Assembly (NCBI RefSeq): GCF_019890615.1
Contig: NZ_JAINVZ010000029.1
Location: 1 to 64,000 of the forward strand
DNA from: Streptantibioticus parmotrematis
GTDB lineage: Bacteria; Actinomycetota; Actinomycetes; Streptomycetales; Streptomycetaceae
Length of the DNA: 64,000 nt
Reading direction: 5' to 3'
Shown: positions 1-64,000 of the stretch, one piece after another
How positions within the stretch are numbered: position 1 is the stretch's first letter
How the letters are laid out: each line of letters opens with the position of its first letter
Made by a program: the position numbers and the translations under genes
Notes under the pieces: generated by a model
Seen by the model: only the letters and a program-made list of their open reading frames with translations
What the model was told of the DNA's origin: nothing
Database searches by the model: none

Positions 1-161
1 ACGACGGCGGCGCGGACGCGGTCGCGGCTCTCGGACAGGCTCTTGTCGGGCAGGCCGACGAGGGTGAAGGCGGCGACCCCGGGCTCCAGGTCGGCCTGGA
101 TCTCGACGACCACGCCCTCGGTGCCGATCAGGGCGACCGAGCAGGTGCGGGCGAATCCCAT
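1..161 (-). CDS. ComM/YifB-type Mg-chelatase-like AAA ATPase, N-terminal fragment
   Basis: Partial gene. Its start is in the window and it runs off the left edge, so about 53 codons are visible. The N terminus [16 protein letters not shown] followed by [17 protein letters not shown] is typical of the YifB/ComM family, AAA+ proteins with a Lon-like N-terminal domain that in naturally competent bacteria help branch migration during recombination. Its role in actinomycetes is not settled. The ATG lies one base after the yraN stop codon, so the two are probably translated together. The ATPase motifs would lie beyond the window, so the call rests on the N terminus only. Confidence 0.75.
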
Positions 162-162
162 C

Positions 163-522
163 TCAGGCCACCCCCCGCACGTGCTCGACGCGGGCGGCAC
201 CGCGGTCCGGCAGCAGGACGCCGACCAGGTCGATGCGGACCCCGCCCGGCGGCATGGTGTCGTGCCGGGCCAGCCAGCACTCGGCGAGATGGCGCAGGCG
301 GGCGGCCTTGCGCGGGGTGACGGCGGCCATGGGGTGCTGGTAGTGCCCGGATCTGCGGGCCTTGACCTCGCAGACGACCAGCGCGTCGCCGTCGGCCGCG
401 ACGATGTCGATCTCGCCGTCGCGGCAGCGCCAGTTGCGGGCCAGGACGGTCAGGCCGGTGGCGGTCAGTTCCCGGGCGGCCAGGTCTTCGCCGTAGCGGC
501 CCAGGGCGGTCTTTGCGTTCAT
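163..522 (-). CDS. YraN/UPF0102 family nuclease-fold protein
   Basis: 119 residues, the usual size for UPF0102. The family has a restriction-endonuclease-like fold; the core here is [13 protein letters not shown], then [14 protein letters not shown] and [13 protein letters not shown], which supply the conserved Glu, Asp and E-x-K residues of a PD-(D/E)XK site. No substrate is firmly established for the family. I chose the ATG at 522 because GGAGG sits eight bases upstream; a GTG at 531 would overlap that site. The gene lies directly before a ComM-like gene and downstream of the DUF2469 gene, the common actinobacterial order. Confidence 0.85.
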
Positions 523-694
523 GCGGAACACCTCCGCGACCGACTGTGCCGGTCACGGAGGCGCGCGGATGATCTTGGTCAGAATCCGTGGACGCCGGTG
601 CGGTTGTGGATAACTCGCTCACCCGGGCGGGTGGACTTCGGCGCTCACCACGACCGGTGCCGGACGGCTGCTGCCCATCGCCGCCAGCCGACTG

Positions 695-1021
695 CTACCC
701 GTTGAAGCCGGAGTCGTCGGACGGCAGGTCGAGGTCGCTCTTGTTGAGCTCCTCGATGTTCACGTCCTTGAAGGTGAGGACCCGGACCTGCTTCACGAAA
801 CGCGCCGGGCGGTACATGTCCCACACCCAGGCGTCCGCCATCGAGACCTCGAAGAACACCTCGCCCTGGACCGAGTGCACCTGCATCTCGTAGTCGTTGG
901 TGAGGTAGAAGCGCCGCTCGGTCTCGATCACGTATTTGAACAAGCCGACGACATCGCGGTACTCCCGGTAGAGCTTCAGCTCCATCTCGGTCTCGTACTT
1001 CTCGAGGTCCTCGGCGCTCAT
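695..1021 (-). CDS. DUF2469 family conserved actinobacterial protein
   Basis: 108 residues beginning MSAEDLEKYETEMELKLYRE and containing YEMQVHSVQGEVFFEVSMAD and DAWVWDMYRPARFVKQVRV. This is recognisable as the DUF2469 family, which is nearly universal in actinobacteria and has no assigned function. It is acidic, with no signal peptide or membrane segment, so it is presumably cytoplasmic. The start is supported by AGGGGA a few bases before the ATG. The gene follows the Nudix gene with a 10-base gap and probably belongs to the sipZ-Nudix-DUF2469-yraN transcript. Confidence 0.85.
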   Translation of the reverse strand: MSAEDLEKYETEMELKLYREYRDVVGLFKYVIETERRFYLTNDYEMQVHSVQGEVFFEVSMADAWVWDMYRPARFVKQVRVLTFKDVNIEELNKSDLDLPSDDSGFNG

Positions 1022-1031
1022 GGCATCCCCT

Positions 1032-1685
1032 TCAGCCGTACGTTCCCCCGCGGTCGTCGCCGCCGGTCGTCGCGGGTCGGTCGACCTCGGTCTCCAGCAC
1101 CAGCGGCGACCCCGGGGGTCCCTCGTCGAGCAGCCTACGCAGCAGCCCGGCGAGCCTGGTCGGATACACCGTCTCACGCGTGGCGAGCAGTTCCCCGCAG
1201 GTCCACCAGCGCAGCCCCCGTACGCTGCGCCGTTCCAGGTCGGTCTGGCCCGCGGTGTCCACCTCGACGGCGTCGGTCCGGGCCAGGAAGTACCACTCGT
1301 CCTGCTCCCAGCGGCGTCCGTCGAAGTCGAAGGCGCAGGACCGCTGCCACAGTACGGGACCGAGCCGTACCGCGGTGATTCCAGTCTCCTCCGCCACCTC
1401 GCGCAGCGCTGCGGTTTCCAGGCTCTCGCCCGCCTCCACCCCGCCGCCCGGGGTGAACCACCAGGTCACCGCGGGGTCGGCGGGCTCGTAGCCGTGCAGC
1501 AGGAGGATCCGGTCGTCGCGGCCGAGCAGGATGACGCGGGCCGCCCGGCGCCGCCCGCCCCCGGAAGCCGATCCCCCCTCGCCCGCCGCTCCGGAAGCCG
1601 ACGCCCCGAAAGCCGCCGCCCCGGAAACCGACGCCCCGAAAGCCGCCGCCCCGGAAACCGACGCCCCGGAAGAATCCCCGTTCAC
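1032..1685 (-). CDS. Nudix hydrolase with a repeat-built N-terminal extension
   Basis: 217 residues from a GTG that overlaps the sipZ stop codon (GTGA), so it is translationally coupled to sipZ. The Nudix box GGVEAGESLETAALREVAEETG lies around residues 81-102 and has the G-x5-E-x7-REUxEExG pattern that binds metal and cleaves nucleoside diphosphates linked to another group. The substrate cannot be told. About 40 residues at the N terminus are low-complexity Gly/Ala/Ser, with repeats of the type ASVSGAAAFG encoded by a 30-base tandem repeat (1591-1672). That part is not in the Nudix fold and is likely variable between strains. Confidence 0.88.
   Translation of the reverse strand: MNGDSSGASVSGAAAFGASVSGAAAFGASASGAAGEGGSASGGGRRRAARVILLGRDDRILLLHGYEPADPAVTWWFTPGGGVEAGESLETAALREVAEETGITAVRLGPVLWQRSCAFDFDGRRWEQDEWYFLARTDAVEVDTAGQTDLERRSVRGLRWWTCGELLATRETVYPTRLAGLLRRLLDEGPPGSPLVLETEVDRPATTGGDDRGGTYG
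1591..1672. repeat. 30-base tandem repeat inside the Nudix gene
   Basis: Two full copies and one partial copy of a 30-base unit, starting at 1591, 1621 and 1651. Adjacent copies differ at one or two bases. The length is a multiple of three, so copy number changes would keep the Nudix frame. It encodes the ASVSGAAAFG-type N-terminal repeats. Confidence 0.9.
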
Positions 1686-2431
1686 GCCCTCGCCGCCACC
1701 GGCGCGCCGCCGCGTCGTCTGCCGCGCAGGCGGGCGATCGGTCCGTACGCCGCGCCGCCGAAGATCAGGACGACGCCGACTATCACCGCGTACAGGATCA
1801 GGGTGATCGGCCCGGGCTGCGAGATGCCGCCGGGCAGGGCGGCGAAGCCGGAGGGGCGGTCCAGGGCGCGCAGGCGGCTCAGCGGCCATATCGTGCCGTC
1901 GACCCGGCCCATGACCGAGCCGGTCGGCACCGATCCGCTGTCGGTGCCCAGGTGGGCGCGGGAGTCGTCGGAGACGGCGCGGTTGTCCCCGAGCATGAAC
2001 AGCTGCCCGTGCGGCACCGTCACGCTGAAGCCGACCGGCGAGGCGGGCTTGTCGGGGCTCTCCAGATACGGCTCGGAGATCGGCTTGCCGTCCACCGTCA
2101 GGCGGCCCTGCTTGTCGCAGCAGGCCACCTTGTCGCCGCCCACGCCCACGACCCGCTTGACCATCGGCACGTCGCCCCAGGCGAGGTCCTCGAAGACGAC
2201 CACGTCACCGCGGTGCGCCTGGTCGCCGTCGATCCGCTGGGCCAGCACCCGGTCGCCGGGGTTCACGGTGGGCTGCATGGAGTCGGTCGGCACGGTGTAC
2301 GGCCGGTAGACGACCGCGGCCCAGGCGAAACCGCCCAGGAACAGCACGCACCCGAGGGCGACCGCCACGCCGGACAGGATGTTGCCCAGGCGGCCCTGGC
2401 CGCTGTTACCGCGAGTCGCGCTGCTGCTCAT
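1682..2431 (-). CDS. sipZ: Type I signal peptidase SipZ
   Basis: 249 residues. It cleaves signal peptides from exported proteins at the outer face of the membrane. An N-terminal membrane segment (about residues 17-39) precedes the catalytic serine motif VPTDSMQPTVNPGDRVLAQR; the general-base lysine lies in MVKRVVGVGGD, and the MLGDNRAVSDDSR box follows. A second membrane segment near the C terminus (ITLILYAVIVGVVLIFGG) is typical of SipZ rather than the other Streptomyces Sip proteins. I prefer the ATG at 2431 (AGGG eight bases upstream) over a GTG at 2461. In S. lividans sipZ is known to head its own transcript with unrelated genes downstream; the same order is seen here. Confidence 0.9.
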   Translation of the reverse strand: MSSSATRGNSGQGRLGNILSGVAVALGCVLFLGGFAWAAVVYRPYTVPTDSMQPTVNPGDRVLAQRIDGDQAHRGDVVVFEDLAWGDVPMVKRVVGVGGDKVACCDKQGRLTVDGKPISEPYLESPDKPASPVGFSVTVPHGQLFMLGDNRAVSDDSRAHLGTDSGSVPTGSVMGRVDGTIWPLSRLRALDRPSGFAALPGGISQPGPITLILYAVIVGVVLIFGGAAYGPIARLRGRRRGGAPVAARA

Positions 2432-2617
2432 GGGCGGCACCCTACCCGGCGGTACCGACACCGTCAGCAGTCGTTGCCGCCTTTTTGAGCGGCCTTGATC
2501 AGCGGTGATCGCGACGGACCCGACAGAAACGGACGATTCCGTTCAGCCGCGATCCGCCGCGATCACCCGCAGGGCCGGAGCCCTCAAGCCCCCAGATCCC
2601 AGGCCCCAGGGCCGAAG

Positions 2618-2713
2618 CCCTCAGATCTCCGACGACCTCGGACCCTCAGGCCTCAAACGCCTTAGGCCTCCGGACGCCTCAGACTTCCGACGACGCCTCA
2701 GCCCTCCGACGAC
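2618..2713. repeat. Direct repeats of the sipY 3' end, including its stop codon
   Basis: Three copies of a 19-base unit of the type GCCTCAGNCNTCCGACGAC: 2618-2636, 2676-2694 and 2695-2713. The last is the real end of sipY (stop TCA/TGA at 2698). The others carry the same stop at 2679 and 2621. Offsets of 19 and 77 bases put stop codons in all three minus-strand frames. The 2577-2675 stretch holds further degenerate CTCAG-containing copies. Confidence 0.8.
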
Positions 2714-3720
2714 GTCTCCGTCGCCGACGCCTTCCGCGCCTTCACCACCAGCCGCTTGCGGCGCCACAGCACCAGCGGCACCGCGCCCGCGAGCCCGGCG
2801 GCGCTGGGCGCGAGGCCCATCGCCGTGTTGATGCCCGGCTGGTTGAAGGTGGACGGGATCGGCAGGGTGGCCCAGCGGTTGATCGGCCAGGCGATCACGA
2901 TGGCGCGGCCGACGACCTGGTTGTCGTCCACCTGGCCGCCGCCCTTCAGGTCCTGGTGGTAGCGGGAGTCCAGCGAGTCCTGGCGGTGGTCGCCCATCAC
3001 CCAGATGTGGTTGGGCTGGATCTTGATCGGGCCGAACGGCTTGTCACTGCACGGGGTGTTGCCCGGGTAGATGTACGGCTCGTTCAGCGGCTTGCCGTTG
3101 ACGTAGACCGGGCCGGTGCCCTTGCACTCGACCGTGTCGCCGCCGACCGCGATGACCCGCTTGATCAGGTCCTTCTCGTTGGCGGACGGCATCAGGCCGA
3201 TGAAGCTCAACACGTCCTGGAAGCCGCGGATCACCGGGTTGCTGCTGGCCGTGGAGGGGGTGCCCTCCAGCCAGCCGCCCGGGTCGTGGAAGACGACGAC
3301 CTCGCCGCGCGACGGCTTGTCGCCGAACCACGGGGTCAGCTTGTCGACCAGCACGCGGTCACCCTGCTGGAGGGTGTTCTGCATGGAGTCCGACGGGATG
3401 GAGAACGCCTGGACCAGGAACGTCTTGATGATCAACGCCAGTACGAGGGCGATGACGATCAGGATCGGCAGTTCCTTCCAGAAGGAGCGCGGCTTGGCCT
3501 GCGCGCCCTTGCCGGAACCGCCGCCGCTGCCGCCACCGTGCCGGGACCCGCCGGATCCGGACTCGTCCGCCGGGCCGCCGGGCCCGGGGACGCCGCCCTC
3601 GTCAGGGGACTTGCCGAGATCCACCGCCGCCTCTTCCTCGACCGCGCCGACCGATGAGCCCTGCCCTTCGGGCTCGCCGGGTCCGGACCGTGCGCCGACC
3701 ACCAGGTCCCCCACTTCCAC
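2698..3720 (-). CDS. sipY: Type I signal peptidase SipY
   Basis: 340 residues. A Gly/Pro/Ser-rich cytoplasmic head of about 80 residues leads to a membrane segment (LPILIVIALVLALIIKTFLV). Then come the catalytic serine motif IPSDSMQNTLQQGDRVLVDK, the lysine motif LIKRVIAVGGDTV and the box MGDHRQDSLDSRYH. A hydrophobic stretch near the C terminus (LAPSAAGLAGAVPLVLW) suggests a second anchor. The GTG start lies 119 bases inside the end of sipX; a second in-frame GTG at 3714 with GAGGA in front is an alternative. It is third in the sipW-X-Y run. Its last bases are repeated downstream. Confidence 0.88.
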   Translation of the reverse strand: MEVGDLVVGARSGPGEPEGQGSSVGAVEEEAAVDLGKSPDEGGVPGPGGPADESGSGGSRHGGGSGGGSGKGAQAKPRSFWKELPILIVIALVLALIIKTFLVQAFSIPSDSMQNTLQQGDRVLVDKLTPWFGDKPSRGEVVVFHDPGGWLEGTPSTASSNPVIRGFQDVLSFIGLMPSANEKDLIKRVIAVGGDTVECKGTGPVYVNGKPLNEPYIYPGNTPCSDKPFGPIKIQPNHIWVMGDHRQDSLDSRYHQDLKGGGQVDDNQVVGRAIVIAWPINRWATLPIPSTFNQPGINTAMGLAPSAAGLAGAVPLVLWRRKRLVVKARKASATETSSEG

Positions 3721-4798
3721 TCCTCACTCCGCGCCACAGCCTGTCCCGCATACGGGACACGCCAACCAATCCCATAACGAGCGGGAGTTCCGCAGGAGTC
3801 GGGAGTTGGATCAAATCTTGCCGATTATTGGCCTTGCCGAGAGCCGCGGCCCCGTCGGCATCCGGAGGAGGCACCGAGGAGAACGTGCTCGGAACCTCCA
3901 GTCTGCGCCAGTGCGAGACCGGCCAGGCGATCACCACCGCGCGGCCCACCACGAGGTCCTCGGGGACCGTACCCCCTCCGTCCTCGTTCATGTGGTAACG
4001 CGAGTCGGCGGAGTTGCTGCGGTGGTCGCCCATCACCCACAGCCGTCCGGCGGGGACCTTCACGTCGAACTTGATCATCGACGGCGGGTTGCCCGGGGCC
4101 ACGTACGGTTCGGTGAGCGGCTGTCCGTTGACCGTGATGCGGCCCTGGACGTCGCAGCACTTGACGGTGTCGCCGCCGACCGCGATGACCCGCTTGATCA
4201 GGTCCTGCTCGTCGGAGGACGGCAGCAGGCCGATGAAGCTGAAGAAGTCCTTGATCTGCCGGACGCCCTCCGGCGCGGGCTTGGGCTTGGGCTCGCCGTC
4301 CAGCCAGTGGCCCGGGTCCTGGAAGACCACGACGTCACCGCGTTGCGGCTTGGCGCCGAACCACGGGGTCAGCTTGTCGACCAGCACGCGGTCGCCGACC
4401 CGGATGGTGTCCTCCATCGAGCCGGACGGGATGACGAAGGCCTGCACCAGGAAGGTCTTGAGCACCAGCGCGATCAGCAGCGCCACGCCGATCAGGATGG
4501 GCACCTCGCGCGCGGCGGACCTGCGCCGCCGCCGCTTGATCCGGCGTACGGTGCGGCGCCGCTCCGCGCGTCCGGGCCGTGCGCGCTCGCCGTCGGGCTC
4601 CGCGGCGTCGCCCGTCCCCGCGGAGCCGCCCGTCCTCGGGTAACCGCTCGTCCCCGGGTATCCGCCTGCCCCCGCGTGCTCCGTGCCGTGGCCGTCCGCA
4701 GAATCGTTCCGGGCGCGGGTCCGACCGCCGCCGCCGGGGCCCGGGTCGTGCTCGGGGCCGCGGTGCTGGCCGTAGCGGGGTCTGCCGCGGCTACCCAC
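3602..4798 (-). CDS. sipX: Type I signal peptidase SipX
   Basis: 398 residues, long for the family. A 100-residue charged, Gly/Arg-rich head with repeats such as AGGYPGTSGYPRTGGSAGTG precedes a membrane segment (VPILIGVALLIALVLKTFLV). The serine motif is VIPSGSMEDTIRVGDRVLVD, the lysine motif LIKRVIAVGGDTVKCCD, and the late box MGDHRSNSADSRYHMN. The GTG start overlaps the sipW stop by eight bases. The last 40 residues are Arg/Gly-rich and overlap the sipY start by 119 bases. That tail may be real, or the frame may simply stay open; either way the catalytic domain ends before it. Confidence 0.87.
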   Translation of the reverse strand: MGSRGRPRYGQHRGPEHDPGPGGGGRTRARNDSADGHGTEHAGAGGYPGTSGYPRTGGSAGTGDAAEPDGERARPGRAERRRTVRRIKRRRRRSAAREVPILIGVALLIALVLKTFLVQAFVIPSGSMEDTIRVGDRVLVDKLTPWFGAKPQRGDVVVFQDPGHWLDGEPKPKPAPEGVRQIKDFFSFIGLLPSSDEQDLIKRVIAVGGDTVKCCDVQGRITVNGQPLTEPYVAPGNPPSMIKFDVKVPAGRLWVMGDHRSNSADSRYHMNEDGGGTVPEDLVVGRAVVIAWPVSHWRRLEVPSTFSSVPPPDADGAAALGKANNRQDLIQLPTPAELPLVMGLVGVSRMRDRLWRGVRSGSGGPGGRRTVRTRRARRAGLIGRRGRGRGGGGSRQVP

Positions 4799-5615
4799 GC
4801 GCGCCCCCTACGGCGGGTCGCGCGGGTCGCGCCGGCGGTACGGAGTCGAACGTCGCGGGGCGGCCGAGCGAACGGGCCCTGCTGGGCGGCCAGGCGATCC
4901 ACTCGGCGCGGCCGATCACCTCGTCCACCGGGACCGTGCCGCCGCCGGGATCGCCGAGGTGGTCGCGCGAATCGCTGGAGTCGGCGCGGTGGTCGCCCAT
5001 CACCCACAGCCTTCCGGGCGGCACGATGATGTCGAACCGCTCCTTGGACGGCGCGTCCCCGGGGTGGAGGTAGTCCTCGTCGACCGGGTGGCCGTTGACC
5101 AGGAGGCGGCCCTGCTTGTCGCAGCAGGTCACGCGGTCACCGCCGACGCCGATGACCCGCTTGACGAAGACCGAGCCGTCGGGCTGGGCCAGGCCCAGCA
5201 GGCTGCCGACCTCGTTGACGGCCCGGCTGACGGGGTTGCCCGACGCGTCGTCCTGGGTGAACGATCCGGCGCCGTCGAAGACGATCACGTCGCCGCGCTG
5301 CGGCTGGTGGCCGAAGCGGTACGCCAGTTTGTCGACCAGTACGCGGTCGCCGACCTTCAGGGTGTTCTCCATGGAGCCGCTGGGGATCAGGAAGGGCTGC
5401 ACCAGGAAGGCGCTGACCAGCGCGAGCACCGTGCAGCAGATCACGGCCAGGACGGCCACCTCCTGCCACAGGCTCAGGCCCCGCCACCACCGGCCGGCCC
5501 GCCGCCGGAACCGGCCGCCGCGACCGGGGCGAACAGCGGAGCGCGACCACCCGGCCCGGCCTTCGTCGGCCGGTGGGCGATCGCGCTCCACTGTGTCCTG
5601 TGCTTCGGTGTCCAT
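4791..5615 (-). CDS. sipW: Type I signal peptidase SipW
   Basis: 274 residues, first of the sipW-X-Y run and downstream of rplS on the same strand. After a basic head of about 50 residues comes one membrane segment (VAVLAVICCTVLALVSAFLV), then the serine motif LIPSGSMENTLKVGDRVLVD, the lysine motif VFVKRVIGVGGDRVTCCD, and MGDHRADSSDSRDHLGD. Unlike SipY and SipZ it lacks a clear C-terminal membrane anchor, as known for SipW of S. lividans. The ATG at 5615 has no strong ribosome binding site. The TAG stop at 4791 lies inside the sipX start region. Confidence 0.88.
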   Translation of the reverse strand: MDTEAQDTVERDRPPADEGRAGWSRSAVRPGRGGRFRRRAGRWWRGLSLWQEVAVLAVICCTVLALVSAFLVQPFLIPSGSMENTLKVGDRVLVDKLAYRFGHQPQRGDVIVFDGAGSFTQDDASGNPVSRAVNEVGSLLGLAQPDGSVFVKRVIGVGGDRVTCCDKQGRLLVNGHPVDEDYLHPGDAPSKERFDIIVPPGRLWVMGDHRADSSDSRDHLGDPGGGTVPVDEVIGRAEWIAWPPSRARSLGRPATFDSVPPARPARPAVGGARG

Positions 5616-5709
5616 CGGGCGCAGAGCCTATCCGTACACCCTGTGCCACCTGGCACGAGTCCGCGGTTCAGGCCGCTGGGGGCCGGGCGCGGAACCGGAA
5701 GGGCGAGAC

Positions 5710-6060
5710 TCAGTTCTCGCGCTTCTCCTTGATCTTGGCGGCCTTGCCGCGCAGCTCGCGCAGGTAGTAGAGCTTGGCGCGACGGACGTCACCGCGGGTC
5801 ACGACCTCGATCTTCTCGACGATCGGGGTGTGGACCGGGAAGGTGCGCTCCACGCCGACGCTGAAGCTGACCTTGCGGACCGTGAAGGTCTCGCGGACGC
5901 CGGAGCCCTGGCGGCGGATGACGACGCCCTTGAACTGCTGGACGCGGGAGCGGTTGCCCTCGATGACGCGGACGTGGACGTTGACGGTGTCGCCCGGGCG
6001 GAAGGCCGGGACGTCCTCGCGCTTGGAGGCGGCGTCGACTACGTCGAGCACGTGAGACAT
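5710..6060 (-). CDS. rplS: 50S ribosomal protein L19
   Basis: 116 residues, the normal size. It begins [20 protein letters not shown] and contains [20 protein letters not shown] and [20 protein letters not shown], the core L19 sequence that sits at the interface of the two ribosomal subunits. GAGGAAAGCAGACGAAC lies before the ATG. It is last in the conserved rpsP-khpA-rimM-trmD-rplS order, and the signal peptidase cluster follows 95 bases downstream. Confidence 0.97.
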
Positions 6061-6191
6061 GTTCGTCTGCTTTCCTCGCCGATGCCACAGGTCATCGACG
6101 GTACGTTGGTACGGGTTCGGTGATGCCGGTCCGGCCGGCCTGGCGTCGTTCCCCCTGTGGCAGGGGCGCTCGGCGGGCGTACGGCAACGGC

Positions 6192-7007
6192 CTATTCTTC
6201 CACGGCCCCGGCCGCTCGCCCAAATCGCCCGTCCGGGCCGGGCTCCCAGCCGAGTTCCGCGAGCAGCGCGCGGTCGTGCTTGTCGAACGCGGCCGGGTCG
6301 CAGCGCTCGATCAGGTCGGGCCGGTGGGCCGCGGTGCGGCGGAACGCCTCGTCCCGCCGCCAGCGGGCGATCCGGCCGTGGTGGCCGCTGAGCAGCACCT
6401 CGGGGATGCCGCGCTCCCGCCAGACCGGCGGCTTGGTGTAGACGGGGCCCTCCAGCAGGTCGGCCATGGCGCCGGGGGCGAAGGAGTCGTCGCGGTGGGA
6501 CTCCGCGTTGCCGAGCACACCGGGCAGCAGCCGGGCGACCGCCTCGGTGATCACCAGCACCGCGGCCTCGCCGCCGGCCAGCACGTAGTCGCCGATGGAG
6601 ACCTCGTGGACCTCCCAGCGCGTCGCGTAGTCGTCGATGACGCGGCGGTCGATGCCCTCGTAGCGGGCGGGCGCGAAGACCAGCCAGGGCTTGGCCGCCA
6701 GCTCCACGGCGAGTTCCTGGGTGAACGAGCGGCCGCTGGGGGTGGGCACCACGAGCGCCGGGGCGCCCTCGCCCTCACCCGAGGCGGCGACCGCGTCCAG
6801 CGCCTCACCCCACACGTCGGGCTTCATGACCATGCCGGGCCCGCCGCCGTACGGGGTGTCGTCGACGGTGTTGTGCCGGTCGTGGGTCCACTCGCGCAGG
6901 TCGTGCACGCGCACGTCCAGCGTGCCGCGGACCCTGGCCTTGCCGACGAGGGAGACGTTCAGCGGTTCGAGGTACTCGGGGAAGATGGTGACGACGTCGA
7001 TGCGCAT
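6192..7007 (-). CDS. trmD: tRNA (guanine37-N1)-methyltransferase TrmD
   Basis: 271 residues. It methylates G37 next to the anticodon, which prevents frameshifting. The N terminus [20 protein letters not shown] and the SPOUT-knot signatures [51 protein letters not shown] and [17 protein letters not shown] are all present. The Ser-x-x-x-Asp-Ser pair of the last motif includes the catalytic aspartate. It lies 28 bases after rimM and 131 bases before rplS. Confidence 0.97.
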
Positions 7008-7035
7008 GGCTGAGGCGGTCCGTTCTCGGCTGCGG

Positions 7036-7713
7036 TCAGGCGCCGTCGCCGGGCGCGGACGCGTCCGTGCCGCTGCTGCCGTTCTCGTGGGCCTCGGCGT
7101 CGCTGCCGTGCTCGACCGAGTCGTCCTCGGCGGCGCTGCCGTCCTCGACCGACTCGGCCTCGGCGGAGTCCTTCGCCGCGCCGGGGGCCGCGACCTCGGC
7201 GGCGGAGTCGTCGATGAGACCGGGGGGCGGGTCGATGACCGCGCGCTGGGCCTCCAGGTCGATCTCCGGAACGATGTCGGAGACGAACGGGACCATGATC
7301 TCGGCGCCGTCCGGCCGCCGGACGATCAGCAGGTCCTGGTAGGGCAGGTGCGAGATCTCGCTGATCCGCCCGATCTCGGTGCCGTCGGTCGTCACCACGT
7401 CCAGGTCGATCAGCTGATGGTCGTAGAACTCCTCGGGGTCCTCGGGGGTCTCCTCGGGGTCCACCTCCGCGATCAGCAGGGTGTTGCGCAGCGCCTCGGC
7501 CGCGGTGCGGTCGGCGACGCCCGCGAAGCGCAGCAGCAGGCGTCCGCTGTGCACCCGGCCGGTCTCGATGGTCAGCGGTCCGGTCGCGGGCGGGTCGGTG
7601 GCCAGCACGGCGCCCGGGCCGAGCCGCAGCTCGGGCTCGTCGGTGCGCACCTCGACCGTGACTTCGCCCCTGATCCCGTGGGCGCGGCCGATCCGGCCGA
7701 CTACCAGCTGCAC
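7036..7713 (-). CDS. rimM: Ribosome maturation factor RimM with an acidic tail
   Basis: 225 residues. The first 170 or so are standard RimM, a 16S processing factor that binds S19: [20 protein letters not shown] at the start and a PRC-barrel with [19 protein letters not shown] and [20 protein letters not shown]. The last 55 residues are a Ser/Glu/Asp/Ala-rich tail ([20 protein letters not shown]) not needed for the fold. The GTG start at 7713 has CGAGGAAC in front. The 150-base gap between khpA and rimM contains only short GGCGGTGGC repeats. Confidence 0.95.
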
Positions 7714-7864
7714 GTTCCTCGCTGCCTTTCGGTCTGGCTTCCGGTCCCCCGCTCACCCGGCCGCCGGAGCGGGCGGCCGTCCCGGCGGTGGCGGTGGCGG
7801 TCGAACAAGCGCGGGCCGGGGGCGGCCGGAGCCGCTCCCGGCCCGCGCCGGTCGGTCGTACTGC

Positions 7865-8104
7865 TCAGCGGACCTGATCCACGTCGACGAGGTCGACGCG
7901 GATGCCGCGCCCGCCGAGGGCGCCGACGACGGTGCGCAGCGCGCGGGCGGTGCGGCCGTTGCGGCCGATCACCTTGCCGAGGTCGTCGGGGTGGACCCGG
8001 ACCTCCAGCACGCGCCCGCGACGCAACGTGCGCTCGGCGACGTGCACGTCGTCGGGGTTGTCGACAATGCCCTTCACGAGGTGCTCAAGAGCCTCGTCGA
8101 GCAT
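7865..8104 (-). CDS. khpA: KH-domain RNA-binding protein KhpA (YlqC)
   Basis: 79 residues: one KH domain with the GxxG loop in LGKVIGRNGRTARALRTVV. The position between rpsP and rimM matches KhpA/YlqC of other Gram-positive bacteria, which binds RNA and often pairs with KhpB. The ATG lies two bases after the rpsP stop, so translation is probably coupled. The partner khpB is not in this window. Confidence 0.93.
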   Translation of the reverse strand: MLDEALEHLVKGIVDNPDDVHVAERTLRRGRVLEVRVHPDDLGKVIGRNGRTARALRTVVGALGGRGIRVDLVDVDQVR

Positions 8105-8106
8105 GC

Positions 8107-8550
8107 TCAGGCCTCGGTGGACTCGGCCGGGGCCGCGGCCTCGGCAGCGTCGTCAGCCTTCTTGTCGGCCTTCTTCGCCTTGGGGGTGATCGCCTCGCCC
8201 TTGGGCTCGTCGGCGGACTCCTTGGCGGCGGCCTCGAACAGGGCGCGCTTGTCGGCCTTGGGCTCCGGCTGGAGCAGCGGCGCCGGGGCGGGCTCGCCCT
8301 TGAACTTCTGCCAGTCGCCGGTCTTCTTCAGGATGGCGAGCACCGGCTCGGTCGGCTGCGCGCCGACACCCAGCCAGTAGGCGACGCGCTCGGCGTCGAC
8401 CTCGATGCGCGAGGGGTTCTGCACCGGGTGGTACAGACCGATCTCCTCGATGGCCCGGCCGTCACGGCGGGTACGGGAGTCGGCGATGACGATGCGGTAG
8501 TGAGGCGAACGGATCTTGCCCAGACGCTTCAGCTTGATCTTGACTGCCAC
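8107..8550 (-). CDS. rpsP: 30S ribosomal protein S16 with C-terminal extension
   Basis: 147 residues, against 80-90 in most bacteria. The N-terminal half is standard S16 ([20 protein letters not shown], then [20 protein letters not shown] and [20 protein letters not shown]). The last 60 residues are an Ala/Lys/Glu-rich tail ([20 protein letters not shown]), a common actinobacterial feature that should project from the ribosome. AGGAGAACCC precedes the ATG. It heads the rpsP-khpA-rimM-trmD-rplS group. Confidence 0.97.
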
Positions 8551-8718
8551 GGGAGTGGGTTCTCCTGGTGTTGACGTGGTTGGGCACGCCTGGCCACCAC
8601 GTGGGGTTGTGGGAGCCGGTTGCCCGACGGACGCGTCAGCCGAAGGAGAGAGGGGTCCTGCACGGCTGCCGAGTGCTCAGCTGACCATTCTGCCATACGG
8701 GACGGCCGGCCCCGCACC

Positions 8719-8748
8719 CGACTGTCATGCCCCCGATGCGACTGTCAA
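8719..8748 (-). promoter_or_regulatory. Candidate rpsP promoter region
   Basis: A perfect TTGACA -35 hexamer reads on the minus strand at 8743-8748, in the 227-base gap upstream of rpsP. No convincing TANNNT lies 17-18 bases further on (ACAGTC or CAGTCG), so only the -35 half is persuasive. A near copy (TGACAGTCGGGTGCGGGG) follows 21 bases downstream. Confidence 0.35.
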
Positions 8749-8777
8749 GCGGAGCCGACCGCCTCGCGGTCACGCCT

Positions 8778-9368
8778 TCACGCCGCGCCGACCACCTCCG
8801 GGATGCGGAAGGGCTGGCCGCACTTGCCGCACATGATCGGCGCCTGTTCCAGCACCGAGGGGACGACCCGGACGTTGCGCCCGCAGTCGCAGACCGCCTT
8901 GACCCTCACCCCTCCACCGGACGAGCCGTGCCGGGCGGCTGGTCCGCGGAAGGTGCGGGTGGTGTCGGCGGTGGTGGCGACGACGTGCGCCTTGAGCGCG
9001 CGCTGGAGTCGTTCGATGGTCGGCCGGTACCTCCTTCTGGTGTCCGGGCGCAGGACGACGAGCGAGAATCCACTGCTGGGATGCGGTTCCTCGGAGTGGT
9101 CGAGGCCCAGCTCGTCGGCGATCGCCAGGAAGCGGCGGTTGTGATAGCGGCCGGCACGTGAGGTGTCACGGACGCCGCGGGCGGCGGCGATGCCGTGCAC
9201 GGCCTCGTGCAGCAGCCGTTCGAAGGAGAGTTCGGTGCCGCAGGCGGACGAGGACTCTCCGATCAGGGACTCGGGGGCGGCCAGATCCGGCAGGTCGGGG
9301 TGGTGCCGCTGAATGTCGGCCCACGCGGCTGCCAGCTCGGCGGCGAGGACAGGTGGTGTCGTGCTCAC
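8778..9368 (-). CDS. SprT-like zinc metalloprotease-fold protein
   Basis: 196 residues. The zinc-protease motif HEAVHGIAAARG (HExxH) is preceded by SSACGTELSFERLL and followed by YHNRRFLAIADELGLDH. A C-terminal zinc ribbon uses CDCGRN and CGKCG. SprT-like proteins include DNA-protein crosslink proteases, but no target is known for this bacterial branch. The Cys pairs and HExxH are intact, so activity is plausible. I chose the GTG at 9368 (start VSTTPPVLAAELAAAW); the frame stays open to a GTG at 9431 but that extra stretch is AT-rich and unlike coding sequence. Neither start has a good ribosome binding site. Confidence 0.75.
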   Translation of the reverse strand: MSTTPPVLAAELAAAWADIQRHHPDLPDLAAPESLIGESSSACGTELSFERLLHEAVHGIAAARGVRDTSRAGRYHNRRFLAIADELGLDHSEEPHPSSGFSLVVLRPDTRRRYRPTIERLQRALKAHVVATTADTTRTFRGPAARHGSSGGGVRVKAVCDCGRNVRVVPSVLEQAPIMCGKCGQPFRIPEVVGAA

Positions 9369-9618
9369 GTCGTGACAACGAGGGGAGGTGCCCTGGTGTT
9401 CCGATTCCAGGGCATCCCAAATAATTTGCACGTACTCGTCAGTTCGGGCTCATGCATCCGACTGAGGGCGGGTGCGGATGTCTGTGGACAAGCTGTGCAA
9501 GCGTCAACAAGATGGGGCGTACCGCCGGACGCGCACGCCCTCTCCGCACTCCCTCACGCACCGGCGCCCGGGCCTTCGGCCGCGCCTGCCCCGGTCCTCG
9601 GGTCGCGCCCCGCGCGCC

Positions 9619-11031
9619 TCAGTACGCCCGCGCGACGATCGCGACGTTACCGGGTGCGTCGTCCGCCTCCGGCACCGACCCGTCCTCGGCGACCAGGCAG
9701 CGCACGGTGACACCCTGCTCGGCGAGTTCGGCCTCGCCCTCGGGGCCGAGGTCGGACCACGGGATGCGCGCCCAGCCGGTCGCCGCCGCCTCGGCCGCCT
9801 CCGCGATGGTGCGCACGTCCGCCGTACGCGACTCGCGGCGCTCGCGGGACTGGGTGAGCAGCAGCGCCTGGTCCTCCTCCAGCACCTTCGGCAGCAGCTC
9901 GGCCAGTTCGCCGACCGCCACCGGCTCCTTTCCGCCGGGGATGCGGCGGGCGAGCATCGCGGTGCCGTTCTCCAGGTCGCGCGGGCCGACCTCGACGCGG
10001 ACCGGGACGCCCTTGAGCTCCCAGTCGACGGCACGGCGGCCGAACGGGGTGTCGGTGCGGTCGTCGACCTGGACGCGCAGGCCCGCGGCCTTGAGGCGGT
10101 CGCCGATCTCGCGGACCGCGGCGAGCACCGCGTCGTCACCCTTGATGGCGAGCACGACGACCTGGACGGACGCCAGCCGCGGCGGCACCCGCAGGCCGTT
10201 GTCGTCGCCGTGCGACATGATCAGGCCGCCGACCATGCGGGTGGAGGAGCCCCAGGAGGTCTGCCAGACCAGCTCCTGCTCGCCGTCCTTCGACAGGTAC
10301 TGGGTGTGGAAGGCCTTGGCGAAGTTCTGGCCCAACTCGTGGCTGGTGCCCATCTGGAGAGCCTTGCCGTCACCCATCATCGATTCGAGGGTGAGGGTGT
10401 TGATGGCGCCCGCGAACCGCTCCTTGGCGGTCTTGCGGCCGAGCACCACGTCGATCGCCAGCACGTCGGTCATGAAGTCGCCGTAGACGTCCCGATGGAT
10501 GCGAGCGGCGTAGTCGCGGGCGTCCTCGTACGTGGCGTGCGCGGTGTGGCCCTCCTGCCAGAGGAACTCGGTGGTGCGCAGGAAGACGCGCGGGCGCATC
10601 TCCCAACGCACCACGTTGGCCCACTGGTTGATCAGCAGGGGCAGGTCGCGGTAGCTCTGCACCCACTTGGAGAAGTACTCGTTGATGATGGTCTCGGAGG
10701 TGGGCCGGACCACCACGGGCTCTTCGAGGTCCTTGCCGCCGCCGTGCGTGACGACCGCCAGCTCCGGGGCGAAGCCCTCGACGTGCTCGGCCTCCCGGGT
10801 CAGGTACGACTGCGGGATGAACAGCGGGAAGTAGGCGTTGGCGGCGCCCGCGTCCTTGATGCGCGCGTCCATCTCCTGCTGCATGCGCTCCCACAGGCCG
10901 TAGCCGTACGGGCGGATCACCATCGTGCCGCGCACCGGGCCGTTGTCGGCCAGTTCGGCCTTGTTGATCAGGTCCTGGTACCAGCGCGGGAAGTCGTCCG
11001 CCTGCGGGGTGAGCACGGGAGCCTTTGCCAT
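9619..11031 (-). CDS. proS: Prolyl-tRNA synthetase, short (archaeal/eukaryotic-like) type
   Basis: 470 residues. It charges tRNA-Pro with proline. This is the short class II form without the inserted editing domain of the E. coli type. Motifs include RGTMVIRPYGYGLWERMQQE, VVRPTSETIINEYFSKWVQS, RPRVFLRTTEFLWQEGHTAH and TSHELGQNFAKAFHTQYLS, with an anticodon-binding domain and the C-terminal ending VAIVARAY. The ATG at 11031 has no ribosome binding site but sits seven bases after TACGAT, so the mRNA is probably leaderless. A 170-base intergenic region separates it from the divergent methyltransferase gene. Confidence 0.95.
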   Translation of the reverse strand: MAKAPVLTPQADDFPRWYQDLINKAELADNGPVRGTMVIRPYGYGLWERMQQEMDARIKDAGAANAYFPLFIPQSYLTREAEHVEGFAPELAVVTHGGGKDLEEPVVVRPTSETIINEYFSKWVQSYRDLPLLINQWANVVRWEMRPRVFLRTTEFLWQEGHTAHATYEDARDYAARIHRDVYGDFMTDVLAIDVVLGRKTAKERFAGAINTLTLESMMGDGKALQMGTSHELGQNFAKAFHTQYLSKDGEQELVWQTSWGSSTRMVGGLIMSHGDDNGLRVPPRLASVQVVVLAIKGDDAVLAAVREIGDRLKAAGLRVQVDDRTDTPFGRRAVDWELKGVPVRVEVGPRDLENGTAMLARRIPGGKEPVAVGELAELLPKVLEEDQALLLTQSRERRESRTADVRTIAEAAEAAATGWARIPWSDLGPEGEAELAEQGVTVRCLVAEDGSVPEADDAPGNVAIVARAY

Positions 11032-11038
11032 GGCGCCG

Positions 11039-11044
11039 ATCGTA
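11039..11044 (-). promoter_or_regulatory. -10 box of a likely leaderless proS promoter
   Basis: Minus-strand TACGAT, then seven bases, then the proS ATG. It matches the TANNNT pattern, and no Shine-Dalgarno sequence is present. Confidence 0.55.
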
Positions 11045-11202
11045 CGGGGCACCGGGCACCGGGTGTGAATCCGCCGGGTCCCGCCAGGTCACCGGCGGCT
11101 CGCCGAACCCCACCCGTACGGACTCTGGACTACCGGTCGGTTGCCGGGTTGTCTGGTTGCGGGGGGTCACACAACCCGCACGGAGCGGAGTGAGGCGGTT
11201 CG

Positions 11203-11991
11203 ATGACACCCACGCTGGTACCCGGCAGGCCCGGTTGGGTCGGCGGACCCACGGCGCAGGCCGACGAGGACGCCGGACGCGCGAGGGACTGGGCGGAGAT
11301 CCAGGAGAGGATGCTGGTGCCGCTGTACGAGGCGGTGTACGAGCGGCTGGACGTGGGCGCGGCGACCCGGCTGCTGGCGCTGGGGTGCGGCGCCGGGCTC
11401 GCGCTGCTGCTGGCGGCGGCCAGGGGCGCCGCGGTGACCGGGGTGGACCGGGACGAGTGGCGGCTGGCGCTGGCGCGTGACCGGCTGCCGGCGCACGCGG
11501 CGGCGCGGCTGGCGCGGGGCGGGGCGGGCGCCGCGGCGGACCCGGCCGCGTCCGCGTTCACCGTGGTGACCGCCTTCGACCCGTTCGCCCCGGCCGCCGG
11601 GAGGGTCGCGGAGCTGACGGCGGCGGCGCGGCTGGCCCGGCGGGGCGCGGCGGTCGTGGTCGCCGGGTGGGGGCCGCCGGAGCGCTGCGCGACAGCCGGG
11701 GTGCTGGGCGCGGCGGCCGACGCGGCCGGGCGCGACGACCTGGAGGGACTGTGCCGGGCGGCGGGCCTGCGGCCGGACGGCGGGGGCCGGGTGCGGTGCC
11801 CGTTCGGCTACGCCGACCTCGACAGCGCGGTGCGCGGTCTGCTCGCCAGCGGCCTGTTCGACGCGGCGATCGCGGCGACGGACCGCGTGCAGACCGAGAA
11901 GGAACTGACCGAGGCGCTCCACCCGTTCCTCGCGCAGGACGGCACGGTGCGGATGGAGAACGTGCTGCGGTACGTCATCGCCCGAACGTGA
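11203..11991 (+). CDS. SAM-dependent methyltransferase-fold protein
   Basis: 262 residues. The nucleotide-binding loop LLALGCGAGLALLLAAARGA (about residues 57-76) followed by VTGVDRDEWRLALARDRL identifies a class I methyltransferase fold. A second domain after residue 200 (DLDSAVRGLLASGLFDAAIA, VQTEKELTEALHPFLAQDGT) resembles the tail of UbiE/COQ5-like methyltransferases of actinobacteria. The substrate is unknown. GAGGCGG lies before the ATG. It is transcribed divergently from proS and convergently with the FtsH-like gene. Confidence 0.8.
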   Translation: MTPTLVPGRPGWVGGPTAQADEDAGRARDWAEIQERMLVPLYEAVYERLDVGAATRLLALGCGAGLALLLAAARGAAVTGVDRDEWRLALARDRLPAHAAARLARGGAGAAADPAASAFTVVTAFDPFAPAAGRVAELTAAARLARRGAAVVVAGWGPPERCATAGVLGAAADAAGRDDLEGLCRAAGLRPDGGGRVRCPFGYADLDSAVRGLLASGLFDAAIAATDRVQTEKELTEALHPFLAQDGTVRMENVLRYVIART

Positions 11992-12049
11992 CGGCGCGCG
12001 GCGGCCGTTGACGTGCGCGACGTCGACGTCCGGCTCGCGGCGCGGGCGG

Positions 12050-13981
12050 TCAGCCCTCCGGCTTCGTCAGCCGGGGTATGCCCGCCGTGCGGTACGCCTC
12101 GCTCTCGTCCAGCGTCTCGCGTTCCAGCAACGCCTCGGCCAGCGCGTCGAGTTGGGGGCGGTGGGCGGTGAGCAGGCGGCCCGCCTCCTCGTAGCACTCG
12201 TCGACGATCCGGCGCATCTCGGCGTCGACCGCGTCGAGTGTCGCGGGGGCCGCCGACAGGCCGTACGCCTGCTGGGCGTCCTGCGGCAGCGCGGTCAGCC
12301 GGCCTATGCGCTCGCTCATCCCCCACCGGCCGACCATGCCGCGCACGATGTTGGTGACCTGCTCCAGGTCGCTCTCCGCGCCGGTGGTGACGACGCCGAA
12401 GACGGTCTGCTCGGCGGCCATCCCGCCCAGCGCCCCGATGACCCGGCCGCGCAGGTACGGCTCGGTGTACGCGTAGCGGTCGGCGTCGGGCGTGGACAGG
12501 GTGACGCCCAGGGCGCGGCCGCGCGGCACGATGGTGACCTTGCGGACCGGGTCGGCGCCCGGCTGGAGCATGCCCAGCAGAGCGTGGCCGCTCTCGTGGT
12601 AGGCGGTGCGGCGGCGCTCCTCCTCCGGCATCACCAGCGGGCGTTCCGCGCCGAGCTGGACCTTCTCCAGCGCGTCGGACAGCTCGCCGGGCCCCACGTC
12701 GTCGCGGTCGCGCTTGACGGCGAGCAGGGCGGCCTCGTTGGTGAGGTTGGCCAGCTCCGCGCCGGTCATGCCGGGAGTGGTGCGGGCGACCCGGGCGAGG
12801 TCGACGTCGGGGGCGAGCGGCACCTCGCGGGTGTGGATGCGCAGGATCGCCTCGCGGCCGCCGCGGTCGGGCGGGCTGACGGAGACGGTGCGGTCGAAGC
12901 GGCCGGGGCGGGTGAGCGCCGGGTCCAGGACGTCGGCGCGGTTGGTGGCGGCGATCACGACGACGCCCTCGGAGCCGGAGAAGCCGTCCATCTCGGTGAG
13001 GATCTGGTTGAGGGTCTGCTCGCGCTCGTCGTGGCCGCCGAGGCCGCCGCCGCTGCCGCGGGCCCGTCCGATGGTGTCGATCTCGTCGATGAAGATGATC
13101 GACGGCGCGTCCTTGCGGGCCTCGGCGAACAGCTCGCGCACCCGGCCCGCGCCGACGCCGACGATCATTTCGATGAACTCCGACGCCGAGGCGGAGAAGA
13201 ACGGCACGTCCGCCTCGCCCGCCACCGCTCTGGCCAGCAGCGTCTTGCCGGTGCCCGGCGGGCCCGACAGCAGCACGCCGCGCGGCATGCGGGCGCCGAG
13301 CCTGCGGTAGGCGTCGGGGCGCTTGAGGAAGTCGACGACCTCGCTGAGCTCCGCCTCGACCTCGTCGATGCCGGCCACGTCCTCGAACGTGGTGCGTTTG
13401 CTGTCCTCGCCGGGCACCACCGGCTTGGGCGGCGCCTTGCGGCCGAGGCCGCCGAGCCCGCCGGACAGCGCGCCGCTCATCCTGCGGGCGATCAGCACCC
13501 ACAAGGCGACCAGCACCAGCATCGGGGCGAGCGAGATCAGCAGGTTGGCGAGGAAGCTGCGCTGCTGGACCACCGGCTCCGCGGTGACGGTGACGTCGTG
13601 CTTGGTCAGCTCGGACCAGACGGGGTCGTCCGCGAAGGACGGGCGCAGCGTGCTGAACTCGCGGTAGGTGCCGCTGCCGCCGGGGACCCGGGCGGGCTTG
13701 CGCAGCTCGCCCTGGATCGCGTCGCCCTTGGCGTAGATCTTGGTGACGTTGCCCGCCGACAGCTCCTTGCTGAACTCGGTGTACGGCACCGATCGCGTGC
13801 TGCTGCCGCCGAAGACCGACAGGAGCAGGTCCGTGATCAGGAACACCGCGAGCGCGGCGACGATCATGCCGCCCCACACGCCGATGCCGCGCCGCGGACG
13901 CCGGGGTGGCCGGGGCGGCGGGGCGCCCTCGGAGCGCCACGGCTGCTCCGGGTCCTGGCGGGGCGGTACGGCGTTGGTCAT
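12050..13981 (-). CDS. ftsH: FtsH-like membrane AAA metalloprotease
   Basis: 643 residues. Two membrane segments (about 34-52 and 138-158) flank a small extracytoplasmic domain. The AAA module has Walker A GPPGTGKT (about residue 240), Walker [14 protein letters not shown], the second region of homology, and the zinc site HESGH near residue 460. A C-terminal protease domain with [20 protein letters not shown] completes an FtsH. It is somewhat divergent from the main actinobacterial FtsH, so it may be a second paralogue. There is no ribosome binding site; TATGGT sits six bases before the ATG. Confidence 0.88.
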
Positions 13982-13987
13982 GGCTCG

Positions 13988-13993
13988 ACCATA
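13988..13993 (-). promoter_or_regulatory. -10 box of a likely leaderless ftsH-like promoter
   Basis: Minus-strand TATGGT, six bases (CGAGCC), then ATG. A TANNNT box at this distance and no Shine-Dalgarno sequence point to a leaderless mRNA. Confidence 0.6.
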
Positions 13994-14100
13994 CGTAATG
14001 ACACCGACAGTCGCGCGGGACGCCGGGGCGTCCCGGACCGCGCGGGACGCGCCGGGCGCCGTACGGGCCCCGCCTCGGGCTCCGTCCGGACCGCTCGCGC

Positions 14101-14664
14101 TCAGGCCCCGGGCCACTCCTCGACGGTCAGTGCGAACCGCTCGTGGTCGCGCCAGGCGCCCTTGAGGTAGAGCATGCGCGGGGAGAACCCCTCGTGCCGG
14201 AAGCCCAGCCGTTTCGCCAGGGCGATGGACCGGTCGTTGCCCGGCTGGACGTTGATCTCCAGCCGGTGCAGTGCCAGCCCGTCGGGCATGTCCTGGAAGC
14301 AGCGGTCCACGACCAGCCGCATCCCCTCGGTCATCCGGCCGGTGCCCGCGAACGGCAGGTAGGAGTCGTAGCCGAGGACGCCGTTGCGGAAGCGGGCGCG
14401 CACGATGTTGGTGACGTTGCACTTGCCGACGATGCCGCCGGTCTCGTCGTCGATCACCAGGAAGCTGCGCATCGCGGGCCCCTGCCGGCGCAGCAGGTCC
14501 GGCAGGCCGTCCGGCTCGACGGGGTTCCACGCGCCGATGTGGTCGGCGGAGCGCAGCACGGCCTCGGCGTACGCGGGCGCGTCGGAGGGCCGCGGCGGGC
14601 GGACGTGGACCCTCGCCGGGGACTCGTCGCGGGCGGGGCTCGTTCTCGGGCTGTCGGCGGTCAC
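14101..14664 (-). CDS. GNAT N-acetyltransferase, RimJ/RimL-like
   Basis: 187 residues. The fold is read from RPPRPSDAPAYAEAVLRSAD at the front, GIVGKCNVTNIVRARFRNGV in the middle, and the acetyl-CoA loop region VQPGNDRSIALAKRLGFRHE followed by LYLKGAWRDHERFALT. RimJ/RimL enzymes acetylate N termini of ribosomal or other proteins; many relatives act on small molecules, so the substrate is open. The GTG start lies eight bases past the ffh stop, suggesting a shared transcript. Confidence 0.85.
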   Translation of the reverse strand: MTADSPRTSPARDESPARVHVRPPRPSDAPAYAEAVLRSADHIGAWNPVEPDGLPDLLRRQGPAMRSFLVIDDETGGIVGKCNVTNIVRARFRNGVLGYDSYLPFAGTGRMTEGMRLVVDRCFQDMPDGLALHRLEINVQPGNDRSIALAKRLGFRHEGFSPRMLYLKGAWRDHERFALTVEEWPGA

Positions 14665-14672
14665 AGGCCGGG

Positions 14673-16220
14673 TCAGCCCATGAACTTCTTGAACTCGTCG
14701 GGGAGTTCGAAGTTCTGGCCGTCGTCGCCGGCGGGGAGGTCGAAGGCGCCGCCGGCCTGCTGCTCGCGGCGGGCCGCCGCGGCGGCCTCCTCGGCGCGGC
14801 GCTTCTGCGGGTTGCCGCTGCGCTGCTTGCCCTTGGCCTGCTTGACCTGCTTCTTCTTGCGGGCGCCGCCGCCCCCCATGCCCGGGATGCCGGGCATGCC
14901 GGGCATCCCGCCGCCCTGCGCCATCCGCGACATCATCTTGCGGGCCTCGAAGAACCGCTCGACGAGGTTCTTGACCGCGCCGACCTCGACGCCGGAGCCG
15001 CGCGCGATGCGGGCCCGGCGCGAGCCGTTGATGATCGTCGGGTCCTGGCGCTCGCCGGGGGTCATCGACTTGATGATCGCGGCGGTGCGGTCCACGTCCC
15101 GCTCGTCGAGGTTGTTGATCTGGTCCTTGATCTGGCCCATGCCGGGGAGCATCCCGAGCAGCTTGGAGATCGAGCCCATCTTGCGGACCTGCTCCATCTG
15201 CGACAGGAAGTCGTCGAGGGTGAAGTCCTTGCCCTTGCTCGACGCCAGCTTGGAGGCCATCTTCTCGGCCTCGGCCTGCGAGAAGGTCTGCTCGGCCTTC
15301 TCGATCAGGGTGAGCATGTCGCCCATGCCGAGGATGCGGGACGCCATGCGGTCCGGGTGGAACGCGTCGAAGTCGTCCAGCTTCTCGCCGTTGGAGGCGA
15401 ACATGATCTGCTTGCCGGTGACGTGCGCCACCGACAGCGCGGCGCCGCCTCGCGCGTCGCCGTCGAGCTTGGACAGGACCACGCCGTCGAAGCCGACGCC
15501 GTCGAGGAAGGCCTGCGCGGTGTTGACCGCGTCCTGGCCGATCATGGCGTCGACGACGAAGAGGATCTCGTCGGGGCGGACCGCGTCGCGGATGTCGGCG
15601 GCCTGCCGCATCAGCTCCTGGTCGATGCCCAGGCGGCCGGCGGTGTCGACGATGACCACGTCGTACTGCTTGGAGCGGGCGTACTCGACGGAGTCCTCGG
15701 CGACCTTGACCGGGTCGCCCACGCCGTTGCCCGGCTCGGGGGCGTAGACCGCGACGCCCGCGCGTTCGGCGACGACGGACAGCTGGTTGACCGCGTTGGG
15801 GCGCTGGAGGTCGCAGGCGACCAGCAGCGGCGCGTGGCCCTGGCCCTTCAGCCAGCTGCCGAGCTTTCCGGCCAGCGTGGTCTTGCCCGCGCCCTGGAGA
15901 CCGGCGAGCATGATCACGGTCGGCGGGTTCTTGGCGAACCGCAGGCGGCGGGTCTCGCCGCCGAGGATGCCGATCAGCTCCTCGTTGACGATCTTGATGA
16001 CCTGCTGGGCGGGGTTGAGTGCCTGGGAGACCTCGGCGCCGAGCGCCCGCTCCTTGACCTGCTTGATGAACGCCCGCACCGCGGGCAGCGCGACGTCCGC
16101 CTCCAGCAGCGCGATGCGGATCTCACGCGCCGTGGCGTCGATGTCCGCCTCGGACAGGCGGCCCTTGCCCCTCAGGTTCTTGAACGTCGCTGCGAGGCGG
16201 TCGGAAAGAGTGTCGAACAC
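14673..16220 (-). CDS. ffh: Signal recognition particle GTPase Ffh
   Basis: 515 residues. It binds signal sequences and 4.5S RNA and targets nascent membrane and secreted proteins to FtsY. The N domain begins VFDTLSDRLAATFKNLRGKG. The G domain has GLQGAGKTTLAGKLG (about residue 107), VIVDTAGRLGIDQELM and SKLDGDARGGAALS. The M domain has GSISKLLGMLPGMGQIKDQI and SRRARIARGSGVEV, ending in a Gly/Met tail (MPGMPGIPGMGGGG) and a basic segment. The GTG start at 16220 matches the usual Ffh N terminus. Confidence 0.97.
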   Translation of the reverse strand: MFDTLSDRLAATFKNLRGKGRLSEADIDATAREIRIALLEADVALPAVRAFIKQVKERALGAEVSQALNPAQQVIKIVNEELIGILGGETRRLRFAKNPPTVIMLAGLQGAGKTTLAGKLGSWLKGQGHAPLLVACDLQRPNAVNQLSVVAERAGVAVYAPEPGNGVGDPVKVAEDSVEYARSKQYDVVIVDTAGRLGIDQELMRQAADIRDAVRPDEILFVVDAMIGQDAVNTAQAFLDGVGFDGVVLSKLDGDARGGAALSVAHVTGKQIMFASNGEKLDDFDAFHPDRMASRILGMGDMLTLIEKAEQTFSQAEAEKMASKLASSKGKDFTLDDFLSQMEQVRKMGSISKLLGMLPGMGQIKDQINNLDERDVDRTAAIIKSMTPGERQDPTIINGSRRARIARGSGVEVGAVKNLVERFFEARKMMSRMAQGGGMPGMPGIPGMGGGGARKKKQVKQAKGKQRSGNPQKRRAEEAAAAARREQQAGGAFDLPAGDDGQNFELPDEFKKFMG

Positions 16221-16616
16221 GGCGGTCGCGGATCCTCGTGTCGGGGGCGGGCATCGGTCGTCCCCCAGGGTATCCGGCCGGTCCGGGTCCGGTCTGCACG
16301 GCGGTACGGGCACGCGCGCGGGAGCCGTCCGGGTGAAGTCGGGCGACCGGCCGCGACCGGCGGCCCGGTAGGGGCGCCATAAGGGCGTACTCCGCCCGGG
16401 ACGGCTGCCGACCGCCTTCCGCATGACGGTGAATGAGGATTTCCGATGAGCGGGATGAGAATTCACTTAACGATCATTGGCAGCCACCCGGACAGCGCAT
16501 TTCGCGCCCTCACCGAATTCCGCTCCCCGGGGTCCGGCGGGTGGTTATCGGACGGCGACCGCGGGACAGACATCCGCTTCGTGCCGGAAAGCCCGGCGCG
16601 GAAAGGAATGACGACG
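16221..16616. other. Divergent promoter region between ffh and a secreted-protein gene
   Basis: 396 bases with no convincing gene. It holds the starts of two divergent transcription units. An AT-richer patch at 16425-16500 stands out against the local base composition and may hold the plus-strand promoter. The plus frame open from 16446 is not coding-like before 16608. Confidence 0.5.
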
Positions 16617-16883
16617 ATGAAGCTCGCCCTCAAGCGCGGACTGGTCACCGCGGTCGCCTCCCTCGCGGTGGTCTCGGGCACCGCCGCCACGGCCAGCGCC
16701 GCCGAGACATGCCACCACCCGGCGCCGGTCAGCCACCGCGGGGACCACGGCAGGCACCACCGGCACTGCGCCAACCGGCACTGGAAGCACATGCGTCACA
16801 GCGGCGCGCGGGGCACCGGGCTGTTCGTGGTGAAGGGCACCAAGGTGGTGCGCTCGACCACCGCCGTACTGCGGGTGCGCTGA
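16617..16883 (+). CDS. Small secreted His/Arg-rich protein
   Basis: 88 residues. A clear signal peptide (MKLALKRGLVTAVASLAVVS, cleaved after TASA near residue 28) is followed by AETCHHPAPVSHRGDHGRHH, rich in His and Arg, then GLFVVKGTKVVRSTTAVLRV. Such basic small secreted proteins are common in Streptomyces and function is unknown; metal binding by the His cluster is only a guess. Two in-frame ATGs occur. GAAAGGA lies two bases before the first (16608) but about nine before 16617, so the second is chosen. A strong hairpin follows at 16971. Confidence 0.72.
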   Translation: MKLALKRGLVTAVASLAVVSGTAATASAAETCHHPAPVSHRGDHGRHHRHCANRHWKHMRHSGARGTGLFVVKGTKVVRSTTAVLRVR

Positions 16884-16970
16884 CCGCCGCCCTTACGGGG
16901 CGACGGCGGGACGCGGGGCCGTGACGGCGCAGGGACCACCGCACGGCACCGCACGACTACCTCTCGAACG

Positions 16971-17010
16971 AAATCACCGCCCGGTATTCCTGTCAGCCGG
17001 GCGGTGATTT
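16971..17010. terminator. Bidirectional hairpin terminator
   Basis: A perfect 14-base inverted repeat (AAATCACCGCCCGG and its complement) around a 12-base loop lies between the secreted-protein gene (plus) and glnD (minus). It has A and T runs at both feet, so it can serve both convergent genes. Confidence 0.85.
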
Positions 17011-17089
17011 CGCGTTCCCCTTCCGACGCGGCACCGCGAATTCCGCGGAGAATCGGGAAAGGCGACGCGAAAAGGGAATCCGTACGGGC

Positions 17090-19579
17090 TCAGGCCAGCG
17101 CCTTCTCCACCGCCCGCGCCACCTCGGCCGCGCGGTCCCGGCCCAGCGGGACGCCGTCCGGGCCGACGAGGTAGAAGACGTCCACGGCGTCGGCCCCGAG
17201 CGTGCTGACCCGGGCGGCGCGCACGGCGACGTCGCGGGCCGCCTCCAGCGCGTGGCCGATGCGGTACAGCAGCCCGGGGGCGTCGTGGGCGCGGACCTCG
17301 ATCACGGTGGCCAGCCGCGAGGTGTCCGGCGCCACCGTGACCCGGGGTGGCGGCGACGGCACCCCACGCCGCCGCGGGTAGGCCGCCTCGCGTTCGGCCA
17401 GCCGGGAGTCGATGTCCAGCGAGCCGTCCAGCGCGCGGACGAAGTCGGCGCGCAGCCGGGCGGCGTCCGGCAGCGCGCCGTACTCCGCCGCGACCCGCCA
17501 GCTCAGCAGCGTCACCGGCCCCGCGCCGACCGGGTCGCACGTGCGCAGGTCGGCGCCGCGCACCGTCAGCCGGTGCAGCGCCAGCAGTCCGGCCGCGGCG
17601 GGCAGCAGACCGGGGCGGTCCGGCACCGCGAGCAGCAGTTCGGCGCCGACCGGCTCGGTGCCGGGGTCGGCGGACTCGTCGGGGGCACCGCCCGCCTCGT
17701 CGGCCCTGGAGGCGCCCTCGGAGCGCAGGGTCAGCACCGGGCCGCCGGTGCGCGCGGCCTCCACGGCGAGGCGTTCCTGGTCGGCGGTGAACGCGTCGGT
17801 GGCGGACTCCTGCGGTTGCGGGCCGGACGCGGTCCGGCCGTCCAGGGCGTCCGCGACCCGCCCGGCCAGGTCGGCGACGAGCCGGGCCCGCCAGGTGCTC
17901 CAGGCGGCGGGGCCGGTGGCGAGCGCGTCGGCCTCGGTGAGCGCGTGCAGCAGGTCGAGCGTCCCGCGCGAGCCGACCGCCTCGGCGACGGAGGCGACGG
18001 TGGCGGGGTCGTCCAGGTCGCGGCGGGTGGCGGTCTCGACGAGCAGCAGGTGTTGGCGGACCAGCAGCGCGAGCGTGTCGGCGTCCGCGCGGCCGAAGCC
18101 GAGACGGGAGGCGACGTCGCGGGCGATGACCTCTCCGGCCACCGAGTGGTCGCCCGGCCAGCCCTTGCCGATGTCGTGCAGCAGGGCGCCGACCAGCAGC
18201 AGGTCGGGGCGGCCGACCCGGCGGGTCAGCTCGCAGGCCCGCACGGCGGTCTCCACCAGGTGGCGGTCGACGGTGAAGCGGTGCACCGCGTTGCGCTGCG
18301 GGCGGCACCGCACCCGTTCCCAGTCCGGCAGCAGCCGGGTCACCAGGTCCTCCGCCTCCAGCGCCTCCCACACCGCGACGGTGGCCTGCCCGGCACCCAG
18401 CAGCGTCACCAGCGCCTCGCGCGCCTCGGCGGGCCACGGCTCGGGCAGCGGCGGCGCGGCGGCCAGCGCGCGCACCGCGTGCGGCGACAGCGGCAGCCCG
18501 GCCTGCGCGGCGGCGGCAGCGGCCCGCAGCGGCAGCACCGGGTCGCGTTCCGGACGGGCGGCGCGGGCCAGCACGGCTTCGCCGTCCTGCTCCACGACCC
18601 CCTCGGCCAGCGGCACGCGCTCCACGGCGGCCGGCTCGCCGCGCCCGCGGCCCAGCAGCCCGAGGCGGCGCGGGCGTCGGGTGCGCGAACGCAGGACCCG
18701 CTCCACGGTGCGCCAAGTGACGTCGCTGGCGTACGCGACGGTGCGGGCGGCCTCGTACAGCTCGCGCAGCAGGGTGTCGGCGTCCAGCAGGCCGAGGCGG
18801 GCGGCGACCTGGTCGTGTTCCTGGAGTGTGAGGCGGTCGGTGGCACGGCCGGTGACCAGGTGGAGGGCGTCGCGGGCGTCCAGCAGCCGGGTGCGGGCGG
18901 AGTCCAGGCCCTGGCGGGGCGCGTCGGCGATCCAGGAGGCGGCGACCGCGCGCAGCACGGTGGCGTCCCGCAGGCCGCCGTGCGCCTCCTTCAGGTCGGG
19001 CTCCAGCAGGTGCGCCAACTCGCCCTGCCGTGCGGCCCGTTCGACGCACATCTCGTGCAACTCGGGCAGCCTGCGCGGCGCCTGCTCGCGCCAGTCGGCG
19101 AGCACGGCGGTGCGCAGCGAGGCGGTCAGCGCGTCGTCGCCCGCGAGGTGGCGGGCGTCGAGCAGGCCGAGTTGCGCCTTCAGGTCGTCGCGGGCGGTGG
19201 CGCGGGCCTCGGCGAGGGTGCGCACCGAGTGGTCGAGGTCGAGCCCGAGGTCCCACACGGGGTACCAGACGCGGTCCGCGAGGGCGGCGACCTCGGCGGC
19301 GGAGGCCGAGCCGTCGTGCAGCAGGAGCAGGTCGAGGTCGCTGCGCGGGGACAGCTCGCCACGCCCGTAGCCGCCGACCGCGACCAGCGCGGTGCCGGGG
19401 ACGGCGGGGGTGAAGAGCCTGGCGAGCCACGCGTCGGTGAGGGCGGCCAGCTCGCGGCGGCGCGACGGACCGGGCCGGGCGTCCTCGGCGAGCAGGGCCA
19501 GCCGGTCCGCCGCGTAGCCGGATCCCGCCGCGCCGGAGGGCGCGGACGAGGGGGCCGCTGTCTCGGTGTGTTCGGTCAT
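17090..19579 (-). CDS. glnD: GlnD, PII nucleotidyltransferase/deadenylylating enzyme
   Basis: 829 residues. Domain order is nucleotidyltransferase (VAVGGYGRGELSPRSDLDLL near residues 66-85), a GlnD-type middle domain, an HD phosphohydrolase domain (HDIGKGWPGDHSVAGEVIA near 467) and two C-terminal ACT domains (PDRPGLLPAAAGLLALHRL and AHDAPGLLYRIGHALEAARD) that sense glutamine. In Streptomyces GlnD is known to adenylylate rather than uridylylate PII. GGGAGA precedes the ATG at 19579. It is third in the amtB-glnB-glnD order, separated from glnB by 180 bases containing a tandem repeat. Confidence 0.95.
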   Translation of the reverse strand: MTEHTETAAPSSAPSGAAGSGYAADRLALLAEDARPGPSRRRELAALTDAWLARLFTPAVPGTALVAVGGYGRGELSPRSDLDLLLLHDGSASAAEVAALADRVWYPVWDLGLDLDHSVRTLAEARATARDDLKAQLGLLDARHLAGDDALTASLRTAVLADWREQAPRRLPELHEMCVERAARQGELAHLLEPDLKEAHGGLRDATVLRAVAASWIADAPRQGLDSARTRLLDARDALHLVTGRATDRLTLQEHDQVAARLGLLDADTLLRELYEAARTVAYASDVTWRTVERVLRSRTRRPRRLGLLGRGRGEPAAVERVPLAEGVVEQDGEAVLARAARPERDPVLPLRAAAAAAQAGLPLSPHAVRALAAAPPLPEPWPAEAREALVTLLGAGQATVAVWEALEAEDLVTRLLPDWERVRCRPQRNAVHRFTVDRHLVETAVRACELTRRVGRPDLLLVGALLHDIGKGWPGDHSVAGEVIARDVASRLGFGRADADTLALLVRQHLLLVETATRRDLDDPATVASVAEAVGSRGTLDLLHALTEADALATGPAAWSTWRARLVADLAGRVADALDGRTASGPQPQESATDAFTADQERLAVEAARTGGPVLTLRSEGASRADEAGGAPDESADPGTEPVGAELLLAVPDRPGLLPAAAGLLALHRLTVRGADLRTCDPVGAGPVTLLSWRVAAEYGALPDAARLRADFVRALDGSLDIDSRLAEREAAYPRRRGVPSPPPRVTVAPDTSRLATVIEVRAHDAPGLLYRIGHALEAARDVAVRAARVSTLGADAVDVFYLVGPDGVPLGRDRAAEVARAVEKALA

Positions 19580-19689
19580 CCGGTCTCCCAACGCGGCTCC
19601 CGTGCGGCGGACTTCAGGGTTCTGCGTGACGCGCGGGCCCGGCGCGATCGCGTAGCGCTTCCATGCCACCGCGGTCGGCGCCGGGCCTT

Positions 19690-21486
<1,797 letters not shown>

Positions 21487-21877
21487 CGGCGTCTCCTCGT
21501 CGTCGGACGGCCCGCGAGGGGGTGGAGCTGATGGGCCGGTTTTCGCCACGAGACTGACGCAGCCGGGTTTCCTGCGTCGCAGCACGGTGTTTCACCGGCG
21601 TGACGAAGGCGACCGCCGTGTTACGGCGAGGTGAACCGCCGCACGCCACCGGGTGTGCCGGTACGGTCCGGCACACAGCGGGACGAGCCGGGCGCGTGGC
21701 GTGAAGGAGTGGCGTACGCGCGGCGTGAGCGGCGGCGTGAAGGACCGGCCGCGGGGCCCTGCGTCGAACGTGGCGTGGGAGAGCCTGTTCGGGTGTGATC
21801 GGCAGGGCACCGCGGCCGGAGCGCGGGGTGGGCGGACAAGCGGTGCGGGCGGACAAGTGGTGCGGGCGGGCCGGGGC
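21487..21877. other. amtB upstream region and nsdA downstream spacer
   Basis: 391 bases without a supported gene. It contains the candidate GlnR box (21589-21624) on the amtB side. On the nsdA side a 17-base unit (GGGCGGACAAGCGGTGC) occurs twice at 21830-21863. No coding frame with a start signal was found. Confidence 0.55.
21589..21624 (-). promoter_or_regulatory. Candidate GlnR binding box upstream of amtB
   Basis: On the minus strand GTCAC, six bases, GAAAC (21604 to 21589) matches the GTNAC-N6-GAAAC half of the Streptomyces GlnR consensus. A further GTAAC at 21624-21620 lies 20 bases upstream instead of the ideal 22. GlnR is known to activate amtB-glnK-glnD under nitrogen limitation in S. 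coelicolor. Confidence 0.55.
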
Positions 21878-21880
21878 TCA
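21830..21880. repeat. 17-base tandem repeat at the nsdA 3' end
   Basis: GGGCGGACAAG(C/T)GGTGC occurs at 21830-21846 and 21847-21863. A degenerate third unit at 21864-21880 contains the nsdA stop codon. Confidence 0.65.
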
Positions 21881-23395
21881 GACGGCCGTACGGGCCGCCG
21901 CCTGGGCGTCGTCGGGCAGTTCGGTGCGGAGCCGGTCGCGCAGCGAGACGACCTCGGCGACCGTGCCGTAGTCGCGCAGCGCCGCGTCGGCGGTCTTGCG
22001 GATGCGGGTGTTGACCCGCTCGGAGCGGACCTTCTTGGCGACGTCGATGGCCCGTCCGGCCAGGTCGGACGCCTGCTCGGGCTCGGCCTTGAGCAGGTGG
22101 ACGCTGGCCATGCCGACCAGGTTGAGGGCGTAGGAGCGCTGGTGCTCGGAGTCGGCGGCGAACAGTTCCACGGCCCGGTTCATCACCGGGGCGGCGAGCG
22201 AGGCGTACGTGGGGCTGCGCCCGGCGACGTAGGCGAGGTCGCGGTAGGAGTGGGCGTTCTCCGCGTTCAGCTCGGCCTCGGAGAAGAAGCGGATCCAGTC
22301 CGGGTCCTCGGTGGGCAGCGAGTCGCTGAAGGCGTCCTCGGCCATCCGCACCGCGCGGTGGCACTTGTTGACCTGCCCGAGACTGGCGTAGGCACGCGCC
22401 TCCATCGCGTGCAGCATCGCCTGGGTGGTGGCGGTGGCCGAGTCACGACTGCCGTACTGCGCGAGGTGGATGAGCTCCAGCGCGTCGTCGGGGCGGCCGA
22501 CGTGGATCATCTGGCGGCTCATGTTGGACAGCACGTAGGCGCCGAGCGGACGGTCGCCGGCTTCCTTGGCGGCGTGCAGCGCGAGCACGAAGTACTTCTG
22601 CGCGGTGGGCTGGAGGCCCACGTCGTAGCTCATCCACCCGGCGAGTTCGGCGAGTTCGGCGGTGACGCGGAACAGGCGCTTGGCGACCGGCGCCGGGTGC
22701 GGCTCCTGCAACAGGTCGGTGACCTCGTGGAGTTGGCCGACGACCGCCTTGCGCCGCAGCCCGCCGCCGCACTGCGCGTCCCACTGGCGGAACATCACCG
22801 TGGTGCTCTCCAGCAGGTCCAGCTCCGGTCCGGACAGCCGGGTGGGCCGGGAACCCCGGGCGGCCGGGACCGCGGCGAGGGGACCCTGCGGCGCGCCGCC
22901 GGGGGCGGGCACCAGCCAGCGCTGCATCGGTTCCACGAGGGCGGGTCCGGCCGACAGCGCGAGGGAGGCGCCGAGGAAGCCGCGGCGGCCCAGCATCAGG
23001 TCGCTGCGGGAGAACTCGCTGATCATCTCGACGGTCTGCGGCGCCGCCCACGGCAGGTCGACGCCGGAGGTGGCGGGCGGCTGGTGGGCGGTGCGCAGGC
23101 CCAGTTCCTCGATGGCGACCACCGCGCCGAAGCGCTCGGAGAACAGCTCGGACAGGATGCGCGGGATGGGCTCGCGGGGCTGTTCGCCGTCCAGCCAGCG
23201 GCGCACCCGGGAGGTGTCGGTGCACACGTGGGTGGCGCCGATCTGCCGGGCCCTGCGGTTGACCTGCCGGGCCAGCTCGCCCTTCGACCAGCCGCTGCGC
23301 ACGAACCACGAGCCGAGCTTGGCGTTGGCCTGCTTCTCGCTGCCTCCGCCCGCGCCGCCGTTCGTGCCGCCGCTGGTGTCGTCGGTGCCGCCCAC
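21878..23395 (-). CDS. nsdA: NsdA-type negative regulator of Streptomyces differentiation
   Basis: 505 residues. The region KLGSWFVRSGWSKGELARQV and THVCTDTSRVRRWLDGEQPR resembles a helix-turn-helix. After LMLGRRGFLGASLALSAGP comes a helical TPR-like region (residues about 150-500). This matches NsdA, known in S. coelicolor to repress sporulation and antibiotic production and to lie next to amtB-glnB-glnD; that synteny holds here. The GTG at 23395 is chosen because AGGGAGG lies eight bases upstream; an ATG at 23470 lacks one. Mechanism is not established. Confidence 0.88.
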   Translation of the reverse strand: MGGTDDTSGGTNGGAGGGSEKQANAKLGSWFVRSGWSKGELARQVNRRARQIGATHVCTDTSRVRRWLDGEQPREPIPRILSELFSERFGAVVAIEELGLRTAHQPPATSGVDLPWAAPQTVEMISEFSRSDLMLGRRGFLGASLALSAGPALVEPMQRWLVPAPGGAPQGPLAAVPAARGSRPTRLSGPELDLLESTTVMFRQWDAQCGGGLRRKAVVGQLHEVTDLLQEPHPAPVAKRLFRVTAELAELAGWMSYDVGLQPTAQKYFVLALHAAKEAGDRPLGAYVLSNMSRQMIHVGRPDDALELIHLAQYGSRDSATATTQAMLHAMEARAYASLGQVNKCHRAVRMAEDAFSDSLPTEDPDWIRFFSEAELNAENAHSYRDLAYVAGRSPTYASLAAPVMNRAVELFAADSEHQRSYALNLVGMASVHLLKAEPEQASDLAGRAIDVAKKVRSERVNTRIRKTADAALRDYGTVAEVVSLRDRLRTELPDDAQAAARTAV

Positions 23396-23869
23396 CCGGA
23401 ACGCCTCCCTGTTCTGGTCCCCGTGCCGTTGGTCCCCGTGCTGTGCCGCCCCGTCAACCGCCCTCAGCATGCCGCCGGTTGGCGCTCCTGTCGCACCGTC
23501 CGTCAACCCTGGTTGCCGAATACGTGTGCGGGGAGTGCCGTTGGCATACCCGGCGGGCGTACCGGCCCCGAGGGCCGGTGAACCGAAAGTAACCCCTCGA
23601 TCACCCGTCCGGCGAGGGCGGATGCGGAAACGCCACCATTCGCCACCCCTGCGAATGAACTCTTCCGCGGTCGCGCGCGATTCACTTGACACGTGGTGAC
23701 CGGGCCGGGGCGGATGGGGTCGTCGGGCGGCGCGCGGCGAGGAACGCGCGACCCGGGGTGCGACGGTGCGCCACCCCGTCGTCGGTCCCGGCCCCCGACG
23801 ACCCGTCAGCTCTCAGGAGTTACCGGCCGATTACGTAACCAACGGCCCCTTAGGAGTGTTGGAGGTGAC
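23396..23869. other. Divergent promoter region between nsdA and a primase-polymerase-like gene
   Basis: 474 bases with no supported gene. A TTGACA is seen on the plus strand near 23683, and the palindrome TTACGTAA near 23830. The long divergent gap suggests regulated promoters for nsdA and the neighbouring gene. Confidence 0.45.
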
Positions 23870-24538
23870 ATGGGCTTCACGATCGGCAGTTTCCGGGAGA
23901 TCCGGGACATCGCGCCCGGCACCCGCCGCCGTACCCGTACCTCGGTGCGCGCCACGGTCGCGGAGTACACCGGGCGGTACGGCTGGATGGTGGCCCCCGG
24001 CGCCCGCGCGGTGCGCGGCGAGTGCAGCTGTGGCGACCCCCGCTGCACCGCGCCGGGCGCGCACCCGCTGCGCTTCGCCTCCGAGATCTCGGCGGGCCTG
24101 TCGCCGGCCCGGGTCGCCGAGGCGTGGGACGAGACGCCGGGCGCCGCGGTGCTGCTGCCCGCCGGGCGCTCCTTCGACGCGCTGGACGTGGCCGAGGAGG
24201 CGGGCTGCCAGGCCATGGTCCGGCTGGAGCGGATGGGCCTGCGGCTCGGTCCCGTGCTGGCCACCCCGACCGGCCGGGCGCAGTTCTTCGTGGCGCCGGG
24301 CGCCGCGGCCGCGCTGCCCAGCCTGCTGTACCGGATGGGCTGGGACGACACCGGTCTCGACCTGCGCTGCCTGGGGCGGGGCGACTACGTGACCGCGCCG
24401 CCCTCCGACCTCGGCGGGCTCGGCCCGGTGCGCTGGCTGCGTCCGCCCTCCCCGGACCGGCAGCCCCCGGAGGCCCGCTTGCTGCTCGGGACACTGGCGT
24501 ACGTGTGCCACCGCCACGGACTGCTCGTGCGCTCCTGA
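23870..24538 (+). CDS. Stand-alone primase-polymerase (AEP) N-domain protein, likely inactive
   Basis: 222 residues starting MGFTIGSFREIRDI, with GGAGGTGAC before the ATG. The segment GECSCGDPRCTAPGAHPLRF (residues 50-69; Cys52, 54, 59) matches the front of the bifunctional primase/polymerase domain of phage and plasmid replication proteins. Where active members have a D-x-D acid pair after the strand, this protein has FDALDVAEEAG: Asp106 is kept but the second Asp is Ala108. It also lacks the helicase domain of replicative forms. I infer a non-catalytic, possibly regulatory role. It is divergent from nsdA, a known Streptomyces arrangement. The 3' end is duplicated. Confidence 0.72.
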   Translation: MGFTIGSFREIRDIAPGTRRRTRTSVRATVAEYTGRYGWMVAPGARAVRGECSCGDPRCTAPGAHPLRFASEISAGLSPARVAEAWDETPGAAVLLPAGRSFDALDVAEEAGCQAMVRLERMGLRLGPVLATPTGRAQFFVAPGAAAALPSLLYRMGWDDTGLDLRCLGRGDYVTAPPSDLGGLGPVRWLRPPSPDRQPPEARLLLGTLAYVCHRHGLLVRS

Positions 24539-24559
24539 GCGCGTACTCCTGAGCGCGTA
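24532..24559. repeat. 14-base tandem duplication over a stop codon
   Basis: CTCCTGAGCGCGTA occurs at 24532-24545 and again at 24546-24559. The first copy holds the stop codon of the primase-like gene (24536). The second puts another TGA 14 bases on, in a different frame. Confidence 0.9.
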
Positions 24560-24562
24560 AAA

Positions 24563-24609
24563 GAACGTGTAAGGGGTGCTCACCATGCGTGAGCACCCCT
24601 TACACGTTC
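24563..24609. terminator. Very strong bidirectional terminator hairpin
   Basis: A perfect 21-base stem (GAACGTGTAAGGGGTGCTCA C and complement) with a five-base loop lies between the convergent primase-like gene and ftsY. It is the longest perfect stem seen in the window. Confidence 0.92.
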
Positions 24610-24629
24610 CTGAGTCTTCCTGGAGCGTC

Positions 24630-25850
24630 TCAGTCGCCGATCAGTGCGTCGACGAACGCCTCCGGCTCGAACGGCGCCAGGTCGTCCGGGCCCTCGCCCA
24701 GGCCGACCAGCTTGACCGGGACGCCCAGTTCGCGCTGGACCGCCACGACGATGCCGCCCTTGGCGGTGCCGTCCAGCTTGGTCAGGGCGATGCCGGTGAT
24801 GTCGACCACCTCGGCGAAGACGCGGGCCTGGACCAGGCCGTTCTGCCCGGTGGTGGCGTCCAGGACGAGGATCACCTCGTCGACCGGGCCGTGCTTCTCC
24901 ACGACCCGCTTGACCTTGCCCAGCTCGTCCATCAGGCCGGTCTTGGTGTGCAGGCGGCCCGCGGTGTCGATGAGCACGACGTCCGCGCCCTCGGCGATGC
25001 CTTCCTTCACCGCGTCGAACGCCACCGACGCCGGGTCGCCGGCCTCGGGACCGCGCACGGTGCGGGCGCCGACGCGCTCGCCCCAGGTCTGCAACTGGTC
25101 GGCGGCGGCGGCCCGGAAGGTGTCCGCCGCGCCCAGCACCACGCTGCGCCCGTCCGCGACCAGGACGCGGGCGAGCTTGCCGGTGGTGGTGGTCTTGCCG
25201 GTGCCGTTGACGCCGACGACCATCAGCACGGCCGGGTTGTCGGTCACGCTCTCGGTGTGCAGAACGCGGTCGAGGTCGGTGCCGACCAGCGTCAGCAGCT
25301 CCTCGCGCAGCAGGGTGCGCAGTTCGGCCGGGGTGCGGGTGCCCAGGACGCGCACGCGGGTGCGCAGCCGCTCGACGAGCTCCTGGGTGGGGGCGACGCC
25401 GACGTCGGCGGTCAGGAGGGTGTCCTCGATCTCCTCCCAGGTGTCCTCGTCGAGGTGCTCCCGCGACAGCAGGGCCAGCAGGCCCTTGCCGAGGGTGTTC
25501 TGCGACCGCGACAGCCGGGAGCGCAGCCGCACCAGGCGGCCCGCGGCGGGCTCGGGGACCTCGACGGCCGGCGGCGCGGCGGCGGCCTCGGGTTCCTCTG
25601 CCTCCGGCGGCAGGGTGACCACCGGGGCCTCGGGCAGGCCCACCTCCTCGATGGTCCTGCGAGGTTCGTCACGTGGGGTCTCCGCGTCCTCGCCGACGTG
25701 GGGCTCGGCCGGAGGGGCGGTGATCCTCGGTTCTGCCGACGGCGGCGGCGCGGGCGGCAGCTGCTTCTTACGGCGGCTGCCGATCACGAGGCCGCTGAGC
25801 GCGCCGACCGCGACCAGGGCGATGACTACAGCAAGGATGACGGTTTCCAT
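24630..25850 (-). CDS. ftsY: Signal recognition particle receptor FtsY
   Basis: 406 residues. An N-terminal membrane segment ([20 protein letters not shown]) anchors it, unlike the E. coli form. A short acidic Pro-rich region follows, then the NG GTPase: [60 protein letters not shown] and [15 protein letters not shown]. It receives Ffh-bound ribosomes at the membrane. GGAGGG lies before the ATG. Partner ffh lies about 9 kb away. Confidence 0.97.
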
Positions 25851-26094
25851 AACGCCCTCCAGTATCGGCCACGGCCCGGCCGCGTCACGCGAAGGCGGCG
25901 CGGCGGGCGGCCGGGTCGCCGGGCCGGGCCTCGTGGTGACGGCGGGAGATCCGGCATAATGGGACAAAGATCACGGTTGACGTTTTGTTCAGGCGCATAT
26001 GATCCTGGGGCCGTGACGCGCGTAGATCACGTGCGGCAGCCTTGTTCCGCTCCGCGGTTCCACCGCCTTCCCCTTCCTCCGGAGTACCTCCGCC

Positions 26095-27549
26095 ATGGAC
26101 CAGACGCGCGCCGGCGAGGCGAGCAGCGCCATAGAGACCCGGGGCATCGAGCCCGTTCCCGACAGCGAGCGACGCGGCCGTGTCCGTGAACTCTTCCCGA
26201 CCTGGGTCGCCGCGAACATCAGCGTGCTGCTGCTCACCATGGGCGCGGGCCTGGTGGTCTCCAACGGCCTGGACTTCTACCAGGTGCTGCTGGTCGCGAT
26301 CCTCGCCCCGGTCGTCAGCTACGGCATCGTGGGCTTCCTGGCCATCGCGGGCAAGCGCGGCGGCGCCCCCGGCATGACGCTGTCGCGGGCGGTCTTCGGC
26401 CAGCGCGGCAACCTCTTCCCCGGCGCGGTCACCTGGATCGCCCGCTGGGGCTGGGAGACGATCAACGCGGTCACCGGCGCGTACGCGGTGCTGACCATCC
26501 TGAACCTGCTGTTCGGGATCAAGAGCAACACCGTGCTGATCGTCGTCACGCTGCTGTTCTTCGTCGGCTGCACCTTCACCGTCTCCGGCATGGGCCGCGT
26601 CGTGCTGCTGCTGTGCAACAAGTGGTCGGCGTACCTGTTCGGCGCGTTCAGCGTCGCGGTGCTGGTCTACCTGATCGGGCACACCCACTGGTCGCAGGTC
26701 TTCTCGCGACCGGGCGGCAGTACCGCCGCGCTGATCGCGGGCGTCGGCACGATAGCGGCGGGCGGCATCAGCTGGGCCCCCTCCGGCGCCGACTTCGCCC
26801 GCTACCTGCCGCGCCGGGCGTCCGACAAGGGCATCGTCGGCAACACCGTCGGCGGCGCCGGGATCGTGGTGGTCCCGCTGGTGCTGATGGGCGCGGTGAT
26901 GGCGGTCGGCACGCCGGACCTGGCGTCGGCCACCGACCCGGTCTCGTTCATCGGCAAGCTGCTGCCGACCTGGATCTCGGTGCCGTACCTGCTGATCGCG
27001 CTGATCGGCATGCTGCTGATCAACAGCATGTCGATGTACTCGGCCGGTTTCACCGCGCAGACCCTGGGCTTCCGCATCCCGCGCGCCGCGGCGGTCAGCG
27101 TGAACGCCGTGATCAGCCTGGTCTTCGGTTCGCTGCTGATGATCGTGGCGACCAGCTTCATCAGCTCGTTCATCTCGTTCCTGACACTGCTGGCGGTCTC
27201 GTTCTCGGCGTGGATCGGCGTGTTCGGCGTGGACATGCTGCACCGCACGTCGTACGACGCGAAGGCGCTGATGGACACCTCCCGCTCCAGCGCCTACTGG
27301 TACAAGGGCGGCTTCGCCTGGCAGGCGATGACCGCGTGGGCGGCCGGGCTGGCGTTCGGCCTGTGCTTCACCTCGGTCTCCTGGTTCTCCGGCCCGCTGG
27401 CGTCCAGCTGGCCCGGCCGCAACGGCCTGGGCTGGGCGGTGACCATCGTGGTCTCCGCGGTGCTGTACGGCGTGCTGCCCCGGCGGCGCCCGTCCCGTAC
27501 CCCGGACACCGAGCCGGCCGAGGCGACCGAGGCCGCGGCCACGGTCTGA
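26095..27549 (+). CDS. NCS1-family purine/cytosine permease
   Basis: 484 residues with about twelve membrane segments. The cytosine/purine transporter family is recognised from LFPTWVAANISVLLLTMGAG, GVGTIAAGGISWAPSGADFA and NSMSMYSAGFTAQTLGFRIP. Members import cytosine, allantoin, hydantoins, purines or related vitamins with H+ or Na+; the substrate cannot be read here. GGAG lies ten bases before the ATG. It stands alone between ftsY and glcP and ends at a strong terminator. Confidence 0.88.
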   Translation: MDQTRAGEASSAIETRGIEPVPDSERRGRVRELFPTWVAANISVLLLTMGAGLVVSNGLDFYQVLLVAILAPVVSYGIVGFLAIAGKRGGAPGMTLSRAVFGQRGNLFPGAVTWIARWGWETINAVTGAYAVLTILNLLFGIKSNTVLIVVTLLFFVGCTFTVSGMGRVVLLLCNKWSAYLFGAFSVAVLVYLIGHTHWSQVFSRPGGSTAALIAGVGTIAAGGISWAPSGADFARYLPRRASDKGIVGNTVGGAGIVVVPLVLMGAVMAVGTPDLASATDPVSFIGKLLPTWISVPYLLIALIGMLLINSMSMYSAGFTAQTLGFRIPRAAAVSVNAVISLVFGSLLMIVATSFISSFISFLTLLAVSFSAWIGVFGVDMLHRTSYDAKALMDTSRSSAYWYKGGFAWQAMTAWAAGLAFGLCFTSVSWFSGPLASSWPGRNGLGWAVTIVVSAVLYGVLPRRRPSRTPDTEPAEATEAAATV

Positions 27550-27570
27550 GGCCCGGCGGAAGGAAGGACG

Positions 27571-27600
27571 AACGGCGCGGCCCCGGGGCCGCGCCGTTTT
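27571..27600. terminator. Terminator between the permease and glcP
   Basis: AACGGCGCGGCCCC and its exact complement form a 14-base stem immediately followed by TTTT on the plus strand. AA runs on the other side allow it to end glcP transcripts too. Confidence 0.92.
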
Positions 27601-27694
27601 CCGTGCCCTCGTGACGGCGATGAGCTGCCCCGGCTCGGGGCCGGGGACGGCGGCCGGGCCGGGGCAGCGGGCTGGAGGAGGGGGCGGCGGGGTG

Positions 27695-29122
27695 TTAGCC
27701 CATCTCCTCCAGGGACTTGCCCTTCGTCTCCTTGACCAGGAAGACGACGAAGGGGATCGACAGCAGCGCGAAGCACGAGTAGATGACGTACGCGCCGGAC
27801 AGGTTCCAGTCGGACAGCGTCGGGAAGCTGACGGTGATCACCCAGTTGGCGATCCACTGCGCGGAGGCGGCGACGCCCAGCGCGGCGGCGCGGATCTTGT
27901 TGGGGAACATCTCGCCGAGCAGCACCCACACCACGACACCCCACGACAGCGCGAAGAACAGCACGAAGCTGTGCGCGGCGACCAGGGCCACCGTGCCCTG
28001 GGTGTTGGGCAGGTGGATGTTGCTGCCGTGGCCGGTCTTGAACGAGAACGCCCAGGCGGCCAGCGCCAGCGAGATCGTCATGCCGACGGAACCGATGATC
28101 GACAGCGGCTTGCGGCCGATCTTGTCCACGAAGAGCATCGCGATCACCGTGCCGATCACGTTCACGATCGACGTGGTGAAGGAGTACAGGAACGAACTCG
28201 TCGGGTCGATGCCGACCGACTGCCACAGCGACGACGAGTAGTAGAAGATCACGTTGATGCCGACCAGCTGCTGAAAGGCCGACAGCCCGATGCCGATCCA
28301 CACGATCGGCAGGAAGCCGCCCCGGCCGCCGAGCAGGTCGCGGAAGGTGGACTTGTGCTCCCGGCGCATCGCGTGCCGGATCTCCTCGGCGCGGGCGTCG
28401 AGGTCGGTGCCGGTGCCCTCGACCTCGCTGAGCACCTTCTTGGCGGCGTCGTCCCGGCCGACCGACAGCAGGAAGCGCGGCGACTCGGGGATGGCGAAGG
28501 ACAGCAGGCCGTACAGGACGGCCGGCACGACCATGACGCCCAGCATCCACTGCCAGGCCTCCAGGCCGCCGAGCTTGCCGCGCTGGTTACCGTTGGCCAT
28601 CTGCAGGATGCCGTAGTTGACGAGCTGCGAGATGGCGATGCCGACGACGATCGCGGCCTGCTGGAACGAGCCGAGCCTGCCACGGTAGGCGGGCGGCGCG
28701 ACCTCCGCGATGTAGGCGGGGCCGATCACCGAGGCCATGCCGATGCCGAAGCCGCCGATGACCCGCCACATGGTCAGGTCCCACACGGCGAACGGCAGCG
28801 CGGAGCCGACCGCGCTGACGGTGAAGAGCACGGCGGCGATCCGCATCACCCGGATGCGGCCGATGCGGTCGGCGACCCGTCCGGCCAGCGCGGCGCCCAC
28901 CGCGCAGCCGAGCAGCGCGGCGGCGACGACCTGCGCGAGCAGGCTGTGGCTGATGCCGAACTTGCCCTGGATGCCGACCACGGCGCCGTTGATGACGGAG
29001 CTGTCGTAGCCGAACAGGAAACCGCCCATGGCGGCCGCCGCCGTGATGAAGACGACGTGCCCGAGGTGGTCGGAGGCGGCCTGCGGGCCACCCGGCGTCA
29101 CGCCTGGTCGTGTGCTGGTCAA
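27695..29122 (-). CDS. glcP: MFS glucose permease GlcP
   Basis: 475 residues with twelve membrane segments. Sugar-porter motifs: GGFLFGYDSSVINGAVVG, GRVADRIGRIRVM, PESPRFLLSVGRDD, FVDKIGRKPLSIIG and the ending KETKGKSLEEMG. It closely resembles GlcP of S. coelicolor, the main glucose/H+ symporter. The start is a TTG at 29122, because AGGAG sits six bases before it and the resulting length fits GlcP. The neighbouring smc is at the same place as around glcP1 of S. coelicolor. Confidence 0.9.
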   Translation of the reverse strand: MTSTRPGVTPGGPQAASDHLGHVVFITAAAAMGGFLFGYDSSVINGAVVGIQGKFGISHSLLAQVVAAALLGCAVGAALAGRVADRIGRIRVMRIAAVLFTVSAVGSALPFAVWDLTMWRVIGGFGIGMASVIGPAYIAEVAPPAYRGRLGSFQQAAIVVGIAISQLVNYGILQMANGNQRGKLGGLEAWQWMLGVMVVPAVLYGLLSFAIPESPRFLLSVGRDDAAKKVLSEVEGTGTDLDARAEEIRHAMRREHKSTFRDLLGGRGGFLPIVWIGIGLSAFQQLVGINVIFYYSSSLWQSVGIDPTSSFLYSFTTSIVNVIGTVIAMLFVDKIGRKPLSIIGSVGMTISLALAAWAFSFKTGHGSNIHLPNTQGTVALVAAHSFVLFFALSWGVVVWVLLGEMFPNKIRAAALGVAASAQWIANWVITVSFPTLSDWNLSGAYVIYSCFALLSIPFVVFLVKETKGKSLEEMG

Positions 29123-29373
29123 GGTGAACTCCTGGGGCTCGTCGGTGAGCCCTGCGGTGTGGGGGCCTGGATCTCGAGTGTCAGGCGATCCACCGACCGT
29201 CACCACTCGACCATCCGTCGAAGGTTAAAACGACGTTTCAGAGGCTATGCGTTCAAGTTCCGAAGTCAATAGGGGGTCAGGTGTCTGTTTGGACACAGGA
29301 CACGTCACGCATCGTTCACATATTGAAGATCGCGTCAGCCATCGGGCGGACGCGACCGCGGTGAGGGACCGGG
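29123..29373 (-). promoter_or_regulatory. glcP upstream region with two candidate operators
   Basis: Two dyads are seen: AAACG-A-CGTTT at 29228-29238 and GTGTC-N6-GACAC at 29281-29296. The region is AT-richer than its surroundings. Which regulator binds cannot be told; glcP is known to be glucose-induced in S. coelicolor. Confidence 0.4.
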
Positions 29374-32300
29374 TCAGGCGGAGCGTTTGCCGCTCTCCCG
29401 CAGCCGTTGGCTGATCACCTTCGAGACACCGTCACCCTGCATCGATACGCCGTACAGGGCATCGGCGACCTCCATCGTCCGCTTCTGGTGGGTGATCACG
29501 ATCAGCTGCGAACTCTCCTGGAGCTCGCGCATGATCCCGATCAGTCGTTGCAGGTTGGTGTCGTCAAGCGCCGCCTCGACCTCGTCCATCACGTAGAACG
29601 GGCTCGGCCGGGCCTTGAAGATCGACACCAGTAGCGCCACCGCGGTCAGCGAGCGCTCGCCACCCGACAGCAGCGACAGCCGCTTGACCTTCTTGCCCGG
29701 AGGCCGCGCCTCGACCTCCACGCCGGTGGCCAGCATGTCGTCCGGATCCGTGAGCACCAGCCTGCCCTCGCCCCCCGGGAACAAACGCGAGAAGACGCCC
29801 TCGAACTCCCGCGCCGTGTCGTGGTACGCGGCGGTGAAGACCTGCTCGACCCGCTCGTCGACCTCCTTGACGACCTGGAGCAGGTCGGCGCGGGTCTTCT
29901 TCAGGTCCTCCAACTGCTCGGTGAGGAACTTGTGCCGCTCCTCCAGGGCCGCGAACTCCTCCAGCGCCAGCGGGTTGACCTTGCCCAGCTGCGCGTAGGC
30001 GCGCTCGGCGGCCTTCAGGCGCTTCTCCTGTTCGGCGCGCACGTAGGGCCGCGTCGGCGGCGCCTCCTCCGTCGTTTCGGCCCGCGGCGCCTCCCCCTCC
30101 GCGTCGGCACGCGGCGCCTCCGCTTCGGCGTGCGGCTGCTCGCCCTCGGCGGGATGCGGGGCCGGCACGGGCTGGTCGGGGCCGTACTCGGCGATCAGGC
30201 CGGCCGGCTCCATGCCGTGCTCCTCCAGCGCCTTGGCCTCCAACTGCTCGACGCGCAGCCGCTTCTCCGCGCCCAGCACCTCGCCCCGGTGCACCGAGTC
30301 GGTCAGCTTGTCCAGTTCGGACTTCCAGCCGCGGGCCGCGTCCCGTTCGGCGGCGAGCGCGGCCTCGCGCTCCGCCTTGGCGCGCTCGGCCGCGGCGCGT
30401 TCCCGCTCGGCGCGCTCCAGCGAGACCGTCACGTACTCCAGCAGGCCGCGGGCGCCGGACGCCACAGCCGAGTCGACGCGGGCCTCGTGCGCCAGCCGGG
30501 CCTTGCGGCGCTCGGCGCGGGCCCGGTTCTCGCGCTCGGCGCGGGCCGCGCGGTCCAGCGAGTCGGCGCGCCCGGCCAGAGCCTTCACCCGCTCCTCGTG
30601 GGTACGCAGTTGCAGCCGCGCCTCCATCTCGGTCTGGCGAGCGTTGGCGCCGTCGGCGGCGAGCCGGTCGCGCGCGGCGGTGTCCGGCTCCTGCTCGGCG
30701 GGCACCTCCTCGGCCTCGCTCAACCGCCCGGCCAGCTCCGCCAGTTCGCCGCTCGCCCGCGACAGCGCCTCCTCGGCGCGTACGACGGCGGCCGCGGTGC
30801 GCTCGGCCTCGCCCGCGGCGGCGCGGGCCTGGCCGCCGAGCCTGCCGAGCTGCTGGGCGACGGCCGACCGCTCCTTGTCCGCGGTACGGCGCCGCGCCGC
30901 GAGGTCGTCGGCCTGCCGGGCGGCCGACGCGCGGCGCTCCTTGGCGGCGGCCTGCGCCTCGGCCAGCCCCGCGCACCGGGCCGCGAGGCGCTCCAGGCCC
31001 GCGGCGGCCTCGTCCACGGCGGCCTGGGTCTCCAGCAGGCTGGGCGCGCCCGCCGAGCCGCCGTGCGCGAAGTGCGCCGCGAGCAGGTCGCCCTCGGCGG
31101 TCACCGCGACGGCCTGCGGGCGCCGCTCGATCAGCTCCTCGGCGGCGGCGAGGTCGGCGACCACCACGGTGTCGCGCAGCAGACGGCGCACCGCGGACAG
31201 CAACCGCGGCGGCCCGGTGACGAGTTCGGCGGCGGGAACGGCGGCGGACGCGTCCGGGGCCGCCGGGCTCTGGTGGGGAAGGCCGACGGGGGCCGTGCGG
31301 GGTTCCGGCGCGCGGAGTTCCGGCGCGCGAGGGGCGGGCGTGACGGGCGTTGCGGGCGCTTCGGCGCGAGCGCCCTCCGCCGTCGCGGACGTCCCGGTCG
31401 TGGCATCGCCTGCCGAGGCATTGCCTGTCGTGGAATCGTCCGTCGCCGAACCCTCCCTCGCGGAAGCGGCCGCCGCCCGGGCCGGGACGAACTCCCCCTC
31501 GCCGCTGCCGACCAGCAGCGCGGCCCGGCCCGCGTCGTCCGCCCGCAGCAGCCGCAGCGCCTCGGCAGCGGCGGACGGCGTGGCCACCGCCACCGCGTCG
31601 GCCGCGGCGCCCAGGGCGGCGGCGATCGCGGCCTCGTGGCCCGGGGTCACGGTCAGCAGTTCGGCGGCCGGGCCGAGCAGTCCGGTCAGGCGTCCGGCGG
31701 CGGCCAGCAGGGCGGCGCCGCCGTCCTTGCGGCGCAGGCCGAGCGCCAGCGCCTCGTGCCGGGCGGCGAGCGCGGCGCGTTCGCGTTCGGCGACGGTCGC
31801 CGCGTCGCGGGCCGTGGCCAAGGCTTCCTCAGCGTCGGCCAGCTCCCGCCGGGCCGTCTCGTACGCCGCCTCCAGCTCGGTGTCGACCGCCTCGGCGCCG
31901 TCCACCTCGCACTTCAGGCCCTCGTACTCCTCCTGCGCGCTCACCGCGCGTTCCGCCGCCTCGTCACGGGCCGCGGTGAGGCGGCCGATCTCCGCCTCGG
32001 CCGCACCGGCTCGGCTGCGGGCGGCGTTGACCTGGCCGTGCAGCCGGGCGAGCAGCTCGCGGCGGTCGGCGATGGCGCGGGCGGCGGCCTTCAGGCGCGT
32101 TTCCTCGGCGGCCAGGGCGCGTTCCAGCTCCGCGCGGTGCGCGACGGTGTCCTCCAGCGCGTAGCGGGCGACCTCCAGGGCGGCGGTCAGCTCGGCCTCC
32201 TGCTCGCGCACCCGTGCCGCCTCGCGTTCCAGGTCCTCCGGGTCACGGCCGTGCCGCTCCTCGGTGCGCTGGCCGGTGGCGTGCCGGATCCGCTGCTCGG

Positions 32301-33219
32301 CCAGGCCGATCGTGCCGCGCACGCGTTCGGCCAGCTGCGACAGGCCGTACCAGGTCTGCTGGGCGGCGGCGAGGCGCGGGCCGATCTCCCGTACCTGCTG
32401 CTCCAGTTGGGCCTCGCGCCGGGCGGCGGCGTCGACCGCGGCCTCCGCGGCGTCCTTGCGTTCCTTGAGGGCGGCCTCGTCGGCGACTTCGGCCCGCAGC
32501 GCCTCGCGCAGCGTCACCAGGTCGTCGGCGAGCAGCCGCAGGCGGGCGTCGCGCAGGTCGGCCTGGATGACGGCGGCGCGCCGGGCGACGGCGGCCTGCC
32601 GGCCCAGCGGCTTGAGCTGGCGGCGCAGTTCGGCGGTCAGGTCGCTCACCCGGGCGAGGTTGGCCTGCATCGCGTCCAGCTTGCGCAGGGCCTTCTCCTT
32701 GCGCTTGCGGTGCTTCAGGACGCCCGCCGCCTCCTCGATGAAGGCCCGGCGGCCCATCGGGTCGGCGTGCAACACCGAGTCCAGCTGGCCCTGACCGACG
32801 ATCACGTGCATCTCGCGGCCGATGCCGGAGTCGGACAGCAGTTCCTGGATGTCCAGCAGGCGGCAGGTGTCGCCGTTGATCTGGTACTCGCTGCCGCCGT
32901 TGCGGAACATCGTCCGCGTGATGGTGACCTCGGCGTAGTCGATGGGCAGGGCGCCGTCGGCGTTGTCGATGGTGAGGGAGACCTCGGCGCGGCCCAGCGG
33001 CGGGCGGCCGGTGGTGCCCGCGAAGATGACGTCCTCCATCTTGCCGCCGCGCAGGCTCTTGGCGCCCTGCTCCCCCATCACCCACGACAGGCCGTCCACG
33101 ACGTTGGACTTGCCGGAGCCGTTCGGGCCGACGACGCAGGTGATGCCCGGTTCGAAACGCAGGGTGGTGGCCGAGGCGAAGGACTTGAAGCCTCGCAGGG
33201 TCAGGCTCTTGAGGTGCAC
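29374..33219 (-). CDS. smc: Chromosome segregation protein SMC
   Basis: 1281 residues, about 90 longer than usual. Walker A is VVGPNGSGKSNVVDGLSWVM (about residue 30); the signature motif LSGGERSLTAVALLVSIFKA and Walker B PFYVMDEVEAALDDTNLQRL are near 1175-1205. Long coiled coils flank a hinge. Two low-complexity insertions are present: about 576-663 within the hinge region (Ala/Thr/Pro-rich) and about 1015-1060 in the second coiled coil (repeats of EAPRA type). SMC with ScpAB compacts and resolves chromosomes. GGAGGAGGA precedes the GTG start. Confidence 0.96.
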   Translation of the reverse strand: MHLKSLTLRGFKSFASATTLRFEPGITCVVGPNGSGKSNVVDGLSWVMGEQGAKSLRGGKMEDVIFAGTTGRPPLGRAEVSLTIDNADGALPIDYAEVTITRTMFRNGGSEYQINGDTCRLLDIQELLSDSGIGREMHVIVGQGQLDSVLHADPMGRRAFIEEAAGVLKHRKRKEKALRKLDAMQANLARVSDLTAELRRQLKPLGRQAAVARRAAVIQADLRDARLRLLADDLVTLREALRAEVADEAALKERKDAAEAAVDAAARREAQLEQQVREIGPRLAAAQQTWYGLSQLAERVRGTIGLAEQRIRHATGQRTEERHGRDPEDLEREAARVREQEAELTAALEVARYALEDTVAHRAELERALAAEETRLKAAARAIADRRELLARLHGQVNAARSRAGAAEAEIGRLTAARDEAAERAVSAQEEYEGLKCEVDGAEAVDTELEAAYETARRELADAEEALATARDAATVAERERAALAARHEALALGLRRKDGGAALLAAAGRLTGLLGPAAELLTVTPGHEAAIAAALGAAADAVAVATPSAAAEALRLLRADDAGRAALLVGSGEGEFVPARAAAASAREGSATDDSTTGNASAGDATTGTSATAEGARAEAPATPVTPAPRAPELRAPEPRTAPVGLPHQSPAAPDASAAVPAAELVTGPPRLLSAVRRLLRDTVVVADLAAAEELIERRPQAVAVTAEGDLLAAHFAHGGSAGAPSLLETQAAVDEAAAGLERLAARCAGLAEAQAAAKERRASAARQADDLAARRRTADKERSAVAQQLGRLGGQARAAAGEAERTAAAVVRAEEALSRASGELAELAGRLSEAEEVPAEQEPDTAARDRLAADGANARQTEMEARLQLRTHEERVKALAGRADSLDRAARAERENRARAERRKARLAHEARVDSAVASGARGLLEYVTVSLERAERERAAAERAKAEREAALAAERDAARGWKSELDKLTDSVHRGEVLGAEKRLRVEQLEAKALEEHGMEPAGLIAEYGPDQPVPAPHPAEGEQPHAEAEAPRADAEGEAPRAETTEEAPPTRPYVRAEQEKRLKAAERAYAQLGKVNPLALEEFAALEERHKFLTEQLEDLKKTRADLLQVVKEVDERVEQVFTAAYHDTAREFEGVFSRLFPGGEGRLVLTDPDDMLATGVEVEARPPGKKVKRLSLLSGGERSLTAVALLVSIFKARPSPFYVMDEVEAALDDTNLQRLIGIMRELQESSQLIVITHQKRTMEVADALYGVSMQGDGVSKVISQRLRESGKRSA

Positions 33220-33448
33220 GCCGACCTGTCCTCCTCCGCGTTGCCGGGCAGTCGGACTCTACAGTTCGGCCACGGTTTCGCCGGGGAGGGCGCAGGGCAC
33301 ATCAGACGGTAGAAGGCGGGCGCACGTGTCGGCGAAGACCTGGCGACCGCCCGGGAAACGGGGGCGCACGACGGGGGCACGACTTCAGCGGTAACGGCGG
33401 GCGCCGGGCGCGAGAGAGTCCTGGAGACGACGGGCGAGGCGTCCCGGG

Positions 33449-33488
33449 AAGTCCTGGGAAACGACGAGAAGTCCCGGGAAACGACGAA
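33449..33488. repeat. 20-base tandem repeat downstream of the small coiled-coil gene
   Basis: AAGTCCTGGGAAACGACGAG at 33449-33468 and a copy with two changes at 33469-33488. The second copy runs into the foot of the terminator hairpin. Confidence 0.8.
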
Positions 33489-33508
33489 GGGACGCCGAAG
33501 CGTCCCTT
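33487..33508 (-). terminator. Terminator hairpin with a TTCG loop
   Basis: On the minus strand AAGGGACGC-TTCG-GCGTCCCTT: a nine-base stem closed by the very stable UUCG tetraloop. It lies 58 bases after the small coiled-coil gene. Confidence 0.8.
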
Positions 33509-33536
33509 TGCAGAATCATCTGCGGTGCTGACGTGG

Positions 33537-33569
33537 TTGATCCGGCCCGAGGGGCATGGACCGGATCAA
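33537..33569 (-). other. Inverted repeat overlapping a stop codon
   Basis: TTGATCCGG and CCGGATCAA form a nine-base stem with a 15-base loop. One arm contains the stop codon (33566-33568) of the small coiled-coil gene. It may protect the mRNA 3' end or assist termination. Confidence 0.6.
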
Positions 33570-33766
33570 GCGAGAGCAGGCTCCGCCTGGGATACGTCGA
33601 TGCTGTCGAGCAGCGACTCTTCGCGCGACGAGGCCAGCGCGTCGTTCTCGGCCTGGATCCGTACGAGCTCGGACTCCAGGTCCTGAACGCGCTGCTGAAG
33701 CCGTCGCATCTCGGCGAGGAGTCGCGGGTCGGGGCCGCCGACGTAACCGAGAAGCGCCTTTGCCAT
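33566..33766 (-). CDS. Small conserved coiled-coil protein, function unknown
   Basis: 66 residues. After MAKALLGYVGGPDPRLLAEM comes a heptad pattern (MRRLQQRVQDLESELVRIQA) predicted to form a coiled coil, then an acidic end. Streptomyces genomes carry a protein of this kind near smc; no function is known to me. GGAGGACC lies before the ATG. It may self-associate. It is followed by two hairpins and probably forms its own transcript. Confidence 0.78.
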   Translation of the reverse strand: MAKALLGYVGGPDPRLLAEMRRLQQRVQDLESELVRIQAENDALASSREESLLDSIDVSQAEPALA

Positions 33767-34189
33767 GATGAATGGTCCTCCACGCTGAGTGACCGACCTG
33801 TGCGGTGTGGGTCGTGAGGGGGCTGCCGCACCCGCCGTTTTCGCCGCTGCCGTTGCTTCTCGGACGGCCGAACAGCTAAGGTGCGCGGGGCTTCCAGCGT
33901 CTCACCAAATGGTTTGACGGTCAACACGATCACGCCCCACTCGTCCGGCGTGCCGTCACGACACGCGGCGCGCGACGCGCCGCGGAGGCACCCGCGGGGG
34001 CTCGGAGATCATCCTTGCTGCCGCAGCCTGGCACGGCGGGGGCCGTTTGGCAAGGTTCTGCAGGAAGCTGTCACCGGCGCCCGTCACGGCAGGTCGCGCC
34101 ACCTGCGCACCCCTCACGCGGACGGCGCCCCTACGTCATGGATGACGTACGGCACGACGCGCGGGGCCTTCAACGCCGCCGTCCACGGG
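33767..34189. other. Upstream region of the small coiled-coil gene
   Basis: 423 bases without a supported gene, between the small gene and the acylphosphatase 3' end. A minus-strand TTGACC (33919-33924), 17 bases, GACGCT (33896-33901) is a possible promoter. The -35 overlaps the palindrome TTGAC-G-GTCAA (33914-33924). Confidence 0.4.
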
Positions 34190-34516
34190 TCAGCGTTCGG
34201 CGAAGCCCTCGTAGCCGCCACGTGGCGTACCCCACATCTCCGTCACGCCGTCCACCCGCCCGGGAGTGCCCCCCTCGCGCAGCGAGGTCAGCAGGCGCTC
34301 GCAGGCGTCGTGCGGGCCCTCGGCGACGACCTGGACGCGGCCGTCGTCGAGATTGGACGCGAAGCCGGTCAGGCCGCCGATCTCCAGCGCGCGGGCGCGC
34401 GTCCACCAGCGGAAGCCGACGCCCTGCACCCGCCCGCGCACCCAGGCGGTCAGCCGTACGGGCCCGCCGGAGGCGTCCGGATCATCCTGGTGACCTGTGC
34501 GGGCAGAGCCGTTCAT
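34190..34516 (-). CDS. acyP: Acylphosphatase
   Basis: 108 residues with a 17-residue polar N-terminal extension. It hydrolyses acyl phosphates such as acetyl phosphate or 1,3-bisphosphoglycerate. The motif [20 protein letters not shown] supplies the phosphate-binding loop and Arg, and [17 protein letters not shown] the catalytic Asn. TACGGT lies six bases before the ATG at 34516 and there is no ribosome binding site, so the mRNA is probably leaderless. Confidence 0.92.
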
Positions 34517-34522
34517 GAGATC

Positions 34523-34528
34523 ACCGTA
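34523..34528 (-). promoter_or_regulatory. -10 box of a likely leaderless acylphosphatase promoter
   Basis: Minus-strand TACGGT, six bases (GATCTC), then ATG. Confidence 0.55.
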
Positions 34529-34650
34529 TCCCGTCAATTGCGCACGCCTCACTTCCGTCACGGCGCCGGTTCGGTACAGTCGCGCCGCAACTGCGTTCAC
34601 CCGTTCGGGTGATTGCGGGACGCCGACACCCGGAAGTGAGGGCCGTGCGC

Positions 34651-35562
34651 ATGGGCCGCCACCGACTCGATCCGCCCGCTCCGTCCGCCCCGGCCGCCGC
34701 CCCGAACGGCCACGGCGGTCACCGGCGTCGGCAACACCCGGCGCGCACCGGGCTGTTGGGCGCCTCCGCGGCCGTGGCGGTGGGTGCCGTGGCGGTGGCC
34801 ACCGGACTGCTGCCGACCCCTTCGGGCCTGCCGGGCGGCGGTCGTGTCCTCGGCGGCGGTGACGACACGTCGGGCGGGCTCACCCAGGCGGACGGCACGC
34901 CCACGTCGCTGCTGGGCGGCCCGGACGGCGGTGGTTCCACGACGGGCGGCGGCTCGACCGCGCCCGGCGGCCATGCCCTCAGCGGCTCCCGGGGCGGCAG
35001 CGCGGCGCCCGCGCCCGTGGTCTCGCCGACCGCGACCCCGGGCGGCACGGCGACCCGGCCGGGCCCGACGGTCACCGTGCCGCCGTCCGGATCCGGCGGC
35101 GCGAGCGGTGCCACGACCCCCTCGGGCAGCGCGTCGGGGCCGGTCACCCCGGTGGCGACGGCGACGCCCAGCGCGCAGAGTGCCTCCGCTGTGGCGGCGG
35201 GCGAGGTGCTGGCCCTGGTCAACCAGGCGCGGGCCACGGCCGGGTGCAAGCCGCTGACCGCCGACCCGAAGCTGACCGCGCTGGCGCAGGGCTTCAGCAC
35301 CGAGATGGGCACCCGGGGGTTCTTCGACCACACCGACCCGGACGGCAAGTCCCCGTGGGACCGGGCGAAGGCGCTGGGGATCGGCAACCTCGCGGGCGAG
35401 AACATAGCCCGCGGCCAGGCCGACGCCCAGGCGGTGATGACCGCCTGGATGCACAGCCCCGGCCACCGGGCCAACATCCTCAGCTGCGACTACCACTCCA
35501 TCGGGATCGGCGTGTACTACGGCCCCGACGGCCCGTGGTGGACGCAGGACTTCGGCTTCTGA
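34651..35562 (+). CDS. CAP/SCP-domain extracellular protein with Pro/Gly/Thr-rich stalk
   Basis: 303 residues. A basic N terminus and hydrophobic stretch ([20 protein letters not shown]) form a signal peptide or anchor. Residues about 55-180 are a Gly/Pro/Thr/Ser-rich linker. The C-terminal CAP domain ([80 protein letters not shown]) keeps the conserved His and Glu cavity residues. Roles of bacterial CAP proteins are poorly known. A GTG at 34645 is an alternative start; GTGAGG suits either. A TACAGT box lies at 34575-34580. Confidence 0.85.
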
Positions 35563-35625
35563 GTCCGCTTCACCGGGATCCTCGTCCGCTCCGGGGCGAT
35601 CTCCGCTCGGCGGCGGTCGCTGTCG

Positions 35626-36648
35626 CTACCGCTGGGGCGTGGGCCGGGACACCACCGCGAGCCAGTCGGTCAGCAGCTTGTTGATCTCCTCCGGGCGCTC
35701 CTGCTGGAGCCAGTGGCCGCAGCCGTCCAGGAGGTGGGAGGAGACCAGGGCGGGGAGGGTGGCCGGGTAGGCGTCGACGGCGTCGGCCATCCACGTGGTG
35801 GAGGCGTCCAGGGTGCCGCCGATGAACAGCGACGGCTGGGTGAGCGGGGCGCCGTCGAGGTCGGCGAGGTCCTCCCAGTCGCGGTCCATGTTCCGATAGC
35901 GGTTGAGCGCCCCGGTCAGGCCGGTGCGCTCGAACTCCCCGGCGTAGGTGTCGAGATCGGCTTCGGTGAGCCATGACGGGCGCCGGTCCCGGGGGAACCG
36001 GTCGCGCAGGGTGCCGCCGCGGCTGACGAAGTGCGGGTCGGGCTCGTCCCGCGCCGGCATGGTGTCGCCGGACAGGGCCGCGTAGAAGCCGGCGAGCCAG
36101 CCCCGGACGTCCGGCTCGATCTCGGCCTCGGCCCGGCCCGGCTCCTGGAAGTAGGAGACGTAGAACTCCTGGTCCCCGCCCGTCCGCGCGAAGACATCGC
36201 TCGGGCGGGGGCCGCCGGGCGGGGCGTAGGGCACGCTCAGCAGGCCCACCGCGGAGAAGACCTCGGGGTGGAGCAGGGCGGAGACGGCCGCGATGTTCGC
36301 ACCCCAGTCGTGCCCGACGATCACCGCCGTCTCCTCGCCCAACGCGCGCACCACGGCGACGTTGTCCTGCGCGAGGGCCCGCATCCGGTACGCCTCGATC
36401 GCGGACGGCTTGGAGGAGCGGCCGTAGCCGCGCACGTCGAGCGCCACCGCGCGGTACCCCGCCGCGGCGAGGGCCGGGAGTTGCCTGCGCCACGAGTACC
36501 ACGTCTCGGGGAAGCCGTGGACGAGCAGGACCAGCGGCCCGGTGCCCTGCTCGACCAGGTGCAGCCGCCCGGCGGGCGCGTCGACGGTGCGGTGGCGCGC
36601 GGCGTCGACGCGGTGGCGCGGGTCTGCGGACGGGGCGGGCTGGGGCAT
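35626..36648 (-). CDS. Alpha/beta hydrolase, epoxide-hydrolase-like
   Basis: 340 residues. The HGFPETWYSWRRQ oxyanion motif, nucleophile elbow VIVGHDWGANIAAVSA (Asp in place of Ser, as in epoxide hydrolases and dehalogenases), and late motifs GGTLDASTTWMADAV and LDGCGHWLQQERPEEIN (catalytic His) are present. Asp nucleophile plus cap domain points to epoxide hydrolysis. The substrate is unknown. AGGAGA precedes the ATG at 36648. It may be detoxifying, and it sits beside a quinone-type flavodoxin gene. Confidence 0.85.
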   Translation of the reverse strand: MPQPAPSADPRHRVDAARHRTVDAPAGRLHLVEQGTGPLVLLVHGFPETWYSWRRQLPALAAAGYRAVALDVRGYGRSSKPSAIEAYRMRALAQDNVAVVRALGEETAVIVGHDWGANIAAVSALLHPEVFSAVGLLSVPYAPPGGPRPSDVFARTGGDQEFYVSYFQEPGRAEAEIEPDVRGWLAGFYAALSGDTMPARDEPDPHFVSRGGTLRDRFPRDRRPSWLTEADLDTYAGEFERTGLTGALNRYRNMDRDWEDLADLDGAPLTQPSLFIGGTLDASTTWMADAVDAYPATLPALVSSHLLDGCGHWLQQERPEEINKLLTDWLAVVSRPTPQR

Positions 36649-36784
36649 GGCATCTCCTCGGGTTCCCGGGTGGCCGCGAAACACCTTGATCATGCGGTGT
36701 GGCGGCCCCGGAAGGCGATCAAGGTTGCCGTTTCGGCAACCGCCACCCCGAAGCCGCCGTCACGCCTCCGACCCCGACCCGCCG

Positions 36785-37387
36785 TCAGGCCGCCGCGGCA
36801 GGCGCGTAGCGCTTGGCGGTCCCCGCGACGCGGCGCCCGAGGTGCTCGGCGGTGGCGACGTCCGCCTTGTGCACGCCCTCCGGGCCCTCGTCGCTGTTGG
36901 TCTGGGCGCCCGCGCCGAGGAAGAAGCCCAGGCGGTTGAGGTCGTTCTCGGAGGCGGTGGAGGCGTTCCAGCCGGGGAGCAGCCCCAGGTTCACCCAGTG
37001 CATGCCGTGCTGCGCGGCGAGCACGGTGAAGTACTGGAGGGTGTGCAGCTTGTCGCCGCTCTTGGAGCCGGAGTTGGTGAAGCCCGCCGCCAGCTTGTCC
37101 TGCCAGGCCCGCCCGTACCAGCGCTTGGAGGTGGCCTCGGCGAAGACGTGGAAGGCGCCGGAGGCGGTGCCCATGTAGGTCGGCGAGCCGAAGACGATGG
37201 CGTCGGCCGCGTCCAGCAGCGCCCAGCCCTCGTCGGTGATGCCGTCGACGTCGACGAGGTGGACGGCGGCGCCCTCGGCAGCGGCGCCGTCGCGGACCGC
37301 CTCGGCGAGGACGGCGGTGTGGCCGAAGCCGGAGTGGTAGGCGATGGCGACAACGGGGGCGGCGGGCGTGGCGGCAGGGGTGGTCAC
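36785..37387 (-). CDS. Flavodoxin-like NADPH-dependent FMN reductase (WrbA type)
   Basis: 200 residues. FMN-binding flavodoxin fold: VVAIAYHSGFGHTAVLAEAV (phosphate loop), DAADAIVFGSPTYMGTASGA and AGFTNSGSKSGDKLHTLQYF. Relatives reduce quinones by two electrons. GAGGAGA lies before the GTG start at 37387. It is divergent from an HxlR regulator with a dyad between them, so it is probably the regulator's target. Confidence 0.87.
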   Translation of the reverse strand: MTTPAATPAAPVVAIAYHSGFGHTAVLAEAVRDGAAAEGAAVHLVDVDGITDEGWALLDAADAIVFGSPTYMGTASGAFHVFAEATSKRWYGRAWQDKLAAGFTNSGSKSGDKLHTLQYFTVLAAQHGMHWVNLGLLPGWNASTASENDLNRLGFFLGAGAQTNSDEGPEGVHKADVATAEHLGRRVAGTAKRYAPAAAA

Positions 37388-37462
37388 GGGTTCTCCTCGG
37401 AAGGCCGGGTGGCGGGGGGGTGCTCGCGGCGCGCTGCCTGGCGGCGCCGCTCCCACATCAGA

Positions 37463-37483
37463 GCACTTTCAAAAAGAAAGCGC
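37463..37483. promoter_or_regulatory. Candidate HxlR operator
   Basis: GCACTTTC, five A residues, GAAAGCGC: eight-base arms with one mismatch, in the 135-base gap between the flavodoxin and HxlR genes. The A-rich core stands out in this GC-rich DNA. Confidence 0.6.
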
Positions 37484-37510
37484 AACCCAACAGTTAGCAC
37501 TGCGTCGGAG

Positions 37511-37516
37511 TACGCT
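37511..37516 (+). promoter_or_regulatory. -10 box of a likely leaderless HxlR-gene promoter
   Basis: TACGCT, six bases, then ATG at 37523; no ribosome binding site. Confidence 0.6.
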
Positions 37517-37522
37517 GACCCC

Positions 37523-37966
37523 ATGGACGCCACCGCCCCCGCCACCCCGCACGCCTCCGACCAGGGCACCTCCGCCCAAGCCTCCTCCGCCGAGGACACC
37601 TGCTCGCCGTACGACGTCTTCGCCCGCGACTGTCCCTCCCGCGGGACGCTGGAACACGTCACCGGGCGCTGGGGAAGCCTCACCCTGAGCGCGATCAGCG
37701 ACAGCACGGTGCGCTTCAACGAGTTGCGGCGCCGGGTCGACGGCGTGAGCGAGAAGATGCTGTCCCAGACGCTGCACGCGCTGGAGCGCGACGGTCTGGT
37801 CAACCGCAGGTCGCAGGAGACGAATCCGCCCCGCGTCGACTACTGCCTGACCCCGCTGGGGCATGACGTGGCGAGGCGGCTGCGGGAGCTGTTCGACCTG
37901 GTGGAGGGGCGGATGCCCGAGGTGCTGGCGGCGCGCGAGGCCTATGACGCGCGCGGCGGGCGCTGA
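37523..37966 (+). CDS. HxlR-family transcriptional regulator, likely redox-responsive
   Basis: 147 residues. The winged helix is read from [40 protein letters not shown] and [20 protein letters not shown], then [20 protein letters not shown]. Cys in the N-terminal part ([10 protein letters not shown] and RDCPSRG) matches the sensing cysteine of QorR/YodB-type HxlR repressors that react to quinones or disulfide stress. The ATG is preceded by TACGCT and no ribosome binding site. Its end overlaps the end of mutM by 25 bases, tail to tail. Confidence 0.88.
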
Positions 37967-38814
37967 CAGCGCGGGCAGAAGTAGCTGGAGCGGTTCATCC
38001 ACGGCCGGCGGCGGATCGGGGTGCCGCAGCGGCGGCAGGGCTCGTCCTCGCGCCCGTAGGCGTCCAGCGAGCGGTCGAAGTAGCCGGACTCGCCGTTGAC
38101 GTTGACGTAGAGGCTGTCGAAGCTGGTGCCGCCCACGTCGAGGGCGGCCATCATCACGTCCCGGATGTGGCCGACGAGTTCGGCGGTACGCGGCCGGGTC
38201 AGCGTGGCGGTGGGACGGTCGTAGTGCAGCCGGGCGCGCCAGAGGGCCTCGTCGGCGTAGATGTTGCCGACGCCGCTGATCAGCGACTGGTCGAGCAGGG
38301 CGCGCTTGACGGTGGTGCGGCGGCGGCGCAACGCGTCGTAGAAGGCGTCCTCGTCGAACGCGGCCTCCATCGGGTCCGCCGCGATGTGGGCGAGCGGCAG
38401 CGGCAGGCCGAGGGCGGCGTCCGGGCCGTCCGGGACGCGGGGGTGCACCGACAGGCCGCCGAAGGTCCGCTGGTCGACGAAGCGCAGTTCGGTGGCGACG
38501 TCGTCGGCGAAGCGCAGCCGGACGCGCAGGTGCTTCTCGTCGGGCGCGGTCGGCGGCTGGACGAGGAGCTGGCCGCTCATGCCGAGGTGGCCCAGCAGCG
38601 AGCCGCCGTCGTCCAGCGGCAGCCACAGGTACTTGCCGCGGCGGTGCGCGTCGCCGATCACCGCACCGCGCAGCCGGGCGGCGAAGTCCTCCGCGCCCTC
38701 GGTGTGCCGACGCACCGCGCGGACGTGCCGGACCTCGACGTCGGCGACCGTGCGGCCGCTGACCCAGCGGGCCAGACCGCGGCGGACCACCTCGACCTCG
38801 GGCAGCTCCGGCAT
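37942..38814 (-). CDS. mutM: Formamidopyrimidine-DNA glycosylase
   Basis: 290 residues. It removes oxidised purines such as 8-oxoguanine and nicks DNA. The mature N terminus [13 protein letters not shown] supplies the catalytic Pro and Glu. Later come [39 protein letters not shown] and a C-terminal zinc finger (CRRCGTP ... YFCPRCQR). GGAGGAA lies before the ATG. It follows rnc on the same strand with a 150-base gap and ends convergently with the HxlR gene. Confidence 0.96.
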
Positions 38815-38964
38815 GACCTTCCTCCGGCGGTGATCCGGCTCGGGCCCGCCCCCAGCGGGTGGGGGCGGGCCCGGTGCCGTACGGATGCGGACGGGAGCCG
38901 GTACGGAAGCGGGCTTGCGTACCGGTGCTCACAGGACGCGGCGGACGCGGACGTGCGCGGGCCG

Positions 38965-39789
38965 TTACGGCGCCGCGGACTCCGCGGTGCCGGCCTGGGC
39001 GGCCTCGGCCTCCTGCTCGGCCGTCTCCTCCTGCTGCTTGGCCGTCTCTGCCTGCTTGGCCGTCTCCTCCTGCTTGGCGCGGATCTCCCGCCAGGCGGAC
39101 TCGGCGGCCTGCTGCTCGGCTTCCTTCTTGCTGCGGCCGGTGCCGGTGCCGTACGTGACACCACCGACGCGGGCGGCAGCCGTGAAGGTCTTCTCGTGGT
39201 CCGGTCCCGCCTCGGTGACCAGGTACTCGGGCACGCCGAGCCCTTCGGTCGCGGTGAGTTCCTGGAGGCTGGTCTTCCAGTCCAGGCCCGCTCCGAGGTT
39301 GGAGGACTTCTCGATCAGGGGGTCGAACAGCCGGTGCACCAGCTCGGAGGCGGCGTCCAGGCCCTGGTCGAGGTAGACCGCGCCGATGACCGCTTCGAGG
39401 GTGTCGGCGAGGATCGACGCCTTGTTACGGCCGCCGGTACCCTCCTCGCCCCGGCCCAGGCGGACGAAGCTGCCCAGTTCGAGACCGCGGGCGACCTCGG
39501 CGAGGGCACGCGAGTTGACCACCGCGGCCCGCAACTTGGCCAGCTGGCCTTCGGGCAGGTCGGGGTGGGCGCGGTAGAGCGTGTCGGTGACCACCAGACC
39601 GAGCACGGAGTCCCCGAGGAACTCCAGCCGTTCGTTGGTGGGCAGCCCGCCGTTCTCGTACGCGAACGAGCGGTGCGTCAGCGCACGCACCAGAAGGGCG
39701 GGTTCGAGTGTGTACCCGAGCCGCCCTTCCAGGAGCGTGTGGGACGAGGCTGCCTTACCGGCGTCTGCCGACGACTTGGCGTCTGACAT
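38965..39789 (-). CDS. rnc: Ribonuclease III (AbsB)
   Basis: 274 residues. It cuts double-stranded RNA; in Streptomyces loss of rnc (absB) blocks antibiotic production. The catalytic signature [20 protein letters not shown] is intact, with a dsRNA-binding domain ([38 protein letters not shown]). A 45-residue tail follows, rich in Glu/Gln/Lys/Ala with [14 protein letters not shown]-type repeats. The ATG at 39789 lies 19 bases past the rpmF stop codon. Confidence 0.96.
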
Positions 39790-39808
39790 GGAGCCTGTCA
39801 CCCGCCGA

Positions 39809-39982
39809 TCAGACCTCAAGCACCTGACGCTTGTTGTAGGTGCCGCAGCTCGGGCACGCGATGTGCTGGAGCTTCGGCTCGTGGCAGCGCTCGCACGCCA
39901 CCAGGCTCACGGGCGCAGCCTTCCACTGCGAACGGCGGTGGCGCGTGTTGCTGCGCGACATCTTCCGCTTCGGAACAGCCAC
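39809..39982 (-). CDS. rpmF: 50S ribosomal protein L32
   Basis: 57 residues, translated by hand from 39982: starts (GTG) [19 protein letters not shown] and ends [12 protein letters not shown]. Two CxxC pairs (CERC and CPSC) form the zinc site, the zinc-containing form of L32. AGGAGAAGTAGCC precedes the GTG. It lies between the DUF177 gene and rnc, the classical yceD-rpmF order. Confidence 0.96.
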
Positions 39983-39984
39983 GG

Positions 39985-40614
39985 CTACTTCTCCTGTGGG
40001 TCATCCCCGCTCGCGCGGGGTGCGTTGTCCTTCTCGCCGTCCTGGAGGGTGTCGGCGAGTCCCTGCAATGCCGCCCAACGGATGTCGGCGGCGTCGTGGT
40101 GGTGGTCGGGGTCGTCCGCGAGCCGCGCTCCGCACTCGGAGCACAGACCCGGGCAGTCCTCCCGGCACACCGGCTGCAACGGCAGTGCGAGCACCACCGC
40201 GTCACGCAGCACGGGTTCGAGGGCGAACAGGTCGTCCTCGAGGAAGAGCGTCTCCTCCTCGTCGTCGCCGTCGGCCTCGGCGGACTCGCCGCCGAACCGC
40301 TCACCGGCGTCGGGGTAGGAGTACAGCTCCTGGAAGTCGGTGTCGAGCTCGCGCTCGATCGGCTCCAGACACCTTACGCACTCGCCCGTGACCGGCGCAT
40401 GGACGGTGCCGGTGACGAGCACACCCTCCATGACGGACTCCAGCCGCAGGTCGAGCTCGACCGGCGCCCCCTGCGGGACTCCGATCACCCCGGCGAGACC
40501 GAGGTCGGCCGGTGCGGGTGCCGTGCGGGAGACCTTCTTCATCGCGCCAGGACGACGACCCAGCTCACGCGTGTCGAACACGAGCGGGTCGCGGTGGTCG
40601 AGGCGGGCGTTGAT
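39985..40614 (-). CDS. DUF177 (YceD) family protein, start codon uncertain
   Basis: About 209 residues from 40614. DUF177 proteins are encoded with rpmF and affect 23S rRNA levels in other bacteria. The conserved part includes [40 protein letters not shown] and a late [13 protein letters not shown]-type cysteine cluster. The start is unresolved. Between 40713 (ATG) and 40614 there is no ATG, GTG, CTG or TTG in frame, and those codons do not look coding. An AGGA sits a few bases before an ATC at 40614, so a rare ATC start is possible. It ends in the rpmF ribosome binding region. Confidence 0.8.
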
Positions 40615-40789
40615 GGCTTCCTGCTTTCCTTGGTGCTTTGCCGTACGACGTGTGCGTGCCGTCCGGCGCGGGCCCGGGTTAAAGCGGGCAGCCGAAAACC
40701 GGCACGTGTTCACAGGCCGGAGGTGTCAGGATACTGGACGCGCGCCGCTGGCCCAACTCGTCCCCCGACCTCGCCCGGCTCCGGGCCGG

Positions 40790-42016
40790 TCAGCGGCCCT
40801 GTTCCAGCTCCCGCAGCCGGTCCAGGTCGATCATTCCGGTGTCGAAGAAGCTCGTCTCGTCCAGCCCGGCCGGCTGCGGCGCCTGGTGGCCCTGGTGCGC
40901 TTGGTGGTCGTGGGGCTGGTGGTCGTGGGGCTGGTGCGCCTGCTGCTCGTACGGGGACTGCTGGTGCGGTACGTGCGGCTGGTCGTAGCCCTGCGGCTGC
41001 TCCTGCCAGCCGTACGCGGCCGGGTCGGCGTACTCGGTGCCGTACTCGGGCTGCTGCTGGGGCTGCTGCGGGTAGCCGTAGCCGTCGTAGCCGGGCTGCT
41101 GCTGGGTCCAGCCGTCCTGCTGGTAGCCGTACTCCGCGCCGGGCTGGGCGGCGGCCGCCGCCGGGTACGCCGCGGCCGGGTCGTACGGCTGCTGCTGGGG
41201 CTGCTCCGGGTAGCCGTAACCGGTACCGGGGTCGGCCTGCGGGACCTGGACGGCCTGGGCGGCTTGGGCGGCTTGGTCTTCGCTGACGAACGGGACTCCG
41301 GCGAGCCCGGCGAGGTACTCCGCGTCGCTCTGGTGGGCCGCGCCGCCCTCGGCCGCGTCCTGGGCGGCCAGGTGCGCGCCCAGGTCGTCGATCGCGCGGT
41401 GGCCGGTGAGCTTCTGGCGGCCCCGGCCGACCGCCTCCAGCGTCTTGGCGAGCACCGCCTCGAAGGCGCCGAGCTTGGCGTCCACGTAGGCGTCGGCGCG
41501 GCGGCGCAGCTCCTCGGGGTCGGCGCTGCGCTCGGGGGCCTCGTCGTCCACGTCGTCCTGCGGGGCGCCCGGGTCGCGGCCGAGCAGCTTCTCGCGGCCG
41601 CGGTCGACCGAGCCGAGGGTCTTGGTGAGGACCACCTCGAAGTTGGCGAGCTTGCTGTCGACGTACTCGTCGGACTCCGCGCGGATCTCCTCGGCCTCGC
41701 GGCGGGCCTCGGCGAGGATGCGGTCGGCCTCCTCCTGGGACTGCCGGGCGACCTCGGTGTCGGAGACCAGCGAACCGCGGTGCTGGTGGGCGGACTCGAT
41801 GATCCGCTCGGCCTCGGCGCGCGCCTCGGCCACCATCTGGTCGCGGTCGCCCAGCAGCGCCTGGGCCTGGGAGAGCGAGTCGGGCAGCGCATCGCGGAGC
41901 TCGGAGAGCCGGGCCACCAGTTCGGCGCGGTTGACCACGCAGGAGGCGGACATCGGCATGGAGCGCGCGCCTTCGACGGCCGCGACGATCTCGTCGAGCT
42001 TCTTCTGCACGTCCAT
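40790..42016 (-). CDS. Coiled-coil protein with Gln/Pro/Tyr/His-rich repeats
   Basis: 408 residues. Residues 1-170 are helical and charged (QALLGDRDQMVAEARAEAER, EADRILAEARREAEEIRAES) and resemble DivIVA/ATP-synthase-b-like coiled coils. Two related segments occur: YVDSKLANFEVVLTKTLGSV and YVDAKLGAFEAVLAKTLEAV. Residues about 245-385 are low-complexity with PQQQP and QPHDHQ repeats. The end SFFDTGMIDLDRLRELEQGR looks like a conserved terminal motif. Function is unknown; a cytoskeletal or polar scaffold is a guess. It is conserved between coaD and the DUF177 gene in Streptomyces. Confidence 0.78.
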   Translation of the reverse strand: MDVQKKLDEIVAAVEGARSMPMSASCVVNRAELVARLSELRDALPDSLSQAQALLGDRDQMVAEARAEAERIIESAHQHRGSLVSDTEVARQSQEEADRILAEARREAEEIRAESDEYVDSKLANFEVVLTKTLGSVDRGREKLLGRDPGAPQDDVDDEAPERSADPEELRRRADAYVDAKLGAFEAVLAKTLEAVGRGRQKLTGHRAIDDLGAHLAAQDAAEGGAAHQSDAEYLAGLAGVPFVSEDQAAQAAQAVQVPQADPGTGYGYPEQPQQQPYDPAAAYPAAAAAQPGAEYGYQQDGWTQQQPGYDGYGYPQQPQQQPEYGTEYADPAAYGWQEQPQGYDQPHVPHQQSPYEQQAHQPHDHQPHDHQAHQGHQAPQPAGLDETSFFDTGMIDLDRLRELEQGR

Positions 42017-42166
42017 GGTGCTGTCAGTCTCTCCTCGGCCGGACCCCGCGGACCGGCGGTCGCCGTACGGGTCAAGCAGATGCTACGACCACCCGGCGCA
42101 CCCGGCACAGTGACTGACGCGACGTCAGCCCCGCGGAAGCCGGGTGCCGGGCGGCGGTGGGCGTGG

Positions 42167-42676
42167 TCAGTCCCGGGCCAGCTTGGCGCGCAGCGCCGTC
42201 AGCACCGGCTCGGGCACCAGGTGGGAGACGTCGCCGCCCCACTGGGCGACCTCCTTGACCAGGCTGGAGGAGAGGAAGGAGTAGGTGGGGTTGGTCGGTA
42301 CGAAGAGCGTCTCGACGCCGGACAGCCCGTTGTTCATCTGGGCCATCTGGAGCTCGTAGTCGAAATCGCTGACCGCCCGCAGGCCCTTGACGATGGCGGG
42401 GATGTCGCGCTGCTTGCAGAAGTCGACCAGCAGTCCGTGGAAGGACTCCACCACCACGTTGCCGAACCCCGCGGTGACCTCCTCGATCAGCGCGATCCGC
42501 TCGTCGACGGCGAACAGGCCCTGCTTCGACTTGTTGATCATCACGGCGACGTAGACCTGGTCGTACAGGCGGGACGCGCGGGCGATGATGTCGAGGTGTC
42601 CGTTGGTGATGGGGTCGAAGGACCCCGGACAGACGGCGCGGCGCAACAGTGGTTCCTCGCTCTCCGGTGCGTTCAT
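42167..42676 (-). CDS. coaD: Phosphopantetheine adenylyltransferase
   Basis: 169 residues. It makes dephospho-CoA from phosphopantetheine and ATP. The motif CPGSFDPITNGHLDIIARAS contains the TxGH nucleotide-binding site, and YSFLSSSLVKEVAQWGGDV is the C-terminal signature. GLRAVSDFDYELQMAQMN binds substrate. The start overlaps the rsmD stop codon by four bases, so the two are coupled, a widespread arrangement. Confidence 0.97.
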   Translation of the reverse strand: MNAPESEEPLLRRAVCPGSFDPITNGHLDIIARASRLYDQVYVAVMINKSKQGLFAVDERIALIEEVTAGFGNVVVESFHGLLVDFCKQRDIPAIVKGLRAVSDFDYELQMAQMNNGLSGVETLFVPTNPTYSFLSSSLVKEVAQWGGDVSHLVPEPVLTALRAKLARD

Positions 42677-43275
42677 GACGCGGGCGTGCCGGCGCCGCCG
42701 GCGTGATCACCGGCGGCGGCGCGACCGTACCAAAGCGTGCCTTCTCCGTAGCGGCGGGCCCGCAGCCCCTCGAACCCCCCGGGCCAGCGGAACTCACCGC
42801 CCCGGGTGCTCCTCTCCACGGTGGCGACGGCGTCCGGCGCGAGCCAGCCCCCGGCGGTGAGTGTGAGCAGGATCTCGCGCAGTTCGTCGTCGGTGACGGC
42901 GTACGGGGGGTCGAGGAAGACCAGGTCGTACGGTTCGCCCGGCGGCGGTCCCGCGACCAGCTTCTCGGCCCTGCCGGGGCGCACCTCGGCGCCGGGCAGC
43001 CCGAGGGCGCGCACGTTGTCGCGGATCACCCGGGCGGCGCGGGCGTCCGCCTCGGCGAGCAGCACGTGGGCCGCGCCCCGGGAGAGCGCTTCGAGGCCGA
43101 CCGCGCCGGAGCCGCCGTACAGGTCGAGCACGCGGGCGCCGTCCAGCGTGCCGCGCAGCGACTCCCAGCTGGAGAAGAGCCCTTCACGCGCCCGGTCCGA
43201 GGTGGGCCGGGTGCCGAGCCCCGGCGGCACGGCGAGCCGCCGTCCTCCGGCCGCTCCGGCGATCACGCGGGTCAC
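42673..43275 (-). CDS. rsmD: 16S rRNA (guanine966-N2)-methyltransferase
   Basis: 200 residues. Starts TRVIAGAAGGRRLAVPPGLG and RPTSDRAREGLFSSWESL; the SAM loop is VLDLYGGSGAVGLEALSRGA and the catalytic motif DLVFLDPPYAVTDDELREIL contains DPPY. It methylates G966 of 16S rRNA. A GTG at 43284, nine bases upstream, has GAGG in front and is an alternative start. It overlaps coaD by four bases. Confidence 0.95.
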   Translation of the reverse strand: MTRVIAGAAGGRRLAVPPGLGTRPTSDRAREGLFSSWESLRGTLDGARVLDLYGGSGAVGLEALSRGAAHVLLAEADARAARVIRDNVRALGLPGAEVRPGRAEKLVAGPPPGEPYDLVFLDPPYAVTDDELREILLTLTAGGWLAPDAVATVERSTRGGEFRWPGGFEGLRARRYGEGTLWYGRAAAGDHAGGAGTPAS

Positions 43276-43346
43276 GTCGTCGTCACGTCCTCAAGGGTCG
43301 GGTGGGCGGTGGAACGGCGCCGGTCGGGCGCCGTTCCACCAGTACA

Positions 43347-43484
43347 TCACCCGGCCGCGAACGGCTCGACCCGCGCGGGCGCGCGGCCGCCGTGCCCCGC
43401 GGGCGCGAAGCCGTCACGTCTCGCGGGCGCGAAGCCGTTGTGCCAGTTGTCGTCGTCGCCGCTGTGTGCGTGGGCCATGGTCAT
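43347..43484 (-). CDS. Small 45-residue protein coupled to an upstream gene
   Basis: Read by hand: MTMAHAHSGDDDNWHNG, then three eight-residue repeats FAPARRDG, FAPAGHGG, RAPARVEP and the end FAAG. The ATG at 43484 overlaps the stop of the preceding gene (ATGA), as in coupled pairs, and the codons prefer G/C in the third position. I do not recognise the family. The evidence is context and repeats only. Confidence 0.5.
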   Translation of the reverse strand: MTMAHAHSGDDDNWHNGFAPARRDGFAPAGHGGRAPARVEPFAAG

Positions 43485-44008
43485 TCGGCGTTCCCCTCCC
43501 CCACCGCGCCGACGGCACCGACGACGGCGGCCGACGCGTAACGGGACCAGGACAGGCAGCCGTCCGGCGGGCAGTGCTCCGGGCGGCGCGGGTCGTGCCC
43601 CAGCTCGCGCAGCTTGGTGCGCAGGGAGTCCGGGGTACGGCCGAAGCGGGCGGCGACGCGGGCGATGGTCTCGCCGTCGTGGAACCTGCGGACGAGTTCC
43701 TCCTCGTGCTGGGGTATCCAGGGCGCGCCGTGGCCGGGGAACAGCTCCCGCAGCACGTCCCGGTCGGGAATCGGCTCGGCGACGTCGGCCACCAGGGCCA
43801 GCGCCCGCAGGGCGCGGTTGAGGGCGATGCGCAGCGATGCCACGTCCCGCAGGGGCAGTCGCAGTTCACCGGACGCGAGCGGGGTGTCCGGGTCGGCCTC
43901 GCTCCAGCCGGCCAGTCCCAGGGTCACCGTGGTGTCGTCGTCACTGGCGAGTTCGATCCGGAAGACCCGCTCGCCCAGTGGCAGTTCGTTGAGATGACGG
44001 AACGCCAT
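43481..44008 (-). CDS. Conserved hypothetical protein with a C-terminal HTH-like segment
   Basis: 175 residues. The N-terminal part (MAFRHLNELPLGERVFRIEL, then LGLAGWSEADPDTPLASGEL) is beta-rich. The part EEELVRRFHDGETIARVAAR followed by FGRTPDSLRTKLRELGHDP looks like a helix-turn-helix or Myb-like fold. No signal peptide. GGGG lies a few bases before the ATG at 44008. I do not recognise a named family; DNA or RNA binding is an inference. Confidence 0.68.
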   Translation of the reverse strand: MAFRHLNELPLGERVFRIELASDDDTTVTLGLAGWSEADPDTPLASGELRLPLRDVASLRIALNRALRALALVADVAEPIPDRDVLRELFPGHGAPWIPQHEEELVRRFHDGETIARVAARFGRTPDSLRTKLRELGHDPRRPEHCPPDGCLSWSRYASAAVVGAVGAVGEGNAE

Positions 44009-44173
44009 GATTTCAGCCCCCAATGGTCCAACTCGGCCCATCCTTCGACGGATCGGCCGAACTGCTTTCATTCTCCCAGGGGGGTCTGACAATGACGGGC
44101 CGTCAGGAACCGTGCCGCGGGCGGGGCTTCATGCCGCTCAGGCCACCGTCGGCCCGCCTCCGGGCAGCGGCCC

Positions 44174-46465
44174 TCAGCCCTTTTCGAGGTAGCCCTCGCG
44201 TGAGGCGTCGAGCAGCGCGTCCAGCGCGGTGAGCAGGTCCGGGTGGGCCGCCAGCTCGGGGTCCTCGGCGACCAGCGCGGCGGCCTCCTCGCGGGCCGCC
44301 TCGATGACCTCGACGTCGTCGATGACGGCGAGCATCCGCAGGCTGGAGCGGGTGCCGGACTGGGCCTGGCCCAGCACGTCGCCCTCCCGGCGCTGCTCCA
44401 GGTCGACGCGGGACAGCTCGAAGCCGTCGAGGGTCGCCGCGACCGCGTTCAGCCGGGGGCGGGCGGGGCTCGCCTCGGGGGCCTCGGTGACCAGCAGGCA
44501 CAGCCCCGGCGCGGAGCCCCGGCCGACGCGGCCGCGCAGCTGGTGCAGTTGCGAGACGCCGAACCGGTCGGCGTCCATGATCACCATCACGGTGGCGTTG
44601 GGCACGTTCACCCCGACCTCGATGACCGTGGTCGCCACCAGCACGTCCACCTCGCCCGCGGAGAAGCGGCGCATCACGTCGTCCTTGGCGTCCGGCGCCA
44701 TGCGGCCGTGCAGCGCCTCGACCCGCAGGCCCTTCAGCGGCCCCTCGGCCAGCTGCTCGGCGACCTCCAGCACGGCGAGCGCGGGACGGCGTTCGGCGTC
44801 GTCCGGGGCGTCCGGGCCGTCCGCGTCGGCCTTCTTCCGCGCGCCCTTCGCCCCCTTGGCGCCCTCCGCCTCCTCCTCGTCGCCGATGCGCGGGCAGACC
44901 ACGTACGCCTGGTGGCCGCCCTCGGCCTCCTCGCGCACCCGTTCCCAGGCGCGGCTGAGGAAGTGTGGTTTGTCCTTGGCGGGCACCACGTGGCTGGCGA
45001 TCGGCGAGCGTCCCGCGGGCAGCTGGTCGAGCACCGAGGTCTCCAGGTCGCCGAAGACGGTCATGGCGACGGTGCGCGGAATGGGGGTGGCGGTCATCAC
45101 CAGCAGGTGCGGCGGCTGCTTGCCCTTGCCGCGCAGCGCGTCGCGCTGTTCGACGCCGAAGCGGTGCTGCTCGTCCACGACGACCAGGCCGAGGTCGTGG
45201 AAGGCGACCTTGTCTTCGATCAGCGCGTGGGTGCCGATGACGATCCCCGCCTCGCCGGTGACCAGGTCCAGCAGCGCGGCGCGGCGGGCGGCGGCGCCCA
45301 TCGAGCCGGTGAGCAGCACGACCTTCGTGCCCAGGTCGGACCCACCGAGCATGCCCGCCCGTCGCCCACCACCGCCCTTGTCGGACTGCGCTTCGCGCAG
45401 ACCCCATCGATCCGCCAGCTCACCCATCATCTCGGTGATCGACCGGTGGTGCTGCTGGGCCAGCACCTCGGTGGGCGCCAGCAACGCGGCCTGTCCCCCG
45501 CTGTCGACGACGGCGAGCATCGCCCGCAGCGCCACCAGCGTCTTGCCGGAGCCCACCTCGCCCTGGAGCAGCCGGTGCATGGGGTGCTCGGTGGCGAGGT
45601 CGGCGAAGATCTCGCCGCTGACCGTGCGCTGACCGTCGGTCAGGGTGAACGGCAGCTCGGCGTCGAACGCGGCCAGCAGCCCGTCCGCGCGCGGCACCCG
45701 GGCGACCGCCGGCAGGCTCGCGTCGGCGGCCCGGCGGCGGGCCAGCGCGACCTGGAGGACGAACGCCTCGTCCCACTTCAGGCGGTCGCGGGCGGCGGCG
45801 ATGTCCGCCTTGGTGGCGGGCCGGTGCACCTTCTCGATCGCCTCGGGCAGCGCGGCGAGGGCGCGCCGCTCGCGCAGCCGCTCCGGCAGCGGGTCGGCGA
45901 CGTCCGTCCAGTCGATGGAGTCCAGCACGGTCTGCGCGCACTGGGCGATCTGCCAGGAGGCGATCTGCTTGCACGCCGGGTACAGCGGCAGCAGCTTCCC
46001 GGCGAACGCGTCCACCGCGTCCCTGGCGTCCTGCCCGCTCTCGTCGTCCAGCAACTGGTAGTCGGGGTGGGCGAGTTGGCGGGCGCGGTTGAAGACGGTG
46101 ACCTTGCCGGCGAACATCCCGCGGCTGCCCGGGACCAGCTTGGTGTGGTGGAAGTGGGCCGCCTTGTTGAAGAACACCAGGGTCAGCGTGCCGCTGCCGT
46201 CGGTGACCTGGACCTCAAGACGCACCCCGCGCCCGTGGTTGTAGGTCTTCTTCTCCGCCTTGGCCACCCGCGCGACGACGGTGACGTGCTCGTCCAGCGG
46301 CAGGTCGGCCAGCCGGGTCAGCTCGCCGCGTTCGGCGTAGCGGCGCGGGTAGTGGTGCAGGAGGTCACCGACGGTGTGCAGGTCGAGGTGGTCGGCCAGG
46401 ACCTTCGCGGTGCGGTCGCCGACCACCTTGCGCAGGGGCTCTCGCAGGGCGGACACGCTGTCCAT
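44174..46465 (-). CDS. recG: ATP-dependent DNA helicase RecG
   Basis: 763 residues. It remodels stalled forks and branched DNA. An N-terminal wedge/OB domain (VTVVARVAKAEKKTYNHGRG) precedes the helicase: Walker A LLQGEVGSGKTLVALRAMLA, DEQH motif LGLVVVDEQHRFGVEQRDAL, TATPIPRTVAMTVFGDLETS and motif VI region QLHQLRGRVGRGSAPGLCLL. An insert of about 30 residues, EEEEAEGAKGAKGARKKADA, lies near 530-560. No clear ribosome binding site precedes the ATG at 46465. Downstream of the FakA-like gene on the same strand. Confidence 0.95.
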   Translation of the reverse strand: MDSVSALREPLRKVVGDRTAKVLADHLDLHTVGDLLHHYPRRYAERGELTRLADLPLDEHVTVVARVAKAEKKTYNHGRGVRLEVQVTDGSGTLTLVFFNKAAHFHHTKLVPGSRGMFAGKVTVFNRARQLAHPDYQLLDDESGQDARDAVDAFAGKLLPLYPACKQIASWQIAQCAQTVLDSIDWTDVADPLPERLRERRALAALPEAIEKVHRPATKADIAAARDRLKWDEAFVLQVALARRRAADASLPAVARVPRADGLLAAFDAELPFTLTDGQRTVSGEIFADLATEHPMHRLLQGEVGSGKTLVALRAMLAVVDSGGQAALLAPTEVLAQQHHRSITEMMGELADRWGLREAQSDKGGGGRRAGMLGGSDLGTKVVLLTGSMGAAARRAALLDLVTGEAGIVIGTHALIEDKVAFHDLGLVVVDEQHRFGVEQRDALRGKGKQPPHLLVMTATPIPRTVAMTVFGDLETSVLDQLPAGRSPIASHVVPAKDKPHFLSRAWERVREEAEGGHQAYVVCPRIGDEEEAEGAKGAKGARKKADADGPDAPDDAERRPALAVLEVAEQLAEGPLKGLRVEALHGRMAPDAKDDVMRRFSAGEVDVLVATTVIEVGVNVPNATVMVIMDADRFGVSQLHQLRGRVGRGSAPGLCLLVTEAPEASPARPRLNAVAATLDGFELSRVDLEQRREGDVLGQAQSGTRSSLRMLAVIDDVEVIEAAREEAAALVAEDPELAAHPDLLTALDALLDASREGYLEKG

Positions 46466-46517
46466 CTTGGCGCACGCCTCGGACAACGGGCCGCTGACCG
46501 GCCGTCCCGCCCTCTCC

Positions 46518-46614
46518 GGTGAGCTGCCCCACCCCCTCTGGTGGGCCGTCCCGCCCCCCTCGGTGAGCCGTCCCGCCCCCCCTCGGTGAGCCGTCCCGCT
46601 CCCCCCGGTGAGCC
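46518..46614. repeat. 22-base tandem repeats between the FakA-like gene and recG
   Basis: About four and a half units of the type CGGTGAGCCGTCCCGCCCCCCT, with the ends drifting in C-run length. They fill the gap between the FakA-like stop codon and recG. Confidence 0.8.
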
Positions 46615-46617
46615 GCC

Positions 46618-48273
46618 CTACTCCACGCCGATGACCAGCGGACGGCCGCGCCCGCCGCCCGCGTAGACGACGGTGTCCACCGCGAGGTGGCTCTCGCGGA
46701 CGTGGGCCTGGAGGCGGTCCGCCAGGTCCGGCGGGGCGCCCTCGCCCAGCACCAGGGTGACCAGTTCGCCGCCCGCCGCGAGCATCCGGTCCAGCACGAT
46801 CGTGCCGGTCTCCACCAGGTTGCCGCCGATCACCGCCACGTCGCCGTCGATCAGGCCCAGCACGTCGCCGGCCTGGCAGACGCCCGCCATCGTCCACGAC
46901 TCGTGCGCGGCGACCGCCAGTTCCGCGTACCTCGTCGCGCCCGCGGCGGCCGTCATCGCGACCACGTCCTCGTCGAAGCGGCGGCTGGGCTGGTGGACCG
47001 CGAGCGCCGCCATGCCCTGGACCACCGAACGCGTCGGGACGAGGGCGACCCGCAGTCCCTCGGCGCGGGCCCGCTGGGCGGCGGCGCCCACGATGTCGCG
47101 CAGCGCGTCGTCGTTGGGCAGCAGCACCACCTCGTCGGCGCCGCCGCGCCGGACCGCCTCCGCGATGTCCCCGCTGGCCAACGGCTCGTCCGGCCGTACG
47201 GCGACGACGGTCGCGCCCGCCTGGAGGCAGAGCCCGGCCAGTCCCTCGCCCTCGACGACGGCCACCACGGCGCGGCCGGCCGGCTCCGGGCCCGGTTCCG
47301 CCGCCGCGTTCTCCCGCAGCCGCTGGACGTCCCCGAAGTGGGTGACCCGGATGCGGTGCGGACGGCCCGCCTCGACGCCCGCCTCGACGGCGGCCCCCGC
47401 GTCGTCGGTGTGGACGTGGACGTTCCACAGCCCGCCGCCGCCGACCACGACGAGGGAGTCGCCGATCCGGTCCAGCCGGGCGCGCAACGCGGTCACCGCG
47501 TCGTCGGCGGCCTCCAGCAGGTAGATCACCTCGAAGGCGGGCCCGCCCGGCACCACGTGCGGGTCGCCGATGCCGCGCGTTCCGCAGCCGTACGGGACCG
47601 GGGGCACCGTGCGCTGCGCGGTGCGGCCCCCGTCCTGCTCGGCGGCGTCGCCGCGCAGCGTGCGCTCCAGCGCCTCCAGCACGGTGACCAGCCCGCGCCC
47701 CCCGGCGTCCACCACCCCGGCCCGGCCCAGCACGCCCAGCTGGGCCGGGGTGAGGGCGAGGGCGTCGCGGGCGCCCGCGTGGGCGGCGGCGGCGACCGGG
47801 GCGAGGGCGTCGCCGTCGCGTTCCCGGGCGGCGCGGGCGGCGGCGGAGGCCACGGTGAGCATCGTGCCCTCGACGGGGTGGGCGACGGCCTGGTAGGCGG
47901 AGGCCGCGGCGAGGCCGAGCGCGGTGCGCAGGCCCTCGGCGTCGGCGCGTTCCGCCAGGGCCTCGCTCATCCCGCGCAGCAGCTGGGCCAGGATCGTCCC
48001 GGAGTTGCCTCGGGCGCCGATCAGCGCGCCGTGCGCCATCGCCCGCACCGCCTCGGTCGCCTCCGGCAGCCCGCCGGAGGCGGCGTGGCCGTCGAGCACG
48101 GCGTCCACCGACTGCGCGGCGGACTCCATGGTCAGGTAGAGGTTGGTGCCGGTGTCGCCGTCCGCGACCGGGTAGACGTTGATCGCGTCGATCTCCTCGC
48201 GGGCCCGGCCCAGCGCCCGCAGCGCCGTGCGGCACCAGTCGCGGACCGCGGCGGCGTCGAGCGTGTGCGGCAC
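46618..48273 (-). CDS. FakA/YloV-type DAK2-domain protein
   Basis: 551 residues. The DAK2 nucleotide-binding domain at the front has EIDAINVYPVADGDTGTNLY and AHGALIGARGNSGTILAQLL. A middle domain and a DegV-like-adjacent C-terminal domain complete the YloV layout. FakA proteins phosphorylate fatty acids bound to FakB (DegV) proteins. Whether this one does is inferred. The GTG at 48273 is preceded by AGGAGG at ideal spacing. It is divergent from rpmB and upstream of recG, a conserved order. Confidence 0.87.
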   Translation of the reverse strand: MPHTLDAAAVRDWCRTALRALGRAREEIDAINVYPVADGDTGTNLYLTMESAAQSVDAVLDGHAASGGLPEATEAVRAMAHGALIGARGNSGTILAQLLRGMSEALAERADAEGLRTALGLAAASAYQAVAHPVEGTMLTVASAAARAARERDGDALAPVAAAAHAGARDALALTPAQLGVLGRAGVVDAGGRGLVTVLEALERTLRGDAAEQDGGRTAQRTVPPVPYGCGTRGIGDPHVVPGGPAFEVIYLLEAADDAVTALRARLDRIGDSLVVVGGGGLWNVHVHTDDAGAAVEAGVEAGRPHRIRVTHFGDVQRLRENAAAEPGPEPAGRAVVAVVEGEGLAGLCLQAGATVVAVRPDEPLASGDIAEAVRRGGADEVVLLPNDDALRDIVGAAAQRARAEGLRVALVPTRSVVQGMAALAVHQPSRRFDEDVVAMTAAAGATRYAELAVAAHESWTMAGVCQAGDVLGLIDGDVAVIGGNLVETGTIVLDRMLAAGGELVTLVLGEGAPPDLADRLQAHVRESHLAVDTVVYAGGGRGRPLVIGVE

Positions 48274-48547
48274 CGGGTTCCTCCTGCGGCTCGCTGACCG
48301 TGGACCTGTAGGCCTGTGGGCCCGTGGACCTGTGGACGGAAGATCTCGCCGTGACCTTAGTGCGGCGGGCCCGGGGGCCGGCAGCCCGGGGCGGGCGGAG
48401 CCGTGACCATGGTAGTTTCGTTGTACGGGAGCAGGCGTTGTATGCTGCTCCGGTTGCCCGGCACCAGTCGGGCCATTCCCCTCGGCCCGGCCCTCGGCCC
48501 GGCTTGGGATCTCACCGTACGTGCATCTGAAGTCTTTGGAGATACCC

Positions 48548-48733
48548 GTGGCTGCCAACTGCGACGTCTGCGGCAAGGGGCCGGGCTTCGGCAACAACAT
48601 CTCGCACTCGCACCGCCGTACCCGCCGTCGTTGGAACCCCAACATCCAGACGGTGCGTGCTGTGGTCGGTCGGACGCCGAAGCGCCTCAATGTCTGCACC
48701 TCGTGCATCAAGGCCGGCAAGGTCGCGCGCTAG
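48548..48733 (+). CDS. rpmB: 50S ribosomal protein L28
   Basis: 61 residues from a GTG with GGAGATACCC in front. [40 protein letters not shown] and [14 protein letters not shown] identify L28. Two CxxC pairs (CDVC, CTSC) mark the zinc-binding form. Streptomyces have zinc-free paralogues elsewhere that replace it under zinc starvation. It is divergent from the FakA-like gene. Confidence 0.97.
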
Positions 48734-48784
48734 TCGACGCGTTGACGTCCGACACGTCGTCGTAGCGCAGCCTGCGGCTGTTCG

Positions 48785-48820
48785 AAAGGCCGGTCCGCCC
48801 TCTGGGGTGGACCGGCCTTT
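48785..48820. terminator. rpmB/thiD convergent terminator
   Basis: AAAGGCCGGTCC and its complement form a 12-base stem, extended by GCCC/GGGT. A run of Ts follows on the plus strand. Confidence 0.88.
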
Positions 48821-48851
48821 CGTCGTGCCCGCGGGGGCCGGAAGGCTCCGG

Positions 48852-49646
48852 TCAGCGGTTCCGCCAGCCGTGGTCGACCGGGCCGATGCCCCCGCCCAGC
48901 GCGAACCCGCCCGCGATGGCGCCGGTGACGTACGCCTTGGCGCGGCCGACCGCCTCCGGGACGGCGCGACCCCTGGCGAGTTCCGCGGCGACGGCGCTCG
49001 CCAGCGTGCAGCCGGTGCCGTGGGTGTGCCGGTTGTCGTGGCGGACGGCCCGGAACCAGTGCTCCTCGGTGCCGTCGCAGAGCAGGTCGGCCGCGCTGCC
49101 CGTACCGGGCAGGTGGCCGCCCTTGACCAGCACCCAGCGCGGCCCGTACGCCAGCACCGCCTCGGCCGCCGCGCGCATCCCGGACTCGCCGGTCACCCGC
49201 ACCCCGGTCAGCTGCTCGACCTCGTCGAGGTTGGGGGTGGCCACGGTGGCGGTGGGCAGCAGCAGGGTCCGCACCGCGTCCAGCGCCTCGGCCGCGAGCA
49301 GCGTGTCACCGTGCTTGGAGACGCCGACCGGGTCGACGACCACGGGGACGCCGAGGTCGTCGAGGAGTCCGGCGACGGTGCGCACCAGGTCCGGCGAGGA
49401 CAGCATGCCGGTCTTGACCGCGTCCAGGCCGATGTCGTCGGCGACGGCGCGGAACTGCGCGGTCACCGCCTCGGCGGGCAGCTCCCACACACCGCGTACG
49501 CCCAGTGAGTTCTGCGCGGTGACGGCGGTGATCACGCTCATGCCGTGCGCCCCGAGGGCCAGCAGGGTCTTCAGGTCGGCCTGGATGCCCGCGCCGCCAC
49601 CGGAATCGGATCCGGCGACGGTCAGCACGCGCGGCGGAATGCTCAT
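48852..49646 (-). CDS. thiD: Hydroxymethylpyrimidine kinase ThiD
   Basis: 264 residues. It phosphorylates hydroxymethylpyrimidine and its phosphate for thiamine synthesis. The ribokinase fold is read from [39 protein letters not shown] and the late [20 protein letters not shown]. The ATG at 49646 has no ribosome binding site but sits seven bases after TAGGTT, so it looks leaderless; a TTG at 49655 is less likely. No TPP riboswitch is seen before it. Confidence 0.94.
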
Positions 49647-49653
49647 GCGGGCC

Positions 49654-49659
49654 AACCTA
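49654..49659 (-). promoter_or_regulatory. -10 box of a likely leaderless thiD promoter
   Basis: Minus-strand TAGGTT, seven bases (GGCCCGC), then ATG. Confidence 0.5.
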
Positions 49660-49676
49660 ACCGGTGCCGGGTGACC

Positions 49677-49709
49677 GCCCGGTCGACGCCCGGTCGACGC
49701 CCGGTGAAG
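49677..49709. repeat. 11-base tandem repeat between thiD and thiL
   Basis: GCCCGGTCGAC at 49677-49687 and 49688-49698, then GCCCGGTGAAG at 49699-49709. Confidence 0.85.
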
Positions 49710-49740
49710 ATCCGGCCGCGCCCGGCGGGAGGCCGCCGCG

Positions 49741-49820
49741 CCTCAGCCGTGCGTGAAGTACCTCAGCCGTACGTGGACTGCCTCAGCCCTGCGTGAAGTG
49801 TCTCAGCCGTGCGTGAAGTG
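49741..49820. repeat. Four 20-base tandem repeats over the thiL stop codon
   Basis: Units CCTCAGCCGTGCGTGAAGTG or close to it begin at 49741, 49761, 49781 and 49801. The last is the true thiL 3' end (HFTHG then stop at 49803). Extra stop codons lie at 49783, 49763 and 49743, in all three frames. Confidence 0.93.
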
Positions 49821-50762
49821 GTCCCAGCCGCCCGCCTCGTCCCAGGGCGCGCCGTCCACCGTCACCAGGGGCGGGCCGGAGGTCGGCGAGACGGCGCCGA
49901 TGACCCGCCAGCGGGCCGGGAGCTTGGTGTCGGGCGGGAACGTGGCCACGATCGCGTGGTCCTCTCCCCCGGTCAGCACCCAGTGCAGCGGGTCCACGCC
50001 GACCGCCTGGCCGATGTCGTGCATCTGGGCGGGCACGTCGACGTCGGCGGAGCGCAGGTCGATGTGGACACCGCTGGCCGCCGCGATGTGCCCGAGGTCG
50101 GCCACCAGGCCGTCGCTGACGTCGGTCATCGCCGTCGCCCCGAGGTCGGCCGCGGCGGGGCCCGCGTGGTACGGCGGTTCCGGCCTGCGGTGCGCCTCGA
50201 CGAACGCGCGCGGGCTGCGGAATCCGCGGGACAGCACCGCGTACCCGGCGGCCGACCAGCCCAGCCAGCCGGTCACCGCGACGACGTCGCCGGGGCGGGC
50301 GCCGGAGCGGGTGACGGCCTCGCGTCCGCCCAGGTCGCCGAGCGCGGTGATGGCCACGGTGATCGCGTCGCCGCCCACCACGTCGCCGCCGACCACCGCG
50401 GCCCCGGCGACCTGGCACTCGTCGCGGATGCCGTCCATCAGCTCCACCGGCCAGGTCGCCGCGAGGCTCGCCGGGACGACCAGGCCGAGCAGCAGCGCGG
50501 TCGGCACCGCGCCCATCGCGGCGATGTCGGCGAGGTTCTGCGCCGCCGCCTTGCGCCCGACGTCGTACGCGGTGGACCAGTCGCGCCGGAAGTGGCGGCC
50601 CTCCAGCAGCACGTCGGTGCTGGCGACCACCCGGCGGTCGGGCGCGGCGACCACGGCCGCGTCGTCGCCGGGCCCCAGCCGGACCGCCTCGGTGGTGGTG
50701 AGCCGGGAGGTCAACTCCCTGATGAGACCGAACTCCCCCAGCTCGCCCACGGTGCCCCTCAT
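49803..50762 (-). CDS. thiL: Thiamine-monophosphate kinase ThiL
   Basis: 319 residues. It makes thiamine pyrophosphate from thiamine phosphate. Begins MRGTVGELGEFGLIRELTSR with GPGDDAAVVAAP, then VVASTDVLLEGRHFRRDW, AAQNLADIAAMGAVPTALLL and MTDVSDGLVADLGHIAAASG, all ThiL hallmarks. GAGGAG lies before the ATG. The thiD gene follows on the same strand after a 156-base gap filled with tandem repeats. Confidence 0.95.
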   Translation of the reverse strand: MRGTVGELGEFGLIRELTSRLTTTEAVRLGPGDDAAVVAAPDRRVVASTDVLLEGRHFRRDWSTAYDVGRKAAAQNLADIAAMGAVPTALLLGLVVPASLAATWPVELMDGIRDECQVAGAAVVGGDVVGGDAITVAITALGDLGGREAVTRSGARPGDVVAVTGWLGWSAAGYAVLSRGFRSPRAFVEAHRRPEPPYHAGPAAADLGATAMTDVSDGLVADLGHIAAASGVHIDLRSADVDVPAQMHDIGQAVGVDPLHWVLTGGEDHAIVATFPPDTKLPARWRVIGAVSPTSGPPLVTVDGAPWDEAGGWDHFTHG

Positions 50763-50983
50763 CCGACCCGCTCCTCAGTCAACGCCGGCAACGCAGTCCC
50801 CTTCGCCCGGCGGCCCGCTGGGGCCGCACCACGTCCGTCACGATGGTCAAAGCTCGTCAATACGGCGCCCGCCGCGGGCACCCGGCACGCCGATCCGACC
50901 GCGCGGGTCTCCCCGCACCACGCCGCGACGCGGTACGGTTGCCGTCCCTTCCACATGATCCTCGTAGCCGCCCTGGAGGTTCC

Positions 50984-51217
50984 GTGGTACAGGCGTACAT
51001 CCTGATCCAGACCGAGGTCGGCAAGGCCTCGTCGGTTGCGGAGGTGATCTCCAAGCTTCCCGGTGTCATCCAGGCGGAGGACGTGACGGGCCCGTACGAC
51101 GTGATCGTGCGCGCCCAGGCCGACACGGTGGACGAACTCGGCCACATGGTGGTCGCCAAGGTCCAGCAGGTGGACGGGATCACCCGTACCCTGACCTGTC
51201 CGGTGGTCCATCTCTAG
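50984..51217 (+). CDS. Lrp/AsnC ligand-binding-domain protein without DNA-binding domain
   Basis: 77 residues from a GTG with GGAGGTTCC upstream. VQAYILIQTEVGKASSVAEV, IQAEDVTGPYDVIVRAQA and KVQQVDGITRTLTCPVVH match the RAM/AsnC ligand-binding domain. The helix-turn-helix of full Lrp proteins is missing. Such stand-alone domains are common in actinobacteria; function unknown. Divergent from thiL. Confidence 0.87.
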   Translation: MVQAYILIQTEVGKASSVAEVISKLPGVIQAEDVTGPYDVIVRAQADTVDELGHMVVAKVQQVDGITRTLTCPVVHL

Positions 51218-51224
51218 CTCCGCC

Positions 51225-51230
51225 TATGCT
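51225..51230 (+). promoter_or_regulatory. -10 box of a likely leaderless DUF3515-gene promoter
   Basis: TATGCT, six bases (CGGCCG), then GTG at 51237. No ribosome binding site is present. Confidence 0.6.
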
Positions 51231-51236
51231 CGGCCG

Positions 51237-51758
51237 GTGAGTTCTTCCGCCCTCCGGCCGCTTCCGAGGTCCCGCTCCCTGCGTCTGCTGTCGGCCGCCG
51301 CCTGCCTTCTGGCGGCGGCCGCCTGTTCCTCCGGCGGCTCCCCGTACGCGGTCGCCGTGCCGAGCCCCTCCCCCGACGTGGCGACGCTCTGCCGTGCCCT
51401 GCACGCCGCCCTGCCCGCCAAGGTCGACGGCCAGTCCCGGCACACGACGCAGCCGGCCTCCGACCTCACCGCCGCCTGGGGCGACCCGGCGATCGCCCTG
51501 CGCTGCGGCGTCCCGCAGCCCACGGTCCTCACCCCCGGCACCCCGCACTACGACCCGACCGCGGACGCGGCGCAGATCGACGGCGTGGACTGGCTGCCGC
51601 AGAAGCAGTCGGACGGCAGTGTCCGCTGCACCACGACGCTGCGCAAGGCGTACGTCGAGGTGACCATCCCGGAGAAGTACGCGGGCCCCTACGGCGACAT
51701 GAGCGCGCTCACCGACCTGGCGAACGCGATCAGCCGCACCGTTCCGACCGGGGTCTGA
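51237..51758 (+). CDS. DUF3515 family lipoprotein
   Basis: 173 residues. The signal peptide RSLRLLSAAACLLAAAACSS ends at a lipobox Cys (near residue 30). The mature part contains VATLCRALHAALPAKVDGQS and GDPAIALRCGVPQPTVLTPG, typical of DUF3515, an actinobacterial family of unknown function. The neighbour ddl is convergent. The GTG start has TATGCT six bases before it. Confidence 0.85.
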   Translation: MSSSALRPLPRSRSLRLLSAAACLLAAAACSSGGSPYAVAVPSPSPDVATLCRALHAALPAKVDGQSRHTTQPASDLTAAWGDPAIALRCGVPQPTVLTPGTPHYDPTADAAQIDGVDWLPQKQSDGSVRCTTTLRKAYVEVTIPEKYAGPYGDMSALTDLANAISRTVPTGV

Positions 51759-51797
51759 CGCCGGGCCGCGAGAGCCCGGCGCCTCGGCCGGTACCGG

Positions 51798-52949
<1,152 letters not shown>

Positions 52950-53043
52950 GTCGCTGAGACCCTACCTGGTGGTTCCCGGGCCATCGCCGACGCATGGCCA
53001 CGGGTTCGGGGAAAAACCGGCCGTGCGGCCCACCGTAGCGCCG

Positions 53044-54048
53044 TCAGCGGCGTTCGGCCTTCGCGGAGCGCGCCATCAGCTCCTTGAGGGCGACCAGCGG
53101 CGGCGTTCCCTCGTGCACGATGCCGACGACCGTCTCGGTGATCGGCACCTCCACTCCGTGCCTGCGGGCCAGATCCAGCACGGATTCGCAGGACTTGACG
53201 CCCTCGGCGGTCTGGTTGGTGACGGCGACGGTCTCCTGGAGCGTCATGCCGCGGCCGAGGTTGATGCCGAAGCGGTGGTTGCGCGACAGCGGCGAGGAGC
53301 AGGTGGCGACCAGGTCGCCCATGCCGGCGAGCCCGGCGAAGGTGTGCGCGTCGGCGCCCATCGCCAGGCCCAGCCGGGTGGTCTCGGCGAGGCCGCGGGT
53401 GATCAGCGACGCCTTCGCGTTGTCGCCCAGGCCCATGCCGTCCGCGATGCCGACGGCGAGCGCGATGACGTTCTTGACCGCGCCGCCGAGTTCGCAGCCC
53501 ACCACGTCGGTGTTGGTGTACGGGCGGAAGTACGCGGTGTGGCAGGCGGCCTGCAGGCGGCGGGCGACGTCCTCGTCACGGCAGGCGACGACCGCGGCGG
53601 CGGGCTGCCGGGCGGCGATCTCCGGCGAGAGGTTGGGGCCGGACAGCACCGCGACGCGTTCGGGACCGGCTTCGGCGACCTCCTCGATGACCTCGCTCAT
53701 CCGCTTGGCGGTGCCGAGTTCGATGCCCTTCATCAGGCTGACCAGCACCGCGTCGGACGGCAGCACCGGCGCCCACTCGGTGAGGTTGCGGCGCAGCGTC
53801 TGCGACGGTACGGCGAGGAAGACGAACTCGGCGTCGCGGGCGGCCCGCGCGGGGTCGGTGGTGGCGGTGACGGTCGCGGGCAGTTCGACGCCCGGCATGT
53901 AGTCGGGGTTGGTGCGGGTGGTGTTGATGGCGTCCACCACGGCGGCGCGGCGGCCCCACAGGGTCACCTCGCAGCCGGCGTCCGCCAGGATCATCGCGAA
54001 CGGCGTCCCCCACGAGCCCGTTCCGTACACCGCGCAGCGCGTCGTCAC
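53044..54048 (-). CDS. gpsA: Glycerol-3-phosphate dehydrogenase (NAD(P)+)
   Basis: 334 residues. It makes sn-glycerol 3-phosphate for phospholipids. The nucleotide loop AVYGTGSWGTPFAMILADAG opens the protein. FRPYTNTDVVGCELGGAVKN holds the catalytic Lys; GMGDLVATCSSPLSRNHRFG is the C-terminal signature. GTG start at 54048. It lies between plsC and ddl, and PlsC uses an acylated form of its product. Confidence 0.96.
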   Translation of the reverse strand: MTTRCAVYGTGSWGTPFAMILADAGCEVTLWGRRAAVVDAINTTRTNPDYMPGVELPATVTATTDPARAARDAEFVFLAVPSQTLRRNLTEWAPVLPSDAVLVSLMKGIELGTAKRMSEVIEEVAEAGPERVAVLSGPNLSPEIAARQPAAAVVACRDEDVARRLQAACHTAYFRPYTNTDVVGCELGGAVKNVIALAVGIADGMGLGDNAKASLITRGLAETTRLGLAMGADAHTFAGLAGMGDLVATCSSPLSRNHRFGINLGRGMTLQETVAVTNQTAEGVKSCESVLDLARRHGVEVPITETVVGIVHEGTPPLVALKELMARSAKAERR

Positions 54049-54108
54049 TTGCTGATCCCTTGCCTTCGCTCCGGTTGTCCCCTGCTGCCCGCGCCCCCGC
54101 GTACGGGC

Positions 54109-54885
54109 CTACTCGGCCGCGTCGTCCGCGTCGTCGACGGCGCTCGCGCCGGACTTGCCGCCCTTGGCCTTCGCCGTCTTCCTGTGGCGGCGCGGGTCGA
54201 AACGTTCGGCGGGGGCCGTCTCGCCGCGCAGTTCGCCGAGCAGTACGGCGATGTCGGCCATGATGGCGTCGGTGGCCTGCCGCAGCAGTTCGGCGGTCGG
54301 CTCCCGGTCGTAGAAGCGGTCCAGGTCCACCGGCTTGCCCACCAGCACCTGGTGCGTCTTGCGCGGGAAGAGCCGCGGGCGCGTGCTGTACGGCGGCAGC
54401 AGTTCGTTGGCGCCCCACTGCGCGACCGGGATCACCGGTGCCTTGGTCAGCAGCGCGACGCGGGCGACGCCGGTCTTGCCGGTCATCGGCCATCCGTCGG
54501 GGTCGCGGGTGAGGGTGCCCTCGGGGTAGAACGCGACGCACTCCCCGTCGTTGACCGCGGCGACGGCGGCGCGGAAGGCCTGGGCCGCGTCGGTGGTGGC
54601 GCGGTAGACCGGGATCTGCCCGGTGCCGCGCATGAACCAGCCCACGACCGGCGGCTTGAACAGCGGCGCCTTCGCCAGGAATCGCGGGACGCGGCCGGTG
54701 TTGTACTGGAAATGCGCGTAGCAGAACGGGTCGAGGTGGGAGTTGTGATTGACGGCCGTGATGAATCCGCCCTCGGCCGGAATGTTCTCCACACCGCGCC
54801 AGTCCCGGTTGATCACGGCGATCAGGAAGGGCTTCGCGATGACGGCGGCCAAGCGGTAGACGAAGCCGATTCTGCGGCGGGACAC
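54109..54885 (-). CDS. plsC: 1-acylglycerol-3-phosphate acyltransferase (PlsC-like)
   Basis: 258 residues. Acyltransferase motif I is AVNHNSHLDPFCYAHF (NHx4D), motif III is CVAFYPEGTLTRDPDGWP, with PVIPVAQWGANELL later. It adds the second acyl chain to make phosphatidic acid. A Lys/Ala/Asp-rich tail follows. The GTG at 54885 has GAGGAGG upstream. Upstream of gpsA on the same strand. Confidence 0.9.
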   Translation of the reverse strand: MSRRRIGFVYRLAAVIAKPFLIAVINRDWRGVENIPAEGGFITAVNHNSHLDPFCYAHFQYNTGRVPRFLAKAPLFKPPVVGWFMRGTGQIPVYRATTDAAQAFRAAVAAVNDGECVAFYPEGTLTRDPDGWPMTGKTGVARVALLTKAPVIPVAQWGANELLPPYSTRPRLFPRKTHQVLVGKPVDLDRFYDREPTAELLRQATDAIMADIAVLLGELRGETAPAERFDPRRHRKTAKAKGGKSGASAVDDADDAAE

Positions 54886-55055
54886 CAGGACATCCTCCTC
54901 GATTGGCGCTGTCTCGACGCGGCGCCGGGGCGCCCCCGGCAATCGGACAGCCGCACAAGTGTGGCCCCGGCCCAGCGCTGGTGTCGAGCAGGACCGGCCC
55001 GGCGCGTACCGACACCGTAACCCCCTGCCGCACGGCGCGGACCAGCGGCTGCGGG

Positions 55056-55061
55056 CAGAAT
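55056..55061 (+). promoter_or_regulatory. Possible -10 box before cofC (leaderless)
   Basis: CAGAAT, six bases (GAGCCG), then GTG at 55068. The first base departs from TANNNT. No ribosome binding site is seen. Confidence 0.4.
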
Positions 55062-55067
55062 GAGCCG

Positions 55068-55739
55068 GTGCGCAGCGTGAGGGTGTGGGATGTCGTGGTG
55101 CCGGTCAAGCGGCTCGGCGCGGCCAAGAGCCGGCTCGCGGACACCGCCGACGAGGCGGTGCGGCCGCGGCTGGCCCTGGCGTTCGCGCTGGACACCGTGG
55201 CCGCGGCGCTGGCCTGTCCGGCGGTGCGGGCGGTCGCGGTGGTGACCGACGACCCGCTGGCCGCCCGCGAGCTGGCGGCGCTGGGGGCCCGGGTGGTGCC
55301 CGGTGCGCCTTCGGGGCTCAACGCGGCGCTGGCGCACGGCGAGCGGGCGGTGCGCGAGGAGGACCCGTGGGCACCGGTGGCCGCGCTCAACGCGGACCTG
55401 CCCGCGCTGCGCCCCGACGAACTCGCCCTGGTCCTGGCGGACGCGGCGCAGGAAGGGGTGCCCGGGCACGCGCCGGACGGGCCGCGGGCGTTCCTGGCGG
55501 ACGCGGCGGGCGTCGGCACCACGCTGCTGACGGCCCTGCCGGGGGCCGCGCTGGCCCCGGCGTTCGGCGGCGCCTCCCGGGCCCGGCACCGGGCTTCGGG
55601 GGCGCGGGAGATCGCGCTGCTCGGGGTCGATTCGGTACGCCGCGACGTGGACACCGGTGAGGACCTGCGGGTCGCGCTGTCGCTGGGGGTCGGCCCGCGT
55701 ACGGCCGCGGCGGTGGCGGGCCTGCTGATGGCGGAGTGA
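55068..55739 (+). CDS. cofC: 2-phospho-L-lactate guanylyltransferase (CofC/FbiD)
   Basis: 223 residues. The nucleotidyltransferase fold is read from WDVVVPVKRLGAAKSRLAD, AVRAVAVVTDDPLAARELAA and VAALNADLPALRPDELALVL. It activates a phospholactate or phosphoenolpyruvate unit during coenzyme F420 synthesis. The other F420 genes are not in this window. Divergent from plsC. Confidence 0.88.
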   Translation: MRSVRVWDVVVPVKRLGAAKSRLADTADEAVRPRLALAFALDTVAAALACPAVRAVAVVTDDPLAARELAALGARVVPGAPSGLNAALAHGERAVREEDPWAPVAALNADLPALRPDELALVLADAAQEGVPGHAPDGPRAFLADAAGVGTTLLTALPGAALAPAFGGASRARHRASGAREIALLGVDSVRRDVDTGEDLRVALSLGVGPRTAAAVAGLLMAE

Positions 55740-55768
55740 GGGCGTTCGCGCTTTGCCCGGTGATTTCG

Positions 55769-55803
55769 CGGACCTGTTCGGTGAAGCGGACCTGTTCGGT
55801 GAA
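55769..55803. repeat. 18-base tandem repeat downstream of cofC
   Basis: CGGACCTGTTCGGTGAA at 55769-55785 and 55787-55803, one base apart. Each copy contains TGA. Confidence 0.9.
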
Positions 55804-55915
55804 TTCGGCGGTAATACCCGCGCGGGCTTCTTCGTGATTACCGGAGGCGGTAAATGGACCGGAGCGCACCGGTCGGGCGGGGGCCGACGGAAGGCGGGGC
55901 GCGCCGGGCCGCCGG

Positions 55916-55921
55916 TAGGCT
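55916..55921 (+). promoter_or_regulatory. -10 box of a likely leaderless promoter
   Basis: TAGGCT, seven bases (GCGGGGC), then the ATG at 55929 of the cold-shock-like gene. Confidence 0.5.
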
Positions 55922-55928
55922 GCGGGGC

Positions 55929-56150
55929 ATGCAGGCGACTTCGTACACCTACGATCCGGACACGCGCTGCGGCAGCGTGCTGCTGGACGACGGGACCCCG
56001 CTGCCGTTCGACGCGGCGGCGTTCGACGCGGGGGGCCTGCGGCTGCTGCGGGTGGGCCAGCGGGTGCGCATCCGCACCGAGGGCGAGGGCGAGGCCCGCC
56101 GGGTGGTCTTCGTGACCCTCCAGACCTTCCCGGACCCCGAGCAGGGCTGA
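55929..56150 (+). CDS. Small cold-shock/OB-fold-like protein
   Basis: 73 residues: QATSYTYDPDTRCGSVLLDD, GTPLPFDAAAFDAGGLRLLR and VGQRVRIRTEGEGEARRVVF. The pattern resembles a shortened cold-shock domain (strand with Gly-Ser-Val-Leu, then VGQRV) but the RNA-binding aromatic motifs are weak. Conserved in Streptomyces between cofC and hupS. The function is not known; nucleic acid binding is an inference. Confidence 0.75.
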   Translation: MQATSYTYDPDTRCGSVLLDDGTPLPFDAAAFDAGGLRLLRVGQRVRIRTEGEGEARRVVFVTLQTFPDPEQG

Positions 56151-56193
56151 AGGGCCCCGCCGGACGACGCGGAAAGCGCCCCGGAACGCAGCG

Positions 56194-56224
56194 CGGGCCG
56201 GGCTCCCAAGGGGAGTCCGGCCCG
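56194..56224. terminator. Bidirectional terminator between the cold-shock-like gene and hupS
   Basis: A 14-base stem with one G-U pair (CGGGCCGGGCTCCC and CCGGCCCG side) and a three-base loop, between convergent genes. Confidence 0.8.
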
Positions 56225-56271
56225 TCGCGGTGGGTGGGCGGCCCGCGTCGGCGTACGGCCGCCCGCGGGTG

Positions 56272-56913
56272 TCACTTCCGCGCGGTGCGCTTCGCGGTGG
56301 TCTTGCGGGCGCTGGCTCGCTTGCCGGGGGCCTTCTTGGCGGTGGCCTTCTTCGCCGGCGCGGTCTTCTTGGCGGTCGCCTTCTTCGCCGTGGCCTTCTT
56401 CGCCGCGGCCTTCTTGGCGGTCGTCTTCTTGGCGGTGGTCTTCTTCGCCGTGGTCTTCTTGGCGGCGGCCGTGGTCTTCTTCGCCGTCGTCTTCTTCGCG
56501 GCGGTGCGCTTCGCCGTGGTCTTCTTGGCGGTGGCCTTCTTCGCCGCGGCCTTGGCGGTGGTGCGGGTGGAAGAACCGCCGCTCAGGCTGCCCTTGGGCG
56601 CCTTCTTCACCGAGACCTCGCCGCCGCGCGGGAGCTTCTTGCTGCCGCTGACCAGGTCCTTGAAGCCCTGGCCCGCGCGGAACCGGGGCACCGAGGTCTT
56701 CTTGACCCGGACCCGCTCGCCGGTCTGCGGGTTGCGGGCGTAACGGGCGGGCCGGTCCACCTTCTCGAACGAGCCGAAACCGGTGACGGAGACCCGCTCA
56801 CCAGCGACGACCGCGCGGACGATGGCGTCCAGCACGGCGTCCACCGCTTCCGCGGCCTGCTGCCGCCCGCCGACCTTGTCGGCAATCGCTTCTACGAGCT
56901 GCGCCTTGTTCAC
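56272..56913 (-). CDS. hupS: HU-like nucleoid protein with histone-like tail (HupS)
   Basis: 213 residues. The N-terminal 95 residues are [42 protein letters not shown] and the DNA-arm sequence [20 protein letters not shown]. The C-terminal 110 residues are Lys/Ala/Thr repeats ([13 protein letters not shown]), like eukaryotic linker histones. In S. coelicolor HupS is needed for proper spore nucleoid compaction. AGGGGAAG precedes the GTG start at 56913. Confidence 0.95.
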
Positions 56914-57047
56914 GTCTTCCCCTTCGGAAACTTTGCTGGAACGAAAAAGTGTGTCCAAGCAGTCAAGCTTTTTCGCACGTTAGGGAGATATATACCGCAA
57001 ATCAAATACGAAACGGGCGAATCACCCTTGTGCCGCAACGGACTCGG

Positions 57048-57284
57048 CTACTGGTCAGTTCCCTGGCCGGGGAAGCGGCCCTGGTCGAAGTCCCTCATGA
57101 AGCGCTCCAACCGCTCCGCGGCGCCTGCCGCGTCGTGCTTCGCGGCGGCCGTGATGACGAGCAACTTGCGGCTGAGCGCCACCCGTACGTCGTCCGGCAG
57201 CTGCGCCGCGCCGACGCGGGCATGCGCCTGTTTGAGACGTGCGGCCACCCTCGCGTACAGGTCGAGTTGGCCGTCACCATCCAT
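57048..57284 (-). CDS. Small conserved helical protein, function unknown
   Basis: 78 residues: MDGDGQLDLYARVAARLKQA, AQLPDDVRVALSRKLLVITA, then RLERFMRDFDQGRFPG. Helical, no membrane segment. A conserved neighbour of hupS in Streptomyces. The ATG at 57284 has no ribosome binding site; CACAAT lies six bases before it, a weak leaderless signal. Confidence 0.7.
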   Translation of the reverse strand: MDGDGQLDLYARVAARLKQAHARVGAAQLPDDVRVALSRKLLVITAAAKHDAAGAAERLERFMRDFDQGRFPGQGTDQ

Positions 57285-57358
57285 GCGCCAATTGTGCCAT
57301 CTGAGGCGAGTTGTCACCTCCGCAGGGAGCAACTCTAGTCCGCGGGGGCCCGAACACG

Positions 57359-57400
57359 CCGAACGCGCCCCCCGCCACGCGGGGCGGGAGGCGCGTTCGG
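57359..57400. terminator. Terminator downstream of leuD
   Basis: CCGAACGCGCC and its complement enclose an inner CCCCGC/GCGGGG helix. The structure lies 105 bases after the leuD stop codon. Confidence 0.75.
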
Positions 57401-57464
57401 TGATGGCCTGAAGTGGTCGGTGCGAGGCCGCGGATCGGGTCCGGCCGGACGGCGATCAGGCCCT

Positions 57465-57497
57465 GATCGGGCGCGGATCGGGCTCGGATCGGGCCCG
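57465..57497. repeat. 11-base tandem repeat next to the leuD 3' end
   Basis: GATCGGGCGCG, GATCGGGCTCG and GATCGGGCCCG in a row, ending seven bases before the leuD stop codon at 57505. Confidence 0.85.
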
Positions 57498-57504
57498 AGG
57501 AGGC

Positions 57505-58098
57505 TCAGACCTCCACGGTGCGCGGTTTGTACGAGGGGCGCTCCGCCTCGTACGCGGCGATCTCCTCCTCGTGGCGCAGGGTGAGGCTGATGTCGTCCAG
57601 CCCCTCCAGCAGGCGCCAGCGGGCGTTGTCGTCCAACTCGAAGGACGCCGTCACCCCTTCGGCGCGCACCTCGCGGGCGACCAGGTCGACGGTGATCTCG
57701 GCGGTCGGGTCGGCCTCGGTGAGCTTCCACAGCGCCTCGATGACGTCCTGCGGGAGCACGACGGTCAGCAGGCCGTTCTTGAGCGAGTTGCCGCGGAAGA
57801 TGTCGGCGAACCGCGACGACAGGACGGTGGCGAAACCGTAGTTCTGCAGCGCCCACACGGCGTGCTCGCGGGAGGAGCCGGTGCCGAAGTCGGGGCCCGC
57901 GACCAGCACGGTGGCGCCCTGGCGTTCGGGCTGGTTCAGCACGAACTGCGGGTCCTTGCGCCAGGCCTCGAACAGCCCGTCCTCGAACCCGTTGCGGGTC
58001 ACCTTCTTGAGCCAGTGCGCCGGGATGATCTGGTCGGTGTCGACGTTGCCGCGGCGCAGCGGCACCGCACGTCCGGTGTGGGTGGTGAACGCTTCCAT
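57505..58098 (-). CDS. leuD: 3-isopropylmalate dehydratase, small subunit
   Basis: 197 residues. [40 protein letters not shown] and [20 protein letters not shown] are LeuD hallmarks (swivelling domain of isopropylmalate isomerase, leucine synthesis). The ATG lies six bases after the leuC stop codon, so translation is coupled. Partner of LeuC. Confidence 0.97.
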
Positions 58099-58103
58099 GG
58101 TGC

Positions 58104-59528
58104 TCAGGCCTCCACGGGGGTGCGGACGTCGGACAGGTCGGCCGGTGAGGCCAGATGGCCCAGCACCGCGGTGGCGGCGGCGACCTGGGGCGAGACCAGG
58201 TGGGTGCGGCCGCCCTTGCCCTGCCGTCCCTCGAAGTTGCGGTTGGAGGTGGACGCCGAACGCTCGCCGGGGGCGAGTTGGTCGGGATTCATACCCAGGC
58301 ACATCGAGCAACCCGCGTGCCGCCATTCGGCTCCCGCGGCGGTGAACACCTTGTCCAGGCCCTCCTCGACGGCCTGCAGCGCGACCCGCACCGAGCCGGG
58401 GACCACCAGCATCCGCACCCCGTCGGCGACCTGGCGGCCCTCGACGACGGCGGCGGCGTTGCGCAGGTCCTCGATGCGGCCGTTGGTGCACGAGCCGACG
58501 AAGACGGTGTCCACGGCGACCTCGCGCAGCGGGGTGCCTGCGGTCAGGCCCATGTACTCCAGCGCCTTCTCGGCAGCCAGCCGTTCGCCCGCGTCGTCGA
58601 ACGAGGCCGGGTCCGGCACCGAGGCGCCCAGCGGCGCGCCCTGGCCGGGGTTGGTGCCCCAGGTGACGAACGGCGACAGCTCGCTCGCGTCGATGCGCAC
58701 CTCACGGTCGAAGACCGCGTCCTCGTCGGTGCGCAGCGTCCGCCAGTACGCGACGGCCGCGTCCCAGTCGGCGCCCTCGGGCGCGTGCGGACGGTCCTTG
58801 AGATACGCGAACGTGGTCTCGTCCGGCGCGATCATGCCGGCCCGCGCGCCCGCCTCGATCGACATGTTGCACACGGTCATCCGCGCTTCCATCGACAGCT
58901 TCTCGACGGCGGAGCCGCGGTACTCGATGACGTGGCCCTGGCCGCCGCCGGTGCCGATCCTCGCGATGACGGCGAGGATCAGGTCCTTGGCGGAGACGCC
59001 GTCGGGCAGTTCGCCGTCCACCGTGACGGCCATGGTGCGGAACGGCGCCATGGGCAGCGTCTGGGTGGCCAGCACGTGTTCCACCTGGCTGGTGCCGATG
59101 CCGAAGGCCAGCGCGCCGAACGCGCCGTGCGTGGAGGTGTGGCTGTCGCCGCAGACCACCGTGGTGCCCGGCTGGGTCAGGCCCAACTGCGGCCCGACGA
59201 CGTGCACGACGCCCTGCTCGACGTCGCCCAGCGGGTGCAGCCGTACGCCGAACTCCGCGCAGTTCTTGCGCAGGGTCTCCAGCTGGGTGCGCGAGACCGG
59301 GTCGGCGATCGGCTTGTCGATGTCGAGGGTCGGGGTGTTGTGGTCCTCGGTGGCGATGGTGAGGTCCGTGCGGCGCACGGTGCGGCCGGACAGGCGGAGC
59401 CCGTCGAAGGCCTGCGGGCTGGTGACCTCGTGCAGCAGGTGCAGATCGATGTAGAGCAGATCCGGCTCGCCTTCGGCGCGCCTGACGACGTGGTCGTCCC
59501 AGACCTTCTCCGCGAGTGTCCGTCCCAT
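58104..59528 (-). CDS. leuC: 3-isopropylmalate dehydratase, large subunit
   Basis: 474 residues. Cluster-ligand cysteines are in [17 protein letters not shown] and [15 protein letters not shown] (C and CxxC), which bind a 4Fe-4S cluster. Other signatures: [40 protein letters not shown] and [20 protein letters not shown]. With LeuD it converts 2- to 3-isopropylmalate. GGAGGG lies before the ATG. A hairpin (59541-59560) directly abuts this ribosome binding site. Divergent from ndgR. Confidence 0.97.
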
Positions 59529-59540
59529 CGCTTTCCCTCC

Positions 59541-59560
59541 GGCCGGCTTCGTCGCCGGCC
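59541..59560 (-). promoter_or_regulatory. Hairpin next to the leuC ribosome binding site
   Basis: GGCCGGC-N6-GCCGGCC (a seven-base stem) ends one base before the GGAGGG of leuC on the minus strand. It may affect translation initiation. Confidence 0.4.
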
Positions 59561-59665
59561 AACTCGTCCGAGTACGGCGGCGTCCGGTCCCCGTGGTGTG
59601 CGGCCACTCGCGGACGCCGATCCGGCGTTGTCCTCCAGCGTGACGGCTTCTGGAGAAAATTGAAC

Positions 59666-59694
59666 TTGCGTTTCACACTGTGAGACGTAAGTAT
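59666..59694 (+). promoter_or_regulatory. ndgR promoter containing a palindromic operator
   Basis: -35 TTGCGT (59666-59671), 17 bases, -10 AAGTAT (59689-59694), then six bases and the ndgR ATG. The spacer contains the perfect palindrome TCACA-C-TGTGA (59673-59683), extended to GTTTCACACTGTGAGAC with one mismatch. The placement suggests autoregulation and control of divergent leuCD. Confidence 0.65.
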
Positions 59695-59700
59695 CGTTGC

Positions 59701-60420
59701 ATGGACAACTCTAGCGGCGTCGGCGTTCTCGACAAGGCGGCCGCGGTGCTGAGCGCACTGGAGTCCGGTCCGGCCACCCTGGCCGGGCTGGTCGCCTCCA
59801 CCGGTCTCGCCCGCCCGACCGCCCACCGGCTCGCCGTCGCACTCGAACACCACCGCATGGTGGCCCGCGACATGCAGGGCCGTTTCATCCTCGGACCGCG
59901 GCTGGCGGAACTGTCGGCCGCCGCGGGCGAGGACCGGCTGCTCGCCACCGCGGGCCCCGTGCTCACCCACCTACGGGACGTGACCGGCGAGAGCGCGCAG
60001 CTGTATCGCCGCCAGGGCGACATGCGCATCTGCGTGGCCGCGGCGGAACGGCTGTCCGGACTGCGGGACACCGTGCCGGTCGGCTCGACGCTGCCCATGA
60101 AGGCGGGCTCGGCGGCGCAGGTACTGATGGCCTGGGAGGAGCCGGAGCGGCTGCACCGGGGACTTCAGGGCGCGCGCTTCACCGCGACCGCGCTGTCCGG
60201 CGTGCGGCGGCGCGGCTGGGCGCAGTCCATCGGCGAACGCGAGCCGGGCGTGGCCTCGGTCTCCGCACCGGTGCGCGGGCCGTCCAACCGCGTGGTCGCG
60301 GCGGTCTCCGTCTCCGGCCCGATCGAGCGCCTGACCCGTCACCCGGGCCGGATGCACGCGCAGGCGGTGATAGACGCGGCGACGCGGCTGTCGGAGGCAC
60401 TGCGGCGCAACGGGGGCTGA
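59701..60420 (+). CDS. ndgR: NdgR/AreB-type IclR regulator of amino-acid metabolism
   Basis: 239 residues. The N-terminal winged helix has LDKAAAVLSALESGPATLAG and ASTGLARPTAHRLAVALEHH; the effector domain has GSTLPMKAGSAAQVLMAWEE and GVASVSAPVRGPSNRVVAAV. NdgR/AreB is known to lie opposite leuCD in Streptomyces and to control leucine genes and antibiotic output. There is no ribosome binding site; AAGTAT lies six bases before the ATG. Confidence 0.92.
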   Translation: MDNSSGVGVLDKAAAVLSALESGPATLAGLVASTGLARPTAHRLAVALEHHRMVARDMQGRFILGPRLAELSAAAGEDRLLATAGPVLTHLRDVTGESAQLYRRQGDMRICVAAAERLSGLRDTVPVGSTLPMKAGSAAQVLMAWEEPERLHRGLQGARFTATALSGVRRRGWAQSIGEREPGVASVSAPVRGPSNRVVAAVSVSGPIERLTRHPGRMHAQAVIDAATRLSEALRRNGG

Positions 60421-60446
60421 GGGCGGGCGGGCCGCCCCCCGCTCCC

Positions 60447-61031
60447 TCAGCGGTGCCCGTCCAGGCGGGACTGTGCGCCGACGCCTTCCCGCAGCGGGCG
60501 GACCCCGGTGGCCGCGCCCAGGCCGTACGGGGGCATGTCGCCGTAGATCGACTCGTAGTTGCCGGCGGGCACCACGTACGTCTCGTGCCAGATGCCCACG
60601 TGCAGCGCCTTCTTGCGCGCGTAGCGGTTGACCATCGTCCACGCGGGACGGTGCAGGCCGGTGAGGTCGGAGGCGTAGCGCAGCAGCTGCTCCTTCGACG
60701 CCCAGTACTGGACGACGTAGTACGTGCGCGGCGAGCCGGTGAGCAGCTGGTATCCCAGGAGCCCGCTGTCCGGCCTGCGCCGCAGCTCCCGCAGCATGCG
60801 CGGCATGGCGACGAGGACCCGCAGCCAGTGGTGGGGGGCCCGGAAGTGGTTGATCCGCATGCCGATCAGGAAGACGACGAGGTCGCCTTCCGCGGCGGCG
60901 GTGGTGCGGCCGGGTATGGGCTTGCCGCGCGTGAACGGCTCGTCCGGCCTGGACAGCTCGGCCTTCGCGGTCGGTCCGTCCTTCGCGGTCGGCGCGTTCG
61001 CTCCGGTCGGCGTGATCGGCGTTTCCGGCAT
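60447..61031 (-). CDS. DUF4188 domain protein
   Basis: 194 residues. After a polar N terminus come EGDLVVFLIGMRINHFRAPH, LLGYQLLTGSPRTYYVVQYW and GIWHETYVVPAGNYESIYGD. The DUF4188 family is related to dimeric alpha-beta barrel monooxygenase/heme-binding folds; function unknown. GGGGG precedes the ATG at 61031. Divergent from a MerR regulator with a dyad between, so probably its target. It ends opposite ndgR. Confidence 0.82.
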   Translation of the reverse strand: MPETPITPTGANAPTAKDGPTAKAELSRPDEPFTRGKPIPGRTTAAAEGDLVVFLIGMRINHFRAPHHWLRVLVAMPRMLRELRRRPDSGLLGYQLLTGSPRTYYVVQYWASKEQLLRYASDLTGLHRPAWTMVNRYARKKALHVGIWHETYVVPAGNYESIYGDMPPYGLGAATGVRPLREGVGAQSRLDGHR

Positions 61032-61086
61032 GAGGGCCCCCCGTTCGACGCGCGGACGCCGGGAGACGGCGCCCGCTGCCCAGTGA

Positions 61087-61107
61087 TGGGATAGTGGCAC
61101 TCTCCAA
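61087..61107. promoter_or_regulatory. Candidate MerR operator
   Basis: TGGGATAGT-GGC-ACTCTCCAA: nine-base arms with two mismatches, between the divergent DUF4188 and MerR genes. Confidence 0.45.
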
Positions 61108-61149
61108 GTCAGGGCACAAGGCCCGAGGCCCGAGGAAGGACGCGAGAGC

Positions 61150-61791
61150 GTGCGACTGGCGGAACTGAGCGGGCGCAGTGGCGTACCCACCGCGACGATC
61201 AAGTACTACCTGCGGGAGGGCCTGCTGCCGCCCGGCGAGCGGGTCAGCGCCACGCAGGCCGAGTACGGCGAGGCGCACCTGCGGAGGCTGCGACTGGTGC
61301 GGGCCCTGATCCAGGTCGGCAAGGTGCCGGTGGCCGCCGCGCGGGAGGTGCTGGCGGCCGTGGACGACGACAGCCTCGGGCAGACGATCCGGCTGGGCGC
61401 CGCGCTGTGGGCGCTGCCGCAGGGCGTGCGGCCCGAACCGGACGATCCCGACGCGGTGGCCGCAGCGCGCGAGGTGGACCGGCTCCTGGCGGACCTGGGG
61501 TGGTCCACGTCACGGGAGATCGGCAACCTGTCCCCCGCCTACCGCACGCTGGTCGCCGCGCTGGCGACGCTGGCCCGGCTCGGGTACCCGTGCGACGCCG
61601 CGCACCTGGCGCCGTACGCGGAGCAGATGGGCCGTACCGCGGCGCTGGACCTGGACATGCTGGAGGAGTACCCGACGCCGGTGGAGAAGGTCGAGGCGGC
61701 CGTGGCGGCGGCGGTGCTCTACGAGCCGGTGCTGCTGAGCCTGCGGCGGCTGGCACAGGAGGAGGAGTCCGCGCGGCGGTACGGCCTGTGA
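61150..61791 (+). CDS. MerR-family transcriptional regulator
   Basis: 213 residues. The DNA-binding domain is MRLAELSGRSGVPTATIKYY and LREGLLPPGERVSATQAEYG. A helical C-terminal domain of about 140 residues replaces the usual short effector part, and no Cys-based metal site is seen; the ligand is unknown. GAAGGA lies before the GTG start. Its last bases, including the stop, are duplicated. Confidence 0.88.
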   Translation: MRLAELSGRSGVPTATIKYYLREGLLPPGERVSATQAEYGEAHLRRLRLVRALIQVGKVPVAAAREVLAAVDDDSLGQTIRLGAALWALPQGVRPEPDDPDAVAAAREVDRLLADLGWSTSREIGNLSPAYRTLVAALATLARLGYPCDAAHLAPYAEQMGRTAALDLDMLEEYPTPVEKVEAAVAAAVLYEPVLLSLRRLAQEEESARRYGL

Positions 61792-61810
61792 GACGGTGCG
61801 GCCTGTGAGA
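61777..61810. repeat. 17-base tandem duplication over the MerR-gene stop codon
   Basis: CGGTACGGCCTGTGAGA (61777-61793) and CGGTGCGGCCTGTGAGA (61794-61810). Stops at 61789 and 61806 are 17 bases apart, in different frames. Confidence 0.92.
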
Positions 61811-61857
61811 CGGGTCACGGCGGCCGGGGCGTCGGCCCGCCCCCTGGAACGCGAAGA

Positions 61858-61881
61858 AGCCCTCCGCCGAAGCGAAGGGCT
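61858..61881 (-). terminator. Weak hairpin after the tRNA genes
   Basis: AGCCCT and AGGGCT form a six-base stem with a 12-base loop, 13 bases beyond the last tRNA-Glu on the minus strand. Confidence 0.5.
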
Positions 61882-61893
61882 CACGCGATCAAG

Positions 61894-61966
61894 TACCCCC
61901 GACCGGATTCGAACCGGCGCTACTGCCTTGAGAGGGCAGCGTGCTAGGCCGCTACACAACGGGGGC
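61894..61966 (-). tRNA. tRNA-Glu (CTC)
   Basis: 73 bases. Minus-strand acceptor GCCCCCG pairs with CGGGGGT. The anticodon arm CTGCC-CTCTCAA-GGCAG shows anticodon CTC. The T arm CCGGTTCGAATCCGG is intact. CCA is not encoded. Confidence 0.95.
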
Positions 61967-62029
61967 CCTTGGCGATCCGTGACCCATCGCCTCCAGGTGC
62001 GACCTGGATGGTGACGGTGTCAGGATCAG

Positions 62030-62102
62030 TACCCCCGACCGGATTCGAACCGGCGCTACTGCCTTGAGAGGGCAGCGTGCTAGGCCGCTACACAACGGGG
62101 GC
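62030..62102 (-). tRNA. tRNA-Glu (CTC), second identical copy
   Basis: Same 73 bases as the other copy, with a 63-base spacer between. The spacer has a TCCAGGT-GCG-ACCTGGA hairpin (61992-62008). Confidence 0.95.
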
Positions 62103-62124
62103 TTGATCGATATCTTTCGACCTG

Positions 62125-62196
62125 CTGGGCTACCAGGACTCGAACCTAGACTAACTGAACCAGAATCAGTCGTGCTGCCAATTACACCATAGCCCA
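62125..62196 (-). tRNA. tRNA-Gln (CTG)
   Basis: 72 bases. The acceptor TGGGCTA pairs with TAGCCCA. The anticodon arm ACTGA-TTCTGGT-TCAGT shows anticodon CTG. Discriminator G; CCA not encoded. It is first of the three-tRNA transcript on the minus strand. Confidence 0.95.
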
Positions 62197-62515
62197 CCGG
62201 AACTCAACCCCCCAGAGGGGCCTTCGCTCGGCTTGCGCCCCTCGGTTCCGGCCTTTCGGCCCGCCCGGGCGGCGCAGAAAGAACATTACCGGATGCGGGC
62301 CGTGGCACCAAAACCGAATCCCGCACCCCTGGGTCCGGCACGGCCGGTGACGTGGCCGTCACGCGAAGGGGGGGTGTGCGTCGGCGCGGCCGGCGTCGAG
62401 GGGGTCGGCGCCGCGGGCGATCACCGGTGGGGGGAAGTCGAGTTCCGGTCGGGAGCAAAGCGCTTACTTGGGGGCAAGACACCTACTAGTCACTAGCAGG
62501 CGGCCTCCCGAGTCG
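62197..62515. other. Spacer upstream of the tRNA genes
   Basis: 319 bases with no supported gene. It must hold the tRNA promoter on the minus strand, but no strong hexamers stand out. A CTAGT/ACTAG palindromic patch lies near 62490-62500. Confidence 0.45.
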
Positions 62516-62986
62516 TCACACGTCCACCTCGGCCCAGACCGTCTTGCCGGGGGCGTCGGTGCGCGGGACGACGGCCCAGCGCGCGGCGAGCGACGCGACC
62601 AGCCATAGACCGCGGCCGGACTCGGCGTCCGGCGCGGCAACGGACGCCTGCTCCGGCGGCAGGCGATCGCCCCGGGCGTCGGAGACCTCCACCCGCAGGG
62701 TGACCGGGTCGGGCCCGCACAGCCCCAGGACCAGACGGAACTCCCGCCCGGGGACGTGGCCGTGGCGGACGGCGTTGGCGGTCAGCTCGGCGGCGATCAG
62801 GGTCACGGCGTCGGACGCCTCCGTACCGCGCGGGTAGCCCCAGGCGTCCAGGCGCCGGGTGACCAGCCGCCGGGCGAGCCGCGCACCCCGGTCGGTGGCG
62901 GTGAACGACATCGCGAACTCCCGCGCGCAGGTGGGCTGTCGGGGCTGCCGGGATGGGGCCACGATGGATGGATTTTCGCTGCACAT
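62516..62986 (-). CDS. HATPase-fold (anti-sigma/WhiJ-module type) ATP-binding protein
   Basis: 156 residues. The histidine-kinase-like ATPase fold: N box LIAAELTANAVRHGHVPGRE, G1 box VEVSDARGDRLP, G2 region DAESGRGLWLVASLAARWAV. The N terminus MCSENPSIVAPSRQPRQPTC is typical of stand-alone ATPases in Streptomyces next to XRE/DUF397 pairs. No phosphotransfer His. It may be a serine kinase-like switch. Divergent from the XRE gene. No clear ribosome binding site precedes the ATG. Confidence 0.82.
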   Translation of the reverse strand: MCSENPSIVAPSRQPRQPTCAREFAMSFTATDRGARLARRLVTRRLDAWGYPRGTEASDAVTLIAAELTANAVRHGHVPGREFRLVLGLCGPDPVTLRVEVSDARGDRLPPEQASVAAPDAESGRGLWLVASLAARWAVVPRTDAPGKTVWAEVDV

Positions 62987-63098
62987 GGCGTTGAGAGTGG
63001 CCAGCCGTCGCTACGGTGACCAGTAACGACCCCGGTACAGAGCGTTGCCGTAGGGGTCGGGGTACGGGCTTGTCGGGGTGGCGTTGAGGAGGCGACCG

Positions 63099-63938
63099 AT
63101 GCCCCAGATTCCTGGACAGGGCGGGCGGAACGAGGACCCCGCCGACGAGTTGGTGCGGTCGTTCGGCCGCCAGTTCAAGATCTTCCGCGAGCGGGCGGGC
63201 CTCACTCAGGCGGAACTGGGTGAGCAACTCGGCTACGGCGAGGCGCAGATCGCGTCGATCGAGCAGGGCAGACGGATCGCCCGCCCGCAGACGATCGACC
63301 GGGCGGACGAACTGCTGGGAGCGGGCGGGGTGTTGACCGCCCGCAAGAAGGAGATAGGGCACGCGCGGTACCCCGCGTTCTTCCGGGACGCGGCACGGAT
63401 CGAGGAGGAGGCGGTCGAGTTCCATCAGTACGCGTCGCTGGTCATGCCGGGGATGTTGCAGACGGACGAGTATGCGAGGGCGATGTTCACCGTGCGGCGC
63501 CCCCGCAGAACGCACGCTGAGATCGACCAGATGGTCACGGCTCGCCTGGCCCGCCACGCGCTGTTCAGTCGCAAACCCGCGCCATGCCTGAGCTTCGTCC
63601 TGGAGGAAGTGATCCTTCATCGGCCGTTCGGCGGCGTGCGTGTTCTGCGGGGGCAGCTGGAGCACCTCATGCTCACAGGTGACAACCCGAACGTCGAGAT
63701 CCAGGTGATGCCTACCCGGGTTACCGATCACGCAGGAGTCGACGGCCCGTTCACCCTCATGACCCCCGAGGGCGGAGAACCTGTCGGGTACGTGGAGAGT
63801 CAGGGCAATGGCCGGGTGATCACCGATCGCGAAACGGTACGCGGCTTCAGCGTGCGCTATGGAATCCTGCGAGCACAGGCGTTGTGTCCCGACGCCTCAA
63901 TGCAACACATCGAGAAGTTGCTGCAAGGAGAGCTATGA
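63099..63938 (+). CDS. XRE-family regulator with DUF5753 domain
   Basis: 279 residues. The helix-turn-helix at about 25-80 has RERAGLTQAELGEQLGYGEA and IASIEQGRRIARPQTIDRAD. The rest is a DUF5753 domain (FHQYASLVMPGMLQTDEYAR, FVLEEVILHRPFGGVRVLRG). GAGGAGG lies before the ATG. The stop overlaps the next ATG (ATGA). This XRE-DUF397 coupling is the WhiJ-type module of which Streptomyces carry dozens. Confidence 0.9.
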   Translation: MPQIPGQGGRNEDPADELVRSFGRQFKIFRERAGLTQAELGEQLGYGEAQIASIEQGRRIARPQTIDRADELLGAGGVLTARKKEIGHARYPAFFRDAARIEEEAVEFHQYASLVMPGMLQTDEYARAMFTVRRPRRTHAEIDQMVTARLARHALFSRKPAPCLSFVLEEVILHRPFGGVRVLRGQLEHLMLTGDNPNVEIQVMPTRVTDHAGVDGPFTLMTPEGGEPVGYVESQGNGRVITDRETVRGFSVRYGILRAQALCPDASMQHIEKLLQGEL

Positions 63939-64000
63939 AGATAGACGACTTCGACAGCCACCCGCTCACCTGGTTCAAGAGCACCCACAGTGGTGGAGAA
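63935..64000 (+). CDS. DUF397-domain protein, N-terminal fragment
   Basis: 22 codons before the window ends. MKIDDFDSHPLTWFKSTHSG fits the start of DUF397 proteins (W-x-K-S-x-x-S-G). Coupled to the XRE gene by a four-base overlap. Confidence 0.75.
   Translation, partial: MKIDDFDSHPLTWFKSTHSGGE

Follow-up and report, generated by a model that had tools for sequence, protein, structure and literature searches.

A degenerate primase-polymerase protein encoded divergently from nsdA, a possible regulatory partner of NsdA

The protein encoded upstream of and divergently from nsdA in Streptantibioticus parmotrematis (hereafter P) is tentatively explained as a catalytically dead primase-polymerase (Prim-Pol) that would be produced as aerial growth begins and act together with NsdA. 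This explanation builds on four features derived from comparative sequence analysis: the degeneration of the Prim-Pol motifs, the predicted fold, the divergent pairing with an NsdA-type gene at two paralogous loci and a conserved promoter. NsdA has been described as a negative regulator (repressor) that controls antibiotic production; the evidence links P to this repressor and, through the sequence of its promoter, to the sigma factor responsible for starting aerial growth, and bears on what modulates NsdA. If the explanation is true, a replication fold has been reused as a regulatory partner. The window, i.e. the whole stretch of DNA that was analysed, comprises positions 1 to 64,000 (64,000 nucleotides) of contig NZ_JAINVZ010000029.1; the features discussed are compiled in Table 1.

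Table 1. Features of the nsdA-P-ftsY region (positions in the window; the nsdA start codon was chosen at 23470, the start of the ftsY-like gene is as given by the ORF tool)
Feature	Position	Strand	Basis
nsdA, divergent neighbour; N-terminal helical (HTH-like) domain and TPR repeats	21878..23470	-	NF050130, model, fold search
Direct repeat CGCCACC-N3-CGCCACC, nsdA/P intergenic region	23631..23647	.	candidate operator
-35 element CGTAAC, sigma-BldN-type promoter	23834..23839	+	orthologue pattern, published motif
-10 element TGTTGG, 17 nt past the -35 element	23857..23862	+	orthologue pattern
P, degenerate stand-alone Prim-Pol (AEP-fold) protein, 222 aa	23870..24538	+	ORF, Pfam, model, profile alignment
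CxC-x4-C-x5-H, putative zinc site (C52, C54, C59, H65)	24023..24064	+	orthologue counts
Motif I region D103-A-L-D106-V-A108	24176..24193	+	profile alignment, orthologue counts
Motif II region G135-R-A137-Q138, catalytic His absent	24272..24283	+	profile alignment, orthologue counts
Motif III Asp D164	24359..24361	+	profile alignment, orthologue counts
Gene reading as ftsY, convergent neighbour of P, synteny marker	24630..25967	-	named from own sequence

The upstream neighbour of P was identified as nsdA by the NCBIfam model NF050130 (927.9 bits versus a cut-off of 830). Loci with both nsdA and ftsY were regarded as orthologous to that of the window; 109 of them (107 distinct) were collected from the top of the match list, and the set is therefore biased to higher-scoring genomes. 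In the second genome of the same genus group, the P orthologue is 97% identical. The intergenic direct repeat, a single occurrence within the window, was present (with a spacing of 2-4) in 106 of the 107 loci and is a candidate operator or nsdA promoter element. A palindrome across the -35 element of P (TTACGTAA) likewise appeared operator-like and was rejected, as it occurred in 2/107 orthologous loci. In genome G110 (L050/L255), a frameshift at about residue 171 seemingly divides the P orthologue in two, nsdA and ftsY matching along their length.

Residues 32-201 of P were matched by the Prim-Pol family PF09250 (E 4.8e-20; 73 bits versus a cut-off of 22.8), and the Pfam search up to E 10 returned nothing else, i.e. 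no helicase domain. The first-pass annotation of this DNA, which had described a stand-alone primase-polymerase domain with a cysteine motif and without a helicase domain, divergent from nsdA, is borne out in these respects. Searches of solved structures with the single P sequence or with a profile gave no AEP match; the fold comparison was therefore used. In this comparison with AEP structures, which the annotation had proposed, the model of P (calculated from 90 related sequences; mean pLDDT 91.4) had pRN1-type Prim-Pol chains as its best matches (Z 9.0-9.3, rmsd 4.0-4.3, 167-171 residues aligned), and other AEPs came next with Z values of at most 6.6; the best Foldseek match reached E 1.3e-3. 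A profile-profile comparison of the P family with 22 canonical actinobacterial Prim-Pols (two of them from the own genome; of the 26 loci, L218, L219 and L228, read in a wrong frame, and L234, present as a fragment, were left out) yielded a probability of 99.0 and, for one target, E 2.7e-18. According to the predicted structure, P is a protein of AEP/Prim-Pol fold. Neither P nor NsdA nor the SCO3374-family paralogue discussed below was matched by models of defence systems.

The canonical Prim-Pols exhibited a hydrophobic-D-x-D motif I in 22/22 and a G-G/N-x-H motif II in 21/22 sequences. In the register of the profile alignment with these proteins, D106 of P corresponds to the first and A108 to the second aspartate of motif I, as expressed in the D-x-A reading of the first-pass annotation; its conclusion that the catalytic acid pair had seemingly been lost applies to the second position, whereas the first has been retained. 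Position 106 was acidic in all 107 orthologues (Glu in 66, Asp in 41) and position 108 in none of them (Ala 84, Pro 10, Ser 9, Thr 2, Gly 2): the substitution is thus conserved as a non-acidic residue, although not as alanine throughout. An acid at position 108 was also missing from all 90 rows of the wider alignment of related chromosomal proteins, an extent of the loss that the annotation had not seen. As position 108 was never acidic among the orthologues, the loss of the second acid is old and conserved. The degeneration furthermore extends, beyond what the annotation had described, to the motif II histidine, placed by the profile at A137 (at Q138 if shifted by one): histidine was found at position 137 in 0/90 rows of the wider alignment and at position 138 in 24/107 orthologues. 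Other elements have been retained: D103 is invariant (107/107), D164 of motif III is kept in 104/107 and each position of the Cys/His motif in 106/107 orthologues, the Cys motif being lost at one locus of an own-family genome (L058/L256). In class C (13 rows of the 90-protein alignment), the acids of both motif I and motif III are gone.

Of the residues used in Prim-Pol catalysis, two (the second carboxylate of motif I and the histidine of motif II) are gone throughout the orthologues; P, a homologue of plasmid and phage Prim-Pols, has therefore presumably ceased to synthesise nucleic acid. Published mutants argue, by analogy, that a site of the P type cannot polymerise: According to PMC5862659, PolpTN2 with both motif I aspartates replaced is inactive, and in PMC10778844, Glu116 of human PrimPol (taken as the equivalent of position 108) is assigned to the binding of metal B and His169 is reported to be essential for polymerase activity. 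It is accordingly improbable that P is still an AEP enzyme with a rearranged site, in which D103, D106 and D164 replace the usual triad, as might be proposed from the conservation of these three positions, from the variation of the motif II histidine among AEP families (PMC5862659) and from four reduced orthologues of a sister family (L245, L249, L250, L252) that read FD-V/L-VEAD and thus possess an acid at position 108. However, the latter four proteins lack the Cys motif and, by eye, a D-x-R motif III; position 106 is occupied by Cys or Ser in 2 of the 15 rows from the second locus (see below); and D103 precedes the first aspartate of motif I by three residues and, by the profile register and the model, would point to the other face of the strand. 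The retained D103, D106 and D164 may nevertheless form a metal site.

The P query matched some family member in all 197 genomes of the order searched, and in 35/197 genomes of a wider class sample (16 of the 35 from the own family). Two further Prim-Pol copies with intact motifs are present elsewhere in the own genome, and the Prim-Pol family is also found in mobile elements; that P was left behind recently by an integrated phage or plasmid is nonetheless hardly credible, as the synteny contradicts it (107 distinct loci have P in one and the same position, flanked by nsdA and ftsY), a family member was matched in every searched genome of the order, and the dN/dS ratios of 0.07-0.23 (six pairs) indicate purifying selection. 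In a tree of 73 proteins (a short search, with long branches flagged), the degenerate families grouped apart from six canonical Prim-Pols with an SH-aLRT support of 100. The genomes of the order carry several Prim-Pol-domain proteins, and by this evidence those of one chromosomal group cannot act as ordinary primases. For P itself, the earlier view of a domesticated, non-catalytic protein is well supported at the sequence level by the fixed place, the losses in motifs I and II and the purifying selection.

Two gene arrangements of related proteins were observed in addition. In another actinobacterial family (L082, L084, L086, L087, L091, L095), the P-like gene follows a hemB-like gene and is itself followed by a hemL-like gene in several of these loci. 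Members of a paralogue class without any of the motif acids were located, in eight genomes (L176, L177, L180, L181, L182, L184, L188, L189), at a distance of approximately 6-27 kb from a Prim-Pol match of higher score, perhaps beside an integrated element.

The pairing of P with NsdA was analysed in 211 loci with a P match. An NsdA match was present in the flank of 145, and in all 145 the NsdA gene was located upstream of P on the opposite strand. These loci comprise the 109 (107 distinct) with ftsY, i.e. the first locus, and 36 (35 distinct places) of a second locus, which encodes a P paralogue of 38-50% identity and an NsdA-type gene of 28-38% identity. The other 66 loci, mostly of other paralogue classes (a few of them one place counted twice), had no NsdA match in the fetched flanks; genome G003 is represented among these 66 with each of its four P-like loci. 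In the sister family, for which the first locus was obtained from 11 of the 14 listed genomes, the divergent P-nsdA pair is kept in 11/11 genomes and the Cys motif of P is absent: seven proteins have lost the whole N-terminal part including the motif, four have lost the Cys residues. The former seven (L243, L244, L246, L247, L248, L251, L253) consist of the core and the C-terminal helix, and the strand of ftsY relative to P is opposite to the arrangement of the window; these reduced proteins were assigned by place and a partial sequence match of 32-41% identity, and the one tested (L243) had no Pfam match. The second locus was also found in 10 of the 11 sister-family genomes. Distance matrices of the 107 loci gave a partial correlation of 0.66 for P and NsdA given FtsY, and of 0.20 for P and FtsY given NsdA; 0/500 permutations reached the observed value, all three proteins sharing one common species tree and the NsdA and FtsY sequences being partial.

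The main indication that P acts through NsdA is that the zinc site, like the catalytic residues, can be lost from P without any change of the neighbour. The main rival interpretation, a doubtful yet serious possibility, keeps all of this explanation except the contact with NsdA: P would be a dead Prim-Pol that is induced in development and works alone, either sensing nucleotides or binding single-stranded DNA or RNA, and the adjacency of nsdA would reflect a shared regulatory region. Such a function is consistent with the near-complete conservation of the Cys/His motif and D164 in the orthologues, with the maintenance of the intergenic direct repeat and with the SCO3374-family paralogue, which has the same promoter beside clpC-like and lsr2-like genes and no nsdA. 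However, the sister family and L256 have lost the Cys motif but preserved the pair with nsdA, which is hard to square with a conserved nucleic-acid binding by this motif, and the pair with nsdA has been kept at two paralogous loci.

The developmental timing of P is suggested by its promoter. The start codon of P follows the -10 element after 7 nt, and a transcript would in consequence be leaderless or nearly so. The sequence CGTAAC-N17-TGTTGG has one match in the window (0.04 expected), and the pattern CGTAAC-N15-18-NGTT[AGT] preceded P in 103/107 first-locus orthologues versus 1/428 control windows; in 94 of these 103, the gap between the -10 element and the start is exactly 7 nt, and the near-invariant form of the promoter reads CGTAAC-N16/17-NGTTG. 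Among the four orthologues without the pattern, L081 reads CGTGAC and L130 CACAAC (two mismatches), and L104 and L106 had nothing promoter-like before the script-assigned start, which may be wrong. The pattern was likewise found at 23/25 second-locus loci and at 8/10 second-locus loci of the sister family, but at none of 59 loci from four other groups of family members (0/22, 0/16, 0/7 and 0/14; the four loci of G003 are excluded from the count, and the seven-locus group E includes the SCO3374-family locus L203, the same place as L288, which is the sole SCO3374 locus of 20 without the site). The seven sister-family proteins reduced to core and C-terminal helix have, by eye, CGTGAC-N17-CGTTGG at the same place; of the four reduced orthologues that keep the N-terminal helix, the three examined had, by eye, no clear site.

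In the own genome, the pattern occurred 21 times versus 4 times for the reversed pattern. Three of the matches precede P, its second-locus paralogue and the SCO3374-family paralogue; another, exactly CGTAAC-N16-CGTTGA, precedes a bldM-like response regulator gene, whose product we take to be BldM. Two further matches (L260, L264) precede genes for small proteins, one of them putatively secreted and the other a putative membrane protein. The sigma factor BldN has been reported to recognise CGTAACN16CGTTGA (PMC2375139), a site from which that of P deviates slightly in spacer and -10 element (N17, TGTTGG). Chaplin genes, known sigma-BldN targets (PMC4125116), gave a mixed picture as a control; the exact CGTAAC site was found before none of the own-genome chaplin domains (0/9 and 0/7) and none of 30 chaplin loci of five Streptomyces, some of which derive from one gene. 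With one mismatch permitted, however, the site occurred upstream in 17/30 versus downstream in 1/30 of the latter loci, and with two mismatches in 24 versus 10. The tentative assignment of the P promoter, which matches the published motif, to sigma-BldN is therefore based on the bldM and the one-mismatch chaplin matches, and the activity of the promoter would depend on this sigma factor; a different ECF sigma factor that recognises a similar site may be responsible instead. Sigma-BldN promotes development and starts aerial growth, and P should in this case appear when aerial growth begins. The proposal of the first-pass annotation that P has a regulatory role in development thus gains indirect support from the promoter type and the conserved divergent pairing with nsdA.

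The SCO3374-family paralogue of the own genome (L269:1536-2270 on contig C21; NCBIfam 166.5 bits) is flanked by a clpC-like and an lsr2-like gene (names by reading) and was not seen beside an NsdA gene. Orthologues of SCO3374 were obtained from 20 of 27 genomes searched, the other 7 having no match, and the promoter pattern was present upstream in 19/20 of their loci versus 0/20 downstream; the two SCO3374 proteins that were scanned had no Pfam match. The three dead primases of streptomycetes, encoded beside nsdA, the NsdA-type gene and lsr2, might form one set of leaderless sigma-BldN targets, whose members act as developmental protein partners that redirect NsdA, its paralogue and perhaps Lsr2, a generalisation that we consider unlikely as it stands. 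If it is true, the set would represent a new use of the primase fold, i.e. as a transcription co-regulator.

According to the preferred explanation, P, transcribed from the near-leaderless sigma-BldN-type promoter, would act together with NsdA, the HTH-TPR repressor of the divergent gene, and would most likely bind this protein. The NsdA model (mean pLDDT 77.7) comprises four HTH-looking helices at residues 50-114 and a TPR-like superhelix, of which the latter weakly matched many TPR proteins (E 0.003-0.02), including NprR and chains of the RapF-ComA complex; the TPR surface is the plausible place of the contact with P. For S. rimosus, an NsdA orthologue has been reported to bind DNA both in vivo and in vitro (PMC12243394), and binding of P would change the DNA binding or the targets of NsdA. 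P might be an antagonist or a co-repressor; as NsdA is a negative regulator and sigma-BldN promotes development, relief of repression is the simpler guess. No Prim-Pol-like partner of NsdA was named in the literature covered, including the available part of PMC12243394, and no paper was found there on SCO5581 (presumably the S. coelicolor name of the P gene), on SCO3374 or on BldN together with a primase; most of the subscription literature lies outside this coverage, so that the absence says little.

In comparison with known systems, the closest resemblance is to the Prim-Pol PF09250 of the pRN1 ORF904 type (PDB 1rni, 1ro0, 3m1m), which shares with P the fold, the order of the motifs and the motif III aspartate. 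In contrast to these proteins, P has neither the second acid of motif I nor the histidine of motif II, and it is a stand-alone, chromosomally encoded protein with a fixed place beside nsdA. The SCO3374 family (NF040464) resembles P as a degenerate paralogous domain behind a near-leaderless promoter and carries an FDVLDVP-type motif; P itself is placed outside this family (58.3 bits versus a cut-off of 110). On the side of the proposed partner, the neighbour in the window is a clear NsdA (NF050130; NsdA family NF053720), and the second module has an NsdA-type gene. HTH-TPR regulators such as NprR form a further class for comparison with NsdA; in its TPR part, the NsdA model resembles NprR and the TPR anti-activator RapF, weakly and among many other TPR proteins.
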